64,000 nucleotides of DNA, taken from NCBI RefSeq assembly GCF_900103875.1, contig NZ_LT629705.1, positions 1,130,501 to 1,194,500 of the forward strand, given 5' to 3'. Every line of letters begins with the position of its first letter. The stretch's first letter is position 1. This DNA comes from Pseudomonas arsenicoxydans (GTDB lineage Bacteria > Pseudomonadota > Gammaproteobacteria > Pseudomonadales > Pseudomonadaceae). Positions 1 to 64,000 of this stretch are shown here, in pieces. Made by a program: the position numbers and the translations under genes. The notes beneath the pieces were generated by a model. The model was not told where the DNA came from, did not search any database, and saw only the letters and a program-made list of their open reading frames with translations.

Positions 1-1182
1 CTGTCGGGCTTTCTCGGTGCTGGTAAAAGCACGCTGCTCAATTACGTACTGCGTAACCGCGAACACTTGCGCGTTGCCGTGATCGTCAACGATATGAGCG
101 AGATCAATATCGATGGCAGCGAAGTCCAGCGCGATGTCAGCCTGAACCGCGCCGAGGAAAAACTCGTCGAGATGAGCAACGGCTGTATTTGCTGCACCTT
201 GCGCGAGGACTTGCTCGAAGAAGTCAGCAAACTCGCCCGGGACGGCCGCTTTGATTACCTGTTGATCGAATCTACCGGCATTTCCGAACCGCTGCCCGTG
301 GCGGAAACCTTCACATTTCGGGACGAGGAGGGGCAAAGCCTCGCTGACATCGCGCGCCTGGACACTATGGTCACCGTGGTAGACGGCATGAACTTCCTAC
401 TCGACTATCAGGCCGCTGAAAGCCTCGCTTCCCGTGGTGAAACGTTGGGCGAAGAAGATGACCGGTCGATCACAGACTTGCTGATCGAGCAGATTGAATT
501 CGCCGATGTGATCCTCATCAGCAAGATCGATTTGATCAGCAGCAGCGAGCGTCTGGAGTTGATCGCAATCCTTGAGCGTCTCAATGCCCAGGCCGAAATC
601 ATTCCGATGGTCATGGGCGAGATTCCTCTCGAAAAAATCCTCAACACCGGCCGCTTCGATTTTGACAAGGCCGCTCTCGCACCCGGCTGGTTGCAAGAGT
701 TGCGGGGCGAACATGTGCCGGAAACCGAGGAATATGGTATCGCCTCGACGGCCTATCGCGCGCGTCGACCGTTTCATCCGCAGCGTTTTTTCAGCTTCAT
801 CGACCGTCCGTGGGTGAATGGCAAATTGCTGCGTTCCAAAGGTTTCTTCTGGCTGGCCAGCAAGCACATGGACGCTGGTAGTTGGTCCCAGGCCGGCGGT
901 TTGATGCGCCATGGTTTCGCCGGGCGCTGGTGGCGTTTCGTGCCGAAAAACCAGTGGCCGCAGGACGAAGAAAGCACCGCCGCGATCATGCAAAACTGGA
1001 CCGCCGCCACCGGCGACTGCCGTCAGGAATTGGTTTTCATCGGCCAGAACATCGACTTCGCGCAACTGACCGTCGAGCTCGATAACTGCCTGCTGACTGA
1101 CGATGAAATGGCCTTGGGCGTCGAAGGCTGGCGTTTACTGGCCGATCCGTTCGGCCCGTGGCACGAAGAGGCGGCGGCCTGA
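1..1182 (+). CDS. CobW/COG0523 family GTPase (zinc chaperone type), 5' end cut off by window
   Basis: The frame is open from the first base and starts inside the Walker A loop (GFLGAGKST), so only a short N-terminal stretch is missing. Visible motifs are the metal-binding CxCC (C62, C64, C65 in window numbering), the acidic ESTGISEP segment after it and an SKID nucleotide-specificity motif near residue 170. A CobW C-terminal domain follows (RRPFHPQRFF onward). COG0523 GTPases deliver metals, often zinc, to client enzymes and many are Zur-repressed. The stop overlaps the start of the DUF1826 gene (TGATG), so the two are co-translated. A zinc role is inferred from family and neighbour; the metal cannot be read from sequence. 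Confidence 0.93.
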   Translation: MSGFLGAGKSTLLNYVLRNREHLRVAVIVNDMSEINIDGSEVQRDVSLNRAEEKLVEMSNGCICCTLREDLLEEVSKLARDGRFDYLLIESTGISEPLPVAETFTFRDEEGQSLADIARLDTMVTVVDGMNFLLDYQAAESLASRGETLGEEDDRSITDLLIEQIEFADVILISKIDLISSSERLELIAILERLNAQAEIIPMVMGEIPLEKILNTGRFDFDKAALAPGWLQELRGEHVPETEEYGIASTAYRARRPFHPQRFFSFIDRPWVNGKLLRSKGFFWLASKHMDAGSWSQAGGLMRHGFAGRWWRFVPKNQWPQDEESTAAIMQNWTAATGDCRQELVFIGQNIDFAQLTVELDNCLLTDDEMALGVEGWRLLADPFGPWHEEAAA

Positions 1183-1832
1183 TGTTGGCGCCCAGTCCGA
1201 AGCGGCAAACGATCGTTCAACAGGTTCAGGGTGAGACGCCGCAAACACTGACCCGAATTCTTGAGGACGGCGTCAATCTCGCCGTCTGGAAACGCCAGCT
1301 CCCCGTGCACATTGGCGATTTTGTGCGCTTGCTGCTGTCCTTGAACGAGCCGCTGGCCGAGTCGCTGGTGCTGGACATGCCCGACGATGACACCGAGCCC
1401 AATCTGCATGGCCTGGCCTCAGGTTTCAGCGACCTGGAGGGGTATGAGGGTTTCGTCGCCGACGTGTCCTGGCTGGTCAGCGCGTTCTCTTGCCTGTTGG
1501 GCGCCAAGCGCATTGGCTTGCGTGTGCGGGTTCTGGATAAGGCCATGTGCCCGCGTTTCCACGTCGATCATGTGCCGGTGCGGTTGATCAGCACCTACGC
1601 TGGCGTTGGCAGTCAGTGGCTGAAAGAAGGGGTGATGGATCGACGATTTTTAGGCACGCCAGACGCTGAGCCCCTTCAAGATTCGCTGATCGAACACATC
1701 GGCAGCGGTGAAGTCGCGCTGCTCAAAGGGGAGAAGTGGCATGGCAACGAAGGGTTTGGTTTGATCCACCGCTCGCCGCAACTGCCACCAGGAGCACGGC
1801 GGTTGATGCTGACCCTGGACTGGTTGGCCTAA
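1182..1832 (+). CDS. DUF1826 domain-containing protein
   Basis: 216 residues, ATG overlapping the TGA of the upstream CobW gene. An in-frame upstream ATG lies inside that gene and was not chosen because the overlapping start gives normal coupling. No signal peptide or membrane segment. The C-terminal half has conserved-looking Cys/His positions (AMCPRFHVDHVPVR, KGEKWHGNEGFGLIHRSP) that could bind a metal. The family has no established function. Pairing with a COG0523 GTPase is typical in pseudomonads and suggests a role in zinc starvation, possibly as client or partner of that GTPase. Function is inferred only. Confidence 0.88.
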   Translation: MLAPSPKRQTIVQQVQGETPQTLTRILEDGVNLAVWKRQLPVHIGDFVRLLLSLNEPLAESLVLDMPDDDTEPNLHGLASGFSDLEGYEGFVADVSWLVSAFSCLLGAKRIGLRVRVLDKAMCPRFHVDHVPVRLISTYAGVGSQWLKEGVMDRRFLGTPDAEPLQDSLIEHIGSGEVALLKGEKWHGNEGFGLIHRSPQLPPGARRLMLTLDWLA

Positions 1833-1836
1833 CGCC

Positions 1837-2193
1837 TCAGGGCTTGAGCCAAGTGCCCTGGCTCTGGGCTTCGCAAAACGGCTTCAAATACGCTGTGTCG
1901 GTGGCCACGCCGTAATAGTGAATATCCTGCCGGTAAGGCATATTGGCGACTTGAGCGTTGCTGCACACGCCAAAAGCGCCGGTGGGGCATTGGTCAACGT
2001 ACTGCACCTCGACTTTCTGACCTGGGAGGTTTGGCTGGCAGAAACCGTCCGCGAAGAGCTTTTCCGGGATGTTGCGGTTCTGCTGGCAGACTTTCACGTC
2101 GAGTCGTTCGGCTGTGCTATGTACTACGCAAGCCTGCGCCAGTGCCTCGCCGGAACAGAGAGCCAAGAGCAACGATAATCCCGTCAACCGCAT
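1837..2193 (-). CDS. small secreted/periplasmic cysteine-rich hypothetical protein
   Basis: 118 residues with a clear Sec signal peptide (charged start, hydrophobic LSLLLALCSG, likely cut after ALA). The mature part has seven cysteines (ACVVHS, KVCQQ, GFCQP, DQCPT, GVCSN, PFCEA plus spacing), suggesting disulfides in the periplasm. I do not recognise a named family. It is convergent with the DUF1826 gene, four bases from its stop, and divergent from the second CobW gene with only 18 bases between starts, so its promoter must lie inside that neighbour's 5' region. Confidence 0.72.
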   Translation of the reverse strand: MRLTGLSLLLALCSGEALAQACVVHSTAERLDVKVCQQNRNIPEKLFADGFCQPNLPGQKVEVQYVDQCPTGAFGVCSNAQVANMPYRQDIHYYGVATDTAYLKPFCEAQSQGTWLKP

Positions 2194-2211
2194 CCATTAC
2201 CTCCCAAGAAA

Positions 2212-3186
2212 ATGTCGACCATGTTGCAGAACATTCCCACTCACGTCATTGCTGGCCCTTTGGGTGCCGGCAAGACCAGCCTGATCAAGCACCTGATGCT
2301 ACAGCGGCCGATCGGTGAACGCTGGGCGGTGTTGATCAATGAGTTCGGCCAGATCGGCCTCGACGCTGCGCTGCTGACCCAGGATGCCGATGGTATCGCA
2401 CTGGGCGAAGTGGCCGGCGGCTGTTTGTGTTGCGTGAACGGTGCGCCGTTTCAGATCGGACTCGGGCGGTTGTTGCGCAAGGCGCGGCCGGATCGGCTGT
2501 TCATCGAACCTTCAGGCCTGGGCCATCCGGCGCAGTTGCTTCGCCAGTTGAGTGAAGCTCCATGGGCGGGCGTGTTGGCGGTTCAGCCCAGTGTTCTGGT
2601 GCTGGATGCCCAAGCCCTTGCCGTTGGCAAACCGCTGCCGGAATCGCAACAGGCCGCGCTGAGTAGCGCTGGTTTGTTGTTGCTGAACAAGGCTGAAGGC
2701 CTGGACGGCAATGATCGTCAGCGAATCGCCGAGCAGTTGCCTGATCGCAACGTGTATTGGACGCAGCTGGCTCAATTGCCGTTGAACAAATTGCCGGGTT
2801 ACAGGGTTCAGGCGGTGGCGGGTGTGGATAACTTCATCGTGCCCAAAGGATTGGCGCAGATGCCGGCGATCTGGACCGATCCAGCGCTGCCGATATGCTT
2901 GAGCCAGCAACAGGAAGGCATCTGGAGCATTGGTTGGCGCTGGCATCCGAGCCAGACGTTCGATGCCGGGCTCGTTGTGAAATGGCTTAACAGTCTTGCC
3001 TGGCGGCGGGCCAAGCTGATAATCCACCGCGTCGATGGCTGGGTGTCGGCCAATGCGTTGGATAACTCGCCATTGCAATGGCAACCCAGCGAATGGCGTC
3101 AGGATTCGCGCATCGAATTGATTTTCAGTGAGCCGCAGGACATTGATTCACTGCAAAACGCCCTGGCCGACTGTCGGTCGGTTTAA
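2212..3186 (+). CDS. CobW/YjiA-like GTP-binding protein
   Basis: 324 residues. Walker A GPLGAGKTS near residue 18, metal-binding CxCC in GGCLCCV near residue 65, IEPSGLGHP acidic motif and LNKAE base-recognition motif. The C-terminal domain has the CobW_C-like strand pattern (WRRAKLIIHRVDGWV). It is shorter than and clearly different from the GTPase at the window start, closer to the YjiA branch. Two COG0523 paralogues within 3 kb point to a metal-homeostasis locus. A second ATG nine bases downstream is possible as start. Its stop overlaps the converging DUF3301 gene by four bases. Confidence 0.9.
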   Translation: MSTMLQNIPTHVIAGPLGAGKTSLIKHLMLQRPIGERWAVLINEFGQIGLDAALLTQDADGIALGEVAGGCLCCVNGAPFQIGLGRLLRKARPDRLFIEPSGLGHPAQLLRQLSEAPWAGVLAVQPSVLVLDAQALAVGKPLPESQQAALSSAGLLLLNKAEGLDGNDRQRIAEQLPDRNVYWTQLAQLPLNKLPGYRVQAVAGVDNFIVPKGLAQMPAIWTDPALPICLSQQQEGIWSIGWRWHPSQTFDAGLVVKWLNSLAWRRAKLIIHRVDGWVSANALDNSPLQWQPSEWRQDSRIELIFSEPQDIDSLQNALADCRSV

Positions 3187-3599
3187 GGACGCCATTTGGT
3201 GTGTTCCTGGCGCCACTGGCTCATCTCGATCACTTCAGCGCGCGGCTTCACCACATCGACCACCGCTGGCGTGTCATCAAAGGGCATCGGGTAGGGCGCC
3301 AGTTCGATCTGTGCGCTGTGGGCGCCGAATTGGGTGATGGTGCCGTTGTGACGGGTTTCGCCGGTCACGGTGAACTCAAAGTTATACACGCGAGCCAGAC
3401 GTCGACGGCCGTTGGCGTCTTTGATGAACGCGATTTTTTTCAAGGCGACGTTGCCGTCCAGCAGCTCGATACCGAGCTTGGCGCAATGCTGCTTGACCCG
3501 CTCCAACGCGCGCTCGCGCAGGCCGTGGTTGTGCCACAGCCAAGCGCCACCGGTGGCGAGCAGCATCAGCACGAAGATATTTCCGAGGGTCAGCATCAA
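3183..3599 (-). CDS. DUF3301 domain-containing membrane-anchored protein
   Basis: 138 residues. One N-terminal membrane segment (LGNIFVLMLLATGGAWLW), then a soluble domain with the DUF3301 pattern, including the HNGTITQFGAHSAQIEL segment near residue 95. Likely an inner-membrane protein with a small periplasmic or cytoplasmic domain; the function of the family is unknown. A second ATG one codon downstream is an equally good start. Ends convergently with the second CobW gene. Confidence 0.85.
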   Translation of the reverse strand: MMLTLGNIFVLMLLATGGAWLWHNHGLRERALERVKQHCAKLGIELLDGNVALKKIAFIKDANGRRRLARVYNFEFTVTGETRHNGTITQFGAHSAQIELAPYPMPFDDTPAVVDVVKPRAEVIEMSQWRQEHTKWRP

Positions 3600-3716
3600 C
3601 GGGTTGCTCCAACAAGGTAGTGCCAGCTTAACTGTGTCGCCGGTCTGTCGTACAGGCTGCGTTTAGTCGCATACTGCGCAGCTCGAATTTCAATCGTTTG
3701 ACGGAAAAATCACCGC

Positions 3717-4589
3717 ATGAAACGTACGCCCCATCTGCTCGCCATTCAGTCCCACGTGGTGTTTGGTCACGCTGGCAACAGCGCTGCGGTCTTCCCGATG
3801 CAGCGGGTCGGGGTAAACGTCTGGCCGCTCAACACGGTGCAGTTCTCCAACCACACCCAGTATGGGCAATGGACCGGCGAAGTGCTGGCACCGCACCAGA
3901 TTCCCGATTTGATCGAAGGCATCGCAGCGATTGGCGAGCTGGGCAATTGCGATGCAGTGCTGTCCGGTTACCTCGGCAGTGCCGCCCAGGGCCGGGCGAT
4001 CCTGACCGGCGTAGCGCGGATCAAGTCAGTGAACCCCAAGGCGCTGTATATGTGCGACCCGGTCATGGGCCATCCGGAGAAGGGTTGCAGTGTGCCGGCC
4101 GAGGTCAGTGATTTCCTGCTGGAGGAAGCGGCGTCGGTGGCGGACTTCATGTGCCCGAATCAGCTGGAGCTGGATAGCTTCTCGGGGCGCAAGCCGCAGT
4201 CACTGTTCGATTGTCTGGCGATGGCGCGAGCGCTCCTGGCACGCGGACCGAAGGCTATCTTGGTCAAGCATCTGGACTATCCCGGTAAACCGGCGGATGG
4301 CTTTGAGATGTTGCTGGTGACGGCAGAAGGCAGCTGGCACCTTCGCCGCCCGCTGTTGGCGTTTCCGCGACAACCGGTGGGCGTTGGCGATCTGACGTCC
4401 GGTCTGTTTCTGGCCCGCGTGCTGTTAGGCGACAGTCTGTTGGCGGCCTTCGAGTTCACTGCGGCTGCGGTGCATGAAGTGCTGCTGGAAACCCAGGCGT
4501 GTTCCAGCTATGAGCTGGAGCTGGTGCGCGCGCAGGACCGGATTGCGCATCCACGGGTCAAGTTCGAAGCGACCGCGATCAGCCTCTGA
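3717..4589 (+). CDS. pdxY: pyridoxal kinase PdxY
   Basis: 290 residues, close to the 287 of E. coli PdxY. It phosphorylates pyridoxal to pyridoxal 5'-phosphate in the B6 salvage pathway. The N-terminus ([17 protein letters not shown]) has the PdxY/PdxK substrate-loop pattern. [13 protein letters not shown] segment lies mid-protein and the anion-hole/catalytic motif [11 protein letters not shown] near residue 225 contains the expected catalytic Asp. Cytoplasmic. Monocistronic, with a paired inverted repeat downstream. Confidence 0.95.
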
Positions 4590-4607
4590 TTCGCGTCAAG
4601 CCATCCA

Positions 4608-4645
4608 CGAGCAAGCCGGATCGGGGCGCCGATCCGAATTGCTCG
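4608..4645. terminator. two-step inverted repeat between converging pdxY and thioesterase
   Basis: Outer arms CGAGCAA / TTGCTCG and inner arms GGATCGG / CCGATCC form a 38-base hairpin with three-base internal loops and a four-base tip. It lies between two converging genes and could end transcription from both sides, though neither side has a T run. It may instead be a degenerate REP-like element. Confidence 0.45.
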
Positions 4646-4687
4646 CGAATGACTATCTAAATAACACAATCAAACTGCCTGAACGGC

Positions 4688-5170
4688 TCAGATGTCGCCC
4701 TTGATTTCCTGATAGCGCTTTTCCAGTTCCTGACGAATCTGGCGGCGCTGCTGGGCCTGGATGAAGCGTCGCTTGTCTTCGCTGTTCTGTGGCTGCAGCG
4801 GCGGCACTGAAGCCGGTTTACGGTCGTCATCCACCGCCACCATGGTGAAGAAACAGCTGTTGGTGTGGCGCACCGAGCGCTCGCGAATGTTCTCCGTCAC
4901 CACCTTGATGCCCACTTCCATGGACGTGTTGCCGGTGTAGTTGACCGATGCCAGAAAGGTCACCAATTCGCCGACATGAATCGGCTCGCGGAAAATCACC
5001 TGGTCCACCGACAAGGTCACCACGTAGCGGCCGGCATAACGGCTGGCGCAGGCGTAGGCCACTTCGTCGAGGTATTTGAGCAGGGTGCCGCCGTGGACAT
5101 TGCCAGAGAAGTTGGCCATGTCAGGGGTCATCAATACCGTCATCGACAGCTGGGCGTTTCCGGGTTCCAT
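4688..5170 (-). CDS. acyl-CoA thioesterase, hotdog fold
   Basis: 160 residues from the chosen ATG; a TTG six codons upstream is possible but has a poorer ribosome site. The hotdog catalytic helix region reads NFSGNVHGGTLLKYLDEVAY with the conserved Asn and Asp, followed by the VDQVIFREPIHVGE strand. Family members hydrolyse medium/long-chain acyl-CoA in the cytoplasm. The C-terminus is a charged helix (RRFIQAQQRRQIRQELEKR) beyond the fold, likely for oligomer contact. A second, different thioesterase lies at 48.7 kb. Confidence 0.9.
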   Translation of the reverse strand: MEPGNAQLSMTVLMTPDMANFSGNVHGGTLLKYLDEVAYACASRYAGRYVVTLSVDQVIFREPIHVGELVTFLASVNYTGNTSMEVGIKVVTENIRERSVRHTNSCFFTMVAVDDDRKPASVPPLQPQNSEDKRRFIQAQQRRQIRQELEKRYQEIKGDI

Positions 5171-5372
5171 AGCGTTCTCACGGTTCAAGGCAGAATTTCG
5201 GAAGGGCGGCGCCTCTATGGGGGCCTGGTAGGTTTTTTCAAACCACAGTTATCGGGACGCCGGGCGGGTGATTGCCGTCACGCCGGATCGATCTGTTTCC
5301 ATATATTGCACCGCCTTTCTGGCGGAAGTCGCGGTGTTACCCTCCAAAAGTCCACCTCAAGGAGCCCACACC

Positions 5373-7136
5373 ATGCATGCCATCAGTTTTATTCAGGATC
5401 TGGCAGTGATCATGTTGGTCGCGGGGGTGGTGACCGTACTGTTCCATCGGTTCAAGCAGCCGGTGGTGTTGGGCTACATCGTTGCCGGCTTCATCATAGG
5501 TCCGCACACACCGCCGTTCGGCCTGATTCACGACGAAGAAACCATCAAGACCCTCGCCGAACTCGGGGTGATTTTCCTGATGTTCTGCCTGGGCCTGGAG
5601 TTCAGTCTGCGAAAGCTGTTCAAGGTCGGCGCCACGGCGTTTATCGCGGCGTTCCTCGAAATCGTGCTGATGATCTGGATCGGTTACGAAATCGGCCGTT
5701 GGTTCGACTGGAACACCATGGATTCATTGTTCCTGGGCGCGATCCTGGCAATTTCCTCGACCACCATCATCGTCAAGGCGCTCAACGACCTGAAGATGAA
5801 AAACGAGCGTTTTGCGCAGTTGATCTTCGGCGTGCTGATCGTCGAGGACATCCTCGGCATCGGCATCATAGCCTTGCTGTCGAGCATCGCCGTCAGCGGC
5901 ACGGTCAGCTCCGGCGAAGTGTTTTCCACGGTGGGCAAGCTCTCGCTGTTCATGATCGTTGCACTGGTGATCGGCATCCTGCTGGTGCCTCGTCTGCTGG
6001 CTTACGTGGCGAAGTTCGACAGTAACGAAATGCTGCTGATCACGGTCCTTGGGCTGTGTTTCGGCTTCTGCCTGCTGGTGGTGAAGCTCGAATACAGCAT
6101 GGTCCTGGGGGCGTTTCTCATTGGTGCGATCATGGCCGAGTCCCGCCAATTGCTGAAAATTGAGCGATTGATCGAGCCGGTTCGCGACTTGTTCAGTGCG
6201 ATTTTCTTTGTCGCCATCGGACTGATGCTTGATCCGATGATCCTGCTGCAATACGCCTGGCCAATCGCCGTGATCACCGTGGCGGTGGTATTGGGCAAGA
6301 TGCTGTCCTGCGGTCTTGGCGCCTTTATCGCCGGCAATGACGGACGCACCTCTCTACGGGTCGGGATGGGGCTTTCACAGATTGGCGAATTCTCCTTCAT
6401 CATCGCTGCGCTGGGCATGACCCTGCAGGTCACCAGCAACTTCCTTTACCCGGTTGCCGTGGCGGTGTCGGTGATTACCACGTTGCTGACGCCGTATCTG
6501 ATCCGCGCGGCTGATCCGCTGTCGATCAGGCTTGCCGCAGTAATGCCGCAGCGACTGGGCCGAGTGTTGGGAATGTATGGCGAGTGGTTGCGCAGCATCC
6601 AGCCTCAGGGCGAGGGCGCGCTGCTGGCGTCGATGATTCGGCGGATTCTGTTGCAGGTGGGGGTCAATCTGGCGCTGGTGATTGCGATCTTCTTTTCGGG
6701 CGCGTTCTTCGCCGAACGCATGTCCACTTACCTGCAAGACTGGATCAGCGATTCGAGCTGGCAGAAGGCGTTGATCTGGGGTGGGGCGTTGCTGGTGTCG
6801 CTGCCGTTCCTGATCGCCGCCTATCGCAAGCTCAAGGCGCTGTCGATGTTGTTGGCGGAGATGGGCGTGAAGCCGGACATGGCCGGCCGCCATACGCAGC
6901 GAGTGCGGCGGGTGATCGCGGAAGTGATCCCGATCCTCTCGCTGCTGGTGATCTTCCTGCTGCTGGCAGCCTTGTCGGCCAGTATTTTGCCGACCAACAA
7001 GTTGCTGGTATTGATCGCCGTGGTCGCGGCCGCCGTGGCGGCCTTGCTCTGGCGCTGGTTCATTCGCGTGCACACGCGCATGCAGGTGGCCTTGCTCGAA
7101 ACCCTGGACAACCACAAGGATTCATCCGGGCATTGA
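5373..7136 (+). CDS. Kef-type cation:proton antiporter (CPA2 family)
   Basis: 587 residues from an ATG with a good AAGGAG site; a longer frame upstream lacks one. About twelve membrane segments of the Na/H exchanger fold, including the GVIFLMFCLGLEFSLRKL helix and the STTIIVKAL unwound-helix region, then VEDILGIG with the transport acidic residue. Expected to exchange K+ or Na+ for H+ at the inner membrane. The C-terminus has further hydrophobic helices (around residues 435-565) where KefB/KefC carry a nucleotide-binding RCK domain; none is present. Regulation by NAD(H) or glutathione adducts is therefore unlikely. Confidence 0.93.
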   Translation: MHAISFIQDLAVIMLVAGVVTVLFHRFKQPVVLGYIVAGFIIGPHTPPFGLIHDEETIKTLAELGVIFLMFCLGLEFSLRKLFKVGATAFIAAFLEIVLMIWIGYEIGRWFDWNTMDSLFLGAILAISSTTIIVKALNDLKMKNERFAQLIFGVLIVEDILGIGIIALLSSIAVSGTVSSGEVFSTVGKLSLFMIVALVIGILLVPRLLAYVAKFDSNEMLLITVLGLCFGFCLLVVKLEYSMVLGAFLIGAIMAESRQLLKIERLIEPVRDLFSAIFFVAIGLMLDPMILLQYAWPIAVITVAVVLGKMLSCGLGAFIAGNDGRTSLRVGMGLSQIGEFSFIIAALGMTLQVTSNFLYPVAVAVSVITTLLTPYLIRAADPLSIRLAAVMPQRLGRVLGMYGEWLRSIQPQGEGALLASMIRRILLQVGVNLALVIAIFFSGAFFAERMSTYLQDWISDSSWQKALIWGGALLVSLPFLIAAYRKLKALSMLLAEMGVKPDMAGRHTQRVRRVIAEVIPILSLLVIFLLLAALSASILPTNKLLVLIAVVAAAVAALLWRWFIRVHTRMQVALLETLDNHKDSSGH

Positions 7137-7154
7137 CCCTGCGCCGCTTGTTAC

Positions 7155-7562
7155 TCAGCTTTCCAGCCAGACGTCCCGCGCCCAGTGCCACACCGACTCC
7201 CAGGTTTCTTCAGCGATCAGCTCTTCTTCGGCCTGCCACAGCACCACGGTGCCGTCTTCTTCGACGAGGTAATAATCGTCACCGTCCTGGCAGATCGGGA
7301 TCATGCTGCGGTCTACACCTGCATCCCAAGCGTTGGCGGCAACGTCCGGCAGGTAGGTGTGGGATTGCGGGTCGGTGACAGTCACCGGCTCCAGGCTGCC
7401 GTAGACCACGTCGCTGACGGTCAGCAAGAATTCTCTGAAGACAAACGGGATGTCGATGAACAGTTGTTCCTCGATTTCCACGATCTGGTCTTCGTCTGGC
7501 AATTCCAAGGGGACCGGTACCGGTTCGTTGGCTTCACGCAGTTGTTCGATAATTTCTTCCAC
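7155..7562 (-). CDS. SMI1/KNR4 (SUKH-like) family protein
   Basis: 135 residues, acidic, no signal or membrane segment. The pattern of a short N-terminal helix, LPDEDQIVEIEEQL, IPFVFREFLLTVSDV, then a DGDDYYLVEEDGTVVLW strand pair matches the SMI1/KNR4 fold. Some SUKH proteins are immunity proteins beside toxins, but no toxin gene is adjacent here and the same gene sits in core context, so a housekeeping role is more likely. Converges on the Kef gene with an 18-base gap. Confidence 0.85.
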   Translation of the reverse strand: MEEIIEQLREANEPVPVPLELPDEDQIVEIEEQLFIDIPFVFREFLLTVSDVVYGSLEPVTVTDPQSHTYLPDVAANAWDAGVDRSMIPICQDGDDYYLVEEDGTVVLWQAEEELIAEETWESVWHWARDVWLES

Positions 7563-7646
7563 GTCCGGGATCCTCTTGCTTGATGGCGCGGTGTTTATAT
7601 GGGGCGGTTTATACAGTAGCTCGCTATAGATGCAACCGCGAAATAG

Positions 7647-7677
7647 AAAACCCCGGACAAGTCCGGGGTTTTTTTTA
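7647..7677. terminator. bidirectional intrinsic terminator
   Basis: Perfect 8-bp stem CCCCGGAC / GTCCGGGG with an AA loop, eight Ts on the plus side and four As on the other side. It lies just after the stop of the Tim44-like gene on the minus strand and would end its transcript. Confidence 0.85.
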
Positions 7678-7700
7678 CTGCTTGTTTAACGCGGAGGTTA

Positions 7701-8573
7701 TCAGCCGTTCTGGCGGATACCAGCCACCAGCCAAGGCTGGTTCTCGCCTTGCGGACGTTCCATGTTCCAGCTTTCGCTGAACACTTCGCCCTGGTCGAAG
7801 CGCGAAGTTTTCGACACACCGCTGAAGGTCAGGGTGGCGATGGTCTTGTCCGCACGGTCATCCACACCATCCAGTTGTACATGGAGGTTATCGATGTAGG
7901 TCGACTGGAAGCCGTCGCCCAGGTCCGCACGTTCGCGTTTGAGGAACTCCAGCATTTGCGGGGTCACGAACTCGGCGATCTTGTCCATTTCGTTGGCGTC
8001 CCAGTGCTGTTGCAGGGACTGGAAGTGGTTGCGGGCCGCTTCAATGAAGTTCTGTTCATTGAACCAGGCTGGAGCGTTGATTACCGGACGAGCGGCGGCG
8101 GGTGCTGGCGAGCCACCGAAGATCGAACCGCCAGCAGGCTTGTTCTCGAACACTTCACGCTGCATCGGTGCGTGGCCAGCCGGAGCCATGTGCTCCTGTT
8201 GCTTGCGACGACGGGCGGCGATGAAGCGGAAGATCAGGAAGGCGATGACCGCCATGATCAGGATGTCGAAGATCTGCATGCCCTGGAAGCCGCCGCCCAT
8301 GAACATGGAGGCCAGCAGGCCGCCGGCTGCGATACCGGCCAGAGGGCCGAGCCAGCGCGAAGCACCGCCGGCCTTGGCTGCAGCGCCAGCGGCACCGGCA
8401 GCACCCGCGGTCGCCGCAGCGCCACCGGCAGCAGAAGAAGGCGCCATTTGGCTGGTTTGGTGGGTCGGCGCGGCGCCGACGCTTTTGCCGCCACCAAAGC
8501 GCTTGGCGTTGGCGTCGAGGCTCATCGTCAGGCCGATGCACAACGCCATGGCGATGCTAAGAAAACGTTTCAT
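7701..8573 (-). CDS. Tim44-like domain membrane protein
   Basis: 290 residues from the ATG that begins a signal-like segment (MKRFLSIAMALCIGL); an upstream extension was rejected. After a low-complexity Gly/Ala/Ser stretch (residues 30-85) come one or two membrane segments (GIAAGGLLASMFMGG; IFDILIMAVIAFLIFRFI), an Arg/Lys-rich turn, and a C-terminal Tim44-like domain from about residue 165 (NFIEAARNHFQSLQQHWDAN). Bacterial Tim44-like proteins are inner-membrane proteins of poorly defined role. Monocistronic, with its own terminator. Confidence 0.9.
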   Translation of the reverse strand: MKRFLSIAMALCIGLTMSLDANAKRFGGGKSVGAAPTHQTSQMAPSSAAGGAAATAGAAGAAGAAAKAGGASRWLGPLAGIAAGGLLASMFMGGGFQGMQIFDILIMAVIAFLIFRFIAARRRKQQEHMAPAGHAPMQREVFENKPAGGSIFGGSPAPAAARPVINAPAWFNEQNFIEAARNHFQSLQQHWDANEMDKIAEFVTPQMLEFLKRERADLGDGFQSTYIDNLHVQLDGVDDRADKTIATLTFSGVSKTSRFDQGEVFSESWNMERPQGENQPWLVAGIRQNG

Positions 8574-8752
8574 AAAGGGAATTCCCATTTGTGGATGGCA
8601 CGCGCGCCATGTTGCACAGCGAATGTGTAACTGGCTAGCGGCAGAGTGTTTCGGGCTTTTGCCTGACAGCTTGGGTTCAGCTTTGGTCAGCGCAATAAGG
8701 CCTGTTAACTTTAGTTCGTAGGATGAGTGGATAGTTTCTGTAGGACGAATGC

Positions 8753-9193
8753 CTAGCGTCGCAGCGCCAGCATGACCACACCGGCTGTAATCAAGCCGAT
8801 ACCACCCCATTGGCGCAGGTCGAGTTTTTCGCCCAGCAGGACCACGCTAAGCACCGCCACCAGCACCACGCTGAGCTTGTCCACCGGCGCGACCAAAGAG
8901 GCCGGTCCGACTTTCAGCGCGCGGAAATAGCAGATCCACGAGGCGCCGGTGGCCAATCCCGAAAGCAGCAGAAACAGGTAGCTCCTGGCCGAGATCGATC
9001 CTAATGATTGATATTGGCCCGTGGCGTACAAAATCAAGGCCAGGCTGACGAGTACCACTATGGTACGCAGCAGGGTGGCGAAGTCGGAATTGACGTTTTC
9101 GATGCCGATCTTGGCGAAAAGGGCGGTCATTGCGGCGAACGCCGCCGACATCAGGGCCCAGAATGTCCAGGAAGAAAAGAAGCCGGAGCCCAT
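8753..9193 (-). CDS. EamA/DMT-type small membrane transporter
   Basis: 146 residues, about five hydrophobic helices, matching a single EamA repeat (FWALMSAAFAAMTALFAKIG at the N-terminus, LVAPVDKLSVVLVAVLSVVLLGEKL near the end). Full DMT transporters have two repeats in one chain, so this half-size form probably works as a dimer. Substrate unknown. Start chosen at the ATG directly before GSGFF; eleven extra codons upstream overlap a palindromic repeat and are unlikely to be translated. Confidence 0.85.
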   Translation of the reverse strand: MGSGFFSSWTFWALMSAAFAAMTALFAKIGIENVNSDFATLLRTIVVLVSLALILYATGQYQSLGSISARSYLFLLLSGLATGASWICYFRALKVGPASLVAPVDKLSVVLVAVLSVVLLGEKLDLRQWGGIGLITAGVVMLALRR

Positions 9194-9213
9194 GTTGTCG
9201 CGCCTTTGTAGAT

Positions 9214-9320
9214 AGATCGTTCCCACGCTCTGCGTGGTAACGCCGCCATGGACGCTCTGCGTCCCACTGTGACGCGGAGCGTCACGGGATGCATTCCCAC
9301 GCAGAGCGTGGGAACGATCA
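9214..9320. repeat. palindromic intergenic repeat, GATCGTTCCCACGC family (copy 1)
   Basis: Outer arms GATCGTTCCCACGCTCTGCG and its complement flank a central pair (GACGCTCTGCGTC / GACGCGGAGCGTC). The same element occurs at 59262-59372 and as a half copy at 25686-25722. It lies upstream of the EamA gene and downstream of uvrD's promoter-distal end. Confidence 0.85.
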
Positions 9321-9334
9321 GCTATTAGATAGCC

Positions 9335-11518
9335 TTAAATAGCTTCCAGCTTCGCGTAACCCAGCATCAGCCACTTGCTGCCCTCACTGAAGTTCACCTG
9401 CACCCGGGCCTGAGCCCCTGCGCCTTCGAAGTTCAGGATCACGCCGTCGCCAAACACCGAATGCCGTACGGCCTGACCGAGGCTGAACCCGGTGTCCGGA
9501 ATTTCGCTACCGCCAAACAGGCTGCTGGAACTCTGTTGCTGACCGCCACCGAACGGACGGCTGACGCTGTTGGACAGCCGCACTTCCTGAATCAGGCCCT
9601 TGGGCACTTCACGGACGAAACGCGAGACTTTGTTGTAGGTCTCGCTGCCGTACAGGCGTCGGGTTTCAGCATAGGTCATCACCAGGTTCTGCATTGCCCG
9701 GGTGATGCCGACGTAGGCCAAGCGACGTTCTTCCTCAAGACGGCCGGGCTCTTCCAGGCTCATCTTGTGCGGGAACAGGCCTTCTTCCATGCCCACCAGG
9801 AATACGTAAGGGAATTCCAGCCCTTTGGCACTGTGCAAGGTCATCAGCTGAATGCTGTCTTCATGCTCATCGGCCTGAGTGTCTCCGGCCTCCAGCGACG
9901 CGTGACCGAGGAACGCCGCCAATGGCGACAAGTCTTCGTCTTCTTCAGCATTTTCGAAGTTACGAGCGGCGCTGACCAGCTCCTCAAGGTTTTCTACCCG
10001 GGCCTGGCCTTTCTCGCCTTTTTCCGCTTCGTGGTAGGCAATCAACCCGGACTGTTCGATGACCGTCTGGGTCATCAAGTGCAGCGGCATGTCCATGCAT
10101 TTGGCGGCGAGGTTCTCGATCAGCTCGATAAAAGCCCCAAGCGCGCCAGCTGCTCGCCCGGTCAGGCCTTTATTGGCGACCAGCAAGCGCATGGCTTCCC
10201 ACATCGACACATCGCTGTGGCGCGCATGATCGCGAATCGCTTCAACGGTTTTTTCACCGATGCCGCGAGCCGGAACGTTAATCACCCGCTCCAGCGCCGC
10301 ATCGTTGCCACGGCCTTCGAGCAAACGCAGGTAAGCCATGGCGTTCTTGATTTCCGCGCGTTCGAAGAAGCGCTGACCGCCATAGATGCGGTACGGAATG
10401 CGCTCGCGCAGCAAGGCTTCTTCCAAAACGCGCGATTGGGCGTTGGAGCGGTACAAAATCGCGATATCGCTGCGAGCCAAGCCGGTTTTCAGCGCGCTTT
10501 CAATGGTTTCCACCACATAGCGTGCTTCGTCATGTTCGTTGAATGCGGCGTACAAATTGATCGCTTCGCCTTCGCCGCCATCGGTCCACAGCTCTTTGCC
10601 CATGCGCCCGGTGTTATTGGCGATCAGGGCGTTGGCAGCCTTGAGGATGCCGGCGGTGGAGCGGTAGTTCTGCTCCAGACGAATGGTCTCGGCATCCGGG
10701 AAATCGTCGGAATACTGATAGATGTTCTCGATCTTCGCGCCACGCCAGCCGTAGATCGACTGATCGTCGTCGCCCACGACCATCAGGCTGTCGCCGCCCT
10801 TGGCCAGCAGGCGCAACCAGGCGTACTGCACGGCGTTGGTGTCCTGGAACTCATCCACCAGAATGTGCCGGAAGCGCTTCTGGTAATGGGCCAGCAACCC
10901 TGGGTGATCGCGCCACAAGTCGAGGGCGCGCAGCAGCAGTTCGGAGAAATCGATCACGCCCGCACGCAGGCACGCGGCCTCATAGGCCTCATAGATGCTG
11001 CGCATGGTCGCCAGGAACAAGTCGCCGCTGGCTTGAATGTGTTGCGGACGCAGACCTTCGTCTTTCTGTCCGTTGATGAACCACTGGGCCTGACGGGCCG
11101 GCCAGCGTTGTTCGTCCAGGCCCAGTTCGCGGATCACCCGCTTGACCAGCCGTTGCTGGTCATCACTGTCCAGAATCTGGAACGTCTGGCTCAGGCCGGC
11201 TTCCTGCCAATGCGCCCGCAACAGGCGGTGCGCCAAGCCGTGGAAGGTGCCGACCCACATGCCGGCCGGGTTGATACCCATCAACTGCTCGATGCGATGA
11301 CGCATCTCGGCAGCGGCCTTATTGGTGAAGGTCACCGACAGGATCGAGTGGGGCGAAGCGTTCTCGACCTGGATCAACCAGGCGATACGGTGCACCAGCA
11401 CTCGGGTTTTACCGGAACCAGCACCGGCCAGGACCAACTGACGACCCACGGAGGCAGCTACAGCCTGGCGTTGGGCATCGTTGAGGGAGTTCAGCAGAAG
11501 GGAGAGATCATCGCGCAT
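9335..11518 (-). CDS. uvrD: DNA helicase II UvrD
   Basis: 727 residues, close to E. coli UvrD (720) and similar along its full N-terminus. 3'-5' superfamily 1A helicase of nucleotide-excision and mismatch repair. Motifs seen: Q-motif LNDAQRQAV, Walker A AGAGSGKT near residue 33, TFTNKAA, Walker B DEFQDTN, GDDDQSIYGWRGA, QNYRST, LMTLHSAKGLEF and VGITRA. A C-terminal Tudor-like strand region (FGDGVILNFEG) ends the protein. Divergent from the GGDEF-EAL gene, an order shared with P. aeruginosa. Confidence 0.97.
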   Translation of the reverse strand: MRDDLSLLLNSLNDAQRQAVAASVGRQLVLAGAGSGKTRVLVHRIAWLIQVENASPHSILSVTFTNKAAAEMRHRIEQLMGINPAGMWVGTFHGLAHRLLRAHWQEAGLSQTFQILDSDDQQRLVKRVIRELGLDEQRWPARQAQWFINGQKDEGLRPQHIQASGDLFLATMRSIYEAYEAACLRAGVIDFSELLLRALDLWRDHPGLLAHYQKRFRHILVDEFQDTNAVQYAWLRLLAKGGDSLMVVGDDDQSIYGWRGAKIENIYQYSDDFPDAETIRLEQNYRSTAGILKAANALIANNTGRMGKELWTDGGEGEAINLYAAFNEHDEARYVVETIESALKTGLARSDIAILYRSNAQSRVLEEALLRERIPYRIYGGQRFFERAEIKNAMAYLRLLEGRGNDAALERVINVPARGIGEKTVEAIRDHARHSDVSMWEAMRLLVANKGLTGRAAGALGAFIELIENLAAKCMDMPLHLMTQTVIEQSGLIAYHEAEKGEKGQARVENLEELVSAARNFENAEEDEDLSPLAAFLGHASLEAGDTQADEHEDSIQLMTLHSAKGLEFPYVFLVGMEEGLFPHKMSLEEPGRLEEERRLAYVGITRAMQNLVMTYAETRRLYGSETYNKVSRFVREVPKGLIQEVRLSNSVSRPFGGGQQQSSSSLFGGSEIPDTGFSLGQAVRHSVFGDGVILNFEGAGAQARVQVNFSEGSKWLMLGYAKLEAI

Positions 11519-11776
11519 CGGGGCATTCTAGGGTGCGACGTCACACCGGGCAAACCGAGCTTTGCATTAGCCGATGAAAGAAGCATGGATGACGACCGGT
11601 CGGTCACTCGCTGCAAGCGTTGGCGGGGCTCGCTTCAAGGGTTTTCAGAGGGCGACGGGGGGCTGAAATTTTGTCGAATTTATGATCCGGAGCTGTTTGG
11701 TAAGGGCATTGGCTTGTGTATGCTCCGTGCACGTTTCGGGCTCATGCTCATCATTATAAGAACAAGAACATTGCCT

Positions 11777-14647
11777 ATGACCCTCAGCTCTGACCTGTCG
11801 GGCCCTTCTGTGGAGCCCCGGGTTATCCGTAAACAGTACGCCATGGAGATGGCGGTCGAGCGCACACGTCTGCTCTACCAAGGCTCCCTGCTGCCTACGC
11901 TGTTCATGCTGATCAATGGTCTGGTTTGCGCTGGCTTGCTCTGGAGTCCGCAGCGTTACTTCCTGGTCAGTGTCTGGTTGGTCTGGCTGTTATCGCTGGT
12001 GGCCTTGCGCGTGATTCAAGTCGCCGCCTTTGATTCGGCCATTCCCAACCGTCAGGCGCATCCCGTCTGGGGGCGCATGTTCCTGCTGGGGTCCGCCATG
12101 ACGGGCCTGACCCTGGCCGGCGCCGGTATCGCCTTGGTGCCCGCTGACAATTTTATCCAGCAAGCCTGGGTGTTCGGCCTGATCGGCGCTGCCGCGCTGT
12201 CGGCCAGCGTTGCCTATGCGGTCAGCCTTCCGGCGTTCCTGTCCTTTACCTTGCCTTGTCTATTGCCGGCCATCGCCTACCTGTTCTGGGGCGGCGATGA
12301 GCAGGCGTACGGATGGGGCTGGTTCGGGTTGATATTGTTGGGGGCGCTGAGCGTGGTTGCCTGGCAGGTCAATCGACTGATCGACAACGGTTTGCTGCGA
12401 CGCTTCCAGAATCAAGCCTTGATCGAACACTTGCAGCATGCCCAGAGCTGCGGAGACCAGCTCAATCATGAATTGGCCAAAGAAATTGATCAGCGTCGGT
12501 GTGCCGAGGACAAATTGCGCGAAGCCCAGGTCGACCTGGAAAACCGCGTTGCCCAGCGCAGCCTTGAACTGGACGCTGCCAACCAGGCCTTGAGCAAGAG
12601 CGAAGCACGGCTGGCCCTGGCGCTGAAGGCCAGTGAACTGGGGTTGTGGGACTGGAACCTGCAAACCGATGAAGTCCATCACACCCAGCTTCAGGAGTTG
12701 TTTGGCCTGGCACCGGAGTTTGTGACTGCGATGCTCAGTCACCTCAAGCCGCGCCTTCATCCTGAAGACTTGCCGTCGCTTCGACGTGCGCTGGTCGAGC
12801 ATTTGAAGGGTCGCAGCGAGGATTACCAGATCGAATACCGCGTTCGGCATGGCGACGGCCACTGGGTCTGGATCGAAGACCGGGGTCGTGCGGTTGAGCG
12901 CAGCGAAAACGGTCGGGTGATCCGCATGGTCGGTACCCGCCGCGACATCAGCGCGAGCAAGGGGCAGGAAGAACAGCGTCAATTGGCGGCGACAGTGTTC
13001 GAGGCGGCCAGCGAAGGCATCGTGATTTTCGACCCCAATTACGCGTTGATCGCGATTAACCAGGCCTTCAGCCGTGTCACCGGTTATGACATCGAAGACA
13101 TGCTCGGACGTAATGTTGTCGAGTTACCGTGCAGTCGGGATGCCCGCCGGCACTATGGCGCAATCCGTCAGGCACTGGAGCAGCACGGCACCTGGCAGGG
13201 TGAGTTGGTGGAGACGCGCAAAAACGGCGAGCTTTACCCGCAGTGGCTACAACTGAACGCTGTGCGAGATGCTCGGGGAAATGTAAGTCATATTGTAGGC
13301 TTCTTCGCTGATCTGTCTGCCCGGCGCGAATCCGAAGAGCGCATGCGCTACCTGACTCACTACGACGAACTGACCGGCCTGGCCAACCGTTCGTTGTTCC
13401 GTGAACGGCTGCGAGACGCTCATCAGCGGGTGCGACAGGGCGGACGTCGAAGTCTGGCACTGCTGCACATCAATCTGGATCGTTTCAAGCTGCTCAACGC
13501 CAGTCTGGGCCATGAAGTCGCCGACCAGCTCCTGCAAAAAATGGCCCGTCGACTGATCAATGCACTACCAGAAGCGGACACCATCGCCCGGCTGTCCGGC
13601 GACGAGTTTGCGGTGCTATTTGATGCCTACGGCAACCTGTCGAGCCTGGCGCGAGTGGCGACCCGCTTGTCCGCCAAATTGCGTTTGCCGATCACCGTCG
13701 ACGGGCATGAATTGGTGGTTAGCGCGTCCATGGGCATCAGCATGTTGCCGGACAACGCCCGGGAAATTTCTGCGCTGGTCAGCCAATCCAACATAGCCAT
13801 GCAACATGCCAAGCACTTGGGCGGCAACAACTTCCAGTTCTATACCGAAAGCCTGCAGGCCAGTACGCTCGAACGCCTGCAGCTGGAAAACCAGCTGCGC
13901 AAAGCCATCGAAGAAAAGCAGCTGCAAGTCTATTACCAGCCAAAGCTCTGCCTCGCCACGGGCCGGCTGAATGCCGCGGAAGCGCTGGTGCGTTGGGATC
14001 ACCCGACCATGGGCCGCATACCGCCGGGGGAGTTCATCGGTCTGGCCGAGGAAACCGGGTTGATCGGTTCGATTGGCGAGTTCGTCTTGCGCCAAGCCTG
14101 TTGGCAGGCCTGCGAATGGCAGCGCCAGGGGCTTGAGCCGATTCGCGTGTCGGTCAATTTGTCGGTGCATCAATTGCGCCAAGGCAAGTTGGTCAGCCTG
14201 GTGCGGCAGGTACTGGAAGAAACCGGTCTGGCGCCGCACTGCCTGGAGCTCGAACTGACCGAAAGCCAGTTGCTCGACAGCGTCGAACACATCATTGCGA
14301 CGTTCCAGCAGTTGCGTGACCTGGGCGTGAAACTGGCGATCGACGATTTCGGCACCGGGTATTCATCCCTGAGTTACCTCAAACGCATTCCGGTGGATTA
14401 CGTGAAGATCGATCAGGCGTTTATTCGCGGTCTGGGGCAGGGCAGCGAAGATGCTGCGATCACTCGGGCAATCATCGCCATGGCGCATGGCTTGTCACTG
14501 AAGGTCGTGGCTGAGGGCGTGGAGCGGGCAGAGCAGCTGGAATTTTTAAAAGCCGAGCGCTGTGATGAAGTGCAGGGCTATTTGATCAGCCGCCCGGTGG
14601 AGGCTGATGACTTGGCCGCACTGTTGCGCCACGACACGGCACTGTAA
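11777..14647 (+). CDS. membrane PAS-PAS-GGDEF-EAL cyclic-di-GMP protein
   Basis: 956 residues. Six or more membrane helices (residues 35-200), a coiled coil (205-270), two PAS domains (about 275-395 and 400-525), GGDEF (525-690) and EAL (700-950). The GGDEF signature is SGDEF (S607-F611), and the upstream inhibitory site reads PEAD where RxxD is expected, so feedback inhibition by c-di-GMP is probably lost. The EAL half keeps E735-A-L737, D856-D857 in DDFGTGYSS, KID and EGVE, so phosphodiesterase activity is expected. Cyclase activity is uncertain. The frame stays open far upstream, antisense to uvrD; the start after TTGCCT was chosen because homology begins there. Confidence 0.93.
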   Translation: MTLSSDLSGPSVEPRVIRKQYAMEMAVERTRLLYQGSLLPTLFMLINGLVCAGLLWSPQRYFLVSVWLVWLLSLVALRVIQVAAFDSAIPNRQAHPVWGRMFLLGSAMTGLTLAGAGIALVPADNFIQQAWVFGLIGAAALSASVAYAVSLPAFLSFTLPCLLPAIAYLFWGGDEQAYGWGWFGLILLGALSVVAWQVNRLIDNGLLRRFQNQALIEHLQHAQSCGDQLNHELAKEIDQRRCAEDKLREAQVDLENRVAQRSLELDAANQALSKSEARLALALKASELGLWDWNLQTDEVHHTQLQELFGLAPEFVTAMLSHLKPRLHPEDLPSLRRALVEHLKGRSEDYQIEYRVRHGDGHWVWIEDRGRAVERSENGRVIRMVGTRRDISASKGQEEQRQLAATVFEAASEGIVIFDPNYALIAINQAFSRVTGYDIEDMLGRNVVELPCSRDARRHYGAIRQALEQHGTWQGELVETRKNGELYPQWLQLNAVRDARGNVSHIVGFFADLSARRESEERMRYLTHYDELTGLANRSLFRERLRDAHQRVRQGGRRSLALLHINLDRFKLLNASLGHEVADQLLQKMARRLINALPEADTIARLSGDEFAVLFDAYGNLSSLARVATRLSAKLRLPITVDGHELVVSASMGISMLPDNAREISALVSQSNIAMQHAKHLGGNNFQFYTESLQASTLERLQLENQLRKAIEEKQLQVYYQPKLCLATGRLNAAEALVRWDHPTMGRIPPGEFIGLAEETGLIGSIGEFVLRQACWQACEWQRQGLEPIRVSVNLSVHQLRQGKLVSLVRQVLEETGLAPHCLELELTESQLLDSVEHIIATFQQLRDLGVKLAIDDFGTGYSSLSYLKRIPVDYVKIDQAFIRGLGQGSEDAAITRAIIAMAHGLSLKVVAEGVERAEQLEFLKAERCDEVQGYLISRPVEADDLAALLRHDTAL

Positions 14648-14751
14648 GAGCTTGCGGCAACTGCTAAAGGGTCCCGAAGGGCTACATGAAGCGTATGTGG
14701 CGTGGAATGGGGATATCGAGTTACGCATTGGGCAGGCAAAAAGCCGATTCA

Positions 14752-14766
14752 TGTAGTATAACTACA
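14752..14766. promoter_or_regulatory. RccR/HexR-type operator palindrome upstream of rccR
   Basis: TGTAGT-ATA-ACTACA, a perfect 6-bp inverted repeat with a 3-base centre, lies 48 bases before the rccR start. It matches the published TGTAGT/ACTACA half sites of RccR as I recall them, and the general RpiR-family layout. Autoregulation is inferred. Confidence 0.7.
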
Positions 14767-14813
14767 AGCTTGCTACATCCCCGGCACCTGCCAATAACAA
14801 AGAGTCCAGCCCT

Positions 14814-15680
14814 TTGAATCTGCTGCAACACATCGCCCAGTCACGCCACCTCTTACGCAAGTCGGAGCTCAAGGTCGCCGACCACGTGCTGCTTGATCCG
14901 GCGGCGGTGATGCACAGCTCGATGGCCGACCTGGCCCATAGCGTGGGCATCAGCGAGCCGACCATCGTGCGCTTCTGCCGTGCCATCGGTTGCTCGGGTT
15001 TCCAGGACTTGAAATTGAAACTGGCGCAAAGCCTTGCGGCGGGCGCGAGCTTCGGTCAGTTCGCCATCCATGAAGACGATTCGGTCGCCGACTACAGCCT
15101 GAAAATCTTCGACACCACCCTGCACACCCTGATGGAGGTTCGCGAGAAGCTCGACCCGGTGGAATTGCAACGGGCCGTGTCGCTGATGTCCCAGGCCCAG
15201 CGCGTCGAATTCTATGGTTTTGGCGCTTCGGGTGCGGTGGCGGCGGATGCCCAGCACAAATTCTTCCGCTTGCTGCTGACGGCGGCGGCGTACTCCGATC
15301 CGCATATGCAGGCGATGTCGGCGGTGACGTTGAAACCGACCGACGTGGCGATCTGCATTTCTCAGTCCGGTCGCTCCAAGGATCTGTTGATCACCGCCAA
15401 CCTGGTACGCGAAAGCGGCGCCTCGCTGATCACTTTATGCCCGAGCCAGACACCGTTGGCCGAACTGTCGACCGTCAACCTGGCGATCGATGTGCACGAA
15501 GACACTGAAATCTACACCCCGCTGACGTCGCGCATCGCCCACCTGGTGGTGATCGACGTGTTGGCGATGGGCGTGGCCATGGCGCGCGGGCCGAGCCTGG
15601 TCAATCACCTCAAGAGCGTCAAGCGCAGCCTTCGCAGCTTGCGGCTGTCGCCCAAGTCGGTGAAAGCGCTGGATGACTGA
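14814..15680 (+). CDS. rccR: RpiR-family regulator RccR
   Basis: 288 residues, starting at TTG; no better start is visible upstream. N-terminal RpiR helix-turn-helix (LAHSVGISEPTIVRFCRAIG, near residues 40-60) and a C-terminal SIS sugar-phosphate domain (FGASGAVAADAQHKFF; ISQSGRSKDLL). Position between the GGDEF-EAL gene and lysR-pycA-oadA matches P. aeruginosa PA5438. The P. fluorescens orthologue, RccR, responds to KDPG and controls pyruvate, gluconeogenic and glyoxylate-shunt genes (from memory of published work). It differs from HexR, its paralogue at the zwf locus. Confidence 0.88.
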   Translation: MNLLQHIAQSRHLLRKSELKVADHVLLDPAAVMHSSMADLAHSVGISEPTIVRFCRAIGCSGFQDLKLKLAQSLAAGASFGQFAIHEDDSVADYSLKIFDTTLHTLMEVREKLDPVELQRAVSLMSQAQRVEFYGFGASGAVAADAQHKFFRLLLTAAAYSDPHMQAMSAVTLKPTDVAICISQSGRSKDLLITANLVRESGASLITLCPSQTPLAELSTVNLAIDVHEDTEIYTPLTSRIAHLVVIDVLAMGVAMARGPSLVNHLKSVKRSLRSLRLSPKSVKALDD

Positions 15681-15715
15681 CGACTGACGTCGTCGTAAGG
15701 TCGTTCCGACCTTAA

Positions 15716-15795
15716 TCGCGAGCGGGCTCGCTCCCACAGGTGGACCGCGTCCGTCAGGACAACTCGGTCAACTGTGGGAGCGAGCCTGCTCGCGA
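15716..15795. repeat. REP-type inverted repeat pair, GTGGGAGCGAGC family
   Basis: Arms of about 24 bp (TCGCGAGCGGGCTCGCTCCC and the opposed CTGTGGGAGCGAGCCTGCTC) face each other across a 32-base spacer. Same family as 47631-47720, 50790-50866 and 56222-56315. Located after rccR, where it may also stabilise the 3' end. Confidence 0.85.
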
Positions 15796-15905
15796 TGGCG
15801 TTCTCTAGAGCGCTGAAGATTCACATCCCTGTAATCCATCCGCCGCCAAACCGTCATCCCCCGCGCCTATCTTGAAACTCCCGTAATCGCCTTGGGAGAC
15901 TCGAA

Positions 15906-16118
15906 ATGGCCCAGCCCTACGAAGAACGCAACAGCGCCGTCAAAACCCGTCGTCAGCAGGAAGATCAGCGCCGCATGGAATTCCGCCGCGCCATCGAAGA
16001 CCGCTGCGAACGCCGCCAGCTGCTGGCCGAGATCGGCGATCTTCCTGCCGATCTGGAACTCAACTACTGGCAGGCAGCTCCCGCAATTTCCCGTCGAAGC
16101 GCTCAACCAACGCGCTGA
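15906..16118 (+). CDS. small conserved charged protein, unknown function
   Basis: 70 residues, ATG preceded by a good GGGAG site. Very rich in Arg, Gln and Glu in the N-terminal half (KTRRQQEDQRRMEFRRA), predicted as one long helix, with no signal or membrane segment. Its last 59 bases overlap the 3' end of the convergent lysR gene. Looks like a real small pseudomonad protein, given the ribosome site and the helical periodicity, but I cannot name its function. Confidence 0.65.
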   Translation: MAQPYEERNSAVKTRRQQEDQRRMEFRRAIEDRCERRQLLAEIGDLPADLELNYWQAAPAISRRSAQPTR

Positions 16119-17022
16119 TCTGCACCCGTTCGCTGCGGATAAACGCAAGGAATGCGTGGGCCACCGGCGACAGCCGTTTGGCCTTGGCCTGCACCAGGCA
16201 CCAGCTGCGATACAGCGGCAGTTCTTCGACCGGCAGCTCGATCAATCCACCGGTCGCCAACTCAAGGTTCAGGGCGTGGCGCGTCAACAGCGCGACGCCC
16301 AGACCCGCCAGCACACATTCACGCTGGGCTTCAGCCGAGGAAACCTCCTGCGTCTGGTTGAAGTGCACACGTTTTTCCTTGAAATACTCTTCGCACGCCA
16401 ATCGCGTTCCCGAGCCGGGTTCGCGCAGCAGCAATGTGTAAGGCTCAAGGTCCTGCAAGCGCAGAGGCCCCATGTGGCACAGCGGATGATCCGGTGGTGC
16501 CACGGCCACGATCGGGTTGTTGAGGAACGGCAGAAACTCCAGCCCCATGTCTTGCGGCACCATGGACATGATCACCAGGTCGTCGCGGTTATCCGACAGT
16601 CGACGGATCACCTGTCCTCGGTTGACCACCGTCAGTTGCAGATTCACTTCTGGATGCTGGCGCTTGAACGCGGCGAACAGGTGCGGCACGAAATACTTGG
16701 CGCTGGATTCGATTGCCAGTTTCAGCTGGCCCTGCAGCGAACCTTGCATATCCGAAAGCTGCATATCGAGGTTTTCCAGGCGTCCGAAAATGTCCCGACT
16801 GGCTCGCTGTAGTGCTTCTGCCGCCTCTGTCATGTAGAGTTTTTTGCCAACATAGTCGAACAGAGGCTGGCCAATCAGCTCTTCGAGTTGACGAATCTGT
16901 AGGCTGACGGCCGGTTGCGTGAGCGACATTTCGTCGGCCGCACGGCTGTAGGACCTCAAATCACAGACTTCATTGAAAATCTGCAATTGACGCAATGTCA
17001 TACGCATCAAGGACTTACGCAT
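16060..17022 (-). CDS. LysR-family regulator divergent from pycA (CbbR-like)
   Basis: 320 residues. N-terminal winged helix-turn-helix (LRSYSRAADEMSLTQPAVSLQIRQLE, split by the usual turn, residues 22-48) and a LysR substrate-binding domain from about residue 95. The overall pattern, including LIGQPLFDYVGKKLYMTEA, is that of the CbbR/CysB-like branch. Divergent from pycA, as for PA5437 in P. aeruginosa, so control of the pyruvate carboxylase genes is a reasonable inference. Two inverted repeats lie in the shared intergenic region. Start could also be a downstream Met (MRMTLRQ). Confidence 0.93.
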   Translation of the reverse strand: MRKSLMRMTLRQLQIFNEVCDLRSYSRAADEMSLTQPAVSLQIRQLEELIGQPLFDYVGKKLYMTEAAEALQRASRDIFGRLENLDMQLSDMQGSLQGQLKLAIESSAKYFVPHLFAAFKRQHPEVNLQLTVVNRGQVIRRLSDNRDDLVIMSMVPQDMGLEFLPFLNNPIVAVAPPDHPLCHMGPLRLQDLEPYTLLLREPGSGTRLACEEYFKEKRVHFNQTQEVSSAEAQRECVLAGLGVALLTRHALNLELATGGLIELPVEELPLYRSWCLVQAKAKRLSPVAHAFLAFIRSERVQISALVERFDGKLRELPASS

Positions 17023-17059
17023 TTTTTGTAGTCTCTGCTCGCAGGCTGATGACTCAACT

Positions 17060-17075
17060 ATAAGTCTTTACTTAT
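17060..17075. promoter_or_regulatory. candidate LysR operator near the lysR start
   Basis: ATAAGT-CTTT-ACTTAT, a perfect 6-bp inverted repeat, 37 bases upstream of the lysR start. It fits the AT-rich T-N11-A layout of LysR binding sites, so it could be the autoregulatory site. Confidence 0.5.
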
Positions 17076-17134
17076 GCCTAACCCAATTATTAATCATTTT
17101 TGTTAATCCCTTGTGGGGGCTAGTGTGGGGCTGC

Positions 17135-17156
17135 GACTAAATTGAAACATTTAGTC
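17135..17156. promoter_or_regulatory. candidate operator upstream of pycA
   Basis: GACTAAA-N8-TTTAGTC, a perfect 7-bp inverted repeat, 56 bases before the pycA start. Its position fits an activator or repressor site for the divergent LysR protein, or for another regulator. Confidence 0.5.
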
Positions 17157-17212
17157 ACGCGTCGACCTGGTCTAGCAGGTCGTGGGTACCACCGGCTCAA
17201 GGGAACCTCCAA

Positions 17213-18628
17213 GTGATAAAAAAGATCCTGATCGCCAACCGTGGTGAGATTGCCGTACGAATCGTGCGTGCCTGCGCCGAGATGGGCATTCGCTCGGTCG
17301 CGATCTATTCCGACGCCGACCGCCATGCCTTGCATGTGAAGCGCGCGGATGAGGCCCACAGCATTGGTGCCGAGCCATTGGCCGGTTACCTGAATGCGCG
17401 CAAGCTGGTAAATCTGGCGGTAGAAACCGGTTGCGATGCGCTGCACCCTGGTTACGGATTCCTTTCGGAAAACGCCGAGCTGGCAGACATCTGCGCCGAG
17501 CGCGGCATCAAATTCATTGGTCCATCGGCTGAAGTGATTCGCCGCATGGGCGACAAGACCGAAGCGCGCCGCAGCATGATCAAGGCGGGCGTACCGGTCA
17601 CTCCAGGCACTGAAGGCAACGTTGCGGACATCGCCGAAGCCTTGGTCGAAGGTGACCGTATCGGTTATCCGGTGATGCTCAAGGCGACTTCCGGTGGTGG
17701 TGGGCGTGGTATCCGTCGCTGCGACAGCCGTGAAGAACTCGAACAAGCCTTCCCGCGTGTCATTTCCGAAGCCACCAAGGCCTTCGGCTCTGCGGAAGTG
17801 TTCCTGGAAAAATGCATCGTCAATCCGAAACACATTGAAGCGCAGATCCTCGGCGACAGCTTTGGCAACGTGGTGCATCTGTTCGAGCGTGATTGCTCGA
17901 TCCAGCGCCGCAACCAGAAGCTCATCGAAATCGCCCCGAGCCCGCAACTGACCCCGGAACAGCGCGCCTATATCGGTGACCTGTCGGTGCGTGCAGCCAA
18001 GGCCGTGGGTTACGAGAACGCCGGCACCGTGGAGTTCCTGCTCGCCGAGGGCGAGGTGTACTTCATGGAGATGAATACCCGGGTGCAGGTGGAACACACC
18101 ATCACCGAAGAAATCACCGGCATCGACATTGTGCGTGAGCAGATCCGCATTGCGTCCGGCCTGCCGCTTTCGGTGAAACAGGAAGATATTCAGCACCGCG
18201 GTTTCGCGCTGCAATTCCGGATCAACGCCGAAGACCCAAAAAACAACTTCCTGCCGAGCTTCGGCAAGATCACCCGTTACTACGCCCCCGGCGGCCCTGG
18301 CGTACGTACCGACACGGCGATCTACACCGGCTACACCATTCCACCGTTCTACGATTCGATGTGCCTGAAACTGGTGGTGTGGGCGTTGACCTGGGAAGAA
18401 GCGATGGACCGTGGCTTGCGCGCCCTCGACGACATGCGTCTGCAAGGGGTCAAGACCACCGCCGCGTACTACCAGGAAATCCTGCGTAACCCGGAATTCC
18501 GTAGCGGCCAGTTCAATACCAGCTTCGTTGAAAGCCACCCTGAACTGACCAACTACTCGATCAAGCGCAAACCCGAAGAGCTGGCCCTGGCCATCGCCGC
18601 CGCCATCGCCGCCCACGCAGGCCTGTGA
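17213..18628 (+). CDS. pycA: pyruvate carboxylase subunit A (biotin carboxylase)
   Basis: 471 residues, GTG start. ATP-grasp biotin carboxylase: it carboxylates biotin on the partner subunit with ATP and bicarbonate. Motifs seen: KKILIANRGEIAVRI at the N-terminus, the glycine-rich SGGGGRGIR loop near residue 165, EMNTRVQVEHTITEE with the catalytic Glu and Arg, and a C-terminal biotin carboxylase domain. Eleven bases before oadA, so one operon. It is the anaplerotic pyruvate-to-oxaloacetate enzyme of pseudomonads, a two-subunit form rather than a single chain. It is not accC, because the partner is OadA-like rather than AccB. Confidence 0.95.
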   Translation: MIKKILIANRGEIAVRIVRACAEMGIRSVAIYSDADRHALHVKRADEAHSIGAEPLAGYLNARKLVNLAVETGCDALHPGYGFLSENAELADICAERGIKFIGPSAEVIRRMGDKTEARRSMIKAGVPVTPGTEGNVADIAEALVEGDRIGYPVMLKATSGGGGRGIRRCDSREELEQAFPRVISEATKAFGSAEVFLEKCIVNPKHIEAQILGDSFGNVVHLFERDCSIQRRNQKLIEIAPSPQLTPEQRAYIGDLSVRAAKAVGYENAGTVEFLLAEGEVYFMEMNTRVQVEHTITEEITGIDIVREQIRIASGLPLSVKQEDIQHRGFALQFRINAEDPKNNFLPSFGKITRYYAPGGPGVRTDTAIYTGYTIPPFYDSMCLKLVVWALTWEEAMDRGLRALDDMRLQGVKTTAAYYQEILRNPEFRSGQFNTSFVESHPELTNYSIKRKPEELALAIAAAIAAHAGL

Positions 18629-18639
18629 GGAAAAGAACA

Positions 18640-20463
18640 ATGAGCAACTCTCAACCTACAAAGCGTATCCACGTAACCGACACGGTCCTGCGCGACGCCC
18701 ATCAATCGCTGCTCGCTACCCGCATGCGCACCGAAGACATGCTGCCGATCTGCGACAAGCTCGATAAAGTCGGCTACTGGTCGCTGGAATGCTGGGGCGG
18801 CGCGACCTTCGACGCCTGCGTACGCTTCCTGAAAGAAGATCCGTGGGAGCGCCTGCGTCAGCTGCGCGCTGCGTTGCCTAACACGCGCCTGCAAATGCTC
18901 CTGCGTGGCCAGAACCTGCTGGGCTACCGCCACTACAGCGATGATGTGGTCAGAGCCTTCGTTGCCAAAGCGGCGGTCAACGGCATCGACGTGTTCCGCA
19001 TCTTCGACGCGATGAACGACGTGCGTAACCTGCGCGTGGCCATCGAAGCCGTGAAAGCCGCTGGCAAACACGCCCAGGGCACCATCGCTTACACCACCAG
19101 CCCGGTGCACACCATCGAGGCCTTTGTGGCCCAAGCCAAGCAAATGGAAGCCATGGGTTGCGACTCGGTCGCGATCAAGGACATGGCTGGCTTGCTGACG
19201 CCTTACGCCACCGGCGAACTGGTCAAGGCATTGAAGTCCGAGCAGTCGCTGCCGGTCTTCATCCACTCCCACGACACTGCTGGCCTGGCCACAATGTGCC
19301 AACTCAAGGCCATCGAGAACGGTGCTGATCATATCGACACCGCTATCTCCAGCATGGCCTCGGGCACCAGCCACCCCGGCACCGAGTCGATGGTTGCCGC
19401 CCTGAAAGGCACCGAGTTCGACACCGGGCTGAATCTGGAACTGCTGCAAGAGATCGGCCTGTACTTCTACGCCGTGCGCAAGAAATACCACCAGTTCGAA
19501 AGCGAGTTCACCGCCGTCGACACCCGCGTTCAAGTCAACCAGGTGCCGGGCGGGATGATTTCCAACCTGGCCAACCAGTTGAAAGAGCAGGGCGCCCTGA
19601 ACCGTATGGGCGAAGTGCTGGCTGAAATCCCGCGCGTTCGTGAAGACCTTGGCTTCCCGCCACTGGTGACCCCGACTTCGCAAATCGTCGGCACCCAGGC
19701 GTTCTTCAACGTGCTGGCCGGCGAGCGCTACAAGACCATCACCAACGAAGTGAAGCTCTACCTGCAAGGCGGCTACGGTAAAGCGCCGGGCACCGTGAAC
19801 GAAAAACTGCGTCGCCAGGCGATCGGCAGCGAAGAGGTGATCGACGTCCGTCCAGCTGACCTGCTGAAGCCTGAAATGGCCAAGTTGCGCGCTGAAATCG
19901 GTGCCGTGGCCAAGTCTGAAGAAGACGTGCTGACCTACGCCATGTTCCCGGACATCGGCCGCAAGTTCCTCGAAGAGCGCGCTGCCGGCACCCTGACTCC
20001 GGAAGTGCTGTTGCCGATTCCCGAAGCGGGCGGTGTGGCCTCGGCCGGTGGCGAAGGCGTGCCGACCGAGTTCGTCATCGACGTCCATGGCGAAACCTAC
20101 CGCGTCGACATCACCGGTGTTGGCGTGAAGGCCGAAGGCAAGCGTCACTTCTACCTGTCCATCGACGGCATGCCGGAAGAAGTGGTGTTTGAACCGCTCA
20201 ACGAATTCGTCAGCGGCGGCAGCAGCAAGCGCAAGCAAGCCACTGCACCGGGCCACGTCAGCACCACCATGCCGGGCAACATCGTCGACGTGCTGGTCAA
20301 GGAAGGCGACACCGTGAAAGCCGGGCAAGCCGTGCTGATCACCGAAGCGATGAAGATGGAAACCGAAGTCCAATCGGCCATCGCCGGCAAAGTCACCGCC
20401 ATCCACGTGGCCAAGGGCGACCGGGTGAATCCGGGCGAAATCCTGATCGAGATCGAAGGCTGA
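18640..20463 (+). CDS. oadA: pyruvate carboxylase subunit B / OadA-like, biotin-bearing
   Basis: 607 residues. N-terminal carboxyltransferase TIM barrel of the HMGL/OadA type (DTVLRDAHQSLLATRM, metal and substrate residues), a conserved PYC/OADA domain (residues 300-470), and a C-terminal biotinyl domain with EAMKMET, where K572 is the attachment lysine. Moves the carboxyl group from biotin to pyruvate to give oxaloacetate. No OadB/OadG sodium-pump genes are nearby, so it works as carboxylase with PycA rather than as a membrane decarboxylase. Followed by a strong terminator. Confidence 0.95.
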   Translation: MSNSQPTKRIHVTDTVLRDAHQSLLATRMRTEDMLPICDKLDKVGYWSLECWGGATFDACVRFLKEDPWERLRQLRAALPNTRLQMLLRGQNLLGYRHYSDDVVRAFVAKAAVNGIDVFRIFDAMNDVRNLRVAIEAVKAAGKHAQGTIAYTTSPVHTIEAFVAQAKQMEAMGCDSVAIKDMAGLLTPYATGELVKALKSEQSLPVFIHSHDTAGLATMCQLKAIENGADHIDTAISSMASGTSHPGTESMVAALKGTEFDTGLNLELLQEIGLYFYAVRKKYHQFESEFTAVDTRVQVNQVPGGMISNLANQLKEQGALNRMGEVLAEIPRVREDLGFPPLVTPTSQIVGTQAFFNVLAGERYKTITNEVKLYLQGGYGKAPGTVNEKLRRQAIGSEEVIDVRPADLLKPEMAKLRAEIGAVAKSEEDVLTYAMFPDIGRKFLEERAAGTLTPEVLLPIPEAGGVASAGGEGVPTEFVIDVHGETYRVDITGVGVKAEGKRHFYLSIDGMPEEVVFEPLNEFVSGGSSKRKQATAPGHVSTTMPGNIVDVLVKEGDTVKAGQAVLITEAMKMETEVQSAIAGKVTAIHVAKGDRVNPGEILIEIEG

Positions 20464-20492
20464 GTTAACAGCCTCGATTGACCGCTTTAACC

Positions 20493-20521
20493 TCGGGGGG
20501 GCATGTGCTCCCCTTTTTTTT
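20493..20521 (+). terminator. intrinsic terminator of pycA-oadA
   Basis: G-rich arm (GGGG) and CCCC arm around GCATGTGCT, followed by eight Ts, 30 bases after the oadA stop. Confidence 0.85.
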
Positions 20522-20538
20522 CGCCCGGGATTTGTGGC

Positions 20539-22758
20539 TTAGAAATTCATCCGCCATTGACCCGTTACGCCATGGTTTCGGCTGTCGGTGCCGAACTCAC
20601 CATTAAGGCCGACACCAAGCGTATGGTTCGCCGACAGCCCAAGGTCCAGACCTGCATCGACCAGCAAACTGTCCCGATCCAGCGGTGCACCGTAAACGCG
20701 GTAGTTTTTCCCGCCTGTTACCAATCGCTGACGGGTATCGATATAGACATCCCCATAGGTGTGCTTCCAGCCGGCACTGAATCGTGGGGTCAGTTGCATG
20801 CCGTTATCCAGGGTGTTGAGCTTCGCCAGCCGCAAGCCGAATGTGCTGTTCAGGTTGTTTTGAGTCTGGCCCTCAACCTTCAATGCTGCGGCGCCACCTT
20901 TTTCGGTGTAGCCGTCACGCTGATAGCGCTGGTAACCCAGGCTGGCGAACGGTTCGATGCTGACGTTGGCACGGCCCAGGTTGTAAGCCACTTCAGCGAA
21001 GGCCTGTTGGGTGCTGGCATCGTAACGACCTTGCGGGCGGTCGCTGAAACCGTTGAAGGCAACACGGCGTTTGGTGCTGCCATCGTGATTGCTGTAGGTC
21101 GCGCCCAGGCGCAGCGCCACAGGACCGTTCTGGCGCTGGGCGTAGGCGCCCAGATGCCAGCTGTCGAGATCGCCGTCGAGGTCGCGGCTGTCCAGGCGAG
21201 TGTCGGATTTGCCGGCCATCACGCCGATGCGCCATTGCCCATCGATGTGCCAATCGGCGCCCAGCACCAAGCCATGGGTGGAATGTTTCAGAGGGTCGTA
21301 ATCGCGATCCAGCGTTCCGCCGTGACCTAGTGCCTGCAACCAGATTCTGCTGCTTTGTTCATTGCCTGCGGCTGTGCGCGGCGAGTTCTTCTGATTGCCG
21401 AAGCCTGCTGCGCTGTCCATTTGGCGCATGGCTGAGAGCAGGGTTGTGCTGATTGGGCTGTCGCTGTTGAGTGTCGCCTTCGCGAGGTTGGCATTGTTGC
21501 TGCCGGCCAGTTGTTCGATGGCATGAGAGGCGGTTTGAATATCGGTGCCGAGAAGTGCGGCGACAGCGACGTTTGTGGGCGTGGAGGGTTTTGCTGGCGA
21601 AGGGGCGGGATGTGCTGCTGTCGCAGGTGCTGAAGCGGTGACCGGCGTATCAGCGGCTATGGGTGGCGTCGGGGTTTCAGCGAAGAGGGGGGCGACGTCA
21701 GATGAAGTCTCTGCTTGCGGTATGTCGATCGGCTCTTCAACGCTTTGGGCGAATTCCTCCCCGTTCTCGGTGATTGCGAAAGCCTCGATAGGCACGTCGT
21801 TACGGGTCAAGATCAGATCGACTTTCTGCTCTTCGTATTCAACCTTGGGCGTTAAAAACGCAAGGTTATTGAGGACCTTTCCAAATTCCCCTTCGACTCT
21901 ATTGGCTAAAAGAATGGTGTTTGCGCTGACGTATGGATAGTCGCCCGGTGACGCAACGATGTTCAGCGTGGCGCCCCCCAGACTGGCGGTGCCGTCGACT
22001 ATAACCGTTGCACTGTTGCGGTCGGCGTCGACCTCGTAGGTCAGTTCGGCCGTTTTGGAAAGCCTCAGGTCGCCCGACACTGTCGGTGCACCGTGAATCT
22101 TGTCGACGGAGAACCTGCCGTTGACCTGCAAGCCCCCGACTCGACCATTGCCGGCGAAAGCCCCTTTTTCATCAACAAGAACCTCGCCCATGACAGTCCC
22201 CGAGTTGGTCAGGGTGCCTCCTGACTGCACCGTTACGCCGCCTCCGATCTCGCCTGTGTTGACAAGAGAACCCTGGATCAACGCTCCTCCTTCGACACCC
22301 CCATCATTTATGAGGGTCGCTTTGGGGCGCACCCATACCCCCGTTTTGAAGTCATTTAGGCTGTTCACGGTCCACGTGCTTCGTTTGAGTTCCAGGCCTT
22401 CGAAGTTGCGACTCTCGCCCAACGTGCCGCCACTTGCCGTATCAAGTTGCAGGAAATTGGTCCCGCCACGACCGTCTACCGTGCCGGTGAGGGCTCCCCG
22501 GCCAGTGACTATGACAAGGTCATTTCCTTCGCTGAAAGCCCGATTATTTCCATCGACTGCTCTGGTGATGGAGGTCTTGATGGTGTCGGCGTGGCTGATA
22601 AAAGCCTCGAGCTGTCCGATGAGCTGCTCCGGTGTTTCAGAAGAAGGAGTGCCGGCATCGACGGACGTCTGCTCGGCGAAAGAAAAATCAACGCAACCCA
22701 CTGCCAGCGCAATGGCCAGCGCCAAGTGGTGTGGACGGAATCTGTGTTGAGTGAACAT
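20539..22758 (-). CDS. autotransporter with beta-barrel domain (type Va)
   Basis: 739 residues. N-terminal signal peptide (LALAIALAVGCVDFSFA), a passenger of about 330 residues made of beta-strand repeats (LVNTGEIGGGVTVQSGGTLTN style), a proline/alanine-rich linker (residues 360-400) and a C-terminal autotransporter barrel from about residue 465, ending in W-R-M-N-F as required for BAM insertion. No protease or lipase motif is visible in the passenger, so adhesion or surface structure is more likely. It shares its region with the oadA terminator downstream. A perfect hairpin covers its ribosome-binding site (see 22760-22792). Confidence 0.92.
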   Translation of the reverse strand: MFTQHRFRPHHLALAIALAVGCVDFSFAEQTSVDAGTPSSETPEQLIGQLEAFISHADTIKTSITRAVDGNNRAFSEGNDLVIVTGRGALTGTVDGRGGTNFLQLDTASGGTLGESRNFEGLELKRSTWTVNSLNDFKTGVWVRPKATLINDGGVEGGALIQGSLVNTGEIGGGVTVQSGGTLTNSGTVMGEVLVDEKGAFAGNGRVGGLQVNGRFSVDKIHGAPTVSGDLRLSKTAELTYEVDADRNSATVIVDGTASLGGATLNIVASPGDYPYVSANTILLANRVEGEFGKVLNNLAFLTPKVEYEEQKVDLILTRNDVPIEAFAITENGEEFAQSVEEPIDIPQAETSSDVAPLFAETPTPPIAADTPVTASAPATAAHPAPSPAKPSTPTNVAVAALLGTDIQTASHAIEQLAGSNNANLAKATLNSDSPISTTLLSAMRQMDSAAGFGNQKNSPRTAAGNEQSSRIWLQALGHGGTLDRDYDPLKHSTHGLVLGADWHIDGQWRIGVMAGKSDTRLDSRDLDGDLDSWHLGAYAQRQNGPVALRLGATYSNHDGSTKRRVAFNGFSDRPQGRYDASTQQAFAEVAYNLGRANVSIEPFASLGYQRYQRDGYTEKGGAAALKVEGQTQNNLNSTFGLRLAKLNTLDNGMQLTPRFSAGWKHTYGDVYIDTRQRLVTGGKNYRVYGAPLDRDSLLVDAGLDLGLSANHTLGVGLNGEFGTDSRNHGVTGQWRMNF

Positions 22759-22759
22759 T

Positions 22760-22792
22760 GAGTTTTGCCTCTATTGATAAGAGGCAAAACTC
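22760..22792 (-). promoter_or_regulatory. perfect stem-loop enclosing the autotransporter Shine-Dalgarno
   Basis: In mRNA sense (minus strand) GAGTTTTGCCTCT, a 7-base loop TATCAAT, and AGAGGCAAAACTC pair over 13 bp. The 3' arm contains AGAGG, the only good Shine-Dalgarno, nine bases before ATG. The hairpin ends one base before the start. This layout would block ribosome entry until melted or opened. There is no T run, so it is not a terminator. Confidence 0.65.
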
Positions 22793-22999
22793 TAAAGAGA
22801 GCGCTTGATTGCCGATGTCAGGCGGTTCTGGCGGGTGTGCAGGTGTTGTCAAATCGTGGTGTCGAAAATGACGAGTCGCCGAGTAACAGCGGTTTTTAGC
22901 CAGTGGAATCGACGACGTTTCTTACAACTCACCGAGACATTACCGGCTATCACAAAATCAGAAACTGATTTCCCACCGTCCAATCACCTGGCGATACCC

Positions 23000-23836
23000 C
23001 TAGCTGCGCTGTAAATACGCCTTCCCGTAATGCCGCTCCATCCTCGCCTGTAACAGCTCCAGCCCAATCGACATCACCCAATAAATCACCGCCGCGGTCG
23101 TCAGCATTTCGATGTACCGATAGCTCGACCGTCCATACGACTGCGCCAAAAACATCACTTCCCAAACGCCCATCACCGAGATCAGTGACGAGTCCTTGAG
23201 CATGGAGATGAATTGATTGGTGGTGGGCGGAATGATGGTGCGCATGGCCTGGGGCAGGGTGACGCGCCAGAAAATTACGGTTTCACGCATGCCCAGCGCC
23301 AGGGAGGCCTCGCGTTGGCCGTGGGGAACGCCGAGGATGCCGGCGCGGAAGATTTCGCTGAGGTAGGCGCCGTAGTTCAACGACAGCGCGATGATGCCGG
23401 CGGCGATGGCGCCCGGGACGATGCCGAGTTGCGGCAGGCCCAGGTAGATCAGCAGGATCTGGATCAGCAGCGGCGTGCCGCGAAAGAACGAGGCGTAGAA
23501 ACTTGCAATCCCGAAGGCCACGGCGCTTTTCGACAGTCGCGCCAGAGCGGTAATGAAACCCAGCAGCGACGACGTCACGATTGAGCACAGGCACAAAAAC
23601 AGTGTCAGCGCCGCGCCTTGCAGAAAGCCGTTTGGCGCCAGGTGCAGGCCGATCAGGTTGGGCAGTTTGTCGAGGATGATCGAGAACTTCAGGTCGAAGC
23701 TCAGGAAGAAACTGGCGAACAAACCCAACATCGCCGCCCACGTCAGGTATAGCCGCGTGCGAAAGCCGAAGATTCGCCGCAGCCGGGATTCAGCCACCGG
23801 TTGTGGTGGCTGAGGTGGTGTCGGGAAAGAAGTCAT
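23000..23836 (-). CDS. amino-acid ABC transporter permease (HisM/GlnP family)
   Basis: 278 residues from the ATG overlapping the stop of the binding-protein gene (ATGA). About five or six membrane helices with the polar amino-acid family signature (GAALTLFLCLCSIVTSSLLG; FFRGTPLLIQILLIYLGLPQ) and the EAA loop for the ATPase (EASLALGMRETVIFWRVTLP). A proline-rich N-terminal tail precedes the first helix. No ATPase gene follows, so it must share one from elsewhere. Substrate unknown; linkage to the methyltransferase suggests methionine-like or methylated amino acids, inference only. Confidence 0.93.
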   Translation of the reverse strand: MTSFPTPPQPPQPVAESRLRRIFGFRTRLYLTWAAMLGLFASFFLSFDLKFSIILDKLPNLIGLHLAPNGFLQGAALTLFLCLCSIVTSSLLGFITALARLSKSAVAFGIASFYASFFRGTPLLIQILLIYLGLPQLGIVPGAIAAGIIALSLNYGAYLSEIFRAGILGVPHGQREASLALGMRETVIFWRVTLPQAMRTIIPPTTNQFISMLKDSSLISVMGVWEVMFLAQSYGRSSYRYIEMLTTAAVIYWVMSIGLELLQARMERHYGKAYLQRS

Positions 23837-24654
23837 TTGCTGATGTCGGCGCCGATCCATTTTTGCGAGAGCTTGCTCAGGGTGCCGTCCTGTTTCAGTT
23901 GCGCAAAGACTTCACGCACCTTGGCGTCCCACTGTGCATCGCCCTTTTCGATGGCGACCGAGTTGGGTTCCGAATACAGCGGCTCGCCGGCCAGTTTGAA
24001 GCGTTTGTCTTCGGTCAGACGTGGTTGCGCGGTGACGAGATTGGTGAGGATCGCATCGAGCCGCACGCCTGCGCCCAGCGCCAAGTCCTGGAACGCTACG
24101 TTATCGGTGTCATACGGCGCGATCTGCACATCTTCAAACGGATACTGCAATTGGGTGTCTTCGGCGCCTTCAATCACCAGGTTTTTATTCAGATAACTTT
24201 CATAGCTGGAGGCGCTGGTAAGGCCGACTTTCTTGCCACTCAGGTCTTTGGCGCTGTGGATGCTGTCGTCCTTGGCGTTGACCACGATCACCGCTGGCGA
24301 AGCGTAGTACTCGACCGGGAAATCGAAGACCTCGGCGCGGGCCTTGCTCGGGGTCATCGAGCAGACGCAAATGTCGTAGCGCCCGCTCCAGCGGCCGGCG
24401 GCGATGACATCCCACGACGGGGTTTCGAGGCGCAGTTTGACGCCCAGTTTATCCGCCACGGCTTTGGCGACATCAACGTCGAAACCGGCGAGCTGGTTCT
24501 GCTCATTCAGAAACGAGAAGGGTGGATAGCTTTCCATCAACACGCCCACTAGTTCTTTCTTTTGCTCGATGCGATCCAGCGTGTCGCCGGCAAAGGCTTG
24601 GGTAGAGGCAGCCAGAATCGTCAGGCCCAGGGCCAGTAGTGGTTGAATTTTCAC
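23833..24654 (-). CDS. amino-acid ABC transporter substrate-binding protein (family 3)
   Basis: 273 residues with a Sec signal peptide (LLALGLTILAASTQAFA). Family 3 fold: GVLMESYPPFSFLNEQNQLAGFDVDVAKAV is split over the typical strand-helix start, followed by the DICVCSMTPSKAR hinge region and the KKVGLTSASSYESYL second lobe. Periplasmic. Co-translated with the permease and divergent from the homocysteine methyltransferase gene. Ligand cannot be read from sequence. Confidence 0.93.
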   Translation of the reverse strand: MKIQPLLALGLTILAASTQAFAGDTLDRIEQKKELVGVLMESYPPFSFLNEQNQLAGFDVDVAKAVADKLGVKLRLETPSWDVIAAGRWSGRYDICVCSMTPSKARAEVFDFPVEYYASPAVIVVNAKDDSIHSAKDLSGKKVGLTSASSYESYLNKNLVIEGAEDTQLQYPFEDVQIAPYDTDNVAFQDLALGAGVRLDAILTNLVTAQPRLTEDKRFKLAGEPLYSEPNSVAIEKGDAQWDAKVREVFAQLKQDGTLSKLSQKWIGADISK

Positions 24655-24766
24655 AATCGATCCCTGCTAAAAAAATGGTTGTTATTAACCGGATGGTGCG
24701 TATTAAATAGTTATAAGGGCGACTCTGGTAGTGAGTTATTTTCATAAGCATATGAGTAAAAAGCAT

Positions 24767-25666
24767 ATGGGCGCAGCGAACACAGTAATTCTGGATGGCG
24801 GCATGGGTCGTGAGTTGCAACGCCGAGGGGCGCCGTTCAGACAGCCGGAATGGTCGGCACTGGCCTTGAGCGAAGCGCCGCAAGCAGTGGAAGCGGTGCA
24901 TGCGGCTTATATCGAATCTGGCGCGGACGTCATCACCAGCAACAGCTATGCGGTGGTGCCGTTTCACATCGGCGAAGAGCGTTTTGCCGCTGAAGGTCAG
25001 GCCCTGGCAGCGCTCGCCGGTGAGTTGGCCCGACGTGCCGTCGATGCCGCGGGCAAGCCTGTGCGGGTCGCGGGTTCATTACCGCCACTGTTCGGCTCTT
25101 ACCGTCCGGATCTGTTCAACGCTGCCCGGGTGACTGAATTGCTGGACCCACTGGTTAAGGGGCTGGCACCGCATGTCGACCTGTGGCTGGCTGAAACCCA
25201 AAGCTCGATTATCGAGGCGCGGGCGATTCACGCGGGTCTGCCGAAGGACGGCAAACCGTTTTGGCTGTCGTTTACCTTGAAGGATGAAGACACGGACGAA
25301 GTGCCGCGTTTACGTTCCGGGGAACCGGTTGCTGAAGCGGCTGAGGCGGCTGCCGAGCTGGGTGTCGAGACATTGTTGTTCAACTGCAGCCAGCCAGAAG
25401 TCATCGGCGCTGCAATTGATGCGGCGAGGGAAACCTTCGAGCGTTTGGGGGTGAAGATTCACATTGGCGCGTACGCCAATGCCTTCCCGCCGCAACCGAA
25501 GGAGGCCACTGCCAACGACGGTCTTGATCCGCTGCGCGAAGACCTTGATCCGCCAGGTTATCTGCAGTGGGCGGCGGACTGGCAAGAACGCGGCGCCAGC
25601 CATTTGGGAGGTTGCTGCGGGATCGGGCCGGAGCACATCGCAGTGTTGGCCCAGAAACTCGCCTAA
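24767..25666 (+). CDS. homocysteine S-methyltransferase family protein
   Basis: 299 residues from the ATG nearest the conserved start; a GTG at 24731 and ATG at 24752 in frame are alternatives. Transfers methyl groups from S-methylmethionine or a similar donor to homocysteine, forming methionine. DGGMGRELQRRG at the N-terminus and the zinc ligands LFNCSQPE and GGCCGIGPEH at the end match MmuM/YagD-like enzymes. Cytoplasmic. Divergence from an amino-acid ABC transporter suggests salvage of an imported methyl donor. Confidence 0.9.
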   Translation: MGAANTVILDGGMGRELQRRGAPFRQPEWSALALSEAPQAVEAVHAAYIESGADVITSNSYAVVPFHIGEERFAAEGQALAALAGELARRAVDAAGKPVRVAGSLPPLFGSYRPDLFNAARVTELLDPLVKGLAPHVDLWLAETQSSIIEARAIHAGLPKDGKPFWLSFTLKDEDTDEVPRLRSGEPVAEAAEAAAELGVETLLFNCSQPEVIGAAIDAARETFERLGVKIHIGAYANAFPPQPKEATANDGLDPLREDLDPPGYLQWAADWQERGASHLGGCCGIGPEHIAVLAQKLA

Positions 25667-25685
25667 GATCGCCCCCGAGTCCGCC

Positions 25686-25722
25686 CCGGGATGCTTTCCC
25701 ACGCAGAGCGTGGGAATGATCG
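25686..25722. repeat. half copy of the GATCGTTCCCACGC palindromic repeat
   Basis: TTCCCACGC-AGA-GCGTGGGAA, a perfect 9-bp palindrome, followed by a GATCG tail, matching one arm of the elements at 9214-9320 and 59262-59372. It lies between two converging genes. Confidence 0.75.
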
Positions 25723-26394
25723 TCAGGTGCGGCACTCGGCAAGGGTTTTCACCTGCCCCGACTCCGTCTGATTCTCATCGCTCAACCAGCGCTCGAACCC
25801 CGCGCCAATCGCCGGCCATTCCGAGTCCAGAATCGAGTACCACGCCGTGTCCCGGTTCTGTCCCTTGACCACCATGTGCTGGCGGAACACACCTTCAAAA
25901 CTGAACCCCAAGCGCTCCGCTGCGTACTTGGAGCGGGCGTTGCCGTTGTTGCACTTCCATTCCAGGCGTCGGTAACCCAGTGCGAACGACTCCTTGGCCA
26001 GCAGGTAAATCGCCTCGGTACTTTTTGGCGAGCGCTGCATCGGCGCGCCGAAGGTTACATGGCCGATTTCAATGCGACCCTGAGCAGGAACAATCGACAT
26101 CAGACTGAGGATGCCCTGCACCTCACCGCTTGCCCGATCAATCACGCTGAAGAAATACGGGTCGCTGTTGGCCGCATGATTGTTCAGCCAGTCGTTGAAC
26201 GCGCTGCGCTCAGGAAAAGGCCCGTACGGCAAATAGTCCCAGAGTTTCGGGTCTGAGCCCGGGCCTTGCAGGGCTTTCCACAAACCATCGGCGTGACGCG
26301 CCGGGTCGAGTTTCTCCAGGCGGATGAAACGCCCTTCGAGGGTTTGAACCGATGGCGCCGGGACGCCTGTCCAGTTAGCGAGTGAAGTCGACAT
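25723..26394 (-). CDS. GNAT family N-acetyltransferase (RimJ/RimL-like)
   Basis: 223 residues. RimJ/RimL-type fold: LEGRFIRLEKLDPARHADGLW at the start with FFSVIDRASGEVQGILSL, IEIGHVTFGAPMQRSPKSTEA and GYRRLEWKCNNGNARSKYAAERLGF, which is the acetyl-CoA-binding and catalytic region. Acetylates an amine or protein N-terminus in the cytoplasm; substrate unknown. An upstream frame extension was not used because the chosen ATG has a GGAG-like site (AAGGAGAAC). Head of a minus-strand row with a second GNAT gene and a PaiB-type gene. Confidence 0.9.
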   Translation of the reverse strand: MSTSLANWTGVPAPSVQTLEGRFIRLEKLDPARHADGLWKALQGPGSDPKLWDYLPYGPFPERSAFNDWLNNHAANSDPYFFSVIDRASGEVQGILSLMSIVPAQGRIEIGHVTFGAPMQRSPKSTEAIYLLAKESFALGYRRLEWKCNNGNARSKYAAERLGFSFEGVFRQHMVVKGQNRDTAWYSILDSEWPAIGAGFERWLSDENQTESGQVKTLAECRT

Positions 26395-26411
26395 GTTGTT
26401 CTCCTTGAACG

Positions 26412-26858
26412 TTAAAGGGCTTTGCGAAACTGGATGAAACCGGGGCGTTCGGCGATGCGCTCGTAGAGCTGGATCGCGGTCGCGTTGGTCTCGTGGGTCA
26501 GCCAATGGACTTTGCAGCAGCCATCCTCTTTGGCGGTGGCGTAAACGAATTCGATCAACTTTCGCCCGACGCCGGTGCCGCGGGTTTCCGGCACTACCAA
26601 CAAGTCTTGAAGGTAGCAGGAGTTTTCAATGCTCCAGTTCGAGCGATGGTAGATGAAGTTCACCATGCCGACCGCCTTGCCATCGAGCCACGCCAAGGCC
26701 GAATGAGTCGGTTCGTTGCGGTCGAGCATGCGCTGCCAGGTGCTGTGCGTAACCGCCTCCGGCAACTCGGTGTTGTAGAAGCGCAGGTAGGCTTGCCACA
26801 GCGGCAACCAGGCAGCGTGTTCGTCGGCGGTCACCTGGCGAATTTCAATCTGACTCAT
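26412..26858 (-). CDS. GNAT family N-acetyltransferase
   Basis: 148 residues. The start is decided by the ribosome site: AAGGA is seven bases from this ATG but only one from the ATG two codons upstream. Acetyl-CoA motif LQDLLVVPETRGTGVGRKLIEF near residue 85, then VHWLTHETNATAIQLYERI, the usual C-terminal GNAT helix. Overlaps the reading region just after the PaiB-type gene, ten bases away, so likely one transcript. Substrate unknown. Confidence 0.9.
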   Translation of the reverse strand: MSQIEIRQVTADEHAAWLPLWQAYLRFYNTELPEAVTHSTWQRMLDRNEPTHSALAWLDGKAVGMVNFIYHRSNWSIENSCYLQDLLVVPETRGTGVGRKLIEFVYATAKEDGCCKVHWLTHETNATAIQLYERIAERPGFIQFRKAL

Positions 26859-26868
26859 GTTCATTTCC

Positions 26869-27492
26869 TTAACGCATCAAGTGGGCGAGGGCTTGGTCGT
26901 GGACGTCAGGGCTGGCGGCGAGGCCTTCGCGCACGCCAGCGATGTCTGCGGTGCTGCGGTTCTGGCTGAGCTTGCGTTTGCCTTCCAGGCGCTGGATCGG
27001 CAGGGCAAACCCGACGATGGCTTTGAGCATGCCGTCGATGTAGTCGGCGGGCGCATCCGCCACTTTCCACGGCTGTGCGCGGCCGGCCTCGTGGCGATCG
27101 GTCAGCGAGCTGACCAGGCCAAGCAGACGATCGGCATCGCTGAACACTTCGGCCGTGCCGTAAGCGTGGACGGCAACGTAGTTCCAGGTGGGCACGACTT
27201 TGCCGTGTTCGGCTTTGCTCGGGTAAAATCCCGGACTGACGTAGGCATCGGCACCGGCAAAAATCACCAGCGCCTCGGCCCCGTCCTGCAATTCTTTCCA
27301 CTGCGGATTGGCCCGGGCGAAGTGGCCGTAGAGGGTGCCATTGGGGCCTTCGTCAGGGCGAAAGAGCAACGGCAGATGACTGGCCTGCAGGCCTTGCTCA
27401 CCGTGGGTAATTACCATGGCGAGGCGGGTGCCGAGTATCTGCTGGTGCAGTTCATCCACATCTTTGATGGCAAAGCCGTTTGGGTTGTACAT
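26869..27492 (-). CDS. FMN-binding negative transcriptional regulator family (PaiB-like)
   Basis: 207 residues. PaiB pattern: MYNPNGFAIKDVDELHQQIL, then HLPLLFRPDEGPNGTLYGHFARANPQW and FAGADAYVSPGFYPSKAEHGKVVPTWNY, in an FMN-binding split-barrel fold. In Bacillus the paiA (GNAT)/paiB pair affects sporulation and polyamine acetylation. Here it is followed ten bases on by a GNAT gene, a similar pairing. Divergent from mocR, sharing a 91-base region with an inverted repeat. Confidence 0.9.
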   Translation of the reverse strand: MYNPNGFAIKDVDELHQQILGTRLAMVITHGEQGLQASHLPLLFRPDEGPNGTLYGHFARANPQWKELQDGAEALVIFAGADAYVSPGFYPSKAEHGKVVPTWNYVAVHAYGTAEVFSDADRLLGLVSSLTDRHEAGRAQPWKVADAPADYIDGMLKAIVGFALPIQRLEGKRKLSQNRSTADIAGVREGLAASPDVHDQALAHLMR

Positions 27493-27533
27493 AGAAAAAA
27501 TTCCTTGGCGAATGTCTGCATCCTAGGCAGGCT

Positions 27534-27566
27534 ATTGGTCTGTTGTAAGAGCCATTAATGACCAAT
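27534..27566. promoter_or_regulatory. inverted repeat in the divergent mocR / paiB-like promoter region
   Basis: ATTGGTC-N19-GACCAAT, two perfect 7-bp half sites about three helical turns apart, lie between the start codons of the divergent genes. MocR-family regulators commonly bind next to their divergent target, so this is a candidate site. Not proven. Confidence 0.5.
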
Positions 27567-27583
27567 TTCGTGGGTCCATTGTC

Positions 27584-29131
27584 ATGAGCCAGGCGCCGCT
27601 TTCTCTTTCATTCAACCCCGCCGGTATCGAACTCGATCGTCGCCAGGGCTTGAGCCGCCAGCTTTATCAGGCGTTGCGCCTGCGGGTGCTGGACGGACGA
27701 CTGGCCAGCGGCACACGATTGCCGGCCAGTCGGGATCTGGCGACTGCGCTGGCGATTTCCCGCAACAGCGTGGTCCGTGCCTACGATCAGCTGTACGCAG
27801 AAGGGTTTATCGAAGGGCGTGTCGGCGACGGAACTTACGTGGCGCAATTGCCGCAAGCCGCACTCCCGACGAAAAAACTATCCACAAAAGTATCCACAGG
27901 GTTGTCAACAGGGTTACCCACAACCTTATCCACAAATTGGCTGGATTTGCCTGTGGTTTCATCCAGTAAAGTTATCCACAGCGGGCCTTTAGGGCGCGTT
28001 GAAAAGAATCATTTGGCGCTGCCGCCGAGTGGTCCTCCCCGGGCATTTCGGGTCGGCGTTCCGGCGTTCGATCTGTTTCCTTTCGAGGTCTGGGCCAAGC
28101 TGAATGCGGCTTTCTGGCGAAAACCGGATCTGCAGCAACTGTGTTACGGCGATCCGGCAGGGGATGCGCGTTTGCGCGGCATGATCGCCGCGTACTTGCG
28201 CAGCTCCCGGGGCATGCAATGCTCGGCTGAGCAAATAGTGATCACCAGTGGCGCGCAACAGGGGATTAGCCTTTGTGCACAGCTGCTGGTAGAGCCTGGC
28301 GATGGCGTCGCGATTGAAAATCCGGGGTATCGGGCGGCGGGGCATGCGTTCGCGGTGGCCGGGGCGCGTTTGCATGGTGTGGCGGTGGACGCCGAGGGCA
28401 TCGATTGCACCGAATTGAACGCGCTTAGTGATTGTCGTCTGGCTTATGTGACGCCGTCGCATCAATACCCGACCGGCGTGGTGATGAGCCTGGCGCGACG
28501 CCTTGAATTGCTGGCCTGGGCCGAACGTACCCAAGGCTGGATCGTCGAGGACGACTACGACGGTGAATACCGTTACAGCGGCGCGCCGTTGGCACCGTTG
28601 GCGGCCCTCGATCGGCAGGGGCGGGTGCTGTATGTCGGGACCTTTGGCAAGGTTGCATTCCCGGCATTGAGACTGGGTTATCTGGTGCTGCCACCCGGCC
28701 TGGTTCAGGCTTTCTCACAACGTCGGGCAGTGGATGTTCGACATTCTGAAGTGAGCACCCAGGCGGTGATGGCCGAGTTCATGGGGGCAGGGCACTTTCA
28801 GCGACACATCCGTCGCATGCGCCGTGCGGCCCTTGGCCGGCGCAACACCTTGCTGGCCGGTTGGCCCCAAAACATCCCCGGCATTGGCAGCCTGCCGAGT
28901 GTTGCCGCAGGCTTGCACCTGACGGTGGCGGTCAACTCGCAAGCTCGCGAACGCGAACTGATCGAGCAAGCCGCCAGTGTCGATGTCGAGATCAATGCAC
29001 TGAGCAGCTACTGGCTGCCCGATACACAAACACCGGTGGACCAGCGCGCTGGCCTTGTCCTGGGCTTCGCCGCTGTGCCCGAAGCGGCGATCAACGCAGC
29101 GCTCGCACGCCTGGAAAAGGTCTGGCGTTAA
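27584..29131 (+). CDS. MocR-family regulator (GntR HTH + aminotransferase-like domain)
   Basis: 515 residues. N-terminal GntR winged helix (SRQLYQALRLRVLDG, GTRLPASRDLATALAISRNS), a linker of about 60 residues (85-145), then a fold-type I aminotransferase domain with VEDDYDGEYRYSG and the PLP lysine K356 in TFGKVAFPALRLGYL. MocR proteins bind PLP and ligand amines and mostly regulate their divergent neighbour. The linker repeats (L/V)-(S/P)-T-x five times, residues 99-118, encoded by a 12-bp DNA repeat of DnaA-box type. Rare TTA, CTA and GTA codons appear there, unlike the rest of the gene. Confidence 0.93.
   Translation: MSQAPLSLSFNPAGIELDRRQGLSRQLYQALRLRVLDGRLASGTRLPASRDLATALAISRNSVVRAYDQLYAEGFIEGRVGDGTYVAQLPQAALPTKKLSTKVSTGLSTGLPTTLSTNWLDLPVVSSSKVIHSGPLGRVEKNHLALPPSGPPRAFRVGVPAFDLFPFEVWAKLNAAFWRKPDLQQLCYGDPAGDARLRGMIAAYLRSSRGMQCSAEQIVITSGAQQGISLCAQLLVEPGDGVAIENPGYRAAGHAFAVAGARLHGVAVDAEGIDCTELNALSDCRLAYVTPSHQYPTGVVMSLARRLELLAWAERTQGWIVEDDYDGEYRYSGAPLAPLAALDRQGRVLYVGTFGKVAFPALRLGYLVLPPGLVQAFSQRRAVDVRHSEVSTQAVMAEFMGAGHFQRHIRRMRRAALGRRNTLLAGWPQNIPGIGSLPSVAAGLHLTVAVNSQARERELIEQAASVDVEINALSSYWLPDTQTPVDQRAGLVLGFAAVPEAAINAALARLEKVWR
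27878..27980 (+). repeat. DnaA-box-like array in the mocR linker
   Basis: Five 12-bp tandem units begin at 27878, 27890, 27902, 27914 and 27926 with nonamers CTATCCACA, GTATCCACA, TTGTCAACA, TTACCCACA and TTATCCACA. A sixth, TTATCCACA, is at 27972. TTATCCACA is the consensus DnaA box, and two copies are exact. The sixth is out of frame with the tandem units and gives different residues (V-I-H-S). Confidence 0.75.
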
Positions 29132-29143
29132 TCACGCGGTACC

Positions 29144-32100
29144 TCATGTCTCGGTCTTTGGTTCCAGACCCAGAAACAGTTGGCGCAGGTCCGGGTCGAG
29201 TAGTTTGCGCAGCACGCCATCAATCGGCTCTACGCTGCTCAAGATGTGCTGCTGTTCCGGGGCGAGGGTCTTGAGAAAATCATCCGCGACTTTCAAGTGT
29301 GCCGCGGTGGGGTTATCCGCAGGGCTATCGAGGGCGTCATAGTGAAAATGCGCCACCCAAAACACCAGGTTGTTTGCCTTGTCGAGAATCCGGTATTCCT
29401 GAAACACGTCGCCTAAGCCTTTGGTCTGGATGCGTCCTCGTTCGTCGCGACGGATCTCAACCTGTCGGTTCTCATGCAGCCATTTGAAGGCGCTTTGTGT
29501 CGGCTTGCGCTTTTGGTACAGGCGCGCTCGCACCTCGACACCTTCTTGACGTATCTGGCGTGCCGCCTCCCGCAGTTCCAAGCTGAGCGTGGCGATTGGA
29601 GCAGGGGGGCCACCTGCTTTGTTGATCCGGATGATGGCCCGATCCACCTGGCTGGCACCCTGTTCCAGCTTGAGTGCCTGTTGGTCAAATACATCCTGCA
29701 TGTCGGCGGGTATGCGCCTTGGACGCAGGGCATCCTTGCGCGTTTGGGTGATGAACTCACGAGTATTGAGGTTCAGTTCAATGGCGGCCTCGATAATCTG
29801 GTTGTCATCCAGGGCCGAGGGTGGCAATTGGCGGGTCAACGCGATGGGCTTGATGGGCTCGTCCGTAGTAGTTTCCACTTCAGTCCGGGTGGGCGCGCGC
29901 GGCCGGGTCTTGTGCACTTTGACCGTTTGCCTTGAAGGCCCCTGCTGTCCTCGCTCTGCCGGTTTTCGCACCACCTGCGGCTCTGGCAACAACGCCTGGA
30001 GTCGGTCCTGTGCCAGTTGTTCGAACTCGGCAATAAGCGCTCGCAGATCATTAAGCCGGGGTTGCTTGACCAAGCCTGGGTAGGTGACAGGCAGTTCCTG
30101 AATACGCTGATCGGCATCGGCGAACGCTTCGACCAAACGGCTCATCACTTCCACAGGCACCTGCAAAGGGTGAGGGGTATCAGCCGCTTTTATGAGGTCC
30201 AGCACTTGATTCGCGGCGTGGGCGGCACTCACGACAATCTTGCCGACGGCGTCTCGAGCCTGGGACATCATCGGGCTGGCTTGCTCTTGAATGCACAACT
30301 CCTGCGCCATGCCGATTTCATTGGCTTTGAGATCCAGGGCAGTGAAGGAGGGCGTGAGTTTCCTTATTTTTAGTGATTGCTCAATACCGGCTCGTCCTGC
30401 TGCGCGCATACCCTCAAGCGTCGAGCCCGACAGTGCCAGTTTTTCGACCATTTCGTGGCTCAAGTCGATCGCCTGCTCGATCCTGCTGATGTAGGTCCCT
30501 AGCGGCATTGGATCTGACTGACTTGAGTTGCTCAGCATGTGGGTGGCTTGGGCATACTGGCTTTTCTTGATGACAAACCACAGCGCGAGATTCTTTTGCA
30601 GCAGGGTGCTCATGCGCAGCAGGTCGTAGACATAGTTCTTCGTTCCACCCAACGTGCGCCATTCCTGCAACTGCTCCAACACCTTCTGATACCCGGCGAT
30701 GGTTGTATCCAGTTTTTGCGTGTAAGCCTCGCACAAGCGATCGTAGTCTTTGCTATCGGCTTTCTGAATGTCGGTTTGCATCGCTGTCAGCTCGGTTTCG
30801 CTCAGCGTTTCCTGGTTTTTGAAGGTTTCCAGAACCTTGTCCAATTCATGTTTACGCACCTCGCCAGCGGCGACCTGGGGTTTGCTGAACACATTCCCGG
30901 CCCCCCCTCGCAGGCGTAACCGCAGATCGATAAACCATTGCCCTTTGCTGTTATGAACCAGCGGCGGGCCGGTTCGGCTGAGGCGACTGGGGTCGACGAT
31001 GTAAGCCTGTTCGTCGCCGTTGACCAGGACCTGGAACCAACGGTCGCCGACCTGGGCAAACTGTTTATCGTCGAGCTGGTAGAGATGGGGAGGCGCTTCG
31101 TTTACCTGCGTCACGTTCTCGTCAGCGATATCGATTGCCGGGACTTTGAATGTATCCAGCCAGGCGCCCAGCGCCGCAGGTGTGCGACGTGGCACTGCAC
31201 CCGCGACTTCAAGTGAGGAGTAGTGCTCCGGAGCTAGTTCCGAGGACAGCGGGACGGGGTTGAAGGTAATGGCGCCAGGCTCGATTTTCGGCGTGATTTC
31301 TTTCTCCGTCGAACGCCGTGTTTTGCCTGATAACGTCTTGCGCCGCAGCACGGCGTGATGGCTGAGGATAATGCCCCGGGTCAGGAGAATGTCCGAGACG
31401 GAAGTCCATACGATAAAGCTGTCGCCCTTGTCGCTGGCGTCGAGCGCCTGCTGGATCTCATTGATGCTCTGCCATACCCAGACCGCCGTTCCGACGGCTC
31501 CGCTGAGAACATTCGATGCTGCGTTGAACAAAGCCCAACTGCTGTCTTTGAGCAGGCTCCAGCGTCGTTCGGCATTCGATTGTGACTGGCGGTCAGCCAG
31601 ATCAACCAATGCCTGCGCATTGCTCTTGAACAGCATCGAAAGGACGTTGCCGGTGATCTCTTCACTCTCGAACACCACGCGCCCGAACCGGTTCGCGCGC
31701 TGCAATGGATTGACCAACTGTTCGGCCACCAGCCAGGGGGAAGGCAGGCCCACCGGGAAAACAGACTGAGCGTATTCAAAGCTCAGGGTTTTGTCGGGCA
31801 GCCATGCCAGTAACGAGTCCCTGAGTTCGCCGGGTTGGTGCAGCGCGTACAGCAGGTTTTGCCTGGAGGGAAACTGCAACAAGGGCTGGTCCAGCATTGG
31901 GCGATAAAGCAGACAAGGGCCGCTGTGGGCATTTCGAGGGCTGATGATGAACATGTTTGCGACCGTGTCGCTGGCGCTGATCAAGCGATGTTGCGGTGTC
32001 ATCGTGAGTGGGTAGATGGCAATGGACCTGGTTTTTTCGCTGTCGGGGTCAAGCAGTTCCCTGACGTATCGATAGCCGTGTTCATCGATCCCCGCCTCTT

Positions 32101-33661
32101 GTTTGACCTTGCCCTCAAGCGCCAAAAGCGGCAACAGCAAGCGCAATTGATCGCAGTAGAAGGTTTCCTGGCGACGGGATTCGATGGGGTCATCGATCAG
32201 TTTGCGTTTGATCAGTGCGGGGTACGCTTGGCCGATGTTGACCTGCGCCGCCAGGCTGGAGAGAAACGCAGGCGTCAGCCATTGCGGCAGCGGATGGTCG
32301 CGGATGAAAAAAGCCGTCGCCATGTAAGGCGCCTCGTTTTCCAGCGCGAAGTCGGCCAGGGTTTCGATGCGCTGGTCGAGGGGATTGGGCAGCGTCAGGT
32401 TATCAGTGGTGAAGCTGCTGGTGACGCGGATCCGCAAATCATCCAGCGGCAGGCTCGCGGCCCCTATGGCGCGTGTATCCGCGATGATCGCTTCACGCAT
32501 CAGGCGTTGCGCGTAGTCGGTAATGGAAGGTATCTCGGCTCTGGCGGCCTTGCTGTGCGGTTCACGGTAGAGCATGCCCAGCGCGCTGATGTAACGACCA
32601 TAGTCTTGAATGTCGGTTGTCGATGCTTCGCGTAACCAGTCGGGAATGGCCGAATTCAGTTGTTGGAAGCGAGCGTATTCGAGGGTATCCAGCCCGGTCT
32701 CTGGCAAAACGGCGTCACCGGCAGGCGCATCAAGGGATCTCATCGAGTCTATGGCATCGAGTTGTGACGTCACTAACGCCCAGGCCATGTGGTCAAAGAC
32801 GTTGCCGTCAGGCTCGAACACCTGCCATCTGAGGGCGCGTCCTGCCAGCTGTTCTTCCAGGCGAGCGGGGAGCGAGTCGCCCAATTGTTCCATTGAAGTG
32901 AAAGACTCGTAACCGCGCTCGATCGTGTACATCACCAGCAATTCGCGTTTACCGCTGGTGGCCCTGAGCACCAGGGCGCCTCCGATCAACAGATGGCTGG
33001 CGACCTCGTTTTCGACGGTATCAATATCGATCAGGCATGCCTGGATGGCCGACAGATCGCTGATTGAATGTTTACGGCTGGCTCTATCGGGCTCGTTGAA
33101 TACTTCACGCGCCATGGCGCATTCATCGCCGTCCCAGCCATTGACCGTCTGCACGTTCAGTGCCTTGCGCAACGAATCGGAGAGCTCCAGCCAGCGAGCC
33201 ATTTTCCTGCCTTTCTGGTTCCAGAATTCCAGTTGCTGGCGTTGCAGCTCGATGAACAGCTGCGGTGCTGTGTCGTTCAGCACCTTGGCAATTTCCTCGA
33301 TGCTGACCGCGAGGTGAACCGGGTTCTTGACGTCGGGTTCCAGTGTCAGGAAATGCTGCCCTTCAAGGTAGTTGGCTGTTGTCCCGAACAGGCTGTGTTG
33401 CAAGAGTGTGAAGGTCAGTGACTCGAATTCGATCGGGCCTGCTTCCACCTGGTCGTTCACGACGTTCCATTGCGGTGTAGCGATGGTGGTTTGGTCCGGG
33501 TCGATGTTCAGTTGCGGATAGAGCGTTCCCAATGCCTGGCGCAACAGCTGTGAGGCGACCTCATCCGGCAAAGGACCGTGACTGGTCTGCCCGATCAGCT
33601 CGCTTTTTTCTACTAAAAGCGTGGCGTCATCCAGGGACTCGGATGGAATGATATGGCTCAT
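29144..33661 (-). CDS. large DUF6543 / dermonecrotic-toxin-domain protein
   Basis: 1505 residues from the ATG with AAGG eight bases upstream; an extension of 18 codons is unsupported. Pseudomonads encode many such large proteins annotated with DUF6543 or a dermonecrotic toxin domain; this N-terminal half (residues 100-500) fits that group. A hydrophobic stretch (ASNVLSGAVGTAVWVW, near residue 680-730) may insert into membranes. A short beta module follows (DDKQFAQVGDRWFQVLVNGD). The C-terminal 500 residues are charged helices. No signal peptide, so export would need another route. No immunity gene or secretion gene is adjacent. Monocistronic. The catalytic residue set cannot be named. Confidence 0.85.
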   Translation of the reverse strand: MSHIIPSESLDDATLLVEKSELIGQTSHGPLPDEVASQLLRQALGTLYPQLNIDPDQTTIATPQWNVVNDQVEAGPIEFESLTFTLLQHSLFGTTANYLEGQHFLTLEPDVKNPVHLAVSIEEIAKVLNDTAPQLFIELQRQQLEFWNQKGRKMARWLELSDSLRKALNVQTVNGWDGDECAMAREVFNEPDRASRKHSISDLSAIQACLIDIDTVENEVASHLLIGGALVLRATSGKRELLVMYTIERGYESFTSMEQLGDSLPARLEEQLAGRALRWQVFEPDGNVFDHMAWALVTSQLDAIDSMRSLDAPAGDAVLPETGLDTLEYARFQQLNSAIPDWLREASTTDIQDYGRYISALGMLYREPHSKAARAEIPSITDYAQRLMREAIIADTRAIGAASLPLDDLRIRVTSSFTTDNLTLPNPLDQRIETLADFALENEAPYMATAFFIRDHPLPQWLTPAFLSSLAAQVNIGQAYPALIKRKLIDDPIESRRQETFYCDQLRLLLPLLALEGKVKQEAGIDEHGYRYVRELLDPDSEKTRSIAIYPLTMTPQHRLISASDTVANMFIISPRNAHSGPCLLYRPMLDQPLLQFPSRQNLLYALHQPGELRDSLLAWLPDKTLSFEYAQSVFPVGLPSPWLVAEQLVNPLQRANRFGRVVFESEEITGNVLSMLFKSNAQALVDLADRQSQSNAERRWSLLKDSSWALFNAASNVLSGAVGTAVWVWQSINEIQQALDASDKGDSFIVWTSVSDILLTRGIILSHHAVLRRKTLSGKTRRSTEKEITPKIEPGAITFNPVPLSSELAPEHYSSLEVAGAVPRRTPAALGAWLDTFKVPAIDIADENVTQVNEAPPHLYQLDDKQFAQVGDRWFQVLVNGDEQAYIVDPSRLSRTGPPLVHNSKGQWFIDLRLRLRGGAGNVFSKPQVAAGEVRKHELDKVLETFKNQETLSETELTAMQTDIQKADSKDYDRLCEAYTQKLDTTIAGYQKVLEQLQEWRTLGGTKNYVYDLLRMSTLLQKNLALWFVIKKSQYAQATHMLSNSSQSDPMPLGTYISRIEQAIDLSHEMVEKLALSGSTLEGMRAAGRAGIEQSLKIRKLTPSFTALDLKANEIGMAQELCIQEQASPMMSQARDAVGKIVVSAAHAANQVLDLIKAADTPHPLQVPVEVMSRLVEAFADADQRIQELPVTYPGLVKQPRLNDLRALIAEFEQLAQDRLQALLPEPQVVRKPAERGQQGPSRQTVKVHKTRPRAPTRTEVETTTDEPIKPIALTRQLPPSALDDNQIIEAAIELNLNTREFITQTRKDALRPRRIPADMQDVFDQQALKLEQGASQVDRAIIRINKAGGPPAPIATLSLELREAARQIRQEGVEVRARLYQKRKPTQSAFKWLHENRQVEIRRDERGRIQTKGLGDVFQEYRILDKANNLVFWVAHFHYDALDSPADNPTAAHLKVADDFLKTLAPEQQHILSSVEPIDGVLRKLLDPDLRQLFLGLEPKTET

Positions 33662-33762
33662 GACGGCTACCTTGGAGCAGGGAAGAGGACAAGAAGAACC
33701 TCTTGATTGCACCAACGGTAATGGAGCGCCAGGAGCCGGGGGTGGTAACTATTTATGCCTTC

Positions 33763-33792
33763 AAAAAAAGACCCGCAATCGCGCGGGTCTTT
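33763..33792 (-). terminator. intrinsic terminator after the polyamine-binding-protein gene
   Basis: Perfect 10-bp stem AAAGACCCGC / GCGGGTCTTT with a six-base loop, and an A run on the plus side giving a U run in minus-strand RNA, 18 bases after the stop. Confidence 0.85.
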
Positions 33793-33809
33793 GATCTTGA
33801 TAGGGCAAA

Positions 33810-34910
33810 TCAGGTCCCGGACTTGATTTTGGTCCAGGCCCGGGTCCGCGCACGTTCGGCATCGCGCGGCAGCGGTTGCAGGGTGTAGAGCGTGCCCATC
33901 GCCGTTGCGGTCGGGTACAGGTTCGGGTTGTTGCGAATGGCCGGGTCGACCATTTCCGTGGCGTCCTTGTTCGGGTTCGGGTAGCCGACGAAATCGCTAA
34001 CCGGTGCGATCACCTGCGGTTGCAGCAGGTAGTTGATGAAGGTGTAGGCATCGTCCGGATTCTTCGCGCCTTTAGGGATAGCGAGCATGTCGAACCAGAT
34101 CGGCGCACCCTCTTTTGGCAGACGCATGTCGACGACTACGCCGTTCTTGGCTTCCTTGGCGCGGTTGGCGGCCTGGGAGAAGCTGCCGGAATAGCCGACC
34201 GCGACGCAGATGTCTCCGTTGGCGATGTCGGCCATGTACTTGGAGGAATGGAAGTAGGTGATGTACGGACGAATCTTCATCAACAGCGCTTCAGCCTTGT
34301 CGTAGTCCGCCGGCTTCTTGCTGTTGGGGTCAAGGCCAAGGTGTTGCAGGGCCAGCGGCAGGATCTCCGATGGTGAATCGAGCAGGGCGACGCCGCACTG
34401 CTTGAGTTTGCTGATGTTCTCTTCCTTGAAGATCAGGTCCCAGCTGTCCACTGGCGCGTTGTCACCCAGGGCGGCTTTGACCTTGTCCGGGTTGAAGCCG
34501 ATCAGGATGGTGCCGTACATGTAGGGTACGGCGAATTTGTTGCCCGGGTCGTTGCCTTCCAGCAGCTTCATCAGCTTGGGATCGAGGTGGTTCCAGTTCG
34601 GCAGTTTGCTGCGATCCAGTGGCTGGAACACCCCGGCCTCGATCTGCTTGGCGAGGAACACGTTGGACGGCACCACCACGTCATAGCCCGAGTTGCCGGT
34701 CAGCAGCTTGGCTTCCAGTGCTTCGTTGGTGTCGAAGATGTCATAGACCAGTTTGGTCTGGGTGTTCTGTGCCTTGAAATCCTCCAGGGCCTTGGGCGTG
34801 ATGTAGTCGAACCAGTTGTAGACGCGCAACGTTCGCTCTTCAGCATGGACGGCGCCACTAAGCACTGTGGCGCACAGTGCCGGGGCGATAAAACGCTTGA
34901 GTCTGTTCAT
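33810..34910 (-). CDS. polyamine ABC transporter periplasmic binding protein (PotF/SpuD-like)
   Basis: 366 residues with a Sec signal peptide (FIAPALCATVLSGAVHA). PotF/SpuD-type fold with LRVYNWFDYITPKALEDF at the mature start, GYDVVVPSNVFLAKQI, SWDLIFKEENISKLKQCGVA and AVGYSGSFSQAANRA, which form the diamine pocket. Binds putrescine, spermidine or an acetylated form. It lies 12 bases after aphA in one operon, like PA1409-PA1410 in P. aeruginosa. No permease or ATPase genes follow, so it must use a transporter encoded elsewhere. Confidence 0.93.
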   Translation of the reverse strand: MNRLKRFIAPALCATVLSGAVHAEERTLRVYNWFDYITPKALEDFKAQNTQTKLVYDIFDTNEALEAKLLTGNSGYDVVVPSNVFLAKQIEAGVFQPLDRSKLPNWNHLDPKLMKLLEGNDPGNKFAVPYMYGTILIGFNPDKVKAALGDNAPVDSWDLIFKEENISKLKQCGVALLDSPSEILPLALQHLGLDPNSKKPADYDKAEALLMKIRPYITYFHSSKYMADIANGDICVAVGYSGSFSQAANRAKEAKNGVVVDMRLPKEGAPIWFDMLAIPKGAKNPDDAYTFINYLLQPQVIAPVSDFVGYPNPNKDATEMVDPAIRNNPNLYPTATAMGTLYTLQPLPRDAERARTRAWTKIKSGT

Positions 34911-34922
34911 TGTTCTAATTCC

Positions 34923-35954
34923 TCATTGGGCGCTTTCAAAACCTTCGAGAACATTCACGGCATTGATGCCGATTTCTTCCACGGCGTAGCCGCCTTCCAT
35001 CACGAACAACGTCGGCTTGCCGAGGCCCGCGATGCGCTCGCCCATCGCCAGGTAATCCGGGCTGTCGAGCTTGAATTGGGAGATGGGGTCGTCCTTGAAC
35101 GTGTCGACGCCCAGGGACACGACGACGATGTCGGCGCCGTATTTCTCGATTTCCTTGCAGGCTTGTTCCAGCGCTGCGCTCCAGCTGTCCCACCCGCTGC
35201 CGGCGGGCAAAGGGTAGTTGAAGTTGAAGCCTTCACCGGCGCCTTCACCCAGCTCGTCTTCATAGCCGAGGAAGAACGGGAATTCGGCTTCAGGATGGCC
35301 GTGGATCGAGGTGAAGAGCACATCGCTGCGCTCATAGAAAATCGATTGCGTGCCGTTGCCGTGGTGATAATCGACGTCGAGAATCGCGATCTTTTTATGG
35401 CCTTGATCGAGGAAGGCCTGAGCGGCGATGGCGGCGTTGTTGAGGTAGCAATAACCGCCCATCAAATCGCTGGCGGCATGGTGTCCCGGCGGACGGCACA
35501 GGGCGAAGGCACTGCGGGCGCCGTTCTGAATGGCGGCTTGTGCGGTGAGGGCAACTTGCGCTGCGCTGTACGCCGCTTGCCAGGTGCCGGCGGTGATCGG
35601 GGCGCCGCCGTCGAAGCTGTAATAACCGAGCTGGCCGTGCAGGCTGGTCGGCAGAATCCGGCGCAAGGTGCGAGCTGGCCAGGTGTAGGGCAGCAAGTCG
35701 CCGTCGGTGTTGAATTCGGTCCAGCGTGCCCAGGCACCTTTGAAGAAGTCGAGGTAGTCGCGGCTGTGGATGCGCGCAATTGGATCGAGGCCGAAATCCT
35801 GTGGCGCCTGGACCGGGCCCAGGTTCTGGTTTTGCACACGTTGCAACACATGGTCGGCACGCGAGGGCATCTCGAAGCAGGGCATCAATTGCCCGTCCAT
35901 CAATTCACAACGGCCGTGGTGCAGGTGGTGATCGTCCGAGTAGATCGTCAGCAT
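34923..35954 (-). CDS. aphA: acetylpolyamine amidohydrolase (histone-deacetylase family)
   Basis: 343 residues, near the 341-346 of characterised acetylpolyamine amidohydrolases. Zinc hydrolase of class II HDAC type that removes acetyl groups from acetylputrescine and related amines. Motifs seen: LCRPPGHHAASDLMGGYC with the His pair, ILDVDYHHGNGTQSIFY with zinc ligands, and SLGVDTFKDDP with the second Asp ligand. Paired with a polyamine-binding protein, it would let the cell use acetylated polyamines as carbon and nitrogen. Cytoplasmic. Confidence 0.93.
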   Translation of the reverse strand: MLTIYSDDHHLHHGRCELMDGQLMPCFEMPSRADHVLQRVQNQNLGPVQAPQDFGLDPIARIHSRDYLDFFKGAWARWTEFNTDGDLLPYTWPARTLRRILPTSLHGQLGYYSFDGGAPITAGTWQAAYSAAQVALTAQAAIQNGARSAFALCRPPGHHAASDLMGGYCYLNNAAIAAQAFLDQGHKKIAILDVDYHHGNGTQSIFYERSDVLFTSIHGHPEAEFPFFLGYEDELGEGAGEGFNFNYPLPAGSGWDSWSAALEQACKEIEKYGADIVVVSLGVDTFKDDPISQFKLDSPDYLAMGERIAGLGKPTLFVMEGGYAVEEIGINAVNVLEGFESAQ

Positions 35955-36134
35955 TTCTTGTTCTCCGCAGGCTGATTCGGTTGAACACAGTCTTGCGGCG
36001 CGGCGCGATTCGGAGAACGGCAGGAAAGGCCAAAAGGGGATAAATATGGCCAAAATACATGACCGAAATTCGCCCCTTATTGGCGCGATGGTGCCCCGGA
36101 TCAGCGCATTGACTGTTGAGCCTGTGGGGGCGGG

Positions 36135-37133
36135 TTATCCGTGTGGCCTGAACTGACTCGGCGCGACACCGCTCCAGCGCACAAAGGCATGGCGGAAACT
36201 GGCGGTCTCGCTGAAGCCCAGCGCCTCGGCGATCCGGTAGATCGGCATCCGGTCTTCACACAGCATATGTTTGGCTTGTTCAAACCTGAGTTCGTCGAGC
36301 AATTCCTGGTAACTGCACCCCAGGTCCTTGAGATGCCGACGCAAGGTTCGCGCTGAACAATTCATCTGCTCGGCCAATCCTTCAAGTCCGGGCGCTGCAT
36401 TGAGTTGGGTGCTGAGGAGTTGGCGAATTCGCCCCAGCCACGCCTGACGCCCGGTGAACTCAGTGTTTTGTTTGCGACAGCGATCGGCCATGGCCTGGTG
36501 GGTGATGACGTCGGCGAGCGGCAAGGGAAGGTCGAGCCAGCGTTTGTCGAAGGCAAAGGCGTTGTCCTGCGCCTCAAAGTGCAGCGGGCAGTCGAAGTGC
36601 TCCGCGTAGGTCGCCTCATAGTCAGGGGCGGCATGTTCGAAGCGTGCCGCCAGCAACGGCAGCGGATGCCCGATCAAGTCGTCGCAGATGACTTTCAAGG
36701 ACACCAGGCAAAATTCGGCATTGAAGACGGCAAGCGCCGGATTCTCCCGGTAGTCGGCGGCCACGAACCAGACGCGCTCGCCGTCGCTTTCCAGGCTCAA
36801 CTCGAAAAGTGTTCCCAACAGCGCCGGATAACGCATCGCCAGCCGTAATGCGTCACCGAAGGTGGCACTGGTGAGCAGCGCATAACCGAGGATGCCGTAG
36901 GAGGAAACATGCATCCGCCGCCCCAGTTCCAGGCCAATGTCTCGCTTGAGCGCGACCGCGTTGGCGCAGACCTGCATCTCCTGGTTGGTGGTGATGCGCG
37001 TGTCCGCCCGGCTCAGATCCGCCGCGCTGATGCCGCTACCGGCGAGCAGCGCTTCGCTGGACAGGCCTTCGGCCTTGAAGGTGTTGAGCACCAGTGAGAC
37101 AGCGTTGAGTGTGGTGAGGTGGGAGTGGAGCAT
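36135..37133 (-). CDS. AraC-family regulator with arabinose-binding-like N-domain
   Basis: 332 residues. N-terminal sensor of the Arabinose_bd type (residues 20-205) and a C-terminal AraC double helix-turn-helix (CSARTLRRHLKDLGCSYQEL; RIAEALGFSETASFRHAF). Resembles OruR-like regulators of amino-acid or amine use. Lies on the same strand upstream of aphA and its binding protein, with a 180-base gap, so control of that operon is a reasonable inference. Confidence 0.92.
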   Translation of the reverse strand: MLHSHLTTLNAVSLVLNTFKAEGLSSEALLAGSGISAADLSRADTRITTNQEMQVCANAVALKRDIGLELGRRMHVSSYGILGYALLTSATFGDALRLAMRYPALLGTLFELSLESDGERVWFVAADYRENPALAVFNAEFCLVSLKVICDDLIGHPLPLLAARFEHAAPDYEATYAEHFDCPLHFEAQDNAFAFDKRWLDLPLPLADVITHQAMADRCRKQNTEFTGRQAWLGRIRQLLSTQLNAAPGLEGLAEQMNCSARTLRRHLKDLGCSYQELLDELRFEQAKHMLCEDRMPIYRIAEALGFSETASFRHAFVRWSGVAPSQFRPHG

Positions 37134-37191
37134 GGGTGGTTCCAGCCGTGGAATGACTGGAACGCAGCAAGTTATATGCCGAGCGCAAAAC

Positions 37192-37291
37192 CTGTAGGAG
37201 CTGTCGAGTGAAACGAGGCTGCGATCTTTTGCCCTTGAAAAAACAAGATCAAAAGATCGCAGCCTCGTTTCACTCGACAGCTCCTACAGGG
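37192..37291. repeat. long perfect inverted repeat, 41-bp arms
   Basis: The left arm (37192-37232) begins CCTGTAGGAGCTGTCGAGTG and the right arm (37251-37291) is its exact complement, with an 18-base centre that itself holds CTTG/CAAG. A diverged relative is at 52033-52133. It lies between the ansA stop and the AraC regulator start. Confidence 0.88.
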
Positions 37292-37301
37292 GCGTGGTGT
37301 G

Positions 37302-38306
37302 TCAGCTCAGTTCGCCGCAGAGGTCGAGCTCTATGAGTCGGCGTACTTCAGCGGTATCCAGTCCGGTGCCCAGCAACCCATGCAACTTGCCGAACGCTGC
37401 CTCGCGGGTCATGCCGCCACCCGACAGTACGCCAGCACCACGCAAGCGGCTGCCGGCCTCATACACGTCCAGCTCAACGCCACCTTCGTGGCACTGCGTC
37501 ACCGCCACCACCACAACGCCTTTGTTCCGCGCCCGCTCAAGGCTGGCGAGAAACTCGGGGTTGTCGCTCGGCCCCGTGCCACTGCCGTAACACTCCAGCA
37601 CCAGGCCTTGAATGCCACTGTTCAACACACCGTCCAGCTGTTCGGCGCCGATGCCGGGAAACAGCGGCAGCACGGCGACCTTGGCCAGTTGCTTCGGTTG
37701 GTTGTAGGTCAATTGCGTCGGCAGCGAAGTGGCCTTCACACCGCCGCCTTGACGCTCAAGCCGCTTGAATGGATGACGCCCGAAACTGCGCACTTTCGCG
37801 CAGCGGGTCGGGTCCAGCAATTCACCATGGAAATACAGATGAACGCCCGGTGGCAGGCCTTGGCCCAGCGCAACCAGCGCGCCGCTGAGGTTTTCCCAGG
37901 CATCGCTGTCGGTCACGCCGGCAGGCAGCATCGAGCCGGTAAACACCACGCGGGCATGCAGGCCGAGCAACTGAAAGCTCATGGCCGCTGCGCTGTAAGC
38001 CAAGGTGTCGGTGCCATGCAAAATCAGCACGCTGTCGCAGCCTTGAACATCAACGGCGTCGACCACCGCTTCACGCAGCTGCTGCCAATAGGCTGGAGAC
38101 ATGTTGGCGCTGTCGATCAGCGGCGACATTTCACGAAAGCGCCACTGCGGCACCACCAGGTCAGGCTGGCTGTGCAGGTAGTCACGCATCCGCGCTTCAA
38201 AACCGGAAGCCGGGGCCAGGCCGTTGGCGCTGGCCTGCATGCCGATGGTGCCACCGGTGTAGAGCACCATGACGTGCTGGGCGGCAGGATAGGTCGAGGA
38301 ATTCAT
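37302..38306 (-). CDS. ansA: type I L-asparaginase
   Basis: 334 residues, no signal peptide, so the cytoplasmic form. Hydrolyses asparagine to aspartate and ammonia. YTGGTIGMQASANG holds the first catalytic Thr and LILHGTDTLAYSA the second Thr-Asp pair. QGLVLECYGSGTGPSDNP is typical of the family. With the AGCS symporter upstream and aspA beyond, this forms a chain from asparagine to aspartate to fumarate. Confidence 0.93.
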   Translation of the reverse strand: MNSSTYPAAQHVMVLYTGGTIGMQASANGLAPASGFEARMRDYLHSQPDLVVPQWRFREMSPLIDSANMSPAYWQQLREAVVDAVDVQGCDSVLILHGTDTLAYSAAAMSFQLLGLHARVVFTGSMLPAGVTDSDAWENLSGALVALGQGLPPGVHLYFHGELLDPTRCAKVRSFGRHPFKRLERQGGGVKATSLPTQLTYNQPKQLAKVAVLPLFPGIGAEQLDGVLNSGIQGLVLECYGSGTGPSDNPEFLASLERARNKGVVVVAVTQCHEGGVELDVYEAGSRLRGAGVLSGGGMTREAAFGKLHGLLGTGLDTAEVRRLIELDLCGELS

Positions 38307-38371
38307 GGGGGTTCTCCGAGAACGATGACAGCATGCGGCCGAGCATGACGCCGGCCGCACGCTGTGTCACG

Positions 38372-38399
38372 CCGGGCGCAGAGGGGCGCCCGGGTTTTT
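38372..38399 (+). terminator. GC-rich hairpin with T run between symporter and ansA
   Basis: CCGGGCGC / GCGCCCGG stem with a six-base loop, followed by GTTTTT on the plus strand. No plus-strand gene ends here, so its role is unclear. It may stabilise or separate the minus-strand transcripts. Confidence 0.35.
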
Positions 38400-38404
38400 A
38401 CCGA

Positions 38405-39856
38405 TCAGCGTTGCGCTGCGGGTACGCCTTGCGGCTCTGCTGCGGCCTTGGGAGTGGCAGCGGGCGGATTGGCAGGCCAGGCTTTCAAGTCCAGGTCCAG
38501 ATCCGGGAACTTGCTGGAATCGAACACAGGTGTCTTGATGCCGGCCGCGCGCTGGTCATCGTAGTCGCGCAGGATGCGCATGCCGACCTTGAACAGCAGG
38601 AACAGCGCAATCAGGTTCACAAACGCCAGCAGAGTCATGGTGATGTCGGCGAAGGCGAACACCGTGCCGAGGTTTTCGATCGCACCCCAGAAGATCAACA
38701 CCAGCACCAGTGCGCGATAGCCGATCAGCGCCTTGCGGTTTTCACCGATCAGGAAGCGCAGGTTGCTCTCGCCCAGGTAGTAGTTGTAGAGGATCGAAGT
38801 GAACACGAACAACGACAAGGCCACGGAGATGAAACTACGGCCCCAGTCACCGACCACGGCGGCCAGCGAGTTCTGGGTCAGGGCAATGCCATCGCCTTCA
38901 AAGCCTGGGGTATAGAAACCCGACAAAAGAATCAGTAACGCGGTGCAGGTGCAGATCACGAAGGTGTCGAGGAACACGCTGAAAGCCTGAACCACACCTT
39001 GTGCCACCGGGTGTTCTACCGAGGCTACGGCGGCCACGTTCGGCGCACTGCCTAAACCGGCTTCGTTGGCAAACACGCCACGCTTCACGCCCATGACGAT
39101 GGCGCTGCCGATCAGGCCGCCGAAGGCTTGATCCAGGCCGAAGGCGCTTTTGACGATGGTCATCAACATGCCCGGAACATGGTCGAATTGCAGCACGATC
39201 ACGTAGAGGGTCACGCCGATGTACACCAGGGTTTTCACCGGTACCAGCAGGTCAGCGACCTTGGCGATACGCTTGATGCCGCCAATGAATACCATGCCCA
39301 GCAATACCGCCAGGGCCAGGCCGGTCCAGGTGGTGTCGAGGCCAAACGCGTTGTTCAGCGAGTGAGTCACGGCGTGGGATTGCAGGCCGTTGAAGGCAAA
39401 GCCGAAGGTCACCAGCAACAGGAAGGCCATGATCATGCCCAACCAGCGTTTCTGCAGACCGTGCTGGATGTAATAGGACGGACCGCCACGGTAGGTGCCA
39501 TCGGCATCGGCGCGTTTATACAGCTGACCAAGGGAGCATTCGAAGAAGCTGCTGGACATGCCGACCAGCGCGGTCACCCACATCCAGAAGACTGCACCCG
39601 GACCACCCAGGGTCACGGCGATGCCGACACCGGCGATGTTGCCCGCACCAACGCGGCCAGCGAGGCTGAGCATCAGGGCCTGGAATGAACTGAGTTGCCC
39701 GGCGCTGCTTTTGAGGCTGTCGCGGAACACCGAGAACATGTGGAAGAAGTGACGCAGTTGAACGAAACGCGAGCGGATCGTGAAGTAGCTACCGAGCCCG
39801 ACAATGAGCACGATCAGTACTTTCCCTGAGAGGAAGTCGTTGATGACTTCGAGCAT
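38405..39856 (-). CDS. alanine/glycine:cation symporter (AGCS family)
   Basis: 483 residues, about ten to eleven membrane helices. Sodium-coupled uptake of alanine or glycine at the inner membrane. LSLAGRVGAGNIAGVGIAVT near residue 65 is the family signature and carries the substrate-binding loop. FANEAGLGSAPNVAA follows near residue 280. The C-terminus ends in a short Pro/Ala-rich tail. Same strand as and upstream of ansA. Confidence 0.93.
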   Translation of the reverse strand: MLEVINDFLSGKVLIVLIVGLGSYFTIRSRFVQLRHFFHMFSVFRDSLKSSAGQLSSFQALMLSLAGRVGAGNIAGVGIAVTLGGPGAVFWMWVTALVGMSSSFFECSLGQLYKRADADGTYRGGPSYYIQHGLQKRWLGMIMAFLLLVTFGFAFNGLQSHAVTHSLNNAFGLDTTWTGLALAVLLGMVFIGGIKRIAKVADLLVPVKTLVYIGVTLYVIVLQFDHVPGMLMTIVKSAFGLDQAFGGLIGSAIVMGVKRGVFANEAGLGSAPNVAAVASVEHPVAQGVVQAFSVFLDTFVICTCTALLILLSGFYTPGFEGDGIALTQNSLAAVVGDWGRSFISVALSLFVFTSILYNYYLGESNLRFLIGENRKALIGYRALVLVLIFWGAIENLGTVFAFADITMTLLAFVNLIALFLLFKVGMRILRDYDDQRAAGIKTPVFDSSKFPDLDLDLKAWPANPPAATPKAAAEPQGVPAAQR

Positions 39857-40330
39857 GGATTATTCCTCGCTGTTTTTTGTTTAGGCAAATGCTGGACGAG
39901 TCGAAACATCGCGTTACACCGGTTTGCACTTGGCAAGACAGGTGAGGCGAACATTCGTCCCGGTTTCATATTGCGGGTTTGTTATTAGTTCGGGTTTCGC
40001 ATGGGTTTGAGCCTCGTTACCGACGACCGCTCACGCGAAGAGGGGCGGCACTATACCTACCAGAGTGACGTCCGTCTGCACGATTGTGGTGCAAGCGATG
40101 AAACGAAGCCTTTGAAGCACCTGACGTTACCGGCGCCAGGCTTATGCAGAAGCTGCTCTTACGTTTTCAGCTTCCAGACATTCTGTCTTACTGCCAAAGA
40201 GTTAAAAAAAAGGGCTCGGGGAGTTAAATCCCCAAGCCCTCAAAAGGTGAGAGGTGTCTAGTCCCTCGACCTGGTGAGCGTGTCTCCCGGTGCTCTTCGT
40301 TAAAAGAGCAAGAGCCGGTGTTGCGTTCGG
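39857..40330. other. intergenic region, 474 bases, promoter and terminator only
   Basis: Between the symporter start and the aspA stop. Holds the aspA terminator (40204-40240) and the symporter's upstream region. The short open frame at 40001-40261 has no ribosome site and no protein-like pattern, so no gene is called. Confidence 0.6.
40204..40240 (-). terminator. intrinsic terminator of aspA
   Basis: 12-bp stem AGGGCTCGGGGA / TCCCCAAGCCCT with one mismatch and a six-base loop, with seven As on the plus side giving a U run on minus-strand RNA. About 90 bases after the aspA stop. Confidence 0.8.
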
Positions 40331-41755
<1,425 letters not shown>

Positions 41756-41880
41756 GATAGAAATCATCTCGATATGGACCCGGTCTGTGCCGGAACACTG
41801 CAAATGCTAGGCTTGTGGATAATTTTCGGCCAATGCTGTTAAACACTGGCCTATGCACATTCGGCATAATGCCCATGTGA

Positions 41881-41896
41881 CGCCACGTCTGTGGCG
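41881..41896. promoter_or_regulatory. candidate LysR operator between aspA and lysR
   Basis: CGCCAC-GTCT-GTGGCG, a perfect 6-bp inverted repeat 40 bases before the lysR start, in the divergent 180-base region. Candidate only. Confidence 0.4.
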
Positions 41897-41935
41897 AACG
41901 TGTGACCTAAATTGGTGCGTGTCCGGGAGGGCGTG

Positions 41936-42844
41936 ATGAATCTGGAAAGTAAATGGCTTGAGGACTTCAGTGCCTTGGCCGCCACCCGCAGCTTCTCCCA
42001 GGCTGCCGAACGACGTTTCGTGACCCAGCCCGCATTCAGTCGGCGAATCCGCAGCCTTGAAGCGGCGCTCGGGCTGCAACTGGTCAACCGTTCGCGCACG
42101 CCCATCGAACTGACGGCGGCGGGACAGCTCTTTCTGGTCACGGCGCGCACCGTGGTCGAGCAGCTCGGTGAAGTGCTGCGCCATCTCCATCACCTGGAAG
42201 GCGGGCAGGGCGAGGTGATGCAGGTGGCCGCCGCTCACTCGCTGGCGTTGGGATTCTTTCCGCGCTGGATCGCCCAGTTACGCAACGAGGGGCTGAACAT
42301 TGCGACGCGCCTTGTGGCGACCAACGTCGGCGATGCGGTGCATGCCTTGCGCGAAGGCGGTTGCGATTTGATGCTGGCGTTCTATGACCCGGACGCGGCG
42401 TTGCAGATGGACTCTGAGATTTTCCCGTCGCTGCACTTGGGCGATACCGAGATGCTGCCGGTTTGCGCCGCCGATGCCGACGGTAAACCGCTGTTCGATC
42501 TGGAGGGGGAAGGCAGTGTGCCGTTGCTCGCCTACAGTGCCGGCGCGTTTCTGGGACGATCGGTGAACATGTTGCTGCGCCAACGGGCGCTGCGCTTCAC
42601 CACCATTTACGAGACCGCCATGGCGGACAGCCTGAAAAGCATGGCGCTGGAAGGGCTGGGTATCGCCTGGGTGCCGCAACTCAGCGTACGCGCCGAACTG
42701 GCTCGCGGTGAGCTGGTCGTCTGCGGCGGCCCGCAATGGCATGTGCCCCTGGAGATTCGCCTGTATCGCTGCGCATTGGTGCGCAAGGCGAATGTGCGGT
42801 TGTTGTGGCGCAAACTTGAAGGTGGCGCCGCAGCGAGCGCATGA
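41936..42844 (+). CDS. LysR-family regulator divergent from aspA
   Basis: 302 residues from the ATG with GGGAGG upstream. Winged helix-turn-helix (RSFSQAAERRFVTQPAFSRR) at residues 18-37 and a LysR effector domain from about residue 90. Divergence from aspA suggests control of aspartate catabolism, inferred. The last 23 coding bases resemble a stretch at 43788-43810, hinting at duplication of the gene's tail during insertion of the protease islet. Confidence 0.92.
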   Translation: MNLESKWLEDFSALAATRSFSQAAERRFVTQPAFSRRIRSLEAALGLQLVNRSRTPIELTAAGQLFLVTARTVVEQLGEVLRHLHHLEGGQGEVMQVAAAHSLALGFFPRWIAQLRNEGLNIATRLVATNVGDAVHALREGGCDLMLAFYDPDAALQMDSEIFPSLHLGDTEMLPVCAADADGKPLFDLEGEGSVPLLAYSAGAFLGRSVNMLLRQRALRFTTIYETAMADSLKSMALEGLGIAWVPQLSVRAELARGELVVCGGPQWHVPLEIRLYRCALVRKANVRLLWRKLEGGAAASA

Positions 42845-42888
42845 GGTCCCGAAGAGCGCGAGCGTTATCTCGCGCCCTACGGCAAGTT

Positions 42889-43563
42889 TCAGTACCGGCT
42901 GTCGACATAGTCCTTTATGCGTTTCCTGTTGCCTTCGCTAAAGACGAAACAGTTCGATCGAAGGGGCAAGGGTTCGAACATGAACGTTTCGCACCACCAG
43001 CCGTTATAAAGCACTTCGCCTTCTTCATGAATGGCATTGAAAGAATGTCCCAGCTCATGCCCGATCACCTGCTTAAAGTCGAGCGAAGCGATAGCCGTCA
43101 ATCCGGGTCCATTTGCGATACCACCCACGCCGCCAAATACCGGGCCACCGTTAATGAAGTCGTTGGTGATCAACAGTATTCGGTCATTGCTTGACAGGGG
43201 AAATTCATTACGCTCATACCGTTCTCTTTTATATTCCCACGCTAACTTTTTCCAATCTTCAAACATGTTGTTTTGGTCTTTGGATTTATAGTTGAAGTTG
43301 GTGTAGGGCGGTCTGCTTCGATCAAAAATAACGTGAATTTTTCGACCGGTGATGTTCTCGAATTCGGCGGTGAACGGGCGAATATGATCTGCGTAGGTTG
43401 TGCTTCGCTTCGCCGCTGGCACATCATCGTGGAAAATTGCAAAAAGCCGGATGGGATTAGCTGGGTCATCTTTAAGTTTGTCTGGAGGATCGATAGCGTG
43501 TGCACTCAAGCTAATCATGAGTGTAAGGATGAAAGTAATGATTGGTTTTAATAATGCGTACAT
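42889..43563 (-). CDS. exported metzincin-like zinc metalloprotease, copy A
   Basis: 224 residues with a Sec signal peptide (LLKPIITFILTLMISLSAHA). Zinc motif HELGHSFNAIH, i.e. HExGHxxxxxH with H169, E170, H173 and H179, followed by a Met-turn candidate M195 (WCETFM). Two cysteines only, C191 and C205, fit one disulfide in the exported protein. Full-length homology to the next gene, including FHDD, NITGRKIHVIF and YNGWW. Looks like a small metzincin; no propeptide is clear. AT-rich compared with neighbours. Target unknown. Confidence 0.82.
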   Translation of the reverse strand: MYALLKPIITFILTLMISLSAHAIDPPDKLKDDPANPIRLFAIFHDDVPAAKRSTTYADHIRPFTAEFENITGRKIHVIFDRSRPPYTNFNYKSKDQNNMFEDWKKLAWEYKRERYERNEFPLSSNDRILLITNDFINGGPVFGGVGGIANGPGLTAIASLDFKQVIGHELGHSFNAIHEEGEVLYNGWWCETFMFEPLPLRSNCFVFSEGNRKRIKDYVDSRY

Positions 43564-43879
43564 GGATTTGTCTCGTGATGGTATCGCTCTCGGTAAATTT
43601 AAGAGGGCAATGACAGTTTATTGTTAGTGATGCTGAAACAGGCTTGGCATTACTTGGTGTTTTTTGCGAAGGCGGTACGTGCTTGACCTTCGTGTAGATA
43701 ACCAACGCTTCTTGATTTATAACAGTGGGCGACTGTCGTTTCTGCCGTAGAAGAGGGCTAGATCCTGGCGGCCATCGCTCATCCCGTCGCAAACTTGAGG
43801 GCGGCGCTGCTGGCCTTGCTGCTGAGATGGGTGAAGGGCAAGTCAATGCCTCTCGCCCAGGGAAATGATTTTGCGGATG
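43564..43879. other. AT-rich spacer between the two protease genes with a LysR-tail-like fragment
   Basis: 316 bases. A 23-base stretch (43788-43810) resembles the last bases of lysR (42809-42831), reading R-K-L-E-G-G-A-A in the same phase, followed by 19 more codons to a TGA at 43868. The rest is AT-rich with no convincing gene. Confidence 0.5.
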
Positions 43880-44563
43880 TCAGTCGAATTGACTGAGATA
43901 GTTTCGAATATTGTCGCGGTTCTTTTCGCTGAAATGGTAATAATTACCTCGGACCGGAGAGTTGACGTCATATTTCATAATCGTGTCATGCCACCAGCCG
44001 TTGTAGACGATATCCGAATCTTCATGGGTGGCACCGAACATATGACCTATTTCGTGAGCAGGCGTCAGGTAGGAATCGATCGTAGCCATTGCGCTCTGAC
44101 CTCTGTTGGAAGCGATTCCCGCGACGCGGCTGTTCATCCCGTGACGAGTGAGTAACAGAAATTTGTCCAGGTTAGGATTGAAAGGGAATGTTGTATCCGC
44201 TTTCGCTTGCAAGTCTTTAACCTTGTTTTCCCAGCCCCGAAGGGCCTCTGCAGCGTTTTCATTTCTGTAGTTGTAATTGGTCATTTTCGGAGCTGTGGAT
44301 TGAGAGTTGAAAATAACCGTAACCGCGCGGCCGGAGATGTCTTCAAGCTCGGTCTCCAGCCAAGAAAAGTAGTTGTCGTAGAGCTTGCCTTTATCGTGTT
44401 CATCAAGATCGTCGTGGATAAAGACGAGTAAAAGAATGGGCTTTTTGAGGCGCTCAGGTTGCCCATCATTTATCAGCGAGCGTCTGTGTTGCACGCTGTG
44501 ATTGTTTTCAATTGTGCCATCTTTCAGATTGTCGATAATCTGACTTGCTTTGCCTTTGTTCAC
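43880..44563 (-). CDS. metzincin-like zinc metalloprotease, copy B (no signal peptide)
   Basis: 227 residues, GTG start with GGAC eight bases upstream. Zinc motif HEIGHMFGATH with H170, E171, H174 and H180, and M196 (HDTIM) as Met-turn candidate. About 40% identical by eye to copy A over the whole domain (SGRAVTVIF; FPFNPN; VYNGWWHDTIM; FSEKNRDNIRNYL). No signal peptide and no cysteine at all, so it probably stays in the cytoplasm or leaves by a leaderless route. The N-terminal 40 residues are unrelated to copy A and hydrophilic. Confidence 0.8.
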   Translation of the reverse strand: MNKGKASQIIDNLKDGTIENNHSVQHRRSLINDGQPERLKKPILLLVFIHDDLDEHDKGKLYDNYFSWLETELEDISGRAVTVIFNSQSTAPKMTNYNYRNENAAEALRGWENKVKDLQAKADTTFPFNPNLDKFLLLTRHGMNSRVAGIASNRGQSAMATIDSYLTPAHEIGHMFGATHEDSDIVYNGWWHDTIMKYDVNSPVRGNYYHFSEKNRDNIRNYLSQFD

Positions 44564-44933
44564 GTCATAGTCCTTTATGTACTTCCCGCTGGAGAGGGGT
44601 TGGTGTTGTTTGTCTGTTGGCGATGTTTATTGTTGTGCTGATGCGGGCGTATAGTTTGTGCGGTGTTTCTATTTGAAGTTGTAAGTTAAGTTTGGTCGCT
44701 TGGCGTGGCAAGTTTCAAGTTGTTCTGTAATGTGTCTTGGGTGTTAATTCCGTAAGAACTCGGAGCCCAAAATAGTTATGGGCTTTTACACTATAGAGGC
44801 CAGTTTGCCTGTCACGGCCAAGAGGTTCTTTGGTTGACTTTCGAGTCAGTAACCCGGGCTTTTAGTGATCTATGACAGATGGTCGGCCAAGGGGCTGTTT
44901 ATCTGCCTCATTGAGGTATACTGCGCGGCCTTC

Positions 44934-44956
44934 GGCCGGTTCGTCCGGCCATTTTT
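44934..44956 (+). terminator. terminator-like hairpin 1 in the purE leader
   Basis: GGCCGG / CCGGCC stem with a five-base loop TTCGT, followed directly by ATTTTT. Confidence 0.6.
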
Positions 44957-44964
44957 CGTACAAT

Positions 44965-44998
44965 CAAGCCACGCATTTCTGCGTGGCTTGTTGTTTTT
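44965..44998 (+). terminator. terminator-like hairpin 2 in the purE leader
   Basis: Perfect 10-bp stem CAAGCCACGC / GCGTGGCTTG with a six-base loop, followed by TTGTTTTT. It precedes the purE start by 39 bases and follows hairpin 1, so purEK transcripts from the promoter upstream must pass both. Confidence 0.7.
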
Positions 44999-45036
44999 GA
45001 CGCGCCTGCGGGCGCCCAGAGAGAAGAGGCACGACG

Positions 45037-45528
45037 ATGAGTGCACTGGTTGGCGTGATCATGGGCTCCAAGTCCGATTGGTCCACCCTTAGCCACACCG
45101 CCGATATGCTGGAAAAGCTCGGCATTCCTTACGAGGTGAAAGTGGTCTCTGCCCACCGCACCCCGGACCTGCTGTTCCAGTACGCCGAAGAGGCCGAGGC
45201 GCGGGGCATCGAGGTGATCATCGCCGGTGCCGGTGGCGCGGCCCACTTGCCTGGCATGTGTGCGGCCAAGACCCACCTGCCAGTGCTGGGCGTCCCGGTG
45301 CAGTCGTCGATGCTTTCGGGCGTCGATTCACTGCTCTCTATCGTGCAGATGCCCGCTGGCATTCCGGTTGCTACCCTGGCCATTGGCAAGGCTGGCGCGA
45401 TCAACGCCGCCCTGCTGTCGGCGAGCATCCTGGGCGCCAAGCACCCGCAGTTCCATGCGGTGCTGAAAACTTTCCGTGCTGAGCAGACAGACAGCGTCCT
45501 GGACAATCCAGACCCACGCATCGCCTGA
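45037..45528 (+). CDS. purE: N5-carboxyaminoimidazole ribonucleotide mutase
   Basis: 163 residues, full length for class I PurE. Moves the carboxyl group from N5-CAIR to CAIR in purine synthesis. [20 protein letters not shown] and [18 protein letters not shown] hold the substrate residues, including the catalytic His. GGAAHLPGM is also typical. The octameric enzyme is cytoplasmic. It is eleven bases before purK, so one operon. A leader with two terminator-like hairpins precedes it. Confidence 0.97.
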
Positions 45529-45539
45529 GGTTTTTGACG

Positions 45540-46622
45540 ATGAAGATCGGTGTAATCGGTGGCGGCCAGTTGGGTCGCATGTTGGCACTGGCGGGCACTC
45601 CGCTGGGCATGAACTTCGCTTTCCTGGATCCGGCGCCGGATGCTTGCGCAGCCGCATTGGGCGAACACCTGCGGGCCGATTACGGTGATCAGGATCACCT
45701 GCGTCAGCTGGCTGATGAAGTCGATCTGGTGACCTTTGAATTCGAAAGCGTCCCGGCCGAAACCGTGGCGTTCCTGTCGCAATTCGTCCCGGTTTACCCG
45801 AGTGCCGAAGCCCTGCGCATCGCTCGTGATCGCTGGTTCGAGAAAAGCATGTTCAAGGACCTGGGGATTCCCACCCCGGCGTTCGCCGATATTCAGTCGC
45901 AAGCCGACCTTGATGCCGCCGTGGCATCCATCGGTCTGCCGGCGGTACTGAAAACCCGGACGCTCGGTTACGACGGCAAGGGCCAGAAAGTCCTGCGCAA
46001 GCCTGAAGATGTCGTTGGCACCTTCGCCGAGCTGGGCAGTGTTGCTTGCCTGCTGGAAGGTTTCGTGCCATTCACCGGCGAAGTTTCGCTGATCGCCGTG
46101 CGTGCTCGCGATGGCGAAACGAAGTTTTACCCGCTGGTTCACAACACTCACGAAAATGGCATCCTCAAGCTGTCCGTGGCCAGCACCGACCACCCGCTGC
46201 AAGCGCTGGCCGAGGATTATTCCAGTCGCGTGCTCAAGCAGTTGAATTACGTCGGCGTGATGGCGTTCGAGTTCTTTGAAGTCGACGGTGGCCTCAAGGC
46301 CAATGAAATCGCCCCGCGTGTGCACAACTCCGGGCACTGGACTACCGAAGGTGCTGAATGCAGCCAGTTCGAAAACCACCTGCGGGCCATTGCCGGTCTG
46401 CCGCTGGGTTCGACGGCCAAGGTCGGCGAGAGCGCGATGCTCAACTTCATCGGCAAAGTGCCTGAGACGGAAAAAGTCCTGGCCATCGCCGATTGCCATC
46501 TGCATCACTACGGCAAGGCGTTCAAGGTCGGCCGCAAAGTTGGTCACGCCAACCTGCGTTGTGCAAACCGCGAGACGCTGGCTACACAGATCCTCAAGGT
46601 CGAAGCACTGATCGCCGAATAA
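45540..46622 (+). CDS. purK: N5-carboxyaminoimidazole ribonucleotide synthase
   Basis: 360 residues, ATP-grasp enzyme making N5-CAIR from AIR, ATP and bicarbonate, the step before PurE. IGVIGGGQLGRMLALAG at the N-terminus, the KTRTLGYDGKGQ ATP loop near residue 140, and the NEIAPRVHNSGHWTTEG active-site region near residue 258. An in-frame TTG two codons earlier was rejected. Co-transcribed with purE. Confidence 0.96.
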   Translation: MKIGVIGGGQLGRMLALAGTPLGMNFAFLDPAPDACAAALGEHLRADYGDQDHLRQLADEVDLVTFEFESVPAETVAFLSQFVPVYPSAEALRIARDRWFEKSMFKDLGIPTPAFADIQSQADLDAAVASIGLPAVLKTRTLGYDGKGQKVLRKPEDVVGTFAELGSVACLLEGFVPFTGEVSLIAVRARDGETKFYPLVHNTHENGILKLSVASTDHPLQALAEDYSSRVLKQLNYVGVMAFEFFEVDGGLKANEIAPRVHNSGHWTTEGAECSQFENHLRAIAGLPLGSTAKVGESAMLNFIGKVPETEKVLAIADCHLHHYGKAFKVGRKVGHANLRCANRETLATQILKVEALIAE

Positions 46623-46732
46623 ATAGTTTCATGTAGCAGCGGCGGAACCATTCAGGGGCTGCCGTTCTCTCATGGCAGGATGCGAAAGTCTGACTAGGCT
46701 TTCGCTAGGTGTCCAAATCAGAGGGAAATGCC

Positions 46733-46978
46733 ATGGGAATTATCGGAACCATCTTTATCGGCTTGATCGTCGGCCTGCTGGCCCGGTTCCTGAAACCGGG
46801 CGATGACAGCATGGGTTGGATCATGACCATCCTGCTCGGTATCGGCGGTTCGCTGGCGGCCACTTATGGCGGTCAGGCTCTGGGCATCTACCAGGCCGGT
46901 CAAGGCGCGGGCTTCATCGGTGCGCTGGTCGGTGCGGTGGTATTGCTGGTGATCTACGGCTTGATCAGAAAGAACTGA
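46733..46978 (+). CDS. GlsB/YeaQ/YmgE-family small membrane protein
   Basis: 81 residues with GAGG upstream. Three membrane helices (IIGTIFIGLIVGLLARFL; MGWIMTILLGIGGSLAAT; AGFIGALVGAVVLLVIYGLI), with the PGDD loop between the first two. Transglycosylase-associated family, often stress-induced and of unknown mechanism. Separate from purK by 110 bases. Confidence 0.92.
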   Translation: MGIIGTIFIGLIVGLLARFLKPGDDSMGWIMTILLGIGGSLAATYGGQALGIYQAGQGAGFIGALVGAVVLLVIYGLIRKN

Positions 46979-46990
46979 TTTAAGCGACAA

Positions 46991-47021
46991 AGCCCTCTCT
47001 GCGCGGCGCGCGGGGAGGGCT
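46991..47021 (+). terminator. hairpin after the GlsB-like gene
   Basis: AGCCCTC / GAGGGCT arms with a GC-rich middle, 12 bases after the stop. No T run, so it may be a weak or factor-assisted terminator. Confidence 0.4.
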
Positions 47022-47066
47022 AGAATGCTTGGCGTTACACAGTCCTTTCCTTTACCGAGCTCCTCC

Positions 47067-47603
47067 ATGCGCCGTCTTTTGTTGACTCTCCTCTTACTGG
47101 GCAGTGGTTTGGCCCACGCTGGCGAACTGCCGGAAACCGACTGGCTCGAACTGATGCCCAAGTCGGATCAGAAAGCCCTCGAGGCCATGCCTGAAATCGA
47201 CCACAACTCACCCGAAAGCGATGGCACCTTTACCCAAAAGGGTGGCATGAAGCAGAGCAAAGGCCTGCCGGCAGTGATGTATTCGACCAAGACCGTGCCG
47301 TCGATGAACGACAAGAACATCCGCATCGGCGGGTATCCGGTGCCGCTGGAGTCCGATGCCAAGGGCCGCAGCACGCTGTTCTTCCTCGTGCCTTATCCGG
47401 GCGCTTGCATCCACGTGCCGCCTCCGCCGCCTAACCAGTTGGTGCTGGTGCGGTATCCGAAAGGGTTGAAGCTGAACGATATCTACACCCCGCTGTGGGT
47501 CACCGGCACGTTGAAGATCGAGAAGGTCAACAATGATCTGGCTGATGCGGCGTATGCGCTGGATGCGGCGAATGTACGGGTAGTCAAAGAGTCTGATCTG
47601 TAA
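47067..47603 (+). CDS. DUF3299 domain-containing periplasmic protein
   Basis: 178 residues with a Sec signal peptide (LLLTLLLLGSGLAHA). The mature part contains the DUF3299 pattern, including IRIGGYPVPLESDAKG and FLVPYPGACIHVPPPPPNQ, with a conserved Cys. Predicted periplasmic. Members often sit near ABC export or lipoprotein-sorting genes elsewhere; none is here. Function unknown. The start used follows a TCCTCC-rich stretch, so the ribosome site is weak. Confidence 0.86.
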   Translation: MRRLLLTLLLLGSGLAHAGELPETDWLELMPKSDQKALEAMPEIDHNSPESDGTFTQKGGMKQSKGLPAVMYSTKTVPSMNDKNIRIGGYPVPLESDAKGRSTLFFLVPYPGACIHVPPPPPNQLVLVRYPKGLKLNDIYTPLWVTGTLKIEKVNNDLADAAYALDAANVRVVKESDL

Positions 47604-47630
47604 CAACGCCAATGGGCCTGGCATAACAAC

Positions 47631-47720
47631 TGTGGGAGCGAGCTTGCTCGCGATGAGGTCATAACATTCAGCATCTATGTTGACTGTTATACCGCCATCG
47701 CGAGCAAGCTCGCTCCCACA
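47631..47720. repeat. REP-type inverted repeat pair, GTGGGAGCGAGC family
   Basis: 25-bp arms (TGTGGGAGCGAGCTTGCTCG and its complement) are perfect and face each other across 40 bases. Between two converging genes. Confidence 0.9.
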
Positions 47721-47734
47721 TTGGTTTTACGGTG

Positions 47735-48634
47735 TTAGAGCGATTTGCTGGCGATGCTGACGCCGAGGGTGTGGCTGGCACCTGGCGCCAATGTCACCAC
47801 GTCATCCATCACGTTTGCCGTCTCGATGCACAGCATGCGCTGCCAACCATCGTCGGCCATGTCGCTGAACGCCGCGGCGCGATCAATCCACGGGTTCCAG
47901 ATCACCGCCGAGCGCGATCCGCTGCTGGTCAGCTCGATGCGCCGCTCCCAGGCCGGATCAACGATGCTCAGTGTCGCCGGGACCTTCTGATAGATGCGAT
48001 CCGTCTCGCCGCTAAACCGCAGATCGCCGCGCTGAGTAACGGTTTTCCAGTCGTCCAGCGTCTCGATGTAGCTCAAGCCATCCAGCCCTTCAACGTGCAC
48101 GTTGCGCACATCGCTGACGGCGAAATAGCTGTGCAGCGCCTGGCTGAGGGTGACGCTTTCGGTGCCCTGATTATGGCTGGTCAGGTTGATGTGCAACTGT
48201 TCATCCAGGCGGATGCTCAGCTTCAAATCCACTTGATGTGGCCAGCCCGGGAAGCCGCCTTCGGGGTAGGGCAGGATGAATTCCACTTTCAGGCTCTCGC
48301 CCTCGGCTTCGATGCCACCGAGCTCCCAATCCATCGCCCGCACAAAACCGTGGGCCGTCGGTGGTTCTTGACTGACGCGCATCGCCTGGACGCTTGGCGG
48401 GTTGCGCGAAAAATTACCGAACCACGGCCAGCACACCGGCACGCCGGCGCGGATGCTCTTGCCGGTCTTGAACACCGCCTCGTCATTGAGCCAGATCAGC
48501 GGCGGCTGGCCGGCCAACTGATAACTGAGGATGTGCGCGCCTTGCTGGGCGACCAGCAATTCGGCCTGCCCGTGGCGGATGCGCCAGCAGTTCAGTTCAT
48601 CCAGTTTCACGGCTTCAACGTTGGGCGTGCTCAT
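47735..48634 (-). CDS. D-hexose-6-phosphate mutarotase (YeaD-like)
   Basis: 299 residues from the ATG, two codons into a TTG-starting frame. Aldose-1-epimerase fold that equilibrates the anomers of glucose-6-phosphate. GAHILSYQLAG, VPVCWPWFGN and PTAHGFVRAMDW with the catalytic His, then LHSYFAVSDVRNVHVEGL. The final Glu region is LCIETANV. Cytoplasmic. Next to the thioesterase gene on the same strand. Confidence 0.92.
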   Translation of the reverse strand: MSTPNVEAVKLDELNCWRIRHGQAELLVAQQGAHILSYQLAGQPPLIWLNDEAVFKTGKSIRAGVPVCWPWFGNFSRNPPSVQAMRVSQEPPTAHGFVRAMDWELGGIEAEGESLKVEFILPYPEGGFPGWPHQVDLKLSIRLDEQLHINLTSHNQGTESVTLSQALHSYFAVSDVRNVHVEGLDGLSYIETLDDWKTVTQRGDLRFSGETDRIYQKVPATLSIVDPAWERRIELTSSGSRSAVIWNPWIDRAAAFSDMADDGWQRMLCIETANVMDDVVTLAPGASHTLGVSIASKSL

Positions 48635-48689
48635 GGGCAACTCTCAATCTTTAACAGGACTGCAATGGACCGCAAAACAGTCGCAGCGT

Positions 48690-49094
48690 TTAACGCGCTC
48701 GTGGTGGAACCGAGCGAGTGCGGCCGCTGCCGTCGATGGCGACGAACACGAATACGGCTTCAGTCACTTTGCGCCACTCGCTGGACAGCGGATCGTCGCT
48801 CCACACTTCGACCATCATCTGAATCGAGCTGCGGCCGATTTCCAGGGCCTGGGTGTAGAAGGAAAGCTGTGCGCCCACTGCGACAGGGACCAGGAACGCC
48901 ATGCGATCGATCGCAACGGTCGCGACGCGTCCGCCAGCGACTTTGCTCGCCATTGCGGTGCCGGCCAAATCCATCTGCGCTACCAGCCAGCCGCCGAAAA
49001 TATCGCCAAAGCCGTTGGTTTCGCGAGGGAGCGCGGTGATTTGCAGGGCGAGGTCGCCTTGCGGAATTGGATCTTCTTGTTCGAGCTCTATCAT
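48690..49094 (-). CDS. acyl-CoA thioesterase, YciA-type
   Basis: 134 residues, near the 132 of E. coli YciA. Hotdog fold with TNGFGDIFGGWLVAQMDLAG, which places the catalytic Asp, and VAIDRMAFLVPVAVGAQL. Hydrolyses diverse acyl-CoAs. It is distinct in sequence from the thioesterase near 5 kb. Sits 55 bases upstream of the mutarotase gene on the same strand. Confidence 0.9.
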   Translation of the reverse strand: MIELEQEDPIPQGDLALQITALPRETNGFGDIFGGWLVAQMDLAGTAMASKVAGGRVATVAIDRMAFLVPVAVGAQLSFYTQALEIGRSSIQMMVEVWSDDPLSSEWRKVTEAVFVFVAIDGSGRTRSVPPRAR

Positions 49095-49460
49095 GCCGGG
49101 GGTGCCTCTGACCCGTGACTCTTCATAAGTACTTCAGGTGAATAGCCGTCTCCAGGAAAAACGATTCAACCCCGAACATACTCTGTTCGTCACGTTTTTC
49201 GTAAGGCGCCTAAAGGGAAACTCTGCGAAATCGGCTGACAAGTGCCAACGACGTTTTCGCACAGCAACCCCTTACAAACAGGTCCAGGATTGCGAGTATA
49301 TCGGTCGGTAGACTCCGAGACGACCGTCCGGTTCTCATTTTGACCGTCAAATACGCTCATCTATGTGCTTTTTCGAACAATTTGCTATCGTGCCGGACCT
49401 GCCCAAGCCTCCGCCAGCGTTGTTGGGGTTGCAGATCCGACTATAAGAGAAGCCCTTGCC
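49095..49460. other. intergenic region upstream of the MFS gene, 366 bases
   Basis: No gene seen. It carries the divergent promoters of the thioesterase and the MFS gene. TTGACC near 49340 could be a -35 box. The only longer plus-strand frame joins the MFS gene without a start site. Confidence 0.5.
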
Positions 49461-50759
49461 ATGACCACAGCGCCCTCGAGCATCGCGCAGCCAGCTCAAC
49501 CCGCACGTCCTTTGACCCGCAACGACTACAAGACTTTGTCCCTGTCTGCCCTTGGCGGCGCGCTGGAGTTTTACGACTTCATTATCTTCGTGTTCTTCGC
49601 CACGGTGGTGGGCAAGCTGTTCTTCCCTGCCGACATGCCCGAGTGGCTGCGCCTGATGCAGACCTTCGGCATCTTCGCCGCCGGCTACCTCGCACGCCCG
49701 CTGGGCGGCATCGTGATGGCACACTTCGGTGACTTGCTGGGTCGCAAGAAGATGTTCACGTTGAGTATCTTCATGATGGCGGTGCCGACCCTGATCATGG
49801 GTTTGTTGCCGACGTATGCACAAATCGGCATGTGGGCTCCGATCCTGTTGTTGCTGATGCGGGTAATTCAGGGCGCGGCGATTGGCGGTGAAGTGCCGGG
49901 TGCATGGGTATTCGTTTCCGAACACGTGCCGCAGCGGCACATCGGCTATGCCTGCGGCACGCTGACGAGCGGTCTGACGGCGGGCATCCTGCTGGGCTCG
50001 CTGGTCGCCACCGCGATCAACAGCATTTATACCCCGGTGGAAGTGTCGGATTACGCCTGGCGGATCCCGTTCCTGCTGGGCGGCGTATTCGGTCTGTTCT
50101 CGGTTTACCTGCGCCGCTGGCTCCACGAAACGCCAGTGTTCGCCGAACTGCAACTGCGCAAAGCGCTGGCCGAAGAAGTGCCGCTGCGCGCTGTGTTGCG
50201 CGACCATCGTGGGGCGATCCTGATTTCCATGCTGCTGACCTGGCTGCTGTCCGCCGGCATCATCGTGGTCATTCTGATGACACCGACCGTGCTGCAAACC
50301 GTCTACCACTTCTCGCCGACCACGGCGTTGCAGGCCAACAGCCTGGCGATCGTATTCCTGAGCCTGGGCTGCGTGGCGTCCGGAGCCTTGGCTGACCGCT
50401 TTGGTGCTGGCCGTGTGTTCGTGTTTGGCAGTGCGGCGCTGTTACTCAGTTCGTGGACGTTCTATCACAGCCTGTTCAACCACCCGGACTGGCTGTTCCC
50501 GATGTACGCCCTGACCGGTTTGCTGGTCGGCACCATTGGTGCGGTGCCATACGTGATGGTCAAAGCCTTCCCGGCGGTGGTGCGCTTCAGCGGGTTGTCG
50601 TTCTCCTACAACCTGGCCTACGCGATTTTCGGTGGTTTGACGCCGATGGTGGTGACATTGCTGCTCAAGGAAAGCCCGATGGGGCCGGCGTATTACGTGG
50701 CGATCATTTGCGGGGTCGGGGTTCTGGTCGGTGCGTACCTCTGGAAGAAGGGTCGTTAA
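49461..50759 (+). CDS. MFS transporter, metabolite:H+ symporter type
   Basis: 432 residues, twelve helices. Metabolite-H+ symporter family pattern: ALGGALEFYDFIIFVFFATV at helix 1, GYLARPLGGIVMAHFGDLLGRKK with the conserved loop 2-3, and RVIQGAAIGGEVPGAWVF. Related to proline/betaine and dicarboxylate carriers; substrate cannot be fixed. Inner membrane. The frame extends 32 codons upstream but homology begins at this ATG. It sits before pstS, as in P. aeruginosa. Confidence 0.92.
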   Translation: MTTAPSSIAQPAQPARPLTRNDYKTLSLSALGGALEFYDFIIFVFFATVVGKLFFPADMPEWLRLMQTFGIFAAGYLARPLGGIVMAHFGDLLGRKKMFTLSIFMMAVPTLIMGLLPTYAQIGMWAPILLLLMRVIQGAAIGGEVPGAWVFVSEHVPQRHIGYACGTLTSGLTAGILLGSLVATAINSIYTPVEVSDYAWRIPFLLGGVFGLFSVYLRRWLHETPVFAELQLRKALAEEVPLRAVLRDHRGAILISMLLTWLLSAGIIVVILMTPTVLQTVYHFSPTTALQANSLAIVFLSLGCVASGALADRFGAGRVFVFGSAALLLSSWTFYHSLFNHPDWLFPMYALTGLLVGTIGAVPYVMVKAFPAVVRFSGLSFSYNLAYAIFGGLTPMVVTLLLKESPMGPAYYVAIICGVGVLVGAYLWKKGR

Positions 50760-50789
50760 ACCGACTTCTTTCATCGACTGAGCTGGCCT

Positions 50790-50866
50790 CATCGCGGGCA
50801 AGCCCGCTCCCACAGTGGTTCTGTGTTTTCCGCAGACCCCCTGTGGGAGCGGGCTTGCCCGCGATG
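50790..50866. repeat. REP-type inverted repeat pair, GTGGGAGCGGGC variant
   Basis: 26-bp perfect arms (CATCGCGGGCAAGCCCGCTC and complement) around a 25-base centre. Between the MFS gene and the pstS promoter. Confidence 0.9.
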
Positions 50867-50906
50867 AAGGCGCTGCGAATCATCCTGTAAAAAACCGAAT
50901 GCTGGC

Positions 50907-50935
50907 CTTTCATCCAATTGTCATATTTCAGCCAT
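50907..50935 (+). promoter_or_regulatory. Pho box of pstS, three half sites
   Basis: CTTTCAT, TTGTCAT and CAGCCAT at 50907, 50918 and 50929 repeat every 11 bp, the spacing of PhoB sites (consensus CTGTCAT). About 67 bases before the pstS start. Confidence 0.75.
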
Positions 50936-51002
50936 AGAGTGTTCACACGGCCTGCTGATACTTGGCCCCGACTTAACACACCCTATCTGCTAGGAGTAAG
51001 GC

Positions 51003-52004
51003 ATGAAACTGAAGCGTTTGATGGCGGCAATGACTTTTGTCGCTGCTGGCGTTGCGACTGCCAACGCGTTCGCCGCTGTTGACCCTGCTATCCCGAGCTA
51101 CACCAAGACCACTGGTGTGTCGGGCAACCTGTCCAGCGTCGGCTCCGATACCCTGGCCAACCTCATGACCCTGTGGGCTGAGAACTACAAAAAAGAATAC
51201 CCGAACGTCAACATCCAGATTCAGGCCGCTGGCTCCGCCACTGCGCCACCTGCGCTGACTGAAGGCACCTCTAACCTGGGCCCGATGAGCCGCAAGATGA
51301 AGGACACCGAACTGGCTGCCTTCGAGCAGAAGTACGGCTACAAGCCAACCGCTATCCCGGTTGCCGTGGACGCCCTGGCTGTCTTCGTACACAAGGACAA
51401 CCCGATCCAGCACCTGACCATGGAACAAGTCGACGCGATCTTCTCGTCCACTCGTCTGTGCGGCGCTAAAACCGAAGTCAAAACCTGGGGCGACCTGGGT
51501 GTGACCGGCGACCTGGCCAACAAGCCGGTTCAGCTGTTCGGTCGTAACTCGGTATCCGGCACTTACGGCTACTTCAAAGAAGAAGCCCTGTGCAAAGGCG
51601 ACTACAAGCCAAACGTCAACGAACAACCAGGTTCGGCTTCGGTCGTGCAGTCGATCAGCTCCTCGCTGAACGGCATCGGTTACTCGGGCATCGGCTACAA
51701 AACCGCTAGCGTGAAAACCGTTGCTCTGTCGAAGAAAGGCAGCACCGAGTTCATCGAAGACAGCGAAGAAAACGCCCTGAACGGCAAATACCCGCTGTCG
51801 CGCTTCCTCTACGTTTACGTCAACAAAGCCCCGAACAAGCCTCTGGCCCCGCTGGAAGCCGAGTTCGTGAAACTGGTTCTGTCCAAACAGGGCCAGGAAG
51901 TTGTAGTGAAAGACGGCTACATCCCGCTGCCAGCCAAGGTTGCTGCAAAAGCACTGGCTGACCTGGGTCTGGCGGAAGGCGGCGCTGAAGTCGCAAAAAA
52001 GTAA
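51003..52004 (+). CDS. pstS: phosphate ABC transporter periplasmic binding protein
   Basis: 333 residues with a Sec signal peptide ending at ANAFA. Binds phosphate in the periplasm and delivers it to Pst[24 protein letters not shown] and [19 protein letters not shown] line the anion site in the pseudomonad type of PstS (DING-related, with the [12 protein letters not shown] start). Expected to be strongly induced under phosphate limitation by the Pho box upstream. Two cysteines (LCGAK, LCKGD) may form a disulfide. Confidence 0.96.
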
Positions 52005-52032
52005 CACCGTAGGTCCGGGGTTCGCCCCGGCC

Positions 52033-52133
52033 TTGTAGGAGCTGGCGAGTGAAACGAGGCTGCGATCTTTTGATCTGGCTTCTAACGGCAAGATCAAAAG
52101 ATCGCAGCCTTGGTTCCCTCGACAGCTCCTGCA
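52033..52133. repeat. diverged copy of the 41-bp inverted repeat
   Basis: TTGTAGGAGCTGGCGAGTGA ... AGATCAAAAGATCGCAGCCT resembles the element at 37192-37291 with several mismatches in the arms. Between pstS and pstC. Confidence 0.8.
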
Positions 52134-52183
52134 ACCCCCAAATTTCCGGTCCACTGCCAGTCCCCGCTGGCGGCGGATTTGTT

Positions 52184-52212
52184 GCGTCACTGCATTGTCA
52201 TCTTTCTGTCAT
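52184..52212 (+). promoter_or_regulatory. Pho box of pstC
   Basis: TTGTCAT and CTGTCAT at 52195 and 52206, 11 bp apart and near consensus, preceded by a weaker GCGTCAC at 52184. TAGGGT at 52223 suits a -10. This gives pstCAB-phoU its own PhoB promoter. Confidence 0.75.
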
Positions 52213-52234
52213 ACAGGATCGCTAGGGTGTGCGC

Positions 52235-54517
52235 ATGAATGATCTGGCCAATTCCACCATGACTACGAATCCCCCCAAGCGAATTGACTTCAATACGCCT
52301 GAGTTGCAACGCAAGCGCCGCATCCGCGCGCTCAAGGATCGCCTGACCCGCTGGTACGTCCTCGTGGGCGGCCTCGCCGTTCTCGGCGCGATCACGCTGA
52401 TCTTCTTTTTCCTCGCTTACGTTGTCGCGCCGCTGTTCCAGGGTGCCGACCTGACCGCCAAAGACGCCATCACGCCCGCCTGGATGCAAGACGCCGGCAA
52501 GCCGTTGATGATCTCTCTGGAAGAGCAAAACCAGGTCGCCATGCGGGTTTCCGACAAGGGCCAGGCCTTATTCTTCGACATCGACAGTGGCGCCGAACTC
52601 AAGCGCGTCGATCTGCCGATCCCGGCCGGCACCACGGTGACCTCCATCGCCGAAGACCAGCCAGGTCATCCATTGGTGGCGGTCGGCTTGTCCAACGGTC
52701 AGGCACTGGTGTTCCGTCACACTTATAAAGTCAGCTATCCGGACGGCAAGAAGACCATCTCGCCGGCTATTGAATATCCGTACGGCGAAACTCCGATTGC
52801 GTTGAGCGAGGCGGGCGGTGCCCTGGAGCACGTCAGCCTCAACGCCACGGATACGACGCTGATGCTGGTCGGTTCCACCGGTGCGCAACTTAATGTGCTG
52901 TCGCTGACCAGCGAAGAAAACATGATGACCGGCGAAGTCACCAACGAGCAGAAGCGTATCGATCTGCCGCAGATGACTGAGGCGGTGAAGAACATCTTCG
53001 TCGACCCGCGCCAGCAGTGGCTCTACGTGATCAACGGTCGCGCTCAAGCCGACGTATTCAGCCTGCGCGACAAGAGCCTCAATGGTCGCTACAAGCTGCT
53101 CGAAGATGGTGAAGCGCAAATCACTGCCAGTACTCAACTGGTGGGCGGTATCTCGTTGATCCTTGGCGACTCCAAGGGTGGCCTGGCCCAGTGGTTCATG
53201 GCCCGCGACCCCGACGGCGAACTGCGACTGAAGCAGATCCGCACCTTCCAGATGGGCACCACGCCAATCGTTGAAATCACCGCCGAAGAGCGCCGCAAAG
53301 GCTTCATCGCCCTCGATGCGTCTGGCAAGCTTGGCGTATTCCACAGCACCGCTCACCGCACCCTGTTGGTGGATCAGGTGGTCGACGGCCAAGGTATCTT
53401 CGGTCTGTCGCCACGGGCCAACCGCGTGATCGTGGAGGCGGGCGGCAAGATTCAACCGCTGTTGCTCGACAACCCGCACCCGGAAGTGTCCTGGAGCGCG
53501 TTGTGGAGCAAGGTCTGGTACGAAAACTACGACGAGCCTAAATACGTCTGGCAATCGACCGCCGCCAACACCGACTTCGAACCCAAGCTGAGCCTGTCGC
53601 CGCTGACCTTCGGTACGCTGAAAGCCGCGTTCTACGCGATGCTGCTGGCCGCGCCTCTTGCTGTTGCCGCGGCGATCTACACCGCTTACTTCATGGCTCC
53701 GGGCATGCGCCGCAAGGTCAAACCGGTGATCGAACTGATGGAAGCCATGCCGACGGTGATCCTCGGTTTCTTCGCCGGCCTGTTCCTCGCACCGTATGTA
53801 GAAGGGCATTTGCCGGGCATCTTCAGCCTGCTGATGCTCGTGCCGATCGGCATCCTGGTGGCCGGTTTCATCTTCAGCCGCTTGCCTGAATCCATCCGCC
53901 TGAAGGTGCCGGATGGCTGGGAAAGCGCGATCCTGATCCCGGTGATTCTCTTCGTGGGCTGGCTCTCGCTGTACATGAGCCCGTACATGGAAACCTGGTT
54001 CTTCGGCGGCGACATGCGCATGTGGATCTCCCACGACCTGGGCATCACCTACGACCAGCGCAACGCTCTGGTGGTCGGCCTGGCCATGGGCTTCGCGGTG
54101 ATCCCGAACATCTACTCCATCGCCGAAGACGCCGTGTTCAGCGTGCCTCGTGGCCTGACGCTGGGCTCCCTGGCACTCGGTGCCACGCCATGGCAAACCA
54201 TGACTCGTGTGGTGATCCTCACCGCCAGCCCGGGGATCTTCTCGGCACTGATGATCGGCATGGGCCGTGCGGTCGGGGAAACCATGATCGTGCTGATGGC
54301 CACCGGCAACACCCCGGTCATGGAAATGAACCTGTTCGAAGGCCTGCGGACTTTGGCGGCTAACGTTGCGGTGGAAATGCCCGAATCGGAAGTGGGCGGC
54401 AGCCACTACCGCGTGCTGTTCCTCTCGGCGTTGGTGCTGCTGTTGTTCACCTTCGTCATGAACACCCTCGCGGAACTGATTCGTCAGCGTCTGCGCAAGA
54501 AATACTCGTCGCTTTAA
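52235..54517 (+). CDS. pstC: phosphate ABC transporter permease PstC, long form
   Basis: 760 residues against about 320 in E. coli. One helix (residues 41-66), a periplasmic part of about 380 residues, then the permease core from about residue 450 (FGTLKAAFYAMLLAAPLAVA, EAA loop LGSLALGATPWQTMTRVVIL). The insert has five or more WD/propeller-like strand repeats (LVAVGLSNGQALVFRH; LMLVGSTGAQLNVLSL; WLYVINGRAQADVFSL; ILGDSKGGLAQWF; FIALDASGKLGVFHS). The long form is usual in Pseudomonas. Start is the ATG after GTGCGC; a Met eight codons on is possible. Confidence 0.94.
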   Translation: MNDLANSTMTTNPPKRIDFNTPELQRKRRIRALKDRLTRWYVLVGGLAVLGAITLIFFFLAYVVAPLFQGADLTAKDAITPAWMQDAGKPLMISLEEQNQVAMRVSDKGQALFFDIDSGAELKRVDLPIPAGTTVTSIAEDQPGHPLVAVGLSNGQALVFRHTYKVSYPDGKKTISPAIEYPYGETPIALSEAGGALEHVSLNATDTTLMLVGSTGAQLNVLSLTSEENMMTGEVTNEQKRIDLPQMTEAVKNIFVDPRQQWLYVINGRAQADVFSLRDKSLNGRYKLLEDGEAQITASTQLVGGISLILGDSKGGLAQWFMARDPDGELRLKQIRTFQMGTTPIVEITAEERRKGFIALDASGKLGVFHSTAHRTLLVDQVVDGQGIFGLSPRANRVIVEAGGKIQPLLLDNPHPEVSWSALWSKVWYENYDEPKYVWQSTAANTDFEPKLSLSPLTFGTLKAAFYAMLLAAPLAVAAAIYTAYFMAPGMRRKVKPVIELMEAMPTVILGFFAGLFLAPYVEGHLPGIFSLLMLVPIGILVAGFIFSRLPESIRLKVPDGWESAILIPVILFVGWLSLYMSPYMETWFFGGDMRMWISHDLGITYDQRNALVVGLAMGFAVIPNIYSIAEDAVFSVPRGLTLGSLALGATPWQTMTRVVILTASPGIFSALMIGMGRAVGETMIVLMATGNTPVMEMNLFEGLRTLAANVAVEMPESEVGGSHYRVLFLSALVLLLFTFVMNTLAELIRQRLRKKYSSL

Positions 54518-54532
54518 GAAAGGTAGAAGTCT

Positions 54533-56203
54533 GTGAAACAGAACTCCCTGAAAGGATGGTTCAAGAGCGGCGCCCCAGGCGTCTGGATCAGCGGTGGCGC
54601 GGTGTCCATCGCGGTCATCATGACCATTGGCTTGCTGGCGGTGATTGCCGTGCGCGGTCTGGGCCACTTCTGGCCGGCAGACCTGGTACACGCCAATTAC
54701 GACGTGCCAGGCCAGGCCAATCACCTGGTGATCGGCGAAGTCGTGCAGAAGGAAGAAGTGCCACGCGAGCGCCTGAAAACCGCGGGCCTGCCGGTGCCCG
54801 ATCAGGGCCCCGAGTTCATGACTCGCGAGCTGATCAAGGTCGGCAACCGTGACCTGAACGGCAACGACTTCACCTGGATCGTCGGCGAGTGGCTGACCAA
54901 CCAGAAGACGCCACCCGAGCTGATGACCATCGAGCGTCGCGAGTGGGGCAACTTCTACGGCTACCTGGTCAACGTCAAACAGGACGGCAAGGTCATCGCT
55001 GAAGGTGAAGCCGCATGGCCTGAGTTGCAGGCCCGTGTCGATCGCGTGAACAAGCTGGCCGCTCAGCTCAAGAGCCTGGAAAAAACTGACATCGGCGCGA
55101 TCAACGCCGGTCTGGAGCGGGTCCGCCTGCACGGTCGCAAACTGGAACTGGCCGGCAAGCTCGACGCCACGGCGCAAGCAGACATGGAGTCCGAGCGCGC
55201 CGAGCTGAATGCTCGCTATCAAGATATCGAAGCACGCCTGAACGACCTGCATGCCCAGTTCAACCGCGACAGCCTCACGGCCCGCGATGCAAACGGCAAA
55301 GAGATTGAGATCGGCATCGGCAAAGTGGTTCACGCCTATCAGCCGAACGCCATGAGCACCTTCACCAAGGTCGGCTTCTACTTCAGCAAGGTCTGGGAAT
55401 TCCTCAGCGACGATCCGCGTGAAGCGAACACCGAAGGCGGGATCTTCCCGGCGATTTTCGGCACCGTGATGATGACCCTGATCATGGCGATGATCGTGAC
55501 CCCGTTCGGCGTGCTGGCGGCGGTTTACCTGCGTGAGTATGCGAAACAGAACACCATGACGCGCTTGATCCGCATCGCGGTGAACAACCTGGCGGGCGTC
55601 CCGGCAATTGTTTACGGCGTGTTCGGCCTGGGCTTCTTCGTCTATGTGCTGGGTGGTTCGGTTGACCGGATGTTCTTCCCTGAAGCATTGCCGGCGCCGA
55701 CCTTTGGTACGCCGGGTCTGCTCTGGGCGTCCTTGACCCTGGCGTTGCTGGCGGTGCCGGTGGTGATCGTCGCCACTGAAGAAGGCCTGGCGCGAATTCC
55801 TCGCACCGTGCGCGAAGGCTCGTTGGCCCTCGGCGCGACCAAGGCTGAAACCTTGTGGAAGATCGTGCTGCCAATGGCCAGCCCGGCGATGATGACCGGC
55901 ATGATCCTCGCCGTGGCGCGTGCCGCAGGTGAAGTGGCGCCGCTGATGCTGGTGGGTGTGGTGAAGCTGGCGCCGTCGCTGCCGTTGGACGGCAACTACC
56001 CGTACCTGCACCTGGACCAGAAGATCATGCACTTGGGCTTCCATATTTATGACGTCGGCTTCCAGAGCCCGAACGTCGAAGCCGCACGACCGCTGGTGTA
56101 CGCCACGGCGTTGCTGCTGGTCCTGGTGATCGCCACGCTTAACTTGTCGGCCGTCTACATCCGTAACCACCTGCGCGAGAAGTACAAAGCGCTGGATAGT
56201 TAA
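54533..56203 (+). CDS. pstA: phosphate ABC transporter permease PstA, long form
   Basis: 556 residues, GTG start, 15 bases after pstC. One N-terminal helix (residues 16-40), a periplasmic insert to about residue 300, then the permease core with EGSLALGATKAETLWKIVLP as the ATPase-contact loop. The insert includes a long charged helix pair, predicted coiled coil, at residues 161-243 (RVDRVNKLAAQLKSLEKT; ERAELNARYQDIEARLNDLH). E. coli PstA, about 296 residues, has no such part. The insert mirrors the large one in PstC. Confidence 0.94.
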   Translation: MKQNSLKGWFKSGAPGVWISGGAVSIAVIMTIGLLAVIAVRGLGHFWPADLVHANYDVPGQANHLVIGEVVQKEEVPRERLKTAGLPVPDQGPEFMTRELIKVGNRDLNGNDFTWIVGEWLTNQKTPPELMTIERREWGNFYGYLVNVKQDGKVIAEGEAAWPELQARVDRVNKLAAQLKSLEKTDIGAINAGLERVRLHGRKLELAGKLDATAQADMESERAELNARYQDIEARLNDLHAQFNRDSLTARDANGKEIEIGIGKVVHAYQPNAMSTFTKVGFYFSKVWEFLSDDPREANTEGGIFPAIFGTVMMTLIMAMIVTPFGVLAAVYLREYAKQNTMTRLIRIAVNNLAGVPAIVYGVFGLGFFVYVLGGSVDRMFFPEALPAPTFGTPGLLWASLTLALLAVPVVIVATEEGLARIPRTVREGSLALGATKAETLWKIVLPMASPAMMTGMILAVARAAGEVAPLMLVGVVKLAPSLPLDGNYPYLHLDQKIMHLGFHIYDVGFQSPNVEAARPLVYATALLLVLVIATLNLSAVYIRNHLREKYKALDS

Positions 56204-56221
56204 ATTCATGGGCGCCGCTGT

Positions 56222-56315
56222 CCCCTGTGGGAGCTGGCTTGCCTGCGATGCGAACGACGCGGTGTATCAGAGACACCGTGGTGATGCCATCGCAGGCAAG
56301 CCAGCTCCCACAGGG
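56222..56315. repeat. palindromic repeat, GTGGGAGCTGGC variant, between pstA and pstB
   Basis: 28-bp perfect arms (CCCTGTGGGAGCTGGCTTGC and complement) flank a smaller hairpin (CGGTGT / ACACCG). It lies inside the operon. Confidence 0.9.
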
Positions 56316-56408
56316 ACCGGCGCCAGACAAAGATTTTGAGTAAGCCCCTGGCCTGAACACCATGCCAGTGGTTCAAAAAACCGAATTTGTTAGCACAGGG
56401 AGCCTCCC

Positions 56409-57242
56409 ATGCAGCACGAAACACATACCCACGGCATCAACATGTCTGCCCTGGGCCGCGACAAACAGAGCCTGAGCCTTGAGCAGGAAACCGTGGCCAT
56501 CGAAGTGCCGGGCCTGAGCCTGTTCTATGGCGACAAGCAAGCGCTGTACGACGTCAGCATGAACATCCCGAAGCAGCGCGTGACCGCCTTCATCGGCCCG
56601 TCCGGCTGCGGCAAGTCCACGCTGCTGCGCACCTTCAACCGGATGAACGACCTGGTCGACGGCTGCCGCGTCGAAGGCGCGATCAACCTCTACGGCAACA
56701 ACATCTACCGTAAAGGCGAGGACGTGGCTGAACTGCGTCGTCGCGTCGGCATGGTGTTCCAGAAGCCGAACCCGTTTCCAAAGACCATCTACGAAAACGT
56801 GGTGTATGGCCTGCGCATCCAGGGCATCAACAAGAAGCGCATCCTCGATGAAGCCGTCGAGTGGGCATTGAAAGGCGCGGCGCTGTGGGACGAAGTCAAA
56901 GACCGTCTGCACGAGTCGGCGCTGGGCCTGTCCGGTGGTCAGCAGCAACGTCTGGTGATCGCCCGCACCATCGCCGTGGAGCCGGAAGTCTTGCTGCTCG
57001 ACGAACCCTGCTCGGCACTCGACCCGATCTCCACGCTGAAAGTCGAAGAGCTGATCTACGAATTGAAATCGAAGTTCACCATCGTCATCGTGACCCACAA
57101 CATGCAACAGGCCGCGCGGGTGTCTGACTACACGGCGTTCATGTACATGGGCAAGCTGGTGGAATTCGGCGACACCGACACCCTGTTCACCAATCCGGCG
57201 AAGAAGCAGACCGAAGACTACATCACGGGGCGGTACGGCTAG
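56409..57242 (+). CDS. pstB: phosphate ABC transporter ATPase
   Basis: 277 residues, slightly longer than E. coli PstB (257) by an N-terminal leader of about 30 residues. Walker [10 protein letters not shown] near residue 63, signature LSGGQQQRL, Walker [14 protein letters not shown]. Powers phosphate import by PstCA and, with PhoU, couples transport to PhoR signalling. Separated from pstA by a palindromic repeat of about 95 bases. Confidence 0.96.
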
Positions 57243-57249
57243 CCGTACA

Positions 57250-57342
57250 GCTGCAAGCCGCAAGTTTCAAGCGGCAAGAGAGAAGCGGTGCGATATCAGG
57301 ACTTGTACATAACTGCTTGAAGCTTGCAGCTTGAAGCTTGCA
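57250..57342. repeat. CAAGCTTGAAGC-type repeat between pstB and phoU
   Basis: Ends in an exact 14-bp tandem duplication GCTTGAAGCTTGCA (57315-57342). The first half (CAAGCCGCAAGTTTCAAGCG) is a diverged inverted copy. Related to 63226-63303. Confidence 0.75.
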
Positions 57343-57362
57343 ACTTTCGCGGAGCGAAACAG

Positions 57363-58124
57363 ATGATTAGTAAAGAAGGCCTTACCCATCACATTTCTGC
57401 GCAGTTCAACGCCGAGCTTGAGGAAGTGCGCAGCCACCTCCTGGCCATGGGCGGGCTGGTGGAAAAGCAAGTCAACGACGCGGTGACCGCGCTGATCGAG
57501 GCCGACTCCGGCCTGGCGCAGCAAGTGCGTGATATCGATGACCAGATCAATCAGATGGAACGCAATATCGACGAAGAATGCCTGCGCATTCTGGCCCGTC
57601 GTCAGCCTGCGGCGTCTGACTTGCGCCTGATCATCAGCATCTCCAAATCAGTGATCGACCTGGAGCGTATCGGTGACGAAGCGACCAAGATCGCCCGCCG
57701 CGCCATCCAGTTGTGCGAAGAAGGCGAAGCGCCGCGCGGTTACGTCGAGGTTCGCCACATCGGCGACCAGGTGCGCAACATGGTGCGCGACGCGCTGGAC
57801 GCCTTTGCCCGCTTCGACGCTGACCTGGCGTTGTCGGTGGCGCAGTACGACAAAATCATCGACCGCGAATACAAGACCGCGCTGCGCGAGCTCGCCACTT
57901 ACATGATGGAAGACCCACGCTCTATCTCGCGGGTCTTGAGCATTATCTGGGTGCTGCGTTCGCTGGAGCGCATCGGCGACCACGCGCGCAACATCTCGGA
58001 ATTGGTGATTTATCTGGTGCGCGGCACCGATGTGCGTCACCTGGGCCTCAAGCGCATGAAAGAAGAAGTTGAAGGTACAAGTGGCGAAACCGCTAATGTT
58101 CCGGGCAAAGCTGACGATAAGTAA
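57363..58124 (+). CDS. phoU: phosphate signalling protein PhoU
   Basis: 253 residues, two tandem PhoU three-helix repeats (residues 10-110 and 115-220). Metal-binding motifs ERIGDEATKIA and ERIGDHARNISE match the two E(D)xxxD sites of PhoU. Adaptor between PstSCAB and PhoR; loss usually turns the Pho regulon on. The C-terminal tail of about 25 residues is charged and low in complexity. Ends the pst row, with a strong terminator next. Confidence 0.96.
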   Translation: MISKEGLTHHISAQFNAELEEVRSHLLAMGGLVEKQVNDAVTALIEADSGLAQQVRDIDDQINQMERNIDEECLRILARRQPAASDLRLIISISKSVIDLERIGDEATKIARRAIQLCEEGEAPRGYVEVRHIGDQVRNMVRDALDAFARFDADLALSVAQYDKIIDREYKTALRELATYMMEDPRSISRVLSIIWVLRSLERIGDHARNISELVIYLVRGTDVRHLGLKRMKEEVEGTSGETANVPGKADDK

Positions 58125-58135
58125 GACTGCCCAAG

Positions 58136-58167
58136 AAAAACGCCCGGTCCTTTGGCCGGGCGTTTTT
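58136..58167 (+). terminator. intrinsic terminator of the pst-phoU operon
   Basis: AAAACGCCCGG / CCGGGCGTTTT stem with an eight-base loop and five Ts. 12 bases after the phoU stop. Confidence 0.88.
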
Positions 58168-58291
58168 GTGTGGGGTTGACGACTTTAAACGCAGCACCCG
58201 CGAACGAAAAGTCCCGGCGTGACTGAAGGTTTTTGGCAATGTGCCATCAGTAAGACGGTATGCTTGCCGGGATTTTTTCGAGGGGTGGTGG

Positions 58292-59251
58292 ATGAGCAAG
58301 ATCAGTGTGTTGGTGGTGGACGATGCGGCATTCATTCGTGACCTGGTAAAGAAGTGCCTGCGTAACTACTTCCCCGGCATCCGGACCGAAGATGCTATCA
58401 ACGGCAAAAAGGCTCAGGCCCTGTTGGCCAAGGAAGCTTTCGACCTGGTCCTGTGCGACTGGGAAATGCCGGAAATGTCTGGCCTGGAACTGCTGACCTG
58501 GTGCCGCGAGCAGGACAACCTCAAGACCATGCCTTTCGTGATGGTGACCAGCCGTGGCGACAAAGAGAACGTGGTCCAGGCGATTCAGGCCGGCGTTTCC
58601 GGCTACGTCAGCAAGCCGTTCACCAACGAGCAACTGCTGACCAAGGTCAAGCAGGCGCTGAACAAGGTTGGCAAGCTGGACGCCTTGATGAGCGGCGCGC
58701 CGACCAAAATGAACTCGGCGTTCGGCAACGATTCCCTGAGCGCATTGACTGGCGGCAAGGCTGCCGTAGTCGCGCCTGCAGCGGCACCGGTCAACCCGTT
58801 CGCCAAACCTGCGGCCGCCGCCGCGCCAGCCCCGGCTCCTGCAGCTGCGGTGTCCCGTGGCCTGCTCAATAGCCCGCCGATCAAGCCGGTAGCGTCCTCC
58901 GCAGCGCCAGCTGGCGGTCGTGGCCAGGGTCAGTTGCGCCTGCCGAACGGCATTCAACCGTGTGTGATCAAGGCCTTGAGTCTCAAGGAAGCACTGCTGG
59001 TGGTTAAGCGCACCGATAACCTGCCGCAAGTGCTCGACAGCGCCGTGCTCGACCTCGAGCAGGGCGATAACGCTGAAACCGCCCGCCTGAACGGCTACCT
59101 GCACGCCATCGTCGCCCACGAGCAGAAACCCGATAGCGAATGGCTGCAATTGACCTTCCGCTTCGTCGATAAGGACGCGCAGAAGCTCGATTACATTTCC
59201 CGCTTGATAGCACGTGGTACGGCACAGAAGCATTTCGTACCCGGTGCGTAA
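58292..59251 (+). CDS. response regulator with uncharacterised C-terminal domain
   Basis: 319 residues. N-terminal receiver (residues 4-125) with phospho-acceptor D56 (LVLCDWEMPEMSG) and the switch lysine in YVSKPFT. An Ala/Pro-rich linker (150-205, NPFAKPAAAAAPAPAP) leads to a C-terminal domain of about 100 residues (LRLPNGIQPCVIKALS onward). This domain resembles a PilZ-like barrel in strand pattern but lacks the RxxxR motif, so c-di-GMP binding is unlikely. The orthologue of P. aeruginosa PA5364 has no assigned partner kinase. It is CheY-like with an output of unknown type. Follows the phoU terminator, so independent. Confidence 0.9.
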   Translation: MSKISVLVVDDAAFIRDLVKKCLRNYFPGIRTEDAINGKKAQALLAKEAFDLVLCDWEMPEMSGLELLTWCREQDNLKTMPFVMVTSRGDKENVVQAIQAGVSGYVSKPFTNEQLLTKVKQALNKVGKLDALMSGAPTKMNSAFGNDSLSALTGGKAAVVAPAAAPVNPFAKPAAAAAPAPAPAAAVSRGLLNSPPIKPVASSAAPAGGRGQGQLRLPNGIQPCVIKALSLKEALLVVKRTDNLPQVLDSAVLDLEQGDNAETARLNGYLHAIVAHEQKPDSEWLQLTFRFVDKDAQKLDYISRLIARGTAQKHFVPGA

Positions 59252-59261
59252 TCCGTACCGC

Positions 59262-59372
59262 TGATCGTTCCCACGCTCTGCGTGGGAATGCCTCCCGGGA
59301 CGCTCCGCGTCCGCTTCGGTGGGACGCGGAGCGTCCCTTGCTGCATTCCCACGCAGAGCATGGGAACGATCA
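59262..59372. repeat. palindromic intergenic repeat, GATCGTTCCCACGC family (copy 2)
   Basis: Outer arms TGATCGTTCCCACGCTCTGC and complement, with a middle GGGACGCTCCGCGTCC / GGACGCGGAGCGTCCC pair. Same layout as 9214-9320. Confidence 0.9.
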
Positions 59373-59452
59373 TTTGAAACATCTGCCGACTACCCGGGTC
59401 CATTGCAGCTGCTAGGCTCCTTCCCAGGCCTTACTCGACAGACTCTTTGCCC

Positions 59453-60349
59453 ATGCTCGCGCGCCTGCTGTTTTTCTGTGGTCTTTTCATGGCCTCCACC
59501 TCGGCTGTGGCCATGACGATCTACAAGTCCAAAGATGCCAATGGCGTGGTCTCCTACAGCGACCGCCCCAGCAAGGGCTCCCAGGTGTTCGTTTTTCGGG
59601 ATCGCATGGACGAGCACCTCGAGCGTCAGGTTTATCTGGACATCAAAAAGCAGAAGGGCGCAGACAGCGTGTTCGTGCGCAACGATCTGTATGCGCCCGT
59701 CGAGATCGAGTTGAGTTTCGCCGGGCTGAGTAATGTCAGTGGCGCACCGAGCCGGCCGATCCGTCGGGTGATGCCGGCCCGCAGCAACCTTCGTCTGGCG
59801 TTGCTCACGGCGACGCAGTCTGGAAGGCCGCTGGCGTATACCCCAAGGTTCGAATATTCCCTGGGCGACCCCTCAGGCGCGGCCATGGCCTATCGATACC
59901 CTTTGCCCTGGCGCGGCGGACCGTTTCGCCTGAGCCAGGGAGCGAACGGCCAATACAGCCATTTCGGCGCCAAGAATCGTTACGCCATGGACATCGCCAT
60001 GCCCGAAGGCACGCCGATCATTGCGGCGCGGGGCGGAGTGGTGGTGAAAACCGAGAATGCCCAGACCGGGCGTGGCACCGATCCATCGGGCAACTTCGTG
60101 CGAGTGCTGCACGATGATGGAACCATGGGCGTGTACCTGCACCTCAAGCAAGGTTCGGTCAGCGTTCGCGAAGGACAGCGAGTGTCGGTGGGCAGTGCGC
60201 TGGCGCTGTCGGGCAATACCGGCAACAGCAGCGGGCCGCACCTGCATTTTGTGGTACAGCGCAATACGGGACTGGGGTTGGTATCGATTCCGTACCAGTT
60301 CAATCAACCGGTCGGGTCATTGCCCAACTTTGCGTTGGGCAAGCAATGA
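59453..60349 (+). CDS. M23 family peptidase (LytM-type) with DUF4124 region
   Basis: 298 residues with a signal peptide (LLFFCGLFMASTSAVA). Residues 20-70 match a DUF4124-like start (IYKSKDANGVVSYSDRPSKG). The M23 domain runs from about residue 170: QYSHFGAKNRYAMDIAMPEGTPI with the zinc His and Asp, and GPHLHFVV with the catalytic and zinc histidines. Both sets are intact, so active peptidoglycan endopeptidase is likely, in the periplasm. Start is the ATG after a TTG alternative. Confidence 0.92.
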   Translation: MLARLLFFCGLFMASTSAVAMTIYKSKDANGVVSYSDRPSKGSQVFVFRDRMDEHLERQVYLDIKKQKGADSVFVRNDLYAPVEIELSFAGLSNVSGAPSRPIRRVMPARSNLRLALLTATQSGRPLAYTPRFEYSLGDPSGAAMAYRYPLPWRGGPFRLSQGANGQYSHFGAKNRYAMDIAMPEGTPIIAARGGVVVKTENAQTGRGTDPSGNFVRVLHDDGTMGVYLHLKQGSVSVREGQRVSVGSALALSGNTGNSSGPHLHFVVQRNTGLGLVSIPYQFNQPVGSLPNFALGKQ

Positions 60350-60367
60350 TGGGTTGCCTGTTCTGAT

Positions 60368-60391
60368 GCCATCGCGGGCAAGTCCGCGATG
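60368..60391. repeat. small palindrome CCATCGCGG / CCGCGATGG
   Basis: 9-bp perfect inverted repeat with a six-base loop between converging genes. A shortened relative of the GTGGGAGCGGGC repeats; may act as a terminator. Confidence 0.55.
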
Positions 60392-60418
60392 GGTTCGACC
60401 CGGTTGCGAATCAGCGCA

Positions 60419-61759
60419 TCAATCGAGCATCAACACCTTGGCCAGAATGATCTTCGGCCCTTTCATCTTCTTGATGATGATCCGCAAACCTTCGACTTCC
60501 AGCACTTCTTCCTCTTCCGGCACCCGCTTCAGTGTTTCGTAGACCAGCCCGGCGAGGGTTTCGGCTTCGACGTGGTCCAGGTCGATGCCCAGCAGGCGTT
60601 CAACCTTGAACAACGGCGTGTCGCCGCGTACCAGCAGTTTGCCCGGTTGATAGGCGAGGATCCCGCGTTCCGCCTTGCGATGTTCGTCCTGAATATCGCC
60701 GACCAGCACTTCCAGCACGTCTTCCATGGTCAGGTAGCCAATGATGTTGCCATCGGCCTCTTCAACCAGCGCGAAGTGCGAGCCGCCCTTGCGGAACTGC
60801 TCCAGCAGCTGCGACAGCGGCATGTGCCGCGACACGCGCTCCAGCGGGCGGGTCAGCTCGGCGAGGTTGAACGATTCGGGAATATGGTCCAGGGCCGCCA
60901 GTTCCAGCAGCAGATCCTTGATGTGCAGCAGGCCGACGAACTCCTGACGGTCGCTGTCGTACACCGGATAACGGCTGAATTTGTGGCGACGGAACATCGC
61001 CAGGATTTCCTTGAGCGGTGCGTTGAATTCCAGCGTCACCAGGTCTTCCCGGGAGTTGGCCCAGTCGACCACTTCCAGCTCGCCCATTTCCACGGCGGAC
61101 GCCAGCACACGCATGCCTTGGTCGCTCGGGTCCTGGCCACGGCTGGAGTGCAGGATCAGTTTCAGTTCTTCACGGCTGTAGTGGTGTTCGTGATGGGGGC
61201 CGGGTTCACCCTGGCCAGCGATCCGCAGGATTGTGTTGGCGCTGGCGTTGAGCAGGTAAATCGCCGGGTACATGGCCCAGTAGAACAGGTACAGCGGCAC
61301 GGCGGTCCACAGCGACAGCAACTCGGGTTTGCGGATGGCCCAGGATTTCGGCGCCAGTTCGCCGACCACGATGTGCAGGTACGAGATGACAAAGAACGCC
61401 GCAAAGAACGACACGCCTTTGACCACTTCGACCGACTGCACGCCGACAGCTTCAAGCATCGGCTCCAGAATATGTGCGAACGCGGGTTCACCGACCCAGC
61501 CAAGACCCAGCGAGGCCAGGGTAATACCCAGCTGGCACGCCGACAGGTAGGCATCGAGCTGACTGTGAACGGTGCGCAGGATGTGTCCGCGCCAGCCGTT
61601 TTTCTCAGCGATGGCTTCGACCCGGGTCGAGCGCAATTTGACCATGGCAAATTCCGCCGCAACGAAAAATCCGTTGAGCAAAACCAGGATCAGAGCAAAA
61701 AGAATCATGCCGAAGTCGGCAAAGAGTGTCGCGAGGGTCAAGCCAGGGGAAGGGTCCAT
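60419..61759 (-). CDS. CNNM/CorC-type membrane protein with CBS pair
   Basis: 446 residues. N-terminal DUF21/CNNM domain with about four helices (LILVLLNGFFVAAEFAMVKL; YLSACQLGITLASLGLGWVG), a CBS pair (residues 215-340, FRRHKFSRYPVYDSDRQEFVG, NIIGYLTMEDVLEVLVG) and a C-terminal CorC_HlyC domain. Such proteins affect magnesium or cobalt handling; the older 'hemolysin' label is misleading. Upstream of phoR in reading order on the same strand but with its own start region. Confidence 0.93.
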   Translation of the reverse strand: MDPSPGLTLATLFADFGMILFALILVLLNGFFVAAEFAMVKLRSTRVEAIAEKNGWRGHILRTVHSQLDAYLSACQLGITLASLGLGWVGEPAFAHILEPMLEAVGVQSVEVVKGVSFFAAFFVISYLHIVVGELAPKSWAIRKPELLSLWTAVPLYLFYWAMYPAIYLLNASANTILRIAGQGEPGPHHEHHYSREELKLILHSSRGQDPSDQGMRVLASAVEMGELEVVDWANSREDLVTLEFNAPLKEILAMFRRHKFSRYPVYDSDRQEFVGLLHIKDLLLELAALDHIPESFNLAELTRPLERVSRHMPLSQLLEQFRKGGSHFALVEEADGNIIGYLTMEDVLEVLVGDIQDEHRKAERGILAYQPGKLLVRGDTPLFKVERLLGIDLDHVEAETLAGLVYETLKRVPEEEEVLEVEGLRIIIKKMKGPKIILAKVLMLD

Positions 61760-61882
61760 GATGGAGTTTTGCGGTTTCCGTGTATTCGAAAGGAAAGAAA
61801 AAAGTGCACCTGAAAGGCAGGCACAAGTCAGCCAATGTAGCGGCTGACCGGGCGATTGCCTAGAGGGGAGTGCTGGCCGGTA

Positions 61883-63205
61883 TCAGTCGGCGGCGCTGAT
61901 GACCCGGGATTTGGTGACCTGAGCCGGCGCGAAATGGCAGGTAAACGTGCTGCCATGCCCCGGCACGCTACTGATTTCCATCCGTGCGCGATGCCTTAGC
62001 AATACGTGTTTGACGATCGCCAGGCCGAGGCCGGTGCCGCCCGTGTTGGAATTGCGGCTGGAATCGACGCGGTAGAAGCGTTCGGTCAGGCGCGGCAGGT
62101 GTTTGCTGTCGATCCCGATCCCTGAATCCTGGACGCTCAGGTGCGCACCTTGCTCGTCGCCCCACCAGCGAATGCGGATGTTGCCTTCGGCCGGCGTGTA
62201 TTTCACCGCGTTGAACACCAGATTGGAAAACGCGCTGCGCAACTCAGCCTCGCTGCCCTTGAGCAGTATCGTCGGATCGGCTTCCAGGGTGATGCGCTGG
62301 TTTTTCTGGCCGGACAACTGCTGGGCATCTCCCTTGATCGATTGCAGCAAGCCTTCGATGGCCACGGGCTGATTGTCCGAGGGGTAGTCGGTGGCTTCCA
62401 GTTTGGCCAATAGCAGCAAGTCGTTGAGCAAGGTTTGCATGCGCCCCCCTTGCTGCTGCATTTGCTGCAGGGCACGGGTCCAGCGCGGGTTCACCTCCTC
62501 GACGTTGTCGAGCAAGGTTTCCAGGTAACCGCAGATGACCGTCAACGGCGTGCGCAACTCGTGGGAAACGTTGGCGATAAAGTCTTTGCGCATCTGCTCC
62601 AGTTGATGGATGCGCGTGACGTCGCGCACCAACATCAGGTGTTCGTTGTTGCCGTAGCGGGTGATGTACAACTGAATGCGCAGGCGATCGTTGATCGGTG
62701 AAGGGATTTCCAGCGGCTCGGCGTAGGTGTCCTGCTCGAAATACTCCTTGAAGCGCGGATGGCGCACCAGGTTGGTGACCGGCTGGCCACTGTCTTGCGG
62801 GGTCTTGAGACCGAGCAGGGTTTCAGCGGCGCGGTTCCACCATTCCAGGTTGCCGTCGCTGTCCAGCATGATCACCGCGTCTTTCAGCGCGGCCGTGGAT
62901 TCCTGGACGCGGTCGATCACCGCTTGCAGGCGCCCGCGTACCCGTTGGTCACGTCGTTGCAGGTGGTAGATGCTGTCGAACACTTCGCCCCACAAGCCAT
63001 AGCCGTCCGGCGGTGCCTCATCGGGTTTGTGCAGGCGCAGCCATTCGTGCAACCGCAGCAGTTGCTTGAGGGTCCAGCCCAGGTAAATGCCCAATCCTGC
63101 TGCCAGGCTCCAGCCGTAGTAGCCGGTCATCAAGCCGATGACCAGGCAGCCGGTGACCAGCAACAGCATGTGACGGATCAGGGTGCCATGCCAGTTTTGG
63201 TTCAC
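61883..63205 (-). CDS. phoR: phosphate regulon sensor kinase PhoR
   Basis: 440 residues. Two short membrane helices (residues 10-45), a charged linker, a PAS domain (95-200), HisKA with the phospho-accepting H215 (ANVSHELRTPLT) and HATPase_c with N-box NLVFNAVKY, G1 SGIGID and G2 GGTGLGLAIV. Lacks a large periplasmic domain, as usual, because it reads phosphate via PstSCAB-PhoU. Autophosphorylates and passes phosphate to PhoB. Confidence 0.96.
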   Translation of the reverse strand: MNQNWHGTLIRHMLLLVTGCLVIGLMTGYYGWSLAAGLGIYLGWTLKQLLRLHEWLRLHKPDEAPPDGYGLWGEVFDSIYHLQRRDQRVRGRLQAVIDRVQESTAALKDAVIMLDSDGNLEWWNRAAETLLGLKTPQDSGQPVTNLVRHPRFKEYFEQDTYAEPLEIPSPINDRLRIQLYITRYGNNEHLMLVRDVTRIHQLEQMRKDFIANVSHELRTPLTVICGYLETLLDNVEEVNPRWTRALQQMQQQGGRMQTLLNDLLLLAKLEATDYPSDNQPVAIEGLLQSIKGDAQQLSGQKNQRITLEADPTILLKGSEAELRSAFSNLVFNAVKYTPAEGNIRIRWWGDEQGAHLSVQDSGIGIDSKHLPRLTERFYRVDSSRNSNTGGTGLGLAIVKHVLLRHRARMEISSVPGHGSTFTCHFAPAQVTKSRVISAAD

Positions 63206-63225
63206 GGGGCGTCCTTAACGCAGCT

Positions 63226-63303
63226 TCCAGTATCAAGTTGCAAGCCGCAAGTTAGAGCGGCTGTGCTTTTGCTTGCCGCTTATAGCTTAAAGCTTGCCGC
63301 TGC
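63226..63303. repeat. CAAGCTTGAAGC-type repeat between phoB and phoR
   Basis: Arms CAAGTTGCAAGCCGCAAG and TTGCTTGCCGC, AAGCTTGCCGC pair with each other. Related to the element at 57250-57342. Confidence 0.6.
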
Positions 63304-63305
63304 TT

Positions 63306-63995
63306 CTATGCTTTGGTTGAAAAGCGATAACCGGTGCCGCGCACGGTTTGTACCAGATTTTCGTAGGCATCGCCGAGGGCTTTGCGCAGGCGACGGATGT
63401 GCACGTCGACGGTGCGTTCTTCGACGTAGACGTTGCCGCCCCAGACCTGATCCAGCAACTGGCCACGGGTGTAGGCACGTTCCTGGTGAGTCATGAAAAA
63501 CTGCAGTAAACGGTATTCGGTCGGGCCCATCTCGGCGGGTTTGCCGTCGATGGTCACGCGGTGGCTGATCGGGTCCAGCAGCAGGCCGCCGACTTCGATC
63601 GGTGCTTCGCCATCAGTCGGGCCGGCACGGCGCAGCACGGCTTTGAGGCGCGCTACCAGTTCACGCGGTGAAAACGGTTTGGTGATGTAGTCGTCGGCGC
63701 CGACTTCCAGGCCCTGAATCTTGTTGTCCTCTTCGCCCTTGGCCGTGAGCATGATGATCGGGATGTCCCCGGTCAGCTCGTCGCGCTTGAGGCGGCGGGC
63801 CAGTTCGATACCGGACGTGCCCGGCAGCATCCAGTCGAGCAGGATCAGGTCCGGCTTGCGGTCGACGATGATGGCATGCGCCTGCTGCGAGTTTTCCGCT
63901 TCCAGGCAGTCATAGCCGGCCATTTCCAACGCAACGGCGATCATTTCGCGAATGGGCGCTTCGTCGTCGACGATCAGAATGCTCCTGCCAACCAT
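63306..63995 (-). CDS. phoB: phosphate regulon response regulator PhoB
   Basis: 229 residues, same as E. coli PhoB. Receiver domain with phospho-acceptor D54 ([13 protein letters not shown]) and switch lysine in YITKPFS, then an OmpR-type winged helix ([37 protein letters not shown]). Binds Pho boxes and recruits sigma-70 RNA polymerase. The start is five bases from the window edge, so its own Pho box would lie just outside. Read toward phoR with a 100-base gap containing a repeat. Confidence 0.97.
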
Positions 63996-64000
63996 GCCAT

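What the first reader, a model, noticed from the sequence alone, without database searches (positions are those of the whole stretch)
27878..27980. DnaA-box-like array in the coding linker of a MocR regulator
Five units at an exact 12-bp period (27878 to 27937) each carry a nonamer matching or near TTATCCACA: CTATCCACA, GTATCCACA, TTGTCAACA, TTACCCACA, TTATCCACA. A sixth perfect TTATCCACA is at 27972 in a different reading frame. Rare TTA, CTA and GTA codons are used, unlike the surrounding GC-rich gene. The out-of-frame sixth copy suggests DNA-level rather than protein-level selection. Possible roles: a DnaA titration or reactivation site (like datA/DARS), or DnaA control of this gene. A simple expanding repeat for a flexible Ser/Thr linker is the main alternative.
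Basis: partly seen in the sequence, partly recalled or inferred. Interest (0 to 1): 0.78.

Follow-up and report, generated by a model that had tools for sequence, protein, structure and literature searches.

The report
DnaA-binding array hidden in a gene
Inside an ordinary regulator gene of Pseudomonas lies a conserved row of likely binding sites for DnaA, the protein that starts chromosome copying; the row survives in two genomes where the gene itself is gone or wrecked, so the DNA itself probably has a job, most likely in timing chromosome copying.

Summary
A MocR gene (27584-29131 +) of a 6.5-Mb Pseudomonas holds five DnaA-box-like units at exactly 12 bp and a sixth, perfect box in another reading frame: the genome's only hit to the tandem pattern searched.

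Selection on DNA is strongly supported. (1) In 121 non-redundant orthologues the rare codons are frozen, e.g. TTA at Leu115 in 120/121, though TTA is 2.6% of Leu codons. (2) A second frozen block about 290 bp downstream (28226-28282) is kept in 123/127 array-bearing and 0/23 array-less orthologues, and is also lost in the two orthologues that lost the array secondarily. (3) In two genomes mocR is gone or a relic, yet the array remains, 54 and 103 kb from dnaA. (4) The array lies 48-159 kb from dnaA in 32 of 33 genomes.

Single boxes also crowd oriC: 36 of 135 lie within 32 kb; outside the oriC core 29/32 are identical in a second genome, against 118/316 control 9-mers.

Best reading: an oriC-proximal DnaA-sequestering or -inactivating site (datA-like) embedded in coding sequence. 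DnaA binding and its effect are inferred, not shown.

The parts
27584..29131 (+). mocR-type regulator gene (515 aa), host of the element; divergent from the FMN-binding protein gene 26869-27492 (-)
   Evidence: PF00392 GntR and PF00155 Aminotran_1_2; ORFs
27878..27886 (+). unit 1, CTATCCACA
   Evidence: at most 1 mismatch in 116 of 127 array-bearing orthologues
27890..27898 (+). unit 2, GTATCCACA
   Evidence: at most 1 mismatch in 103 of 127
27902..27910 (+). unit 3, TTGTCAACA, conserved as a weak unit
   Evidence: at most 1 mismatch in 5 of 127; TTTTCAACA or TTGTCAACA in 79 of 127
27914..27922 (+). unit 4, TTACCCACA
   Evidence: at most 1 mismatch in 122 of 127
27926..27934 (+). unit 5, perfect box TTATCCACA
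   Evidence: perfect in 124 of 127
27972..27980 (+). sixth box, perfect TTATCCACA in another reading frame, 46 bp from unit 5
   Evidence: at this offset perfect in 100 of 127, at most 1 mismatch in 107
28226..28282 (+). second frozen block (codons 215-233), accessory part of the element
   Evidence: frozen codons in array-bearing but not in array-less orthologues
28229..28243 (.). Fis-consensus 15-mer within the second block (candidate only)
   Evidence: fits GNNYANNNNNTRNNC in 127 of 127 array-bearing, 8 of 23 array-less orthologues; consensus from PMC4585315
28271..28282 (+). CTTTGTGCACAG, invariant 3' part of the second block; binder unknown
   Evidence: 123 of 127 array-bearing, 0 of 23 array-less

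Best explanation
The mocR linker carries a cis-acting DNA element for the initiator DnaA: five head-to-tail boxes of graded strength at 12 bp, a sixth box 46 bp on, and an accessory block about 290 bp downstream. It most likely binds DnaA cooperatively. Lying mostly 50-160 kb from oriC, it would be copied soon after each initiation, so the amount of bound or inactivated DnaA rises at once and premature re-initiation is damped. That is the logic of E. coli datA and of B. subtilis DnaA-box clusters. Shown here: the anatomy, selection on DNA rather than protein, joint loss of the two blocks, survival without the gene in two genomes, and oriC proximity. Inferred: that DnaA is the binder (from the exact consensus shared with oriC and its halo), that the effect is negative, and that Fis acts at the second block.
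For: Frozen rare codons over the array. Fixed 12-bp and 46-bp offsets in two reading frames. In 148 Pseudomonas genomes 112 of 145 tandem-pattern hits lie in this orthologue, in 101 genomes. Arrays without an intact gene in G037 and G043, on the usual side of and at the usual distance from dnaA. Second block kept with the array and lost in both secondary array-loss orthologues. 48-159 kb from dnaA in 32 of 33 genomes, 32 of 33 on the same side, 33 of 33 transcribed away from it. The same nonamer occurs four times in the oriC region and in a conserved halo around it.
Against: No binding or replication data. The site lies in a transcribed gene; for B. subtilis an ORF-internal site strong in vitro was not detectably bound in vivo (PMC4447404 passage). 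Nearness to oriC came before the array: 6 of 7 array-less orthologues are within 126 kb. G029 keeps the array 1.34 Mb from dnaA. No IHF site is conserved in the gene, whereas datA needs one. The two gene-less arrays lack the second block, and two units of the G043 array have degraded. PMC5295017 states that the B. subtilis clusters play no significant role in initiation, although removing all six gave early initiation.
Confidence: 0.6

Rival explanations
1. DARS-like site: DnaA on the array, helped by Fis at the second block, releases ADP and regenerates active ATP-DnaA, so the element promotes initiation.
For: A distant Fis-consensus 15-mer fixed in 127 of 127 array-bearing orthologues. DARS2 of E. 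coli uses DnaA boxes plus IHF and Fis sites (PMC4245941 passages).
Against: No conserved IHF site. The array is a head-to-tail row of five to six units, whereas the DARS core is described as three boxes. Its place close to oriC fits an early negative site better (PMC4585315 passage). 8 of 23 array-less orthologues also fit the Fis consensus.
Confidence: 0.15
2. DnaA as local regulator: DnaA on the array blocks or tunes transcription of mocR and, through it, of the divergent FMN-binding gene.
For: The array lies inside the transcribed gene about 300 bp after the ATG; DnaA can act as a transcription factor (abstract of PMC8203912 in the listing).
Against: Arrays persist where mocR is gone or wrecked. 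The array is not in the promoter. DnaA boxes near oriC are conserved far beyond this gene.
Confidence: 0.12
3. Another DNA- or RNA-level element that only resembles DnaA boxes, such as a binding site for another protein or an mRNA motif.
For: The second block (28226-28282) and a stretch at codons 168-175 (28085-28108) are frozen but are not DnaA boxes. The mRNA carries the same repeats.
Against: Exact DnaA consensus shared with oriC and its halo. No Rfam match at E up to 1 in 27400-29200. The arrays are kept without an intact mocR.
Confidence: 0.08
4. Protein-level repeat: a simple 12-bp expansion encoding a flexible Ser/Thr-rich linker.
For: Units 1-5 are in codon phase and encode (L/V)ST repeats. 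The deeper array-less orthologues have linkers of 55-60 residues against mostly 75-82 between the same landmarks.
Against: Frozen rare codons; sixth box out of frame; arrays kept without the protein; a distant block lost together with the array.
Confidence: 0.03

Closest known systems
E. coli datA (datA-dependent DnaA-ATP hydrolysis)
   Same: A cluster of DnaA boxes outside but close to oriC, so copied early; conserved distance from oriC (PMC4585315 and PMC10950094 passages).
   Different: datA is non-coding and needs an IHF site; here the array is inside a coding sequence, is a regular 12-bp head-to-tail row, and no IHF site is conserved. Activity not tested.
E. coli DARS1/DARS2 (DnaA-reactivating sequences)
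   Same: DnaA boxes plus, in DARS2, distant sites for Fis (PMC4245941 passages); here a distant Fis-consensus 15-mer.
   Different: DARS share a core of three boxes and DARS2 needs IHF sites; here five to six same-strand boxes and no IHF site. Activity not tested.
B. subtilis oriC-proximal DnaA-box clusters (DBCs)
   Same: DnaA-box clusters outside oriC that hold DnaA; removing all six gave early initiation (review PMC5295017 passage; the original paper is not held).
   Different: Several clusters act together there, and the review calls their role not significant; here one tandem array plus a halo of single boxes, with the array in a coding sequence.
MocR linkers in general
   Same: Host protein is a GntR-aminotransferase fusion with a variable linker.
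   Different: Here the linker codons are constrained by DNA; array-less orthologues of the same gene have free codons.

Membership tests
datA | cluster of DnaA boxes outside oriC | tested here: met
   five units plus a sixth box; two perfect, three one mismatch, one two mismatches
datA | IHF-binding site between essential boxes | tested here: not met
   no WATCAANNNNTTR match in more than 10% of 127 array-bearing orthologues anywhere in the gene; consensus typed from recall
datA | close to oriC, duplicated soon after initiation | tested here: met
   48-159 kb from dnaA in 32 of 33 genomes
datA | stimulates DnaA-ATP hydrolysis; deletion causes extra initiations | not testable with these tools
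   needs biochemistry and genetics
DARS | conserved core of three DnaA boxes in the DARS arrangement | tested here: not met
   five to six same-strand boxes at 12 and 46 bp; no base-by-base comparison with the E. coli core was made
DARS | Fis (and IHF) sites needed for activity (DARS2) | tested here: inconclusive
   Fis-consensus 15-mer in 127 of 127 array-bearing but also 8 of 23 array-less orthologues; no IHF site
DARS | promotes ADP release from DnaA | not testable with these tools
   needs biochemistry
DnaA-box cluster (B. subtilis DBC type) | cluster of DnaA boxes near but outside oriC | tested here: met
DnaA-box cluster (B. subtilis DBC type) | binds DnaA in vivo and its removal advances initiation | not testable with these tools
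   needs ChIP and mutants
MocR regulator (host gene) | GntR-type wHTH fused to an aminotransferase-like domain | tested here: met
   PF00392 at residues 23-86, PF00155 at 186-427

The most novel reading that the evidence does not exclude
A new class of initiator-control element: a two-part DnaA array with an accessory (Fis-like) block, embedded in a coding sequence. It arose once inside mocR in the fluorescens/putida/syringae lineage of Pseudomonas, can outlive the gene, and works together with a conserved +-32-kb halo of single DnaA boxes around oriC as one origin-proximal DnaA reservoir that sets initiation timing.
Probability: 0.35. Interest if true: 0.87.

Novelty: new variant of a known kind. 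Interest (0 to 1): 0.74.

Why it matters
Control of DnaA by chromosomal sites is worked out mainly in E. coli and, less, in B. subtilis. My ten searches of an open-licence library listed no paper on such a site in Pseudomonas; closed papers could not be searched. This gives a precise candidate, spread widely through the genus, that one synonymous recoding can test without changing the protein. It is also a clear case of a DNA element frozen inside a coding sequence and outliving the gene, and the conserved box halo makes the initiator-titration idea directly testable in another genus.

Tried and rejected
Repeat expansion for a Ser/Thr linker: rejected by the synonymous test and the arrays without an intact gene. 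Selection of the array having brought the gene near oriC: not supported, as 6 of 7 array-less orthologues measured are within 126 kb. Loss of the array going with removal from oriC: one case for (G129, gene and dnaA 2.11 Mb apart on one contig), one against (G029, array kept at 1.34 Mb); L034 could not be placed. One search printed 976 kb for G129 because my script wrapped a 3.09-Mb contig that is only part of that genome; 2.11 Mb is right. IHF site: none conserved. Known RNA: none. A replacement array in array-less genomes: the 33 tandem hits elsewhere looked mixed; ten of these places were fetched, one intergenic set (L178) was read, and none was pursued. The frozen stretch at codons 168-175 (28085-28108) is unexplained; L108, which lost the array, keeps it nearly unchanged. 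The z-scores do not correct for shared ancestry; the control is the other columns of the same gene. Columns with fewer than 25 sequences sharing the residue were not scored, and the frozen stretch before the ATG is non-coding DNA. The array-less group is mostly one lineage (21 of 23) and was picked because it aligned poorly, so 23 of 150 is no frequency. One search missed 5 of 110 loci with its linker pattern; one search recovered them by BLAST.

Full report
What is there. The window lies in a 6.50-Mb Pseudomonas chromosome at C1:1130501-1194500 (genus from the orthologues). The gene at 27584-29131 (+) encodes a 515-aa MocR regulator, divergent from an FMN-binding protein gene (26869-27492, -). 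Its linker holds units at 27878, 27890, 27902, 27914 and 27926 and a sixth perfect box at 27972 in another frame. The tandem two-box pattern occurs once in the genome. Re-coding the same peptide with the gene's own codons never reaches the observed number of near-boxes in 20000 draws. The segment 27872-27983 is 43% G+C in a 61% gene.

Conservation. I studied 150 loci: the 80 named ones, 30 delivered and 40 fetched by coordinates; some named and unnamed loci are the same species. Of the 150, 127 have at least three near-boxes in the linker, and 23 have none. At fixed 12-bp offsets units 1 to 5 are within one mismatch of TTATCCACA in 116, 103, 5, 122 and 127 of 127, and the sixth box, 46 bp on, in 107 of 127; unit 3 is kept as a weak TTTTCAACA or TTGTCAACA in 79. 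In 121 array-bearing orthologues under 96% nucleotide identity, Leu115 is TTA in 120/121, Thr105 and Thr117 ACA in 121/121 and Ser100 TCC in 121/121, while TTA is 2.6% of Leu and ACA 8.2% of Thr codons outside the linker. This is the strongest synonymous-constraint window of the coding gene (mean z 18.5, median window 4.2). In 148 genomes the tandem pattern gives 145 hits, 112 of them in or within 600 bp of this orthologue in 101 genomes, 33 elsewhere in 23 genomes; the reversed control gives 2 hits in all. Ten further genomes whose orthologue had no hit were then read: nine carry the array with weaker or altered units and also the second block; in the tenth (G146), whose gene is disrupted, a weak array and the second block remain. 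G132, also without a hit, carries both.

A second part. Codons 215-233 (28226-28282) are also frozen, but only with the array: CTTTGTGCACAG in 123 of 127 array-bearing orthologues (the other four differ by one base) and in 0 of 23 array-less ones. The 15-mer at 28229-28243 fits the Fis consensus given in PMC4585315 (passage) in 127 of 127. It is the only position of 1530 tested that fits in over 90% of either group, but 8 of 23 array-less orthologues fit too, so the Fis reading is suggestive only. The protein tree (linker left out, quick method, midpoint root) needs three changes, readable as one gain and two losses; well-supported branches alone force two, so the two losses (L034, L108) are probably but not certainly separate. 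Both have also lost the frozen codons of the second block (CTC/GCG and CTG/GCG in place of CTT/GCA) and do not fit the Fis consensus. This suggests that the two parts are one element. Against it, 21 of the 23 array-less orthologues are one lineage, and both gene-less arrays lack the second block.

Arrays without an intact gene. In G037 mocR is a relic with a stop and large deletions, yet four units at 12 bp remain. In G043 no match to the mocR or FMN protein is found in the 4.5-kb locus, yet five units remain, two of them degraded, beside the same GNAT gene; neither genome shows an orthologue elsewhere (best E 3e-73 and 1e-29, in the range of paralogues). The arrays lie 103 and 54 kb from dnaA, on the usual side and in the usual orientation. 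A 351-bp query from G043 matches 13 other genomes over the array (in two of them about 35 bp further); two short hits fall elsewhere in the query. Both loci lack CTTTGTGCACAG. In G034 the reading frame is broken just before an intact array; a sequencing error is not excluded. How old these losses are is unknown.

Place on the chromosome. dnaA is at 1064328 (-), with four perfect boxes beside it at 1065388-1065660, taken as oriC; the array is 93 kb from there. In 33 array genomes where both could be placed, gene and dnaA are 48-159 kb apart in 32 and 1.34 Mb apart in one (G029); 32 of 33 are on the same side of dnaA, and all 33 are transcribed away from it. Of seven array-less orthologues of the deeper lineage six are within 126 kb and one is 1.37 Mb away, three of the seven on the other side: nearness to oriC came before the array. 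Of the 40 genomes, three had no orthologue and five were left out because their contig length was not in hand.

A halo around oriC. The genome holds 135 perfect TTATCCACA (reversed control 25; only the first 100 places were listed). 36 lie between 1036710 and 1097015, 25 of them inside open frames of 150 codons or more. All 36 align to G062 and 33 are identical; outside the oriC core 29 of 32, against 118 of 316 same-composition 9-mers and 19 of 63 flanking 9-mers (binomial p 5e-10). G062 has 38 in 80 kb; G138, of the array-less lineage, has 10 in 80 kb. G015 has 12 in its first 33 kb. G078, array-less, has 16 in the last 49 kb before the origin but only two in the first 118 kb after it. Places for G108, G113 and G018 were not listed. 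So boxes near oriC are themselves under selection, at least between G000 and G062, and the mocR array is the outlying tandem member.

What it most likely does. E. coli datA promotes DnaA-ATP hydrolysis and lies close to oriC; DARS2 reactivates DnaA with IHF and Fis; removing six B. subtilis clusters gave early initiation (passages of PMC4585315, PMC10950094, PMC4245941 and the review PMC5295017). The tandem spacing, graded strengths and early copying favour a sink or inactivation site; the Fis-like block leaves a DARS-like role open. DnaA binding was not measured, and the gene may be transcribed through the site.

Literature. Ten searches listed no paper on this site. Only open-licence papers are searchable; apart from the passages cited I saw listings only. 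The review PMC8203912 mentions 12 DnaA boxes at the P. putida dnaA promoter (passage).

Noticed in passing
G000:C1:1036710-1097015 (loci L122-L125), outside the window: Halo of 36 perfect TTATCCACA within 32 kb of oriC (135 in the genome); 29 of 32 outside the oriC core are identical in G062 against 118 of 316 control 9-mers. Perhaps of wider interest than the array itself.
   Followed up: partly
window 28085-28108: Another stretch of frozen codons in mocR (codons 168-175, e.g. GCC 105/105 and AAG 120/120) of unknown cause.
   Followed up: no
L235 2677, L236 881, L237 272, L238 2880, L239 2772, L243 558, L244 785: In several lineages a perfect DnaA box lies on the opposite strand about 80-95 bp before the 3' end of mocR.
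   Followed up: no
L178 1653-1697 (G008): In an array-less genome an intergenic set TTATCAACA / CTATCCACA / TTATCCACA, the last two 12 bp apart: a possible independent array.
   Followed up: no
window 41814-45097: Five DnaA-box-like sites with at most one mismatch in 3.3 kb (41814, 43693, 44413, 44530, 45089).
   Followed up: no
window 29144-33715 (-): Large ORF (1523 aa) with a ToxA_N domain (Pfam name: dermonecrotic toxin, N-terminal), next to mocR in the related loci compared, at 29-66% identity where matched.
   Followed up: no
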